Assembly (NCBI GenBank): GCA_027293165.1 | Contig: JAPUGB010000225.1 | Coordinates: 1 to 32,480, forward strand | Length of the DNA stretch: 32,480 nt | Direction: 5' to 3' | Source: Gammaproteobacteria bacterium | GTDB lineage: Bacteria; Pseudomonadota; Gammaproteobacteria; Steroidobacterales; GCA-2729495 | Shown here: piece by piece, positions 1-32,480 of the stretch | Layout of the letters: each line of letters opens with the position of its first letter | Position numbering within the stretch: position 1 is the stretch's first letter | Position numbers and translations under genes: made by a program | Notes under the pieces: model-generated | What the model was told of the DNA's origin: nothing | The model's input: only the letters and a program-made list of their open reading frames with translations | Databases searched by the model: none

Positions 1-224
1 TAGAAGGTTGCGATCTCGTAGACCTGAACGGCCGGCAGGTCGAGATAGTTCGCCACCGCATCCATCAGCTCCGGTGTCACGAATCCACCATGTTCATGCT
101 GCACGGCATGCAAGGCGGCGAGTACCGCCGAACGCTGCCGCCCTTGCGGGAATTTGGCGATCCAGCAGTCGATCTCGGCCTGTACCTGATCGGACAATAT
201 GGTCTGTTCGGTACCCGATGGCAT
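1..224 (-). CDS. nuoE: NADH-quinone oxidoreductase subunit E, 5' part only
   Basis: This is the first 74 codons of the complex I 24-kDa subunit, a thioredoxin-like protein that holds the [2Fe-2S] cluster N1a in the NADH-dehydrogenase arm. The gene runs off base 1 of the window, so the cluster cysteines are not visible. The translation begins MPSGTEQTILSDQVQ and ends at the family signature VYEIATFY. The ATG at 224 is preceded by a GGAGAGG ribosome-binding site at 232-238, which fixes the start. It lies 31 nt after nuoD on the same strand, in the usual nuoA-B-C-D-E order. Identification rests on that signature and on the operon position. Confidence 0.93.
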   Translation of the reverse strand, partial: MPSGTEQTILSDQVQAEIDCWIAKFPQGRQRSAVLAALHAVQHEHGGFVTPELMDAVANYLDLPAVQVYEIATF

Positions 225-255
225 CAGCTACCTCTCCCATCAAAAATATGCCTGC

Positions 256-1509
256 TCAACGGTCAATCTCGCCGAATACGATGTCCTGGGTTCCGATTAC
301 CGCAACAACATCAGCCAGCATATGTCCCTCAACCATCTCGTGCATTGCGGATAAGTGCGCAAATCCCGCGGCACGAACTTTAACGCGATAGGGTTTGTTG
401 GCCCCATCAGAAACCAGGTATACGCCAAATTCGCCTTTCGGATGTTCGATAGCAGCGTAGGCCTCACCAGCCGGCAAACTGTAGCCCTCTGTAAACAATT
501 TGAAATGGTGAATCAATGCTTCCATGTCCTCCTTCACATCCACCCGTTTTGGCGGTACCAATTTGTAATCATCGAGCATGACAGGTCCGGGATTGTCACG
601 TAGCCATCGAATACACTGCTGAACGATCCGATTCGACTGGCGCATTTCCTCTACACGAACAAGATACCGGTCATAGCAGTCACCGGTTTTACCTATTGGA
701 ATATCGAAGTCCATCTCAGCGTAGACTGCGTAGGGTTGTTTTTTACGCAGATCCCATGCCACGCCAGAACCGCGCAGCATGGGCCCACTGAATCCCAACT
801 GCATGGCTCGCTCCGGTGACACCACCCCGATATTGACCGTTCGCTGCTTCCAGATTCGATTGTCGGTCAACAAGGTTTCGTACTGGTCCACACACCCTGG
901 AAACCGATCCGTGAACGCTTCGATAAAGTCCAGCAAAGTTCCCTCGCGGGCTTCGTTTAAACGCCGGACGTCTTTCTCGCTATGCCACTTGGACGGCTGA
1001 TACTTGGGCATGCTATCCGGAAGGTCCCGGTACACACCACCGGGACGGTAGTAGGTGGCGTGCATACGCGTACCACTGACTGCCTCGTAGCAATCCATCA
1101 GGTCTTCCCGTTCCCGGAAGCAATACAGGAAAATCGTCATCGCACCGACATCCAGTCCATGCGCGCCTAACCACATCAGATGGTTCAGAATCCGCGTTAT
1201 CTCGTCGAACATTACCCGGATGTACTGGGCACGCAGCGGCGGTGCAATACCCAACAACTTTTCTATTGCAAGCACGTAACCGTGCTCGTTGCACATCATC
1301 GATACGTAATCCAGCCGATCCATGTACCCAATGGTTTGGTTATACGGTTTGCTCTCGGCCAGTTTTTCGGTGCCCCGGTGTAATAGGCCAATGTGCGGGT
1401 CGGCCTTCCTGATGACCTCGCCCTCCATTTCCAGGACCAGGCGCAACACCCCGTGCGCCGCAGGATGCTGCGGCCCAAAATTCATAGTGAAATGCTGGAT
1501 CTCGGCCAT
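256..1509 (-). CDS. nuoD: NADH-quinone oxidoreductase subunit D
   Basis: The 417-residue protein is the 49-kDa subunit of complex I. With NuoB it forms the quinone-binding pocket where electrons from cluster N2 reach ubiquinone. It starts [20 protein letters not shown], the typical N-terminus of stand-alone NuoD with the quinone-site HPAAHG motif, and ends with the conserved DIVFGEIDR. The length fits a separate NuoD rather than the fused NuoCD of enteric bacteria. The gene is 56 nt downstream of nuoC and is followed by nuoE. The ATG has a GGAT stretch about 6 nt upstream. No key motif is missing. Confidence 0.98.
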
Positions 1510-1565
1510 TCTTATCCGTGTTTCTTAGTCCTTATCCATTTCCACCAAGACCTGTGGGTTCAAGA

Positions 1566-2258
1566 TCAGTCCTTTAGATCAGGCTCGTAGCGATTGTCGT
1601 CCGTGATGACCTTCGGCACTAAGGTGCGTGGTTCGATAGTGACCGGTTGATAGACAACCCGACCCTGCTCGGCGTCGTAACGCACTTCCACATTACCGAT
1701 AAGCGGGAAGTCCTTGCGAAAAGGATGGCCGATGAATCCGTAGTCTGTGAGTATGCGCCGCAAATCCGGGTGCCCATCGAACAGAATCCCGAACAGATCG
1801 AATGCCTCACGCTCGTACCAATTCGCCGAATTCCAGACATCGACTACGGAAGGCACAACCGGCGGATTGTCGGAACCGCTAAACACCCGCAGCCGGAGGC
1901 GCAGATTGTTGCTCAGGGAAAGCAGGTGATACACCACCGCGAAGCGCTCGGGGTCAAAGCGTTCGTCACTGTCGGCCAGTATCACCTCCCGGGTAACGCC
2001 GCGACTGAAGCCGGTTTCCGTGGCCTCAACGGTCTCCCATTCCCGGTTACCATAGTCGAGATAATCAACCCCACATAAATCCATCAGCATCTCGAATTCA
2101 AAGCCGCTTTCATCCCGCAGGGCGCGGCATACATCGAGCAGCTGGGATTTATCCAGTTCGAAACCCAATTCATCGCAATTGGAGGCTATGCGACGCAACA
2201 CGCCTGCAAAGCGCGCTTCAATGCGTGCCGCCAGCGATTCGTAGCGATCATTCATCAA
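1566..2258 (-). CDS. nuoC: NADH-quinone oxidoreductase subunit C
   Basis: The 230-residue protein is the 30-kDa peripheral-arm subunit of complex I, a structural partner of NuoD. The family core is visible around [14 protein letters not shown] (residues about 59-72) and in the signature [27 protein letters not shown] (residues about 146-172, cited here only as a motif region). It starts [10 protein letters not shown]; the second Met at 2255 is an equally possible start. Only 4 nt separate it from nuoB, so translation is probably coupled. The split nuoC and nuoD differ from the fused gene of Escherichia coli. Confidence 0.97.
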
Positions 2259-2262
2259 GCGG

Positions 2263-2781
2263 CTACCGGTCGATGGTGTTCGAGCGTCGTATTTTGTTTT
2301 GGAGCTGAATGATCCCGTACAAAAGTGCCTCGGCGGTCGGCGGGCACCCCGGCACGTAGATGTCGACAGGCACTATCCGGTCGCAGCCGCGAACAACCGA
2401 ATAGGAGTAATGGTAATAGCCTCCCCCGTTTGCGCAGGACCCCATGGAGATAACCCACCGCGGTTCCGACATTTGGTCATAGACCTTGCGCAGGGCGGGT
2501 GCCATTTTGTTAACAAGTGTGCCGGCCACGATCATCACGTCGGATTGTCGGGGAGTGGGCCGAAAGATCACCCCGAACCGGTCCAAATCGTAGCGGGCGG
2601 CGCCGGAATGCATCATCTCGACAGCACAGCAGGCCAGACCAAAGGTAACCGGCCACATCGAACCGGCGCGGGCCCATCTGGTGACGGCACCATCTTGCAC
2701 CCAATCGATTAATTGATCGAACTTGGTGACGACAAAACCCCGCCCCTGAACCGTGTCGGGCAGATCTTGATTCAATCCCAT
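2263..2781 (-). CDS. nuoB: NADH-quinone oxidoreductase subunit B
   Basis: The 172-residue protein carries the terminal [4Fe-4S] cluster N2 of complex I. The ligand cysteines are visible: the CC pair at residues 51-52, Cys116 in [10 protein letters not shown] and Cys146 in YVPGCPP. The open frame extends upstream to 2892, but the family start MGLNQDL at 2781 is preferred because it overlaps the end of nuoA by 10 nt, a normal arrangement for this operon. The upstream extension is nuoA sequence read in another frame. All residues expected for function are present. Confidence 0.97.
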
Positions 2782-3131
2782 TCCAAAGCCCCTTTCTTCC
2801 ATTCGTAGATGAACCCAACGACGAGCACCACCAAAAACAGGCCCATGGCGAGCACGCCGAAAGTTCCAACGGTGTCCAGGGACACCGCCCACGGAAAAAG
2901 AAAAGCGATTTCCAGATCAAAAATAATGAACAGGATGGCAACGAGGTAATAGCGGACATCGAATTTCATCCGGGAGTCTTCGAACGCCTCGAACCCGCAC
3001 TCGTACGGCGAAAGTTTGGCCGCATTTTTTTGGCCACGACCAAAAATAAGGCCGATCGCCAGCAACGCCAATCCGATCGCTGTTGCGATTCCGAGATAAA
3101 TCAGTGCCGGCAAATAGTTCTGTTGTAACAT
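2772..3131 (-). CDS. nuoA: NADH-quinone oxidoreductase subunit A
   Basis: The 119-residue membrane subunit of complex I has three predicted transmembrane helices, at residues about 8-28, 62-82 and 88-110. The conserved loop [20 protein letters not shown] lies between helices 1 and 2, as in all NuoA proteins. It is the first gene of the nuo operon here. The ATG has an AGGTGG ribosome-binding site about 5 nt upstream. Its last codons overlap nuoB. Upstream lies about 100 nt before tRNA-Leu, where the operon promoter should be. Confidence 0.97.
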
Positions 3132-3154
3132 CAGCCACCTGCTAGTTTAGACTC

Positions 3155-3160
3155 ATTCTA
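3155..3160 (-). promoter_or_regulatory. Candidate -10 element of the nuo operon
   Basis: On the minus strand TAGAAT matches five of six bases of the sigma70 -10 consensus and lies 24 nt upstream of the nuoA ATG. No convincing -35 box is found 16-18 nt further upstream, so this is a weak call. It is the best candidate in the 101-nt gap between tRNA-Leu and nuoA. Confidence 0.3.
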
Positions 3161-3232
3161 ACAGTACCTTTTGACGCCCGCGATGCCGTCCCGCGACATC
3201 ATGCCTGTTCCACGCGTGACTGAAAAAATAGG

Positions 3233-3317
3233 TGGTGCCGATGGCCGGACTCGAACCGGCACGGCTTACGCCACTGCCCCCTCAAGACAGCGTGTCTACC
3301 AATTCCACCACATCGGC
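3233..3317 (-). tRNA. tRNA-Leu (anticodon GAG)
   Basis: The 85-nt gene folds as a class II tRNA. It begins GCCGATG and ends CATCGGC-A-CCA, so the acceptor stem pairs and CCA is encoded. The D arm contains TGGTAGACACG, the anticodon stem-loop is CTGTC-TTGAGGG-GGCAG with anticodon GAG, there is a variable arm, and the T arm contains GGTTCGAGTCC. GAG reads the leucine codons CUC and CUU. It lies 25 nt downstream of secG, a common place for this tRNA in Gammaproteobacteria. On its own strand a T6 run follows 5 nt after the CCA, which may end the secG-tRNA transcript. Confidence 0.97.
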
Positions 3318-3342
3318 ATAGCGGTGAATAACCGAGATCAGT

Positions 3343-3759
3343 TCATTCGGAAGATTCGGACCTGCCCGTTTCCGAATCTGCGGGAGCGGCTGCATCAAAG
3401 GAACCCGGCAGGACCGGCAGATCATCGATTCCGATGACGACCGAATCGTCTGCCGCCGGCGCACCAGTTGCAACCGGCATATCGGGCGCCGTGGATTCGA
3501 GCAGACTTCCCGGGGGCTTTTGCTGACCGCCCAGGTAGGCCAGCACCATGCTGCTGACGAAAAACAAAGTGGCCAGTACGGCTGTGGTGCGGGTCAGAAA
3601 ACTAGCTGAGCCTTTGGCCCCGAAAACCGTTCCGGAAGCTCCCGAGCCAAACCCGGCACCGGCTTCGGCACCCTTGCCACGCTGTAACAACACCAGCGCA
3701 ACAAGCAGGGTGGCGATCATCACGTGACCAATCAACAACAAAGTTTGAATCGTATTCAT
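3343..3759 (-). CDS. secG: Preprotein translocase subunit SecG
   Basis: The 138-residue protein is the accessory membrane subunit of the SecYEG channel. It starts MNTIQTLLLIGHVMIATLLV with the first transmembrane helix at about 2-22. The family motif LLQRGKGAEAGAGFG follows, with SGTVFGAKGSASFLTR, and a second helix at about 57-76. The tail after residue 85 is longer than in E. coli (110 residues), low in complexity and rich in Ala, Pro, Asp and Ser. Only 3 nt separate it from tpiA upstream, so the two are surely cotranscribed. Confidence 0.96.
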   Translation of the reverse strand: MNTIQTLLLIGHVMIATLLVALVLLQRGKGAEAGAGFGSGASGTVFGAKGSASFLTRTTAVLATLFFVSSMVLAYLGGQQKPPGSLLESTAPDMPVATGAPAADDSVVIGIDDLPVLPGSFDAAAPADSETGRSESSE

Positions 3760-3762
3760 CAG

Positions 3763-4518
3763 TCAGGCTGTAGCGGCCGCACAGATTTCGATAAACTCAA
3801 CTGGGTTCAGCGACGCGCCGCCAATAAGGCCACCATCAATATCGTCCATTTGAAACAGTTCTCTCGCATTCGCGCCTTTGACACTCCCGCCGTAAAGTAT
3901 TCTGAGCTGCTTGGCTATCTTAGCATCGTGCGCGGCGACCATTGCACGCAATCCGGCATGGACTTCCTGCGCCTGTTCCGGTGTAGCGGTCTGACCTGTC
4001 CCTATCGCCCAGACAGGTTCGTAGGCAAACACCGCCCGTCCGAGTGCCTCCACGCCGGCGGTGTCAACCACCGCAGCTACCTGTCTGGCTATTACCTCCA
4101 TGGCCTGGCCGGATTGCCGTTCCTCCAGTGTCTCGCCCACACAAAACACCGGTACAAGTTGCTGCTCCAGCGCCATGCAGAACTTCCGGGCAATCACTTC
4201 ATCCGTTTCGCCTAGTAACGTGCGGCGTTCCGAGTGCCCCACAATCACGTAATTACACCCGATGTCTCGCAGCATTTCCGCGGACACCTCGCCGGTATAG
4301 GCGCCAGATGGCTCTGCCGCGACGTTTTGGGCACCCAGCGCTACCGGGTAATCCGCCAGCAATGCTGCGACCTGTTCCAGATAGACGAACGGTGGACAAA
4401 TCACCACGTCGATTGCATTGTTGCCACCAAGTTCGGACACGAGCTCGCCAACCAATTCGGCCACGGAGGCCCGGCTACCGTGCATCTTCCAATTTCCTGC
4501 GACCAGTGGTTGCCTCAT
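3763..4518 (-). CDS. tpiA: Triosephosphate isomerase
   Basis: The 251-residue enzyme interconverts dihydroxyacetone phosphate and glyceraldehyde 3-phosphate in glycolysis and gluconeogenesis. The active-site residues are in place: Lys11 in GNWKMHGS, His95 in VGHSERR and Glu167 in AYEPVWAIGTG. The phosphate loop GGSVKGANA is near the C-terminus. The ATG at 4518 gives MRQPLVAGNWK as in the family and has a GGTGG ribosome-binding site. A GTG three codons upstream is possible but lies inside that site. It is followed directly by secG. Confidence 0.97.
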   Translation of the reverse strand: MRQPLVAGNWKMHGSRASVAELVGELVSELGGNNAIDVVICPPFVYLEQVAALLADYPVALGAQNVAAEPSGAYTGEVSAEMLRDIGCNYVIVGHSERRTLLGETDEVIARKFCMALEQQLVPVFCVGETLEERQSGQAMEVIARQVAAVVDTAGVEALGRAVFAYEPVWAIGTGQTATPEQAQEVHAGLRAMVAAHDAKIAKQLRILYGGSVKGANARELFQMDDIDGGLIGGASLNPVEFIEICAAATA

Positions 4519-4554
4519 GCCGGCCACCCTTCGCTGATGGCGTGCTCCCTGCGG

Positions 4555-4581
4555 AAAAAAGACGGGGAAGGGTAGCTTCCC
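4555..4581 (-). terminator. Probable rho-independent terminator or attenuator between glmM and tpiA
   Basis: On the minus strand GGGAAG (4581-4576) pairs perfectly with CTTCCC (4570-4565) across a five-base loop, and a T6 run follows after four bases. It sits in the 111-nt gap downstream of glmM and 37 nt before the tpiA start. The stem is only 6 bp, so it is at best a partial terminator separating glmM from tpiA-secG. Confidence 0.45.
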
Positions 4582-4629
4582 GATTGTTGGAAATCAACGC
4601 TGGCGCTGGTCGGCACGCTCTCCGATGAA

Positions 4630-5967
4630 CTAACCGGCTGCTGCCTGCCTGACTGACTCGGCCAGCTGCTCAGCCAGACTGGTTACCTCGGTGGCGTTTT
4701 CGCCTTCGACCATGACCCGAATTACTGGCTCCGTTCCCGATGCCCGTAACAAGACGCGGCCGCGGTCAGCCAGCTGCTGCTCTGCTTTTTCAATTGCTGC
4801 GCGGATTGAGGCTGAGGCCGCCAGATCGATTTTCGCAGCGGTGCGAACGTTGATCAGGGTCTGCGGATACATGGGCATGTCTTCGACTAGTTCGGCCAAT
4901 GAACGGCCAGTTTTTGTCATGATCGCCAGAATTTGCAAAGCGGTCACGAGTCCATCGCCGGTCGTGGTCTTTTCCAGGTCGATGATATGACCAGAAGACT
5001 CACCTCCGAGCTGGCCACCCTGATTCTGCAACATTTCGCGGACATAGCGGTCACCGACGGCGGCGCGAACGAACGGGATGCCCCGTGCCTCCAGCGCTTT
5101 CTCTAGTCCGAGGTTACTCATCAGTGTCCCCACGACCGGGCCAACCAGGCTTTTGTCATTGTGGCGGGAATTCGCAATAACATACAGCAACTGGTCACCG
5201 TCAACGAGGTTGCCGGTGTGGTCCACCATGATCACGCGATCACCGTCGCCGTCCAGGGCAATGCCCAAATCTGCACTGACGCCTTTCACGGTCATTTGCA
5301 ACAGCTCGGGTTCCGTCGCACCGCAACCATCATTGATGTTTCGTCCGTTCGGTGAACAACCGATCGGCACGACATCGGCGCCGAGTTCCGCCAATGCTCT
5401 GGGCCCAACTTTGTAGCCTGCGCCGTGAGCACCGTCGAATACAATCTTGATGTCATTCAGCCGAAAACCGGTTGGGACCGTGCCGAGACAAAACCACTGA
5501 TACTGATCGCCGGCGCTATCAACCCTACTGGCCCTCCCAAGCTGTTCGGATTCACGCGTTACCGGCGGCGCAAGCAAACACTTTTCAATTTCGCTTTCTA
5601 CATCATCCGACAGCTTGCGCCCATCACGATCGAAAAATTTTATGCCGTTGTCGTAATAGAGATTATGCGAGGCACTGATCACAACGCCTGCGTCGGCTTG
5701 CAGCGCCTGCGTCAGATAAGCTATTCCCGGGGTCGGAATCGGCCCCAGCAAGAGTACGTCCATCCCAGCTGCCACAAATCCGGCTTCCAGAGCAGACTCA
5801 AACATATAGCCGGATAGGCGCGTGTCTTTGCCTATCACAACACTGCCGCCTTCAGGGGCAAGTACTCGTGCGGCTGCGCTGGCAAGTCGTAAAGCAAACT
5901 CGGCCGTAAGCGGCTCGTCACCCACACGGCCGCGAATACCGTCCGTTCCAAAAAACTTTCTCACCAT
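4630..5967 (-). CDS. glmM: Phosphoglucosamine mutase
   Basis: The 445-residue enzyme converts glucosamine 6-phosphate to glucosamine 1-phosphate, the step before GlmU on the way to UDP-GlcNAc for peptidoglycan and lipopolysaccharide. It starts MVRKFFGTDGIRGRVG. The phosphorylated serine is Ser100 in SASHN, the metal-binding loop is DGDGDR at 239-244 and the phosphate-binding loop is RASGTEP at 408-414. The length matches the E. coli enzyme (445). The start codon overlaps the folP stop codon (TAATG), so the pair is translationally coupled, as in E. coli. Confidence 0.97.
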   Translation of the reverse strand: MVRKFFGTDGIRGRVGDEPLTAEFALRLASAAARVLAPEGGSVVIGKDTRLSGYMFESALEAGFVAAGMDVLLLGPIPTPGIAYLTQALQADAGVVISASHNLYYDNGIKFFDRDGRKLSDDVESEIEKCLLAPPVTRESEQLGRASRVDSAGDQYQWFCLGTVPTGFRLNDIKIVFDGAHGAGYKVGPRALAELGADVVPIGCSPNGRNINDGCGATEPELLQMTVKGVSADLGIALDGDGDRVIMVDHTGNLVDGDQLLYVIANSRHNDKSLVGPVVGTLMSNLGLEKALEARGIPFVRAAVGDRYVREMLQNQGGQLGGESSGHIIDLEKTTTGDGLVTALQILAIMTKTGRSLAELVEDMPMYPQTLINVRTAAKIDLAASASIRAAIEKAEQQLADRGRVLLRASGTEPVIRVMVEGENATEVTSLAEQLAESVRQAAAG

Positions 5968-6824
5968 TAGGCTGTTCGCCTCCCCGGTTGCGGGTCCTGC
6001 TTGAGGTTGGCTGCTTCCAGCACCCGGAGCGCCTGCAGCGTCGGCGCAACATCATGAACCCTAATAATATGAACGCCTTGCTGACAGGCCAAGATAGACA
6101 AGGTCAGACTGCCCGCAAGCCGGTCTTCGTCCTCGCTTTTCAGGATCCGGCCCAGCATGGATTTCCTGGACAAGCCAGCCAGCACCGGGTAATTGAGGCC
6201 GACGAGCTGCTTGAGCTGGTTGAGCAACTCGAGATTGTGCATCAAGGTCTTGCCAAATCCAAAACCGGGATCCAACACCAGCTGATTTGGAGACAATCCC
6301 GCTTCAAGTGCAGCATCGACGCGCGCCTGCAGAAATTCCAATACTTCTTCGACAACATTGCTGTAGCTTGGCTCGTGCTGCATATTGCGCGGCTGGCCCT
6401 GCATGTGCATCAAGCAAACCGGAACACCCATCTCAGCCGCCGCAGTCAGTGCGCCCGGCGATCGCAATGCATTGACATCGTTAATCATCGCTGCACCCGC
6501 AGCGACAGCCGCGCGCATGACTTCAGGCTTGCTTGTATCGATCGAGATGGGAATGTCAATCTGGCGCCGTAGAGTTTCTATAACCGGAAGCACACGGTCC
6601 AGTTCTTCTTGCAGTGACACGGGCAGAGCCCCGGGACGCGCGGATTCACCACCGATATCGAGAATATCCGCCCCTTGCTCTGCCATGGATAGCCCGTGTG
6701 CAATCGCAATTGACGGCTCGAAATACCGACCACCGTCAAAAAAAGAATCGGGAGTAACGTTGAGCACGCCCATGACCCGCGGGCGGTCCAGGTTCATGTC
6801 ATGACTTGGAAACCGGAGTTTCAC
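5967..6824 (-). CDS. folP: Dihydropteroate synthase
   Basis: The 285-residue TIM-barrel enzyme joins 6-hydroxymethyl-dihydropterin pyrophosphate to p-aminobenzoate to give dihydropteroate and is the sulfonamide target. The pterin-site signature VMGVLNVTPDSFFDGG is at residues about 17-32. ILDIGGESARPG, ISIDTSKPEVMR and DPGFGFGKT follow in order. The GTG at 6824 is chosen because it gives MKLRFPSHD, alignable with the E. coli start; an ATG nine codons later is the alternative, and neither has a clear ribosome-binding site. ftsH lies 51 nt upstream and glmM overlaps downstream, the same order as ftsH-folP-glmM in E. coli. Confidence 0.96.
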   Translation of the reverse strand: MKLRFPSHDMNLDRPRVMGVLNVTPDSFFDGGRYFEPSIAIAHGLSMAEQGADILDIGGESARPGALPVSLQEELDRVLPVIETLRRQIDIPISIDTSKPEVMRAAVAAGAAMINDVNALRSPGALTAAAEMGVPVCLMHMQGQPRNMQHEPSYSNVVEEVLEFLQARVDAALEAGLSPNQLVLDPGFGFGKTLMHNLELLNQLKQLVGLNYPVLAGLSRKSMLGRILKSEDEDRLAGSLTLSILACQQGVHIIRVHDVAPTLQALRVLEAANLKQDPQPGRRTA

Positions 6825-6875
6825 GGTGCTTGTAGAAAAGAACCGGGCTCAGTTTCGAAGGAGAAAACCGCCCAA

Positions 6876-8795
6876 TCAGTGCTGTTCGGCGGGTTTACCG
6901 AGCCCTGAATCTGGCTTGGTGTCCACACCGGACTTGCTCGCTGCCGGTTCGGTGGGGCCGCTGTCGGTCCAGTCTTCAGGGGGTCGAGGCTCTCTTCCCT
7001 CCATTATTTCGGCGATCTGTTTATCGTCGATGGTCTCGAACTTCATCAGTGCATCAGCCATCATGTGCAGTGTATCGAGCTTGCCCTTCAAAATCTGTGT
7101 CGCGTGCTCGTAATTTGAATCAACAATCTTGCGAATTTCTTCGTCGATGGCGTGCGCGGTGACATCAGAAACCACTTTGTGCTGGGTCACCGATCGACCG
7201 AGAAAAACTTCGCCCTCCTCTTCCGAATAGGTCAACGGGCCAAGGCACTCTGACAAACCCCATTTAGTCACCATATTCCGGGCCAAGTCGGTCGCCCGCT
7301 CGATGTCGTTTGCGGCACCGGTGGTGACGGCCTCAGTACCGAATACAAGTTCCTCGGCAATCCTGCCGCCGAAAAGACTGGCGATCTGACTGTTCAATCT
7401 CTGCTTACTGACACTGTACCGATCGTCTTCTGGCAGAAACATTGTTACGCCAAGTGCACGGCCACGTGGAATGATGGTGACCTTATACACAGGGTCGTGA
7501 TCGGGCACGGACAACCCCACGATTGCATGCCCGGCCTCGTGGTACGCCGTTAGCCTTTTCTCTTCTTCACTCATGACCATCGAGCGACGCTCGGTGCCCA
7601 TCATGATCTTGTCCTTCGCTTTCTCGAAGTTTTCCATGCGAACCGTACGCGTGTTCGCACGTGCAGCGAACAGGGCTGCCTCGTTGACCAGGTTGGCCAG
7701 ATCCGCTCCCGAGAATCCCGGCGTACCGCGCGCAATTATCAACGCATTTACATCGTCGCCGATCGGCACCTTACGCATGTGCACCTTTAGAATTTGCTCG
7801 CGGCCGCGAATATCTGGCAACGGCACGACAACCTGTCGGTCGAATCGTCCCGGACGCAAAAGTGCCGGATCGAGAACATCGGGCCGGTTGGTTGCGGCGA
7901 TCACGATGACCCCTTCATTACCTTCAAAGCCATCCATTTCGACGAGCAACTGGTTCAGGGTCTGTTCGCGTTCGTCATGCCCGCCACCGAGACCCGCACC
8001 TCGATGCCGACCGACCGCATCAATCTCGTCGATAAATATGATGCACGGCGCACATTTCTTGGCCTGTTCGAACATGTCGCGCACACGCGAAGCACCAACA
8101 CCGACAAACATTTCGACGAAGTCCGATCCGGAAATCGTATAAAAGGGCACTTTCGCCTCGCCGGCGATAGCACGCGCCAACAGTGTCTTGCCGGTCCCCG
8201 GAAGTCCGACCAGCAACACGCCCTTGGGTATCTTGCCTCCAAGCCGCTGAAACTTGGCCGGATCCATCAAGAACTCAACGATCTCGACCAGTTCTTCCTT
8301 TGCCTCTTCGACCCCGGCAACATCAGCAAAGGTGATGCCGACCTGGTCCTCGCCTAGCAATCTGGCGCGGCTTTTGCCGAAAGATAAGGCCCCACGCCCG
8401 CTGCCGCCGCCTTGCATCTGGCGCATGAAATACACCCACACGGCGATCAGCAGAAGTACCGGGAACGAGTTAATGAAAAGACTGACAAGAATATTTTGAC
8501 CTTGTGGAGCGCTACCACTGAACTGAACATCGTTTTCCTTGAGGAAACCAATAAGCACCGTGTTATCCGTTTCCGGACTGTAGGTAATAAATTGCTCCCC
8601 GTTCAGTCGCTCGCCGCTAATTTTCTCGCCCTCGAACTCGACTCGTCGAACTGACCCCGTCTCAACGAAGTCAAGGAATGTCGAATACTCGATTGTCTGA
8701 GCCTGTCGCGCCCGAGTGCCGAAACTCTGGAAAACTGTAAGCAGGACGATAGCGATGACTATCCAGAGAATGATGTTTTTTGTCAGGTCGTTCAC
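6876..8795 (-). CDS. ftsH: ATP-dependent zinc metalloprotease FtsH
   Basis: The 639-residue membrane-bound AAA+ protease degrades misassembled membrane proteins and regulators such as sigma32 and LpxC in related bacteria. It has an N-terminal transmembrane helix at about 6-26 and a second near 105-126 flanking a periplasmic domain. Walker A GLPGTGKT is at 197-204, and Walker [12 protein letters not shown] and the SRH region follow. The zinc site HEAGH is at 419-423. The GTG start at 8795 gives [11 protein letters not shown], has AGAGGA upstream and matches family N-termini; the open frame continues 14 codons upstream without support. rlmE lies 62 nt upstream. Confidence 0.97.
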
Positions 8796-8857
8796 GGGGG
8801 TCCTCTGTGGTGGTGGGCGGGTACCCTGTCGGCGCACCTCCGCCGTTTAGGACACTA

Positions 8858-9478
8858 CTATAATCGATAGTTGCTCGCCACCAGGTAGGTCTCACGACTG
8901 CCGCGGCGGGATGCCTTTGGTTTCTTTATGCTCACGTCCCTGAACCTTTTCCTCGCATCCGCCACCAGGGCCTCGAATCCGGAACCCTGAAACAGCTTTG
9001 TTACAAAATGCCCATTTGGGCCAAGCACGCGCCCCGCGAAATCCAGTGCCAGTTCCGCCAGGTACATGCAGCGGGGCTGGTCCACGGACCGATTCCCACT
9101 AATATTGGGGGCCATATCCGACATTACAAGGTCGACATTGGTGCCATCTACCAGGCCCAACACACAATCCAGGACGGCCGACTCCGAGAAGTCGCCCTGG
9201 ATAAGCTCCACACCTGCTAAAGGTTCGATCGGCAGCAGATCAACAGCTATCACTCGCCCCTGAGGCTGTACCAGTGTCGCCGCATACTGGCTCCAGCTGC
9301 CGGGGGCAGCCCCCAAGTCAACGACCACTGCTCCGGGTCTCAGTATTCTGTTCTTGGCCTGGATCTCCTCCAGCTTGTAAACCGCGCGGGTCCGCCATCC
9401 TTCCGTTCGAGCGCGCCGCACATAGGGATCTCTCTCTTGGCGGTTTTTCCAGCGCGAATTGGATGAGCGTTGTTTCAT
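8858..9478 (-). CDS. rlmE: 23S rRNA (uridine-2'-O)-methyltransferase RlmE
   Basis: The 206-residue enzyme methylates the 2'-OH of U2552 in the A-loop of 23S rRNA during late 50S assembly, using S-adenosylmethionine. The SAM-binding motif VVDLGAAPGSWSQ is at 52-64. The catalytic Lys-Asp-Lys residues of the family are seen as Lys35 (RAVYKLEEI), Asp121 (MSDMAPN) and Lys161 (HFVTKLFQG). The start MKQRSSNSRW at 9478 fits the family; an ATG 14 codons upstream lies at or above the predicted transcription start. It is followed by ftsH, the usual pair, and diverges from yhbY. Confidence 0.96.
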   Translation of the reverse strand: MKQRSSNSRWKNRQERDPYVRRARTEGWRTRAVYKLEEIQAKNRILRPGAVVVDLGAAPGSWSQYAATLVQPQGRVIAVDLLPIEPLAGVELIQGDFSESAVLDCVLGLVDGTNVDLVMSDMAPNISGNRSVDQPRCMYLAELALDFAGRVLGPNGHFVTKLFQGSGFEALVADARKRFRDVSIKKPKASRRGSRETYLVASNYRL

Positions 9479-9521
9479 CGGATTGCCACGTTCGTCGCGC
9501 CCACTCCAACACATGGGCACT

Positions 9522-9550
9522 TGTATACTGAGTGACGATGAAACTGACAG
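9522..9550 (-). promoter_or_regulatory. Candidate sigma70 promoter of rlmE-ftsH
   Basis: On the minus strand CTGTCA (9550-9545) and TATACA (9527-9522) are separated by exactly 17 nt, each matching four of six consensus bases. Transcription would start near 9515, about 37 nt before the rlmE ATG. The -35 box lies inside the first codons of yhbY. On the plus strand the same dyad reads TATACT at 9524-9529. Confidence 0.45.
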
Positions 9551-9831
9551 AACGGCAACGAAAATATCTGCGGCGCCTGGCTCACGATGTGAAGCCGGTC
9601 GTTCAGGTCGGTAACTCCGGCCTCACCGACGGCTTGCTGGCTGAACTGAACGACTGTCTGACTCGACATGAACTGATAAAAGTTAAAGTGCGCGTCGGGA
9701 ATCGGGATCTGCGCGACGAAACAATCGATGAATTGTCGCGGATCACCGGCGCAGAGGTTATTCAGCGGGTTGGCAACACTGCCTCACTTTACCGCCCGCG
9801 CCTGATGGACTCCGGGATTACCTTGCCGTAG
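9538..9831 (+). CDS. yhbY: YhbY family RNA-binding (CRM domain) protein
   Basis: The 97-residue protein is a single CRM domain that binds pre-50S ribosomal particles in E. coli. The signatures are LTERQRKYLRRLAH at the start, VVQVGNSGLTDGLLAEL, HELIKVKV and the C-terminal SLYRP. The length equals that of the E. coli protein. The ATG at 9538 is preferred; an in-frame GTG two codons upstream (9532) is possible. Ribosome-binding support is weak. It diverges from rlmE and converges on greA, as its homologue does in E. coli. Confidence 0.95.
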   Translation: MKLTERQRKYLRRLAHDVKPVVQVGNSGLTDGLLAELNDCLTRHELIKVKVRVGNRDLRDETIDELSRITGAEVIQRVGNTASLYRPRLMDSGITLP

Positions 9832-9837
9832 GCACTA

Positions 9838-9853
9838 TGGCGACATTTCGCCA
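9838..9853. terminator. Small hairpin between convergent yhbY and greA
   Basis: TGGCGA and TCGCCA form a perfect 6-bp stem with a CATT loop in the 29-nt gap between the two convergent stop codons. There is no good T run on either side (plus strand GCTTAAATTA), so it would be a weak bidirectional terminator. Confidence 0.35.
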
Positions 9854-9860
9854 GCTTAAA

Positions 9861-10337
9861 TTAGCCGTATCTGACTTCAACAATTTCATAGCTTCTGTCG
9901 CCACCCGGTGTAATCACCTCGACGACGTCGCCCTCCTCACGCCCGATCAGGGCGCGCGCAATCGGCGACGAAAATGAAAGCAACCCCGAGCCAATATCCG
10001 CTTCATCCGCGCCGACAATTCGGTAGGCCACCTGCTTGCCACTGTCTTCATCGATCAATTCCACCGTGGCACCGAAAACAACCTTGCCGGTTTCACTCAA
10101 AGCCGTGATATCGATGATTTCGGCATTGGAAAGCTCCCCGTCGATTTGTTTGATCCGGGCTTCGATGAACCCCTGCTCTTCCTTGGCAGCATGATATTCA
10201 GCATTCTCACGTAGATCGCCATGCGCTCGCGCCACGGCGATCGCAGCAACAATCCGTGGTCGATCCTCTTTTTTGAGACGCTGTAACTCATCCCTGAGCT
10301 TTTTCGCCCCATTGACCGTAATTGGGACTTTTGTCAC
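9861..10337 (-). CDS. greA: Transcription elongation factor GreA
   Basis: The 158-residue factor enters the RNA polymerase secondary channel and stimulates cleavage of backtracked RNA. The N-terminal coiled-coil carries the acidic tip residues Asp41 and Glu44 in [14 protein letters not shown], which place the catalytic Mg ion. The C-terminal FKBP-like domain includes [14 protein letters not shown]. The length matches E. coli GreA (158). Its ATG overlaps the carB stop by 4 nt (ATGA), so it is coupled to carAB, as in many Gammaproteobacteria. Confidence 0.97.
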
Positions 10338-13300
10338 TTGCCGGCCTCGTCGTGTAAATCCTGCAACCTGTTTACCTCGCCGCCTTCGGCATGATCGAAA
10401 GCCATACAGGTCGCCATAGCGGCCGGCAGGGTCGTGTAGTAGGTAACTTTGTGGTTCACCGCCGCACCCCGTATCGAATGAGACTCGTGAATGGCCTTTT
10501 TCCCCTCGGTCGTATTCACGATCAGGTGGATCTCATTATTCTTGATCATATCGACAATGTGCGGCCGCCCCTCACGGACTTTGTTCACCCTGCGGCACGG
10601 CACATTGTTGTCCGCCAAGTGCACCGCGGTACCATCGGTCGCGACCAGACTAAACCCTCGGCCGACCAGAATATTGGCCAACTTGACTGCCTCTGGTTTG
10701 TCGCGATCGCGAACGGACAGCAGGGCAGTCCCGCTTTTCGGCAACTCAACGCCGGAGGCCAACTGGGCCTTGGCATAAGCCTCGCCGAATGACCTCCCGG
10801 TGCCCATGACTTCTCCGGTACTGCGCATCTCAGGGCCCAGAATCGGATCCGCGTCGGGAAATTTCGCGAACGGAAACACCGATTCCTTAACTGAATAATA
10901 AGCGGGGACCTTGGACTTGGTGATGCCCTGTTCTTTCAAACTGATGCCGGCCATCGCCTTAGCGGCGACCTTGGCCAGCGGTACGCCGGTTGCCTTGGAC
11001 ACGAACGGAATCGTTCTCGATGCCCGTGGATTCACCTCCAGCAGGTAAATCACACCTCCCTGAATTGCGAACTGTGTATTCATCAGCCCAACCACGTTCA
11101 ATGCGTCAGCGAGCTTGCGAACCTGGTCTGCCATCTCTGCCTGAGCGTCCGCCGACAACGTGGCTGGAGGTAGCGAACATCCGGAATCACCGGAATGAAC
11201 GCCGGCCTGCTCTATATGTTCCAGTATCCCGCCGATCAAAACGTCCTCCCCGTCGCAAACAATGTCAACGTCAACCTCGACGGAAAAGTCCAGGAATCGA
11301 TCGAGCAAAACCGGGCTATCGTTCGATACTTCGACGGCCTCAAGCATATAAGTGCGCAACTCATCCTCGTCATAAACGACTTCCATGGCCCGCCCGCCAA
11401 GCACATACGAAGGTCGCACGACAAGTGGAAAACCAACGTCTGCGGCCATGCTAACCGCCTCGTCCGCGTTCCGGGCGATGGCATTCGGCGGCTGTCTAAG
11501 CTTCAAATCGCTCACTAACCTTTGGAAACGCTCCCGGTCTTCAGCAAGATCAATCGAATCGGGGCTGGTGCCAATGATCGGTGCGCCAGCCTTCTCCAGC
11601 GCCCGAGCTAACTTCAGCGGTGTTTGCCCACCGTACTGGACAATGACGCCGAACGGCTGCTCTCGATCGACGATCGCCATGACGTCTTCGAAAGTCACCG
11701 GCTCAAAATAAAGTCGATCGGAGATATCGTAGTCAGTTGATACTGTCTCAGGATTGCAGTTAACCATGATCGTTTCGAAGCCGACTTCACGGGCCGCGAG
11801 CGCCGCATGAACGCAGCAATAGTCGAATTCGATGCCCTGACCAATTCGGTTGGGACCGCCTCCCAAGATCATGATTTTTTTGCGTTCGCTTGGATCTGCT
11901 TCGCATTCCTCTTCGTATGTCGAGTAAAGGTAAGCAGTGGTCGTCGCAAACTCGGCAGCGCAGGTATCAACACGCTTAAACACCGGAAAAATTCCCGTCT
12001 TCGCCCTGTGCTCACGAACGAACGCTTCCTGCACGCCAAGCAGGGTTGCTATTCGACTGTCGGCGAATCCTTTGCGCTTTAGCCGACGTAACATGTCCGG
12101 CTTCAGTGCTCCCAGCTTAAGCTTGCGAACCTCGTTCTCCGTCTGCACCAAGTCCTCGATCTGCGCCAAAAACCACGGATCGATTCGACTCAGTTCCGCA
12201 ATTTCCGATAATTCAAGGCTAGCGCGAAACGCATCTGCAACGTGCAAAAGCCGGTGTGGGCCCGGCATGCGCAACTCATCGCGCAAGGTATCCAATTCCT
12301 CTTCGGTGCGGGCCGTGTGCTCACCCTGTTCGACGAGTCCGTCGATCCCCGTCTCGAGACCCCGCAGTGCCTTTTGCAGCGACTCCTGAAAGGTTCGGCC
12401 TATAGCCATAACCTCGCCCACCGATTTCATCTGCGTTGTGAGCCGGTCGTTCGCATCCGGGAACTTCTCGAACGTGAAGCGCGGTATCTTGGTGACCACG
12501 TAATCAATCGTCGGTTCGAAAGATGCGGGCGTCGCACCTCCAGTAATTTCGTTGCGCAATTCATCCAGGGTGTATCCGACCGCGAGTTTTGCGGCGACCT
12601 TGGCAATCGGAAATCCGGTGGCCTTCGACGCCAAGGCCGAGGAGCGGGACACACGCGGATTCATCTCGATCAGCAACATGCGGCCGTCCACCGGGTTCAC
12701 CGCAAACTGCACGTTTGAACCACCCGTTTCGACTCCCACTCGCCGCAGGACCGCGATCGACGCGTTCCTCAGGCGCTGATATTCCTTGTCGGTTAAGGTC
12801 TGGGCCGGGGCGACAGTGATCGAGTCACCGGTATGCACTCCCATGGGGTCAACGTTTTCGATTGAACATACGATGATGCAGTTGTCATTGCAGTCCCGCA
12901 CCACCTCCATTTCGAATTCTTTCCAGCCCAGTAGGGATTCTTCCAGTAGCACTTCTGTTGTTGGCGACAGCTCCAAGCCCCGCGCCACAATCGTTTCGAA
13001 TTCTTCGCGGTTGTATGCAATCCCGCCGCCCGAGCCGCCGAGCGTGAACGACGGCCGGATGATCGTTGGGAACCCGATTTGCTCCTGAACCGCCAAAGCC
13101 TGTTCCAAGTCACGCGCGAGACCCGCGTCGGGGACTTCCAGACCAATGTCCTGCATGGCAGCGCGGAACTTTTCCCGGTCCTCAGCGGTATCGATCGCCT
13201 CCCGGGAAGCACCGATCAATTCCACATTGTGCGACGCCAACACCCCTTCGCGGACGAGGTCAAGTGTGCAGTTCAGCGCAGTCTGCCCGCCCATGGTGGG

Positions 13301-13561
13301 TAACAGCGCGTCGGGCTTTTCCTTCTCGATAATCTTTGCGCAGACCTGCCAGGTAACCGGTTCAATGTAGACGGAGTCTGCCGTTTCCGGATCCGTCATG
13401 ATCGTAGCTGGGTTCGAATTGACCAGCACGACCCGATAACCCTCCTCTTTGAGGGCCTTGCAAGCCTGCGCGCCCGAATAGTCGAACTCGCACGCCTGGC
13501 CAATGACGATCGGCCCGGCACCGATGATCATTACGGTGTCTATGTCTGTACGCTTGGGCAT
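10334..13561 (-). CDS. carB: Carbamoyl-phosphate synthase large subunit
   Basis: The 1075-residue subunit makes carbamoyl phosphate from bicarbonate, two ATP and the ammonia channelled from CarA, feeding arginine and pyrimidine synthesis. It contains two homologous ATP-grasp halves, seen as [18 protein letters not shown] near the N-terminus and [18 protein letters not shown] in the second half. The C-terminal MGS-like allosteric domain includes [10 protein letters not shown] and TEGKKA. The start MPKRTDID at 13561 equals the E. coli start and has GGAAA upstream; the open frame extends 12 codons further. E. coli CarB has 1073 residues. carA lies 53 nt upstream and greA overlaps downstream. Confidence 0.98.
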
Positions 13562-13614
13562 CAGTTTCCGGAAATCAGTGCGTTCATTGAGCGGCAACCG
13601 GATTAGAGTCCGTC

Positions 13615-14748
13615 TTAAGCATCTCTATGGCCCCTCATCATCTCCATGAATTGGCTGAACATTGGCCTGACGTCGTGTGGCCCGGGGCTCGCCTCGGGAT
13701 GACCCTGAAAGCCGATCGCAGCGCAATCGGTTCGCTCTACCCCTTGCAGTGAATCATCGAAAAGCGATCGGTGCGTGGGGCGCAAACTGTCGGGCAGTGA
13801 TGCCTCGTCAACCGCAAACCCATGGTTTTGGCTGGTTATGATGACTTTGCCGGTATCGACATTTACGACCGGATGGTTGGCACCATGGTGGCCAAATTTC
13901 ATTTTGATGGTGCGTGCGCCGCTGGCAAGTGCGAGCAATTGGTGACCAAGGCAAATCCCAAACACCGGCATGCCCGATTGCAAAATCGATTTGATCGCGT
14001 CAATTGCATAATCGCACGGCTCGGGGTCACCGGGGCCATTCGACAGAAACACACCGTCGGGGGACATTGCCAGAACATTCGCGGCAGTGGTTTGTGCAGG
14101 CACCACCGTGATGCGGCAGCCGTATTCAACCAACAACCGCAAAATGTTTCGTTTGATTCCGAAGTCGAACGCGACAACATGGAACTCGTCCAGCTTTTTG
14201 CCGACGACCGGGGTCGGATCGGGCCATTGACGCCCAAGGCTCCATTGATAGCTCCGCCGAGCAGTCACGATCTTAGCCACATCCATCCCGGCTAATCCTG
14301 GGAAACGCTTGGCATGATCCACAGCGACCGCCCGATCGGTATCACCTGTCACGATACAGCCAGACTGCGCGCCTTTTTCGCGCAGTATTCGGGTTAGTTT
14401 GCGGGTATCGATCTCCGCAATGGCCACGAGGCCACCGCGCTTTAAAAACTCCGGAAATCCAACCTCCGCCCGCCAGCTGCTCGAGACCGCCGGCAGATCG
14501 CGAACAACAAGCCCAGCCGCATAGATTTTCGTGCTTTCAAGGTCGTCGCTGTTGGTGGCCGTGTTGCCAATGTGAGGGTAGGTCAGCGTAACGATTTGGC
14601 GACAGTACGACGGATCCGTCAATATCTCCTGATAACCGGTCATAGCGGTGTTGAACACCACCTCACCAATAGTTCTGCCTTCGGCGCCGACCGAAATTCC
14701 ATCAAACACTGTGCCGTCTTCAAGAGCCAGCAGCGCCGGTTCGCTCAC
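13615..14748 (-). CDS. carA: Carbamoyl-phosphate synthase small (glutaminase) subunit
   Basis: The 377-residue class I glutamine amidotransferase hydrolyses glutamine and passes ammonia to CarB. The nucleophile is Cys266 in GICLGHQ, and the His/Glu pair is in [12 protein letters not shown]. The N-terminal domain begins [13 protein letters not shown] and contains [17 protein letters not shown]. The GTG at 14748 is chosen because AGAGG lies 7 nt upstream and the length fits the family (382 in E. coli). The frame stays open 24 codons upstream to an ATG at 14820, reading straight through a terminator-like hairpin (see the leader entry). The operon is carA-carB-greA. Confidence 0.96.
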
Positions 14749-14784
14749 CCAGTACCTCTCGCACGATTCGAAGGTGGAGATACT

Positions 14785-14817
14785 AAAACGGGAGGGGCCC
14801 GGACCGGGCCCCTCCCG
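14785..14817 (-). terminator. Strong terminator-like hairpin in the carA leader (possible attenuator)
   Basis: Arms 14789-14802 and 14804-14817 are perfectly complementary over 14 bp around a single central base. On the minus strand they are followed by TTTT (14788-14785). This is the most stable-looking hairpin in the window. It lies 120 nt downstream of the dapB stop and only 37 nt before the carA GTG. It may end dapB transcription, attenuate carAB, or both. It is also translatable in frame with carA from an ATG at 14820. Confidence 0.75.
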
Positions 14818-14872
14818 CATATCTTAATCTCGTTGTTGGGACCCGCGGTATTGTAAACGACGCCCCCGGACT

Positions 14873-14900
14873 AATCTATCGAGCAGCCAGTTAACGTCAA
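14873..14900 (-). promoter_or_regulatory. Candidate carA promoter
   Basis: On the minus strand TTGACG (14900-14895) and TAGATT (14878-14873) are 16 nt apart, a plausible sigma70 promoter. Transcription would begin near 14866 and give a leader of about 118 nt that contains the whole hairpin at 14789-14817. If real, it makes that hairpin an attenuator of carAB rather than only a dapB terminator. Confidence 0.5.
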
Positions 14901-14936
14901 CCGCAAGCTGCCGACGCGAAGATCGGACCGCTAAAT

Positions 14937-15743
14937 TCAATCACCCAGTTCCAGAACATCTGCCATGCCATAGACCCCGGCCGGTTGCTGCACTAACCAT
15001 CGGGCCGCCCGGAGAGCGCCCTGTGCAAAAGTTGCACGGTCCAGTGCCCGGTGCTCGAGACGCAGCAACTCCGTGTCGGAGACCAACACGACCGTGTGCT
15101 CGCCAACCAGACTTCCCGCACGCACAGAGCTGAACCCGATCGCGTCACGAGGCCTGGGCCCGGTCGATCCCTGGCGCTCGTAACAAGCCACGTCGTCCAG
15201 ATTCTGGCCACGCTCGGCAGCAATGGCTTCGCCAATCTGCAACGCTGTTCCAGAAGGCGCATCGACCTTGAAACGATGATGCGCCTCGCTGATCTCAACC
15301 TCCCAGTCCGGCCCCAGCAACCGTGCAGCGCGGCGCGCCAGTTCGGTAAAAACAGTCACGCCTACGCTCATATTGCGCCCATACAAGACACCGATAGCCT
15401 GGCCAGCCTGGCGCACGGCTTGCTGCTGAGCATCATCAAGCCCGGTCGTTCCCATAACGATGCCACAGCCTTGCTTCACGCAGGCATCCAAATTGCTGAT
15501 CGCGGCATTGGGTAGCGTGAAGTCGATCGCGACATCAGCCTCACGCACCGCACGCTGCGGGTCATCAACGATGGTGATACCGACTGGCGCGAGGCCGGCC
15601 ACCTCGGCGACGTCGGCGCCGATCAGATCGTTGCCGGGTTCCACCAATGCGCCGCTCACCGCGGCATCCTCGCAGGAGGCCACGACCCGGGTGACCGTAA
15701 TGCCCATGCGGCCGGTTGCGCCGAGTACAGCAATACGCAACAT
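14937..15743 (-). CDS. dapB: 4-hydroxy-tetrahydrodipicolinate reductase
   Basis: The 268-residue enzyme reduces 4-hydroxy-tetrahydrodipicolinate with NAD(P)H in the diaminopimelate/lysine pathway. The dinucleotide-binding motif VLGATGRMG is at residues 6-14. The substrate and catalytic region is EAHHRFKVDAPSGTA, where the E. coli protein has HHRHKVDAPSGTA, so one His is Phe here; the catalytic HH pair and the Lys are kept. MGTTGL and the C-terminal AAxWL region also fit. Only 21 nt separate it from dnaJ upstream, and carA follows, the dnaJ-dapB-carA order common in non-enteric Gammaproteobacteria. Confidence 0.97.
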   Translation of the reverse strand: MLRIAVLGATGRMGITVTRVVASCEDAAVSGALVEPGNDLIGADVAEVAGLAPVGITIVDDPQRAVREADVAIDFTLPNAAISNLDACVKQGCGIVMGTTGLDDAQQQAVRQAGQAIGVLYGRNMSVGVTVFTELARRAARLLGPDWEVEISEAHHRFKVDAPSGTALQIGEAIAAERGQNLDDVACYERQGSTGPRPRDAIGFSSVRAGSLVGEHTVVLVSDTELLRLEHRALDRATFAQGALRAARWLVQQPAGVYGMADVLELGD

Positions 15744-15764
15744 ATCCCCTCCCCCAACCTCTAA

Positions 15765-16898
15765 CTATGAGCCGATCTTATCGAAAAACGCCCGCACCCT
15801 GGCGTGCCAAGAGTGGTTTCGCGGCCGGTGTCGTTCACCGCCCGCCTCAATGGCATCGCTAAACGAGCGCAATAACTCTTTCTGCTCCGCGGTCATTTTG
15901 ACCGGGGTTTCCACCTCGACCAGACAGTACAAATCGCCCTGCATACCGCCCCGAACCGGGCGGACTCCCTTGCCTCGCAGCCGAAAAACCCGTCCAGACT
16001 GCGTTTCAGCCGGAACCTTCAGGCTCACCTCGCCCTGGAGCGTCGGCACCTGAACGTTGCCACCCAACGCTGCGACGGAAAAATTAATCGGTACCTCACA
16101 GCGAAGATCAGCGCCGTCCCGCTCGAAGATCGGGTGAGAGTTAACGCGAATCTCAACATAGAGATCGCCGGATGGACCACCATTCTGACCTGCCTCACCC
16201 TCACCCGTCAGCCTTATTCGATCGCCATTATCCACGCCGGCGGGCACCTTAACGGCCAGAGTCTTGTTCTGCTGCAACCTGCCGTTCCCGCGGCAGTTGT
16301 CGCACGGATCCGCGATGACCGTGCCGGCCCCTTTGCAGGTTGGACAAGTCTGTTGCACAGAGAAGAAGCCCTGCTGCATGCGGACCTGACCAGCCCCACC
16401 GCAAGTTCCGCATTGTTTAGACGATGTCCCCGGTTTCGCCCCACTGCCGTGGCAGGTATCACAGGTCGCCAGGGTCGGAAAGCTGATATTGATCGATTCG
16501 CCCAGCACCGCCTGTTCGAGATCGAGGCGCAAATCGTAACGCAGATCCGCGCCTCGAAAGACGCTGGTTCGACTGCGCCGACCTCCACCGAATATGTCGC
16601 CGAATACGTCGCCGAATATATCGCTGAATCCCGCACCCGTACCGAAACCGGCGCCGCCCCGACCGGCTGCTGCGTCGACCCCGGCATGTCCGAACTGATC
16701 GTAGGCGGCACGCTTGCCCGCGTCGGAAAGTACCTCGTAGGCTTCTTTGGCCTCCTTGAACTTATGCTCCGCAGCGGCATCGTCCGGATTGCGATCGGGG
16801 TGATATTTCATCGCCAAACGGCGAAAGGATTTTTTCAGATCCCCTTCTGTGTCGTCCCGCTCGGCACCGAGGACCTCGTAATAATCGCGCTTGGCCAT
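15765..16898 (-). CDS. dnaJ: Chaperone protein DnaJ
   Basis: The 377-residue Hsp40 delivers unfolded proteins to DnaK and stimulates its ATPase. The J domain is at 1-70 with HPD at 33-35. A Gly/Phe-rich region follows with two IFGD-type repeats. The zinc domain has four CxxCxGxG repeats ([32 protein letters not shown]), and the C-terminal substrate domains come last. The length matches E. coli DnaJ (376). It is 77 nt downstream of dnaK, with a hairpin in the gap, and dapB follows. Confidence 0.98.
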
Positions 16899-16918
16899 AT
16901 CGTGGCGGTTACCGTGAA

Positions 16919-16957
16919 ACTGCTGCGGCCGGTGTTATACCAGTCCGCCGCAGCAGT
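16919..16957 (-). terminator. Hairpin between dnaK and dnaJ
   Basis: Arms 16919-16929 and 16947-16957 pair perfectly over 11 bp, with a smaller GGT/ACC stem inside the 17-nt loop. On the minus strand only TTTCACGG-like sequence (TT then CACGG after the arm) follows, so the T run is poor. It probably lowers dnaJ read-through or stabilises the dnaK message end. A full stop is unlikely. Confidence 0.45.
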
Positions 16958-16975
16958 GGGCAACGGCGGTTGTCT

Positions 16976-18898
16976 TTATGACTTGTCCGAGTCGTCTTTG
17001 ACTTCCTCGAACTCTGCGTCGACGACGCTGTCATCTTCCGGCGTCTTGGCCGCGTCATCACCGGCCTGACCGGCTTCAGCTTGCTGTTCGTAGACACGCT
17101 GCGCCAGGCTCGCCGACGCCTCGGCCAGCGCCTTGGTTTTGGTCTCGATGATATCTTTGTCATCGCCCTTGAGCGCGTCCTTTAGTTCACCGGCGGCCGA
17201 TTCGATACGTGCCCGTTCATCGGCCTCGACCTTTTCACCGAGATCTTCGAGGGATTTCTCCGAAGCGTGCACCAGCGCATCAGCTTGGTTGCGAACTTCA
17301 ACCAACTCGCGGAATTTCTGGTCTTCCTCGGCGTGAGCTTCAGCATCGGTCACCATTCGGTCAATCTCATTGTCCGACAATCCGCTGGAAGCCTTGATGA
17401 CGATCTTCTGCTCCTTGCCGGTGCCCTTGTCTTTTGCTGAGACATTTAGAATGCCATTCGCATCGATATCGAAAGTCACGTCAATTTGCGGTAGGCCGCG
17501 CGGTGCCAGCGGAATGTCCGTCAGATCGAACTGACCAAGTGACTTGTTGTCGGATGCACGCTCCCGTTCGCCCTGGAGTACATGAATCGTCACCGCGGTC
17601 TGGTTGTCACCAGCCGTCGAAAATACCTCATTCGCTTTGGTTGGAATCGTCGTGTTCTTCTCGATGAGCTTGGTCCTGACACCACCCAGGGTTTCAATGC
17701 CCAGCGACAGCGGCGTTACGTCGAGCAGCAACACGTCCTTGACGTCCCCGGCCAATACCCCGCCCTGGATCGCCGCACCCACGGCCACGGCTTCGTCCGG
17801 ATTGACATCTTTCCGCGGCTCTTTGCCGAAGAAGTTTGACACCTCTTCCTGAACCTTGGGCATCCGCGTCTGGCCACCGACCAGGATGACGTCGTCAATG
17901 TCGTCAACCTTCAGGCCGGCATCGGTCAACGCGATTTTGCACGGCTCGATCGTCTGTGAAACCAAATCACCGACCAGCGATTCCAGCTTGGCCCGTGTCA
18001 GCTTGATGTTCAGGTGCTTGGGCCCACTGGCGTCCGCGGTAATGTATGGCAGATTGACTTCAGTCTGCTGAGCGGTCGACAGCTCGATCTTGGCCTTCTC
18101 GCCCGATTCCTTCAAACGCTGCATGGCTAGCGGATCCTTCCGAATGTCCACGCCGCTCTCTTTTTCAAATTCGCTCGCCAGATAATTGATGATGCGATTA
18201 TCGAAGTCCTCGCCTCCCAAAAACGTATCGCCATTCGTTGCCAGCACCTCGAATTGATGCTCGCCATCAATCTCAGCGATCTCGATGATGGAAATATCAA
18301 ATGTACCGCCGCCCAAGTCGAAAACTGCGATCGTGCGGTCGCCTCGCCGCTTATCCATACCGTACGCCAGCGCAGCCGCAGTCGGCTCATTGATAATGCG
18401 CTGGACATTCAACCCGGCGATTTTTCCGGCATCCTTGGTCGCCTGGCGTTGCGAGTCGTTGAAATATGCAGGTACGGTAATGACGGCTTCGGTAACCGGC
18501 TCACCGAGGTATTCTTCGGCGGTACTTTTCATCTTCATCAGCACCCGGGCGGAGATTTCCGGTGCCGCCATTTTCTTGCCCCGCGCTTCCACCCACGCAT
18601 CACCGTTATCGGCTTTCACAATCGCGTAGGGCACCATGTCGATGTCGCGCTGTACCACGTCATCGTCGAATCGCCGTCCGATCAGCCGCTTGACCGCAAA
18701 CAGCGTATTCGTCGGGTTGGTAACTGCCTGGCGCTTGGCTGACTGCCCGACCAGAACCTCGTCATCTTTGGTGAATGCCACGATCGAGGGGGTCGTGCGA
18801 TCGCCCTCGATGTTTTCGACGACCCTGGCCTGATCACCATCCATCACGGCGACGCAGGAATTCGTCGTGCCCAGATCAATACCGATAACCTTGCCCAT
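16976..18898 (-). CDS. dnaK: Chaperone protein DnaK (Hsp70)
   Basis: The 640-residue ATP-driven chaperone folds and protects proteins with DnaJ and GrpE. It starts [15 protein letters not shown], with the nucleotide-binding domain motifs [22 protein letters not shown] and [12 protein letters not shown]. The linker [13 protein letters not shown] leads into the substrate-binding domain, and the lid ends in the acidic tail [12 protein letters not shown]. The ATG at 18898 directly follows GGAGAGGG; a TTG four codons upstream is not needed. E. coli DnaK has 638 residues. grpE lies 80 nt upstream, and a sigma32-type promoter sits in that gap. Confidence 0.98.
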
Positions 18899-18934
18899 TA
18901 CCCTCTCCAAAACTCAGGTTGAATTCTATGCCCC

Positions 18935-18964
18935 TATCTGGGGCTCTGACCGGCCCGTTTCAAG
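18935..18964 (-). promoter_or_regulatory. Sigma32-type heat-shock promoter of dnaK
   Basis: On the minus strand CTTGAAA (18964-18958) is followed after 14 nt by CCCCAGATA (18943-18935). This is very close to the RpoH consensus CTTGAAA-N13/14-CCCCATnT. Transcription would start near 18928, about 30 nt before the dnaK ATG. The GCCCC/GGGGC dyad around the -10 may form a small hairpin in the DNA. Confidence 0.75.
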
Positions 18965-18978
18965 GCTCCGCAGCCCAT

Positions 18979-19578
18979 TTATGGTGCTTTCCCGCCGCTG
19001 GACTGCTGGCCTGCCGCGTCCCCGGGCTCCATCGCCACGATCACACGTGCCGGCCTCAGCAAGCGGCCATTGAGCTCATAGCCCTTTTGCACCACCGTCA
19101 GGACCGAACCCGGCTCTGCGGTGGTCGATTGCTGCATGCTCATGGCTTCATGCAGTTTAGGGTCGAATGGTTCGCCCTCCGGATCCACCTCCGAGACACC
19201 GTGCTTTTCCAGGGTCGAACGCAGCAGATTCAGCGTCGCTTCTTTGCCGGCGACCAGGTCTTCGACAGTAGCATTAGCGCCTGCCTCCAGGCCCGCCTCG
19301 AGGCTATCCAGCACAGCCAGCAACTCACCCGCTAATTTCTCGACTCCGTATTTCCGGGCATTTTCCTGGTCCCGGGCAGCACGCTTGCGAACGTTTTCGA
19401 GTTCGGCCGCTGTCCTTAAATACTGATTCCAGCTGTCTTCGGCTTTTGCCAACGCGTCGCGGACCGGATCTTCAGGTATATCTGCACCCGATGGCGCGTC
19501 GCCATCCGGATTCGGTGCTGGGCCGGCGGACTCAGCTTCTGTCTTGCTTGACGGCCGGTCCTCGGTCTGGTTGCTCAT
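18979..19578 (-). CDS. grpE: Nucleotide exchange factor GrpE
   Basis: The 199-residue DnaK exchange factor has a low-complexity N-terminal tail (residues 1-35, rich in Ser, Pro, Asp), then a long helical dimerisation region (LRTAAELENVRKRAARDQENARKYG). The C-terminal beta-wing holds the signature HGVSEVDPEGEPFDPKLHEAM and ends GYELNGRLLRPARVIVA. The ATG follows a GGAGG ribosome-binding site. It lies 69 nt downstream of hrcA in the order hrcA-grpE-dnaK-dnaJ, the class I heat-shock operon order. A separate promoter for dnaK follows. Confidence 0.97.
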   Translation of the reverse strand: MSNQTEDRPSSKTEAESAGPAPNPDGDAPSGADIPEDPVRDALAKAEDSWNQYLRTAAELENVRKRAARDQENARKYGVEKLAGELLAVLDSLEAGLEAGANATVEDLVAGKEATLNLLRSTLEKHGVSEVDPEGEPFDPKLHEAMSMQQSTTAEPGSVLTVVQKGYELNGRLLRPARVIVAMEPGDAAGQQSSGGKAP

Positions 19579-19647
19579 TTGAATCCTCCAAGCGCAATCG
19601 AATCAGCGGCCCGTGCTATCGCTGATCCCAAGGAGCGTTGTTGGGGG

Positions 19648-20706
19648 TCAATGGCTGGAATTCAAGGCGGCACCGACCAACTTGGCCGTTATATCGACGA
19701 TCGGAATAACACGCTCATACGCCATTCGAGTGGGCCCGATGACACCCAATACACCCACGATCTCGTCATCGACTCGATACGGCGCTGTGACCACGCTGCA
19801 ATCGTCCAACAATTGATACCCCGATTCCTCACCGATAAAAATCTGCACGCCGTCAGCGGCGATGCTCCGGTCCAGCAACCTCAGGATATCCCGCTGCCGA
19901 TTGAATGCGTCGAAAAGCTGCCGCAATTTGTCGATGTCGGAGAGCTCGTCGAATCCCATCAACTTGGTTTCACCGGCGATGATGTATTCGGGCTGGCTAC
20001 CATCCAGGTCGAATGCTTTCTGCGCAATGCTGATGGTATCGATCATCAGCTGATTCACGGTCTCGCGCGTGCGACGAAGTTCGTCGAGCACCTGGCTGCG
20101 GATTTCACTCAGCTCCTTGCCGGCGTAATGCTCATTCAGGAAGTTCGCGGCCCGCTGCAATTCGTCGTTCGAATAGTCCCGCTCCATTGTCAGTACCCGG
20201 TTCTGTACCTCGGAGTCGTTGATGACCAGTATCGCGAGTACGCGGCGATCTGAAATCGGCAGAAATTCGACCTGCCGCAACGTCAGGTGCTGCTGACGCG
20301 GAATCGTGACCAGGCCGGCCAGGCTGGTCAGGGACGACAGCGCTGCCGATGCAGCGGCGGCCAGGCCCTTCACGTCCGCGCCCGCATCGTCGACTATCTG
20401 ATCCTGCAGCGCCGCAAGCTCACGTGACGCCGGAGGGCGCAGTTTGACCAGCGTGTCGACAAACAACCGGTAGCCTCTTGCCGTCGGAACGCGGCCAGCA
20501 GAGGTGTGCGGCGATGCGATAAACCCGAGCTCTTCGAGGTCAGCCATGACATTACGTATGGTCGCCGGACTCAGATCGATGCCACTGGCCTTCGCGAGCT
20601 TGCGCGAGCCGACCGGATGGCCATCTCGAATGAAACTCTCGACCAACGCCCGCAGTATTTGCCCGGCGCGGTTGCTCGGTACCGTAGATTGCGTTTTAGC
20701 TGGCAT
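19648..20706 (-). CDS. hrcA: Heat-inducible transcription repressor HrcA
   Basis: The 352-residue repressor normally binds CIRCE operators upstream of grpE/dnaK and groES operons. The winged-helix domain is seen in GHPVGSRKLAK and LSPATIRNVMADLEELGFI, followed by SPHTSAGRVPTARGYR. The C-terminal domain ends with the family's SVVTAPY and GVLGVIGPTRMAYERVIPIVD. The start at 20706 (MPAKTQSTV) is preferred; an ATG at 20730 is also open, and neither has a clear Shine-Dalgarno sequence. I found no CIRCE inverted repeat upstream of hrcA, grpE or dnaK in this window. Confidence 0.95.
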   Translation of the reverse strand: MPAKTQSTVPSNRAGQILRALVESFIRDGHPVGSRKLAKASGIDLSPATIRNVMADLEELGFIASPHTSAGRVPTARGYRLFVDTLVKLRPPASRELAALQDQIVDDAGADVKGLAAAASAALSSLTSLAGLVTIPRQQHLTLRQVEFLPISDRRVLAILVINDSEVQNRVLTMERDYSNDELQRAANFLNEHYAGKELSEIRSQVLDELRRTRETVNQLMIDTISIAQKAFDLDGSQPEYIIAGETKLMGFDELSDIDKLRQLFDAFNRQRDILRLLDRSIAADGVQIFIGEESGYQLLDDCSVVTAPYRVDDEIVGVLGVIGPTRMAYERVIPIVDITAKLVGAALNSSH

Positions 20707-20755
20707 ACGGGGTTCAGCCCGCCGGAACATCTTGGGTTTGTCTGTTCATGCCGGA

Positions 20756-20785
20756 AAGCTAGCCACGGGCAGACAGGTGTGTCAA
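20756..20785 (-). promoter_or_regulatory. Candidate sigma70 promoter of hrcA-grpE
   Basis: On the minus strand a perfect TTGACA (20785-20780) is followed after 18 nt by TAGCTT (20761-20756). The start would be near 20749. The -35 overlaps CTTGACA, close to the sigma32 -35, but no sigma32 -10 lies at the right distance. It is the best promoter in the hrcA-nadK divergent gap. Confidence 0.5.
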
Positions 20786-20910
20786 GGGGCGCCTCGTTCT
20801 CCTGATGAACCGCCGTAGTCCCCGATATGCGCTTTGAATCCGCCGCCTTGATATGTTGTCATCACAAGCTGCTGCCGCGATTGACCAACCGGCCGCCGCC
20901 TGACCGATAT

Positions 20911-21816
20911 ATGAACAAGCATTTTTCAACCGTAGCCGTGATGGGCAACCACAGGGACCAGCAGGCCCTGGATTCCGTGCGGTCGTTGCTGCAGCACCTG
21001 AACAAGCTGGGCCTCGAGCTAGCGGTATCGGATTCGTTGCCGACCGACGCGCTACCCGGCAACACCCCGCAGATGGCAGACGAGCTGCTGTTGGACGGCG
21101 CTGACCTACTGGTTGCGGTCGGCGGCGACGGCACCATGCTCTATGCAGCCCGGCACGCAGCCAAGTGCGGGGTGCCGCTGCTCGGGATCAATCGCGGACG
21201 CTTGGGATTCCTCGCCGACGTCAGCCCGGAACAAATGCAGGAAAGCATTGATCAGGTATTAGCGGGCCAGTTCGGCAAGGAGCGGCGGATGCTGCTGCGC
21301 GTCGAGATTTTTTCCGGCGACGCATCAAAGGCCAATGGACTCGCGATGAACGATATCGTGTTAAAAAATCGGGAAACGGGCCGCATGCTGGAGTTCCAAA
21401 CGATCGTCGACGGTCATTACGTCAATACGCACGGTGGCGATGGGTTCATTGCGGCCACGCCGACCGGGTCAACGGCCTACGCGCTCAGTTGCGGGGGGCC
21501 GATCGTGGAACCCGGCATGGAGGCAATCGTGTTGGCTCCGATTTGCCCCCATACGCTCAGTGATCGCCCAATCGTCATCTCCAGTCAGACGACGACCGAG
21601 GTCATGCTGACGCAAGACGACGGCACCCGTGGCGAAGTCAATGCCGACGGCGAGTTTGTCGGTGAATTGACGGTGGGCGAGCGGCTGCGCATCGTTGCCG
21701 CCGAGCAGAAGGTCGACTTGATTCATCCACTCGGATACGACTACTTCGGAACCCTGAGAAGCAAGCTCTACTGGGGCCGCGATACCAGAAATCGCAGCCG
21801 CCGGCCGATTGACTGA
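20911..21816 (+). CDS. nadK: NAD kinase
   Basis: The 301-residue enzyme phosphorylates NAD to NADP using ATP. The active-site motif GGDGT is at 71-75 in VAVGGDGTMLYAAR. GINRGRLGFLAD, NDIVLKNRE and TPTGSTAYALSCGGPI follow in the family order. The ATG at 20911 gives MNKHFSTVAVMGNHR, which fits the family; the frame is open upstream to 20827 but that part shows no similarity I recognise. It diverges from hrcA and is followed by recN with a gap of about 10 nt or an overlap, as in E. coli. Confidence 0.96.
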   Translation: MNKHFSTVAVMGNHRDQQALDSVRSLLQHLNKLGLELAVSDSLPTDALPGNTPQMADELLLDGADLLVAVGGDGTMLYAARHAAKCGVPLLGINRGRLGFLADVSPEQMQESIDQVLAGQFGKERRMLLRVEIFSGDASKANGLAMNDIVLKNRETGRMLEFQTIVDGHYVNTHGGDGFIAATPTGSTAYALSCGGPIVEPGMEAIVLAPICPHTLSDRPIVISSQTTTEVMLTQDDGTRGEVNADGEFVGELTVGERLRIVAAEQKVDLIHPLGYDYFGTLRSKLYWGRDTRNRSRRPID

Positions 21817-21826
21817 TGGCCACCCG

Positions 21827-23518
21827 GTGCTGACTCATCTGCACATTCGCAATCTGGCGGTCATTGACGAAATCGATGTCGAGCTTGCACCGGGACTGAC
21901 GGTACTGACCGGCGAAACGGGTGCCGGCAAATCCATCCTGGTCGACGCGCTCGGCCTGGCACTCGGCGCGCGGGCGGACGCTGATGCCGTGCGGCCCGGG
22001 ACCGAACGCGCTGAAATCACGGCCAGCTTTGAAATCGACGCGCATTCCCCGGCGGCGTCCTGGCTGACCGCAAACGACCTTGATGAGGAAGAACACTGCC
22101 TGATTCGCCGCGTCGTCACGGCCGAGGGCCGATCCCGCGGCTACATCAACGGCAACCCGGTGTCCATGCAGATGCTGCGGCAATTGGGTGCGGAGCTGGT
22201 GGACATTTGCGGACAGCAGGCGCATCAGTCGCTACTCCGCCGTAGCGTGCAACGGCAGGTGCTGGATCAACATGGCGGATACGCAGAGCTGGTCGATGCC
22301 GTGGCAGATGCGTATCGGGTCTGGCGGAATGCGGAGTCCGAGCGCACTGCGCTCGATCAGGCGCAACAGGACCGGCAGGCGCGGCTGGAACTGTTGCGCT
22401 ATCAGGTGGAAGAACTGCGGGCGTTGGGCTTGGAACCCGGCGAACCCGCAGCGCTTGAGCAGGCGCAGCGGTTAAGCGCTAACCACGCCCGGATTGTCGA
22501 TGGCGCCAACGATGCGCTGCGCAAAATATACGAAGACGATCAGTTCTCGGCGCAGGTCGCTATTAGTCGTTCGCGCCAGGAATTGGATGAACTGGCAACG
22601 CTCGACCCGCGACTGGCTGCCATCACCGACCTGCTCGCTCAAGCAGAGATTCAGGTGGCGGAGGCGGCGGAAAGCCTGCGAGCATATCTCAGTGGCCTGG
22701 ATTCCGATCCCGGCCAGTTGCAGGATATCGAAGCCCGCCTGGCCGCCGTGCACGAACTTGCCCGCAAACACCGGGTGGCTGCCGGCGACCTGCCGGCAAC
22801 CTTCGAACGCCTGCAAAACGACCTCGAGCAAATTCAGCAGTCCGACGAACGCTTGCAGGTACTTGCTCAGCAAACCGAGAGCTTAGAGTCAGCATATCGT
22901 GAGGCGGCGACAGAGCTCAGTGCTGCCCGGCGCACGGCAGCAACCTCGCTGGAGGCCGAAATCAACGGCAATATCCAGCAGCTCGGCATGCCCGCCGGCC
23001 GCTTTTTCGTTGCCCTGGATCCGCCGCCCGATCAACCGGCCAAGGACGGCCCGACCGGATACGATCGCATCGAATTCACCGTGGCACTGAACCCCGGACA
23101 CCCGCCCGGTGCGCTTGCCAAGGTCGCCTCGGGCGGCGAATTGTCGCGGGTCAGCCTCGCTCTGCAGGTCGCCGCAGCCGACGCGGACACGACCGAGACG
23201 CATATATTCGATGAGGTGGACGCCGGCGTCGGGGGCAGCGTCGCCGAAATCGTTGGCAGCCGGCTACGGGAACTCGGGTTGCGCACGCAGGTTTTGTGCG
23301 TTACGCACCTCGCCCAGGTTGCCAGCCAGGCGCATCAGCACCTGCGAATCAACAAGCTGTCGGATGGCAACACCACACGCACGACCATTCGGTCGCTGGC
23401 ACCGGCGGAACGGGTCGAAGAGCTGGCTCGAATGCTGGGGGGCGTTGAAATTACAGACCGCACGCGCGCCCACGCCGCTGAGATGCTGATTCATGGCGAC
23501 AAAAAAACAACCGGCTGA
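21827..23518 (+). CDS. recN: DNA repair protein RecN
   Basis: The 563-residue SMC-like ATPase helps join DNA ends in double-strand break repair. Walker A GETGAGKS is at 29-36. A long helical region of about 300 residues, rich in Gln, Glu and Ala, forms the coiled-coil. The signature SGGELSRVSLALQ and Walker B HIFDEVDAGVGG come near the C-terminus. The GTG at 21827 gives VLTHLHIRNLAVI, alignable with the E. coli start; a TTG at 21809 would overlap nadK by 8 nt and is the alternative. No LexA box is seen upstream. It converges on fur with 15 nt between. Confidence 0.95.
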   Translation: MLTHLHIRNLAVIDEIDVELAPGLTVLTGETGAGKSILVDALGLALGARADADAVRPGTERAEITASFEIDAHSPAASWLTANDLDEEEHCLIRRVVTAEGRSRGYINGNPVSMQMLRQLGAELVDICGQQAHQSLLRRSVQRQVLDQHGGYAELVDAVADAYRVWRNAESERTALDQAQQDRQARLELLRYQVEELRALGLEPGEPAALEQAQRLSANHARIVDGANDALRKIYEDDQFSAQVAISRSRQELDELATLDPRLAAITDLLAQAEIQVAEAAESLRAYLSGLDSDPGQLQDIEARLAAVHELARKHRVAAGDLPATFERLQNDLEQIQQSDERLQVLAQQTESLESAYREAATELSAARRTAATSLEAEINGNIQQLGMPAGRFFVALDPPPDQPAKDGPTGYDRIEFTVALNPGHPPGALAKVASGGELSRVSLALQVAAADADTTETHIFDEVDAGVGGSVAEIVGSRLRELGLRTQVLCVTHLAQVASQAHQHLRINKLSDGNTTRTTIRSLAPAERVEELARMLGGVEITDRTRAHAAEMLIHGDKKTTG

Positions 23519-23533
23519 CGTGAACTCCGAAGC

Positions 23534-23935
23534 CTATTTTTTTGGCCGCACGAACAATACGAGATCATGATCGACAATCTCGTAGCCGTGCGCATTAGCC
23601 GTCTTGTGCTGTAATTTCTCGATATCCTCGTTGACAAATTCGATGACTTGGCCGGTTTCAATGCAGACCATGTGATCGTGGTGTTGCCCCCTGTTCCTTT
23701 CAAACACTGAATGGCCTTCTTCGAAGTGGTGCCGCGTGACCAGTCCAGCCGATTCGAATTGCGACAACACGCGGTATACGGTTGCGAGACCAATTGCTTC
23801 GCCCGCATCGACCAAGGCTTTATAGATCTCCTCAGCGCTCAGATGCCGATCCTTGCTCAATTCGAGAAGCTGCAGGATCACGACCCGAGGCGAGGTAACC
23901 CTTAACCCCGCTTCCTTAAGGTGCCTGTTTTTCAA
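23534..23935 (-). CDS. fur: Ferric uptake regulator Fur
   Basis: The Fe(II)-responsive repressor controls iron uptake genes. From the TTG at 23935 it has 133 residues. The DNA-binding helix region reads GLATVYRVLSQFESAGLV. Metal-site residues match E. coli positions: His31, Glu79, the HHDH cluster at 85-88, Glu99 and His123. Cys91 is the only cysteine, so the structural CxxC zinc sites of E. coli Fur are absent. A GAGG stretch lies about 12 nt before the TTG and a G-rich run directly before it; another TTG at 23968 would add 11 residues. It diverges from bamE and converges on recN, the classic recN-fur-bamE arrangement. Confidence 0.95.
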   Translation of the reverse strand: MKNRHLKEAGLRVTSPRVVILQLLELSKDRHLSAEEIYKALVDAGEAIGLATVYRVLSQFESAGLVTRHHFEEGHSVFERNRGQHHDHMVCIETGQVIEFVNEDIEKLQHKTANAHGYEIVDHDLVLFVRPKK

Positions 23936-24052
23936 CCCCCCGTCCCTCGCATTATTCGCCCAGGCCAATCTGCGTTATTATCGCCCGCAAATTATCCACC
24001 AGATCAACAACCGCGGCCAGCGCCCCACCAGCAACCCAGACCAACACCCGTC

Positions 24053-24388
24053 TTGACCAGCGTATCAGTAAAACGTTATCGCATTTCACTGCTTGTCGCC
24101 GCTGCCATTTGGCTCGGCGCCTGCGTATATCGCATTGATGTGCAGCAAGGAAATTTACTGGAGCAGGATGAAATTGAAGGGGTCAAGGTCGGCATGACGC
24201 GCAATCAAGTGCGGTTTTTGCTCGGAACCCCGGTGGCCCAGGACGCATTCCACAGTGACCGCTGGGATTACATTTATTTTTTCAAGCAGGGCCGCAGTCG
24301 GAAAGCGGACCGGCGGTGGTTAATCGTGTATTTCGACGATGATCTGGTACGCGAAATCCAACGCGACGTTCCGGTGAAACCCACCTGA
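24053..24388 (+). CDS. bamE: Outer membrane assembly lipoprotein BamE (SmpA/OmlA)
   Basis: The lipoprotein is part of the BAM complex that inserts beta-barrel proteins into the outer membrane. A signal sequence with basic residues (KRYR) and a hydrophobic core ends at the lipobox LGAC, with the lipid Cys at residue 24. The BamE core reads GVKVGMTRNQVRFLLGTPVAQDAFHSDRWDYIYFF. The only start near the signal is TTG at 24053, giving 111 residues (113 in E. coli); an in-frame ATG at 23921 would add a 44-residue Pro-rich leader that overlaps fur and is unlikely. It diverges from fur, as in many relatives. Confidence 0.93.
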   Translation: MTSVSVKRYRISLLVAAAIWLGACVYRIDVQQGNLLEQDEIEGVKVGMTRNQVRFLLGTPVAQDAFHSDRWDYIYFFKQGRSRKADRRWLIVYFDDDLVREIQRDVPVKPT

Positions 24389-24414
24389 CCGGAACCCCGG
24401 CCAGTAACGACTGC

Positions 24415-24729
24415 CTAAGACCGCTTGGCACGCTTTTCATCCGCGTCTAGCGCGGCGCGTTCGCGCCGTGCTTCTTTCGGGTCACGTGCCAGCGGCCGAT
24501 AGACCTCGACGCGATCGCCGTCTTCCACCACCGTGTCGCTATCGGGGATCACCTGCCCGAATATTCCCAGGACGCAGCGATCGGCGTCGATCTCCGGAAA
24601 AATTTCGACGAGCCCGGACAGGCGCAACGCCGCCCGTGCCGTGGTTCCGGGCGGAACGCGCAGCGCGATGATGCGCTGCACGTCCGGACGCGCGTAAGCA
24701 ACTTCAATTTCAATGTTACTGGCGTTCAT
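24415..24729 (-). CDS. rnfH: RnfH/RatB family ubiquitin-like protein
   Basis: The 104-residue protein has the beta-grasp ubiquitin-like RnfH fold, seen in IEVAYARPDVQRIIALRVPPG, GIFGQVIPDSDTVVEDGDRVEVYRPL and the basic tail DPKEARRERAA. Its biochemical role is not established; it is also called RatB because it pairs with ratA. The start overlaps the end of ratA by 14 nt, so they are translated together. It converges on bamE with 26 nt between. Confidence 0.9.
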   Translation of the reverse strand: MNASNIEIEVAYARPDVQRIIALRVPPGTTARAALRLSGLVEIFPEIDADRCVLGIFGQVIPDSDTVVEDGDRVEVYRPLARDPKEARRERAALDADEKRAKRS

Positions 24730-25156
24730 CGAAAAGCGATCGGGCCCTCTGCGTGAACGCGTCGATCAAATCATTGCACACCGATTCGAAGATACGGCCC
24801 AACAACAGGTCCTGGGTCGTGCTAGAAAATTCGAATTTTGTATCCAGAGACACTTTGCAGCCCGAATCCCCCAGCGCGTCAAACCGCCAGCGCCCTTCAA
24901 AAAACGAAAACGGCCCGTCTACCAGCGTCATGATCAGCGCCTGGGGTCCGTCCAGCGTATTCGCGGTCGTGAAAGAAGTACGCAATGGGCCCAAACTAAT
25001 GGTCAGGCTTGCTACGACTGCGTCGTCAGAGCGAGACTCTATACGGGCAGCCTCGCACCAGGGCAGGAATTCGGGATAGCGTTCGACGTCGGCCACCAGT
25101 TCGTACATCGCGGCCGGCACATACGGAACGATGGCACTGCGCTCAACCGAACGCAT
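24716..25156 (-). CDS. ratA: RatA-type START-domain (polyketide cyclase / ubiquinone-binding) protein
   Basis: The 146-residue protein is a small START-like domain of the Coq10/RatA family. In E. coli it is described as binding 50S subunits and limiting 70S formation, and its eukaryotic relatives bind ubiquinone; which applies here is unknown. Signature stretches are RSAIVPYVPAAMYELVADVERYPEFLPWC and the C-terminal FESVCNDLIDAFTQRA. The ATG at 25156 (MRSVERSA) is preferred over one 12 codons upstream. It lies in the usual bamE/rnfH-ratA/smpB neighbourhood. Confidence 0.92.
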   Translation of the reverse strand: MRSVERSAIVPYVPAAMYELVADVERYPEFLPWCEAARIESRSDDAVVASLTISLGPLRTSFTTANTLDGPQALIMTLVDGPFSFFEGRWRFDALGDSGCKVSLDTKFEFSSTTQDLLLGRIFESVCNDLIDAFTQRARSLFDERQ

Positions 25157-25240
25157 GGAATCCACCGGGGTCGGCAGGGATGGAAATCGCAAAGCCCGGC
25201 CGAGGGCGGTCTTGGGACACCGTGATACGCGTTCCCACGC

Positions 25241-26659
25241 CTACGACTGCCCCTGCGGGATCAGGGCATCAAAAATCGGGGTCAGCAGGCCGATCGCGTT
25301 CAGAAATATCAGCAGCACGGCGACCGGCGCAACATAGCGCGCCAGAAACCGCCACAGGCGAAACAGCGGCCCGGCCGTTTCGTCGAGTTCGTCGGCACTG
25401 GAGTTCTGGCACATGACCCAGCCGGCAAACACCGTAATCAGCAGGCCACCCAGCGGCAACAGGATGTTGCTGGTCAAAAAATCGATGTTGTCGAAAATCG
25501 TCCCGTTCCAGAACTGGAAGTCGCTGAGCCGATTGAACGACAAAACCGTTGTGAAACCGAGCACCCAGACGACACTGCCGACCAGCGTCGCCGCCTGGAC
25601 CCGACCCAGACCGTGATTTTCCATGATCCACGCGACGGCCGGTTCCATCAGGCTGATACCGGAAGTCAAAGCGGCAAAAGCCAGCAGCAGAAAAAACAAC
25701 GCACCGAAAATCGCGCCACCGGGCAATTGCCCAAAAGCCAGCGGCAAGGTTTCGAATATCAGGCCCGGGCCCGCGCTCGGATCAAGGCCGTTGGCGAACA
25801 CTATGGGGAATATCACCAGCCCGGCCAGAATCGCGATCGCCGTATCGGCGCAGACGACCGCGATCGACGTGCCGATGATGGAAGTTTGCTGCGGCAAATA
25901 CGCACCGTAGGCCATCACGGCTCCCATACCGAGGCTAAGCGTAAAAAATGCCTGGCCCATTGCAACCAAAACTCCGTTGCCGGTCAGCGCCGCGAAATCG
26001 GGTCTGAACAAAAACGCGAAGCCCTGCTGAAACGCCCCGGTGTTCATCGCGTAACCCAGCAGAATCAGCATGATCACGACCAGCGCGGGTACCATGAATC
26101 GCACCGCCCGTTCCAGGCCGCGCTCCACGCCGCGCGCGACCACGAACACGGTCACCGCCATGAACGCGGTGTGCCAGAAGCCCGAATTGAGTGCGCTGCC
26201 CGTTAGCGCGGTAAACGACCCGGCGACGGCTTCGGGTCCCGCGCCGACGAATTCGCCGATGGCGCTCTTGATGATGTAGGCGCCGGTCCAGCCAGCAATG
26301 ACACTATAGAAAGACAGGATCAGGAACCCCGTGACAATGCCGAGGACGCCGACCAAACCCCAGCTTGCACGACCAGCCTCTTCCTCGCCGAGCAGCGTCA
26401 TGGTCGCGACCGGGTTGCGACGCCCGCGACGCCCGATCAGCACTTCGGCCATCATGATCGGCAGGCCGATCGCGAACACGCACAGCAGATAAACGGCCAC
26501 GAACGCGCCACCACCATTTTCGCCCGCGACATAGGGAAACTTCCAGATATTGCCCAGGCCGACGGCGGAACCGGTCACGGCCAGAATAAATGCAAACCGT
26601 GACGACCACAGGCCATGGAGGGAGTCGCGGCGCGCAGCAGAAGTCGATAGTTCAGACAT
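25241..26659 (-). CDS. Sodium-dependent transporter, neurotransmitter:sodium symporter (NSS/SNF) family
   Basis: The 472-residue membrane protein has about 12 hydrophobic segments. The sodium/substrate signature in helix 1, [25 protein letters not shown] in the family, is present at residues about 29-53. It probably takes up an amino acid or similar small amine with Na+, as LeuT-type proteins do, but the substrate cannot be read from sequence. The ATG at 26659 has GGAAAGG upstream. It lies between ratA and smpB, which are adjacent in E. coli, so it is either an insertion or a lineage-specific neighbour. Codon use looks like that of the flanking genes. Confidence 0.94.
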
Positions 26660-26733
26660 CCAGCCTTTCCCCGGTGACCAAAAATTGGCAGGATTGTGAA
26701 TCAAAGCGCTATTGCAAACAACAGCCCCCACCC

Positions 26734-27216
26734 ATGAGCAGCAAAAAATCTCCAACCGAGGCGGCCGGCCGAACTATCGCCGACAACCGAAAGGCACGGC
26801 ACGATTATTTCATCGAGGAGGATTTCGAGGCCGGGTTGAGCCTCGAAGGCTGGGAGGTCAAAAGTCTGCGCGCCGGACGAGCAAATATTAAAGAGAGTTA
26901 TGCGCTGGTAAAAGACGGCGAGGCCTGGTTGCTCGGCGCGCATATCTCACCGCTGGTATCGGCGTCGACGCACGTCAACCCGGACCCGGTACGAACGCGC
27001 AAATTGTTGCTGCATCGTCGCCAGATCGACCGGCTGACCGGCGCAGTGGAGCGGCGCGGATACACGCTGGTGCCACTGTCGCTGTACTGGAACCGGGGCA
27101 AGGTCAAACTCAAGCTCGGCCTGGCCAAAGGCAAAAAGCAGCACGACAAACGGGCCGTGGAAAAGGATCGCGACTGGCAGCGGCAACGGCAGCGATTGTT
27201 GAAGAAAGATATATGA
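26734..27216 (+). CDS. smpB: SsrA-binding protein SmpB
   Basis: The 160-residue protein binds the tRNA-like end of tmRNA and takes it to stalled ribosomes. The beta-barrel core begins [21 protein letters not shown], then [42 protein letters not shown] and the basic tail [19 protein letters not shown] follow, the tail that mimics mRNA in the channel. The length matches E. coli SmpB (160). The ATG at 26734 is in the family position. ssrA lies 170 nt downstream on the same strand. Confidence 0.97.
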
Positions 27217-27240
27217 ATTATGTCTAAATATCAATTGTTT

Positions 27241-27266
27241 ATAGATACAACTTAGATTTTATCTAT
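27241..27266 (+). other. AT-rich hairpin after smpB
   Basis: ATAGAT and ATCTAT (6 bp) flank a 14-nt loop in an AT-rich patch of about 50 bp that contrasts with the GC-rich neighbours. It may end smpB transcription weakly, but the stem has few GC pairs and no clean T run follows. The rest of the gap to ssrA holds the ssrA promoter. Confidence 0.25.
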
Positions 27267-27330
27267 TCTGTTGTGGCCGCGCATTTGCGCCCAACGAGCC
27301 CCTGGGTCCGCCAATTTGCAGAACCTGCCA

Positions 27331-27358
27331 TTGTCTTTCCGGCGCGTGGCCCTAAACT
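27331..27358 (+). promoter_or_regulatory. Candidate ssrA promoter
   Basis: TTGTCT (27331-27336) and TAAACT (27353-27358) are 16 nt apart. Transcription would start near 27365 and give a precursor with about 22 nt of 5' leader, to be removed by RNase P at the mature end at 27387. Confidence 0.5.
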
Positions 27359-27386
27359 AGAAGTTCGACCACAGGTCCACCAGACT

Positions 27387-27745
27387 GGGGGCGACATGGT
27401 TTCGACGTGGGTTGCGAAACCCTGAGTGCATGCCGAGGCGCAGATCACCTCGTAAAACCAACTGCAAACCCTATAGTTGCCAACGACGACAACTACGCTT
27501 TAGCTGCTTAAAAACCAGCCTATAGCCCTCCGACAGGTTCGTGCTTGTGCGTCCGACTCGGGGGTCATCTATCGCAAGCTCGCGCAACGACATGTTTGGG
27601 GTCCGAGCGTTAAAACTTTTCCGAACTGGCTGCCGGCTTACCCTGCCCGTCGGGTTACCGTCAGTAAGATTAATGGCGGAATAAGCATGTAGAGCGCAGG
27701 GCGGAGAACTTACGGACGCGGGTTCGATTCCCGCCGCCTCCACCA
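27387..27745 (+). ncRNA. ssrA: Transfer-messenger RNA (tmRNA)
   Basis: The 359-nt RNA rescues stalled ribosomes with SmpB. The 5' end GGGGGCG pairs with CGCCTCC before the 3' ACCA, with one G-U pair. The 5' region carries GGTTTCGACGTGG and the TGCATGCCGAGG element typical of ssrA. The T arm GGTTCGATTCC is near the 3' end. The tag reading frame at 27479-27511 is GCC AAC GAC GAC AAC TAC GCT TTA GCT GCT TAA, giving ANDDNYALAA, against ANDENYALAA in E. coli. The length is close to the E. coli RNA (363 nt). A strong terminator follows after 53 nt. Confidence 0.98.
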
Positions 27746-27747
27746 AA
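27734..27747 (+). repeat. Left copy of a 14-nt direct repeat (ssrA 3' end)
   Basis: CCGCCTCCACCAAA covers the 3' end of the tmRNA acceptor stem and the CCA. An identical copy is at 27994-28007. Duplicated ssrA 3' ends are the usual trace of integrase-mediated insertion at this gene. Confidence 0.6.
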
Positions 27748-27798
27748 TTTGCGTGTATTTGAACAGGCGAATTTAAGACGCCGCGCAGCGGCTCAACT

Positions 27799-27825
27799 AA
27801 AGGGCGCCTTTATGGCGCCCTTTTT
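27799..27825 (+). terminator. Rho-independent terminator of ssrA
   Basis: AAAGGGCGCC (27799-27808) pairs with GGCGCCCTTT (27814-27823) across the loop TTTAT, and the T run 27821-27825 continues into ATT. A 10-bp GC-rich stem plus T run is a textbook terminator. Confidence 0.9.
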
Positions 27826-27846
27826 ATTGATCGCAGCAGTGTGTGA

Positions 27847-27868
27847 CGAACCCGCGTAGCGGTGTTCG
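27847..27868 (+). other. Hairpin with GTA loop at the head of the array
   Basis: CGAACCCGC (27847-27855) pairs with GCGG-T-GTTCG (27859-27868) around a GTA loop with one bulged T, nine base pairs in total. It comes directly before the GGA-loop hairpins and may belong to the same structured RNA. Confidence 0.5.
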
Positions 27869-27873
27869 ACGAT

Positions 27874-27993
27874 GTGCAGGATGCACTAGTGTCGCAGAGG
27901 ACATGGATGTCCGGGAGCGACTAGGCCAGGGATGGCCGAGAGCGACGCCCGCGATGCGCAGTGCTGCCCAGGCCAGGGATGGCCGAGAGCAGC
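27874..27993 (+). repeat. Run of four GGA-loop hairpins, candidate CsrA/RsmA-binding RNA or dispersed repeat
   Basis: Four 5-bp hairpins carry GGA in the loop: GTGCA-GGA-TGCAC (27874-27886), GGACA-TGGA-TGTCC (27899-27912), GGCCA-GGGA-TGGCC (27924-27937) and the same again (27971-27984). Two of them sit inside an outer 5-bp stem, GTCGC/GCGAC (27891-27895, 27917-27921) and GCTGC/GCAGC (27963-27967, 27989-27993). Spacing is identical, with 3 nt before and 4 nt after the inner hairpin. Stem bases differ between units in ways that keep pairing. CsrA family proteins bind GGA in such loops. No clear promoter or terminator of its own is seen, so the alternative is a genomic repeat element. Confidence 0.55.
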
Positions 27994-28007
27994 CCGCCTC
28001 CACCAAA
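27994..28007 (+). repeat. Right copy of the 14-nt ssrA 3'-end repeat (possible att site)
   Basis: CCGCCTCCACCAAA is identical to 27734-27747 and starts right after the last outer stem of the hairpin array. The 246 bp between the copies hold the ssrA terminator and the hairpins and no integrase gene. Confidence 0.6.
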
Positions 28008-28298
28008 ACAAAACAAGGTGTGGACGCAAAGGTAAGTCGCGAAGACTGGCTTGCTGATAAGCGCGCGGTGCTGCACTCGAGGATGCGCGAACGTCGCCGG
28101 TCACGCGCGACGTCCGGCGCCTGGAGAGTCAGCCTCTGGTAAACCCTCGGGCAGCACGGGCGTAGGCCACAACGCTCCTGCCATTCACCGCCAACGCAGC
28201 CGTGCCGCGCCCAGGCGCCTGGCGAGCCCACAGACAAGCTAGAGTTACCCACGCCTGCGGGGTACCCTTGCCCGCCGTGGGACGACTTCATCTGAATC
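28008..28298. other. Non-coding gap before the cation transporter gene
   Basis: No credible gene is seen. The stretch holds several inverted repeats: ACGTCG/CGACGT around 28091-28113, a perfect 12-bp palindrome CCAGGCGCCTGG at 28211-28222, and a two-part stem at 28248-28281 (CCCACG/CGTGGG outside, GCGGG/CCCGC inside) that ends 17 nt before the next start codon. These could be leader structures or repeat debris from an insertion. Confidence 0.4.
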
Positions 28299-29219
28299 GT
28301 GGCGGACTCCGACAGCAAAACTAATACCCAGACACGTGACCGGTTAATACGGGCGGCGAGCTATGCCTCCCTGACAGTCGCGCTGACCCTGGTGTTCGCG
28401 AAGTTGTGGGCATGGCAGGCGACCGGCGCGATATCAGTTTTGAGTTCACTGGCGGATTCGATTCTCGATGTGCTGGCGTCGGCGATTACTTTTGTCGCCG
28501 TTCGCTACGCACTCACTCCAGCTGATCGGGAACACCGGTTTGGGCACGGCAAAACCGAGGGTCTGGCGGCACTTGCGCAGTCGGTATTCATCGCGGGCTC
28601 CGCTGTGTATGTCGGCTACGAGGCGGTCGGACGGCTGTTCGCGCCGGCGGCTGTACTCCAGCCAATCACGGGTTTGACGGTCATTATCGGGTCCACCTTG
28701 CTCACACTGGCCCTGCTGAGTTTTCAACGGCTCGTGGTTCGCAGAACCGGTTCCGTCGCCATCGAAGCCGACGCACTGCATTACAAGACCGACGTGCTCG
28801 TCAACCTGAGCGTCGCTATCGCGATACCTATCGCCTCCTGGACCAACTGGACCATCATCGATCCATTGGTCGGAATTGGCGTAGCGGCCTGTCTCATGTT
28901 TAGCGCCTTCGGCATAGCCTCCAAGTCCATGGATATACTGCTGGACCGGGAGATTCCCGACGCACAACGGCAGCGTATCCGGGAAATCGCGCTGGCAAAC
29001 CCGGCCGTCAAAGGTTTCCATGATCTGCGGACACGTTCAGGTGGTACGCGTTACATAATCCAGTTTCACCTGGAGCTTGACCCTCAGACGACGCTGGTCG
29101 ATACCCACTTCATTCTGGATGCGGTGGAAGACGATATTCGCAGGGAATTCAAAGGCTGCGAGCTTATCGTGCACGCCGACCCAGTAGGATTCCCCGAACG
29201 AAGGGACAGGTTCGAGTAA
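28299..29219 (+). CDS. Cation diffusion facilitator family transporter (FieF-like)
   Basis: The 306-residue inner-membrane protein probably exports a divalent metal (Zn, Fe, Cd or similar) in exchange for protons. The transport-site residues are present: Asp53 and Asp57 in ADSILDVLAS, and His161 and Asp165 in HYKTDVLVN. FGHGKTEGLAALAQS and SFQRLVVRRTGS match E. coli FieF closely. The cytoplasmic C-terminal domain has HDLRTRSGGTRYIIQFHLEL and VHADP. About six transmembrane helices are expected. The start is a GTG at 28299 without a clear ribosome-binding site. The gene stands alone behind the ssrA region. Which metal it moves cannot be decided here. Confidence 0.93.
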   Translation: MADSDSKTNTQTRDRLIRAASYASLTVALTLVFAKLWAWQATGAISVLSSLADSILDVLASAITFVAVRYALTPADREHRFGHGKTEGLAALAQSVFIAGSAVYVGYEAVGRLFAPAAVLQPITGLTVIIGSTLLTLALLSFQRLVVRRTGSVAIEADALHYKTDVLVNLSVAIAIPIASWTNWTIIDPLVGIGVAACLMFSAFGIASKSMDILLDREIPDAQRQRIREIALANPAVKGFHDLRTRSGGTRYIIQFHLELDPQTTLVDTHFILDAVEDDIRREFKGCELIVHADPVGFPERRDRFE

Positions 29220-29340
29220 GATAACAATCAGACCGATCCGGCTAATCGAGGTTGAACTTGGCACAGGCGCTGTGCACTAATTCAAACGCACATGCCCTTT
29301 AGCCCTACCGACCTGGTCCGGTCGAATAGCTAAACTTACG

Positions 29341-29369
29341 TTTACATGAGCTATATAACTGATTAATAG
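29341..29369 (+). promoter_or_regulatory. Candidate promoter of the lipoprotein gene pair
   Basis: TTTACA (29341-29346) and TAATAG (29364-29369) are 17 nt apart in an AT-rich patch of the 181-nt gap after the transporter gene. The gap also contains a 6-bp hairpin GCACAG/CTGTGC at 29261-29275 without a T run. Confidence 0.35.
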
Positions 29370-29400
29370 TTATACCATTTTCAGGTACGCCTATCTGGTC

Positions 29401-29991
29401 GTGATGATTACCGTGGCCGGCTGTTCGCAGTCCATGACGGTCCAGACCGGGTTCCCGACTCCGGTCCTGGAACCGTTGCCGCTGGTCATGGGCATCCGCT
29501 ACCCGGATTCACTGACCGACTTTGTGCACCAGGAAGCACCGCCGCTGGAAGCCGAGTGGACGATACGCTTGGGCGCCGCTAATCAACTGCTGTTCGACAA
29601 GCTGTTCGGCGCTATGTTCGTGGAAACCGTGGTTTTGGATCAGGAAGCCGATGTCGCGGCGCATCCCGAATTGGACGCCGTGATCGAGCCCACGCTGGAA
29701 GAATTCGAATTCTCGCTGCCCCGCCAATCGCAGACTGACCAATACGCGGTGTGGCTCCGATATAATGTCCGCGTATACACGCCTGACGGCGAACTGATCA
29801 GCAACTGGCCGGTGACGGCCTATGGTCAGGTTGGCGCCAAAAAGTTGGGCGCGGAGAAATCGATGCAACAGGCAACGGTGTTGGCCATGCGGGATGCAGC
29901 AGCCAACATTGCCGTAGGCTTTATCAATGCGCCAGGAATCAAGGACAAACTCCTGCCACAAACCAGTGATGACAATGATGAGCAAACCTGA
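29401..29991 (+). CDS. Putative lipoprotein of unknown function
   Basis: I do not recognise this 196-residue protein. It begins MMITVAGCS, with a lipobox VAGC whose Cys would be residue 8, too short for a normal signal peptide. The frame stays open upstream to 29359 and would add INSYTIFRYAYLVV, a proper n- and h-region, but the only possible starts there are CTG or ATT. So either a rare start codon is used or the 5' end is damaged. The mature part is acidic, with EAEWTIRLGAANQLLFDKLF and a beta-rich middle (YAVWLRYNVRVYTPDG). Near the end MQQATVLAMRDAAANI resembles the helix of small outer-membrane lipoproteins. The next gene overlaps its end by 23 nt. Confidence 0.75.
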   Translation: MMITVAGCSQSMTVQTGFPTPVLEPLPLVMGIRYPDSLTDFVHQEAPPLEAEWTIRLGAANQLLFDKLFGAMFVETVVLDQEADVAAHPELDAVIEPTLEEFEFSLPRQSQTDQYAVWLRYNVRVYTPDGELISNWPVTAYGQVGAKKLGAEKSMQQATVLAMRDAAANIAVGFINAPGIKDKLLPQTSDDNDEQT

Positions 29992-30676
29992 AACTTTCAG
30001 GACCGGTGAGACGCAACTTCGCTGGTGCGCATTGATAATCCTTGCCGGTGCGGTATCCGCCTGCATGACCACCCGCATCGAAGAAACCAAAGACATGGCC
30101 ACCGGCATCGGCGCTGACGAGTCGGTCGTTATTCTGGCAACCAGTTATCACACCGGGAACGAAACGGAAGACAAATTCCTTGACTGCGTCAGCAACCGAA
30201 TAAAAAAGGGCAAGACACCACTCAACGTTTATCCAGAATGGGAATTCCGTGACGCGCTGTTCCCATGGTTCGAGCCGCGCACCGCACCCCAGGGTATTGA
30301 AGACCTGCCGGAATTATTCAGCCGGCCGGGTATTTCCGAGCGAATCCGGGAACGCAAGATTCGCTATATCGTTTGGGTCAACGGCGACACCGATCAGACC
30401 GGTGGTGGCGGTAGTCTCTCGTGTGCGATTGGTCCGGGAGGGGGGGGTTGTTTTGGACTGGCGTGGTGGGAAAACGAATCTGCTTACCAGGCCGCTGTGT
30501 GGGATCTCGAAGATTCGACTTATGCCGGGGTTGTCAAAGCCAACGTAATTGGCACCTCGGTTATTCCCGCTATCGTCATTCCGATACCTGTGATTGCCCG
30601 CACGCAGGCGGCCGCCTGTAAGGGCCTGGCTAACCAACTCAAAGCCTTCATCGTTAACGAAGGGCCTTCGACCTAG
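29969..30676 (+). CDS. Putative lipoprotein with a glycine-rich segment, unknown function
   Basis: I do not recognise this 235-residue protein. The N-terminus has a hydrophobic stretch LRWCALIILAGAVSAC with lipobox VSAC and lipid Cys32, counting from the ATG at 29969; ATGs at 29975 and 29978 are also possible. The mature part includes SVVILATSYHTGNETEDKF, KIRYIVWVNGD and a Gly-rich Cys-containing segment (TGGGGSLSCAIGPGGGGCFG). It ends with a hydrophobic run VIGTSVIPAIVIPIPVIA that could touch a membrane. It overlaps the previous gene by 23 nt, so the two are probably made together. A tract of eight G lies inside it at 30440-30447. A terminator follows. Confidence 0.8.
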   Translation: MTMMSKPETFRTGETQLRWCALIILAGAVSACMTTRIEETKDMATGIGADESVVILATSYHTGNETEDKFLDCVSNRIKKGKTPLNVYPEWEFRDALFPWFEPRTAPQGIEDLPELFSRPGISERIRERKIRYIVWVNGDTDQTGGGGSLSCAIGPGGGGCFGLAWWENESAYQAAVWDLEDSTYAGVVKANVIGTSVIPAIVIPIPVIARTQAAACKGLANQLKAFIVNEGPST

Positions 30677-30688
30677 TTCCTGCCCGCC

Positions 30689-30711
30689 CTACCCTTCAGC
30701 CGGGTAGTTTT
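30689..30711 (+). terminator. Rho-independent terminator after the lipoprotein pair
   Basis: CTACCC (30689-30694) pairs with GGGTAG (30702-30707) across a seven-base loop and is followed by TTTT and AAATT. It sits 13 nt after the stop codon. The stem is short but GC-rich. Confidence 0.6.
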
Positions 30712-30853
30712 AAATTATGTCGAATTGATGCGCAGAGCGATTCAGCGTATCTTACTTTCAATAAATCAAACAAAAGTAACGAACTCCTGTTGGTATATCT
30801 CGCGGCCGGTCGGCGTCACTGCCAAACAGGAAACCTAACGCAAGGACAACTAA

Positions 30854-31531
30854 ATGTTTCATTTAAGAAATTGCGGACTGCTTTCGCTGATGCTCATTGT
30901 TCCGCTCCAGGTATGGGCCGGTCAGCGTTGTAATTGCTCAAGAGTGCAAAGTGCATGCAACGCAACCGTCTCGATAGAAAATCGATTGATCGAAATCACG
31001 AGTAACAGTCAGGAATGCTCCAGGGTGGATTACCTCATTGAGGGACACCCCTTTGTTGCACTGCTCGTCGGTGGCAGTGAGCAGGCCAAATGGCCAGGGC
31101 AACCTTTGTCGGAGCCTAATATCCTGGTGGAACGGTGCCTGGTTTGCTGGGACGTTTCGGTCAACCAGGATGGCGATGGGCAGCCGCTGATCGGCGGAGC
31201 CAGCGAAGCTTCCGGGTCGGACTCGCCGGAGCGGGATCCGTCGCCGATTATTAAAGTCCTGCCAGGCTATCCCCCCAATGCGTGGGTTGCCGAGCTCGAG
31301 GGATATGTCGTCGTGGAATTCACCGTTACTGGTGACGGGACTGTCGAATCATCTCACGTAGTCGAATCGAGTGATTCAATTTTCGATTTGGCGGCTATCT
31401 ATGCAATCGACAGGTATCGCTACCAACCCGGACTTAAGAACGGTGAACCGGCCGAGTATACCGGCCTGCAAGAGCGCTTCAGCTTCGCTATGGCCGAAGG
31501 TTCGTCAGAAGTCATTGTGTCGATGGATTGA
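30854..31531 (+). CDS. Secreted Cys-rich protein with a TonB C-terminal-like domain
   Basis: The 225-residue protein has a cleavable signal peptide (MFHLRNCGLLSLMLIVPLQVWA, cut near residue 22). The mature N-terminal part carries six cysteines (26, 28, 35, 55, 95, 98), including a CxxC at 95-98. An acidic linker follows (about 112-130). Residues about 131-212 look like a TonB C-terminal domain: VLPGYPPNAWVAELEGYVVVEF, TVTGDGTVESSHVVES, AIYAIDRYRYQPGLKNGEPA and the final beta strand ERFSFA. Unlike real TonB it has no membrane anchor, so it is likely free in the periplasm. The function is not known. AAGGA lies 8 nt before the ATG. Confidence 0.85.
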   Translation: MFHLRNCGLLSLMLIVPLQVWAGQRCNCSRVQSACNATVSIENRLIEITSNSQECSRVDYLIEGHPFVALLVGGSEQAKWPGQPLSEPNILVERCLVCWDVSVNQDGDGQPLIGGASEASGSDSPERDPSPIIKVLPGYPPNAWVAELEGYVVVEFTVTGDGTVESSHVVESSDSIFDLAAIYAIDRYRYQPGLKNGEPAEYTGLQERFSFAMAEGSSEVIVSMD

Positions 31532-31784
31532 CGCCATCGGTAGCGACAACCTGAGATGACAAGATTTTGTAAAGTCGTCAGGCTTAATAATGTGATCGGC
31601 GTCACGGTCTGAGCCGCTCCTGGCTCGCTACCATAGTTCAAAATCACTTATTAAAGAAGAAATCCGGTCAGGCCTGCATTGGCCATCCGCCGGAACGCCA
31701 TCAACACCGCGGCGGCCGACATTCGGGTTTGGAATTTACCTTCCAGCATCGCTCGTGACCTTTGACAAACTAGGCGCAGTACCT
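31532..31784. other. Intergenic gap before the truncated gene
   Basis: No gene is seen in this 253-nt stretch. A small GAGCC/GGCTC hairpin lies near 31611-31626 without a T run. A perfect TTGACA at 31762-31767 is a possible -35 box, but its partner (TATGAA at 31784-31789) would overlap the start codon at 31785, so no promoter is assigned with confidence. Confidence 0.3.
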
Positions 31785-32480
31785 ATGAATAACAACAACG
31801 ATATGAACAAGCAGCTCAAAGCAACCTCCGGCAACGATCCTCACGGGGTCTCTGATGAAGAACAGCCCGAGGCACTCCCGGCAGCAAACAACGAACACAA
31901 CGACGATGATGCAGCAGCCGCGCAGGAAGCGGATCAGTCACATGCACCAAATTCGACACTTCAGCGCGAGACTCGCGCCGATCGAGTCACAGCCCTGGTC
32001 GCCGTCCTGTCCAGCCAACAACCGACCAATTCAGATACCTCGAGTACCGAGGATCTTTCGCACCTGGATTCCGAAACACGCGAACTGGAATCCCTTGCGC
32101 CGCGGATTGAAGGCCGCGTGGCCAAAAGCGCCGAGGAAAACACGGATAGCCACGCGCAAATGAACGGTCGCGACAATCACCTGCAAACGCTGAACGATCA
32201 GACCGGCAAGCTTGACAGCATGCTGGACAGCCTTACGCAAACGCATACCTGGGTAGCTGAACTTGATTCGGCGCTCGTCGAAGATTTCAACGCCTGCAAC
32301 GAACTTGCCATCAACATGCGGGCACATGAAAAGCAACTGGCGGAGCTCGAAGCGTTAGTCGACCAGGTTTGCGGCGGCAATGAGAGGAGCAATAATGCTG
32401 TAGAAGCCGAGCCCATCAACCGGGATGACCTCAACACGCTCACCGATGTCCACACCGTCAACCGCTTATTGATCGCGCTG
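31785..32480 (+). CDS. Acidic, probably coiled-coil protein, 3' end outside the window
   Basis: The frame is open from ATG 31785 to the window end, 232 codons without a stop, so the gene is truncated. I do not recognise it. It has no signal peptide. Residues 1-60 are low in complexity and rich in Asn, Asp, Glu and Ala. Residues about 92-195 are predicted helical with heptad-like spacing (DNHLQTLNDQTGKLDSMLDS, ELAINMRAHEKQLAELEALVDQ), which suggests a coiled-coil. Cysteines are few (171 and 196). Long Asp/Glu content makes it strongly acidic. An in-frame ATG at 31803 is an alternative start. It may be a cytoplasmic scaffold or the start of a larger protein. Confidence 0.7.
   Translation, partial: MNNNNDMNKQLKATSGNDPHGVSDEEQPEALPAANNEHNDDDAAAAQEADQSHAPNSTLQRETRADRVTALVAVLSSQQPTNSDTSSTEDLSHLDSETRELESLAPRIEGRVAKSAEENTDSHAQMNGRDNHLQTLNDQTGKLDSMLDSLTQTHTWVAELDSALVEDFNACNELAINMRAHEKQLAELEALVDQVCGGNERSNNAVEAEPINRDDLNTLTDVHTVNRLLIAL

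Follow-up and report, generated by a model that had tools for sequence, protein, structure and literature searches.

A dispersed double-hairpin repeat with CsrA-type GGA loops behind ssrA in a gammaproteobacterium

The hairpin array behind ssrA

The host gene of the neighbourhood is ssrA (tmRNA), located at positions 27387..27745 on the + strand of the window, i.e., the whole stretch of 32,480 nucleotides that was analysed. The gene carries the tag ANPIVANDDNYALAA, is recognised both by ARAGORN and by Rfam RF00023 (232.6 bits), and is followed on the same strand by its intrinsic terminator (27799..27823). Past the terminator, again on the + strand, lies an array of hairpins that begins with a strong leading hairpin, CGAACCCGCGTAGCGGTGTTCG (27847..27868), the 3' arm of which runs into the T-loop-like GGTGTTCGA. 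The next part, unit 1, matches our covariance model R1 at 27874-27921 with 70.2 bits and consists of hairpin 1, GTGCA-GGA-TGCAC (27874..27886), and an outer stem (27891..27921), assigned from the R1 match and from covariation, in which GTCGC (27891-27895) pairs with GCGAC (27917-27921) around hairpin 2, GGACA-TGGA-TGTCC (27899-27912). The third GGA hairpin, GGCCA-GGGA-TGGCC (27924-27937), together with GAGAGCGAC forms a duplicated 3' half-unit (27922..27946) that lacks a 5' outer arm of its own; a similar extra hairpin is present in another copy in the same genome (C24:1893-1993). Unit 2 (27947..27993; R1 38.1 bits, E 4e-5) is degenerate, with no GGA in its hairpin 1, and its outer stem, GCTGC (27963-27967) and GCAGC (27989-27993), encloses the hairpin GGCCA-GGGA-TGGCC (27971-27984). 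The array is closed by CCGCCTCCACCAAA (27994..28007, + strand), where the 3' end of ssrA recurs as a 14-nt exact repeat of 27734-27747. In total, the array comprises one complete and two partial units.

The preliminary description of this DNA had reported four 5-bp GGA-loop hairpins within 111 nt after the ssrA terminator, preceded by a fifth, and two differing outer stems; we found all of these, the four hairpins having perfect 5-bp stems and starting at 27874, 27899, 27924, and 27971. Among 5000 dinucleotide shuffles of 27847-27993, 4948 contained no GGA hairpin, 52 contained one, and none contained more. Outside this region, the 32-kb window has two further GGA-loop 5-bp hairpins, both on the + strand. 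Folding of 27826-28010 gave z = −2.27. A consensus scan of 27300-28350 revealed no promoter-like site and no terminator other than that of ssrA, in line with the earlier remark that neither of its own is clear.

Since the array begins with the T-loop-like GGTGTTCGA and ends with CCGCCTCCACCAAA, it lies inside a second, broken tRNA-like ssrA 3' end, a circumstance that had escaped the first reading of the sequence. Alignment of the regions downstream of ssrA showed that a segment GAAC..CGCGT..CGGGTTCGAC, related to the part at 27847..27868, is also found 3' of ssrA in genomes G006, G024, and G012; in G006 and G024, which are other genera of the family, units related to the array also stand behind ssrA together with related upstream sequence. 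Most family members have no unit in this position in the same alignment. In genome G040 (locus L086), the ssrA 3' end is duplicated (GGTTCGATTTCCGCCGCCTCCACC) along with its terminator region and without a unit, and can serve as a natural counterpart of the versions in which a unit is inserted. A palindrome, AATTTGCGTGTATTTGAACACGCAAATT or variants of it, occurs at 27746-27776 of the window, after the second CCACCA in L083, and at L015:5444-5475. Its position 3' of the first ssrA end here and of the second in G006 suggests shuffling of the segments behind ssrA from one tRNA-like 3' end to another.

Architecture, covariation, and distribution of the repeat

In the unit, which is about 50 bp long, hairpin 1 stands on the outside and a linker leads to the outer stem, GTCGC/GCGAC, which encloses hairpin 2 (CANGGATG). 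The consensus reads NNNCA(N)GGATGNNN for hairpin 1, then the linker, GTCGC, hairpin 2 (NNNCANGGATGNNN), GRGA, and GCGAC, so that both loops have the form CA(N)GGA(T)G.

The own genome (G000) is a fragmented MAG of 2.36 Mb in 252 contigs. A BLAST search of the region against it gave further strong copies on contigs C24, C177, C93, and C155, with weaker copies on C127 and again on C24, all of them overlooked in the preliminary description. The covariance model R1, built on 36 units, has eight matches in this genome, seven of which are full copies at 66-75 bits, the eighth being the degenerate unit 2 behind ssrA. Further afield, R1 was positive in 33 of the 398 genomes of the phylum sample (E<=1e-3) and, within the order, in 80 of 296 genomes (E<=1e-4), with up to 20 copies per genome. 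An exact pattern run over 84,980 species genomes matched 23 stretches, among them MAGs of Bacillota (Desulfosporosinus, HGW-Firmicutes-8), Leptospirales, and Spirochaetes (Spirochaetota), as well as the isolate Arenimonas metalli. The unit core is near-identical across phyla, and units also duplicate in tandem. A search of plasmids gave no match. Two scans of viral contigs gave one match, an intact unit flanked by TTTGTGTCTTTGTGTGAT and CGGTGAATGA on a predicted viral contig (L251:8271-8320, IMGVR_UViG_3300013233_000566); this stretch may belong to a prophage or to bacterial flanking DNA. It should also be mentioned that several genomes, including the own genome, carry a second, simpler dispersed class made of GCCCGAAGGGCGA, one NGGA-loop hairpin, and (T/C)GAGT (L185:3752, L072:259, L038:1640-1690).

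The preliminary description had left a choice between a regulatory RNA confined to one locus and a structured repeat family, to be decided by a covariance-model search of the genome and its relatives. Because that search yielded many scattered copies in the own genome, the order, and the phylum, the array behind ssrA belongs to a dispersed repeat family and is not a single-locus regulatory RNA.

The suggestion that compensating stem changes reflect selection on structure was borne out by 109 distinct units: 98.2% of the pair cells are standard pairs, cells changed on both sides number 316 versus 94 in shuffles, and the covariation score is 0.52 versus 0.15 in shuffles and at most 0.11 with slid partners, figures that lean towards the structure because the alignment was fitted to the model. 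A MAFFT alignment of the 36 model-building units agrees with them (98.0% paired, 66 versus 18.8 changed on both sides). Hairpin 1 occurs with 30 different stems, while each position of its loop GGA is about 96-97% conserved; in the loop GGA of hairpin 2 this figure is 96-99%, and the C-A before and the G after the GGA are likewise kept. Judged by this comparison of sequences, the covarying stems and fixed loops demonstrate that the structure of the unit is under selection, and the combination of a fixed loop sequence with a free stem sequence is a signature of loop recognition by something.

With many scattered copies of conserved secondary structure in one genome, the unit is a dispersed palindromic repeat of the REP/MITE/DHE kind, and as such of a known kind; it combines a new architecture with CsrA-type loops, a spread across phyla, and unusual host sites. 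No Rfam family covers it at the gathering threshold, and such an element was not described in the open-access literature searched, which is weak evidence of absence. The RPE of Rickettsia and the DHE of fungal and algal mitochondria are short double-hairpin elements inserted, like the unit, into non-coding RNA genes and spacers, from which it differs in its unrelated sequence, its CsrA-type loops, and its spread across phyla.

Gardner and Eldai are said to have proposed the TwoAYGGAY and Bacillaceae-1 motifs as CsrA-binding RNAs. TwoAYGGAY (RF01731, clan CL00106) has been put forward as a CsrA-binding RNA (PMC2864571, PMC4333381), and for both motifs the argument was the same as the one used here (PMC4333381). 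TwoAYGGAY, known from gammaproteobacteria and Clostridiales, resembles the unit in its two hairpins with AYGGAY/NGGA loops, its conserved architecture, and the CsrA hypothesis attached to it, but both its hairpins lie within one outer stem and have stems of 10-15 bp, whereas the unit has hairpin 1 outside, an outer stem around hairpin 2 alone, 5-bp stems, and many dispersed copies. Membership in RF01731 was rejected, as the own genome gave no match even at E 10 (cut-off 43 bits). In 20 carrier loci, the sole RF01731 match adjoins a unit (L118) and none falls on one. This match (44.1 bits) lies where GGA-loop hairpins with several architectures are densely clustered (L118 / L151; G101:C1, ~205-206 kb), next to inverted unit copies about 600 bp apart.

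Sites occupied by the units

The units recur at three kinds of sites, mostly in one orientation: T-loops of displaced tRNA or tmRNA 3' fragments, loops of REP-like palindromes, and positions immediately 3' of terminator U-tracts. In the T-loop class, units sit in ssrA 3'-end duplicates (the own-genome ssrA locus, G006, and G024), in tRNA-Phe-like 3' fragments (own-genome contigs C24 and C93, tRNA identities assigned by eye) and tRNA-Leu-like 3' fragments (twice in one Firmicutes contig), in a fragment of G009, and in members of a tRNA array of G012. The latter array (L030:2750-5472, CAKZWQ010000008.1) contains about 16 tRNAs detected by ARAGORN and three further tRNA-like members whose T-loop holds the GGA double hairpin, as in GTGGGTTCGA|unit|CCCACCCGGTCGACCA. 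A strict test of the T-loop frame was passed by 7 of 115 copies, two of them doubtful, compared with about 1% at random positions; by its format, this test misses the ssrA-locus array, L026, and L002. Excision of the unit followed by ARAGORN restored no complete tRNA, since 3' fragments make up most of the T-loop hosts.

In REP-like palindromes, the unit occupies the loop, as in TAGGAGCGGCTTTGCT|unit|AGCCGCGA, and in Woeseiaceae-like genomes these loops contain tandem arrays of two or three units. Directly 3' of a terminator hairpin with its T-tract, we counted 7 of the 115 copies where 1.2 were expected; one copy lies there in the opposite orientation. At the four nucleotides 5' of hairpin 1, 77 of the 115 copies read YGMY and 12 read TTTT. 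A general rule of insertion into hairpin loops was also considered and dropped as not significant (3 versus 1.4 expected at weight 14, 58 copies); only the T-loop, REP-loop, and post-terminator classes hold up. In one subfamily (L002:2300-2380, L006, L011, L014), the unit seems to interrupt another dispersed repeat, GCTTTCGACCCAAAG|unit|CGGACRTTCRTG. By crude ORF calls, orientation between co-directional genes is weak (6 sense, 3 antisense), and the gene contexts are mostly convergent and thus uninformative for strand bias.

Candidate CsrA binding and alternative readings

Both loops of the unit, including those of the four ssrA-locus hairpins, match the CsrA/RsmA consensus, which was determined by SELEX as RUACARGGAUGU with the GGA in a hairpin loop (PMC4347634) and is given for Rsm proteins as CANGGAYG (PMC9308961). 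The N of the hairpin-2 loop is mostly T and not the R of the SELEX consensus. We also considered the Y of CANGGAYG as a protein-specific signature and discarded it, since this position does not discriminate in hairpin 1 (T78, A15, C11, G5).

A csrA gene, whose absence the preliminary description had named among the things that would count against its proposal, is found in the own genome (71 aa, in the order alaS-csrA-tRNA-Ser(GCT)). In the phylum sample, csrA was detected in 33 of 33 carriers versus 187 of 365 other genomes, an association inflated by relatedness, although 8 families are involved. Carriers among Bacillota, Leptospirales, and Spirochaetes also have csrA, except for one Desulfosporosinus MAG (G459). 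Searches of the family and order carriers G016 (19 units), G006, G002, and G628 gave no csrA match, the first three being uninformative because the G016 contig breaks off some 80 bp beyond alaS, and neither G006 nor G002 has the alaS fragment. In 400-kb samples, GGA is the top loop triplet of CA-closed 5-bp hairpins in G101 (13 versus a mean of 2.3) and G016 (14 versus 2.9), and it is absent from such hairpins in two csrA-less genomes (200 kb each); the numbers are small.

We consider it about an even chance (roughly 50%) that the unit is a non-autonomous double-hairpin element that spreads at the DNA level and whose RNA would present two candidate CsrA sites about 25 nt apart. Where transcription reaches the unit, as it might through read-through beyond the ssrA terminator, the RNA would fold and offer two CsrA/RsmA sites. 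A distance of about 25 nt between sites can be bridged by one CsrA dimer, so that each copy may act as a portable CsrA-binding module; titration of CsrA is conceivable where copies are numerous. CsrA binding as a property of the repeat gains plausibility from the loop consensus, the covariation of the stems, and the presence of csrA; the weak orientation relative to genes, the phylogenetic confounding of the csrA association, the carriers G628 and G459 with no csrA match, and the T in the hairpin-2 loop count against it. It is a more speculative extension, less likely than not, that a self-spreading DNA element with two strong CsrA sites, entering or following hairpins of non-coding RNAs (displaced tRNA/tmRNA T-loops, REP loops, and terminator tails) in gammaproteobacteria, Bacillota, and spirochaetes, would create a genome-wide CsrA decoy or regulon network.

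The main competitor, which we regard as quite possible, is a mobile palindrome acting purely at the DNA level, REP- or MITE-like, whose GGA loops and YGMY 5' foot would serve, in single-stranded DNA, as the recognition signal of a transposase or recombinase supplied in trans, the resemblance to CsrA sites being incidental. Dispersed, duplicating copies with a near-identical core across phyla, the frequent YGMY foot, the placement of copies in one orientation, both in REP loops and after terminators, and the tandem amplification within REP loops are all consistent with it. Like REP/BIME elements and RAYT-linked palindromes, the unit is intergenic, multi-copy, short, and imperfect, has a conserved 5' tetranucleotide, and favours 3'-3' intergenic regions; unlike them, it has a YGMY instead of a GTAG foot, two hairpins, fixed GGA loops, and covarying stems, and it inserts into REP loops instead of being a REP itself. 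Mobilisation by Y1/RAYT, the transposase class searched, was rejected: no such gene was found in carriers G000, G012, G024, and G029, and 30 Y1 transposase genes of other carriers have no clear unit nearby (one match of 16.9 bits). Flank inspection revealed no evident terminal inverted repeats or target-site duplication of the MITE type, and no exact empty site was recovered. Against an incidental resemblance, moreover, stands the match of the loop to one specific known RNA-binding consensus at about seven positions.

The preliminary description had suggested an undescribed CsrA-binding RNA; that a dedicated CsrB/RsmZ-like sRNA gene lies 3' of ssrA, at a locus conserved in the family and expressed by ssrA read-through, appears improbable to us. 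The four GGA hairpins within 111 nt and the related units and upstream sequences behind ssrA in G006 and G024 agree with it, and the repeated GGA-loop hairpins with CANGGAYG-type loops are shared with the sponge sRNAs CsrB/CsrC and RsmX/Y/Z. In contrast to these, the unit has no gene, promoter, terminator, or Rfam match of its own (the RsmY model scores 15.3 bits versus a gathering threshold of 57) and occurs as many short copies scattered over unrelated places; the lack of a promoter and terminator and of similar sequence behind ssrA in most relatives makes such a gene unlikely. Finally, chance palindromes or an assembly artefact, conceivable in so fragmented a MAG, are refuted by the shuffles, none of which reached two hairpins, by the recurrence of the unit across many independent assemblies, among them the isolate Arenimonas metalli and G005, a genome in a single contig, and by the strong covariation.

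Units in tRNA/tmRNA T-loops and behind terminators confuse the annotation of tRNAs, tmRNA, and sRNAs. Leaving CsrA aside, a double-hairpin repeat whose structure is selected, which crosses phyla and is not in Rfam, is an uncatalogued type of element. CsrA/RsmA regulons and sponge RNAs occur in lineages without clear common ancestry, and a mobile repeat bringing two ready-made CsrA sites at once into non-coding positions that are transcribed, if that reading is true, would be a concrete and testable route to such regulons and sponges.
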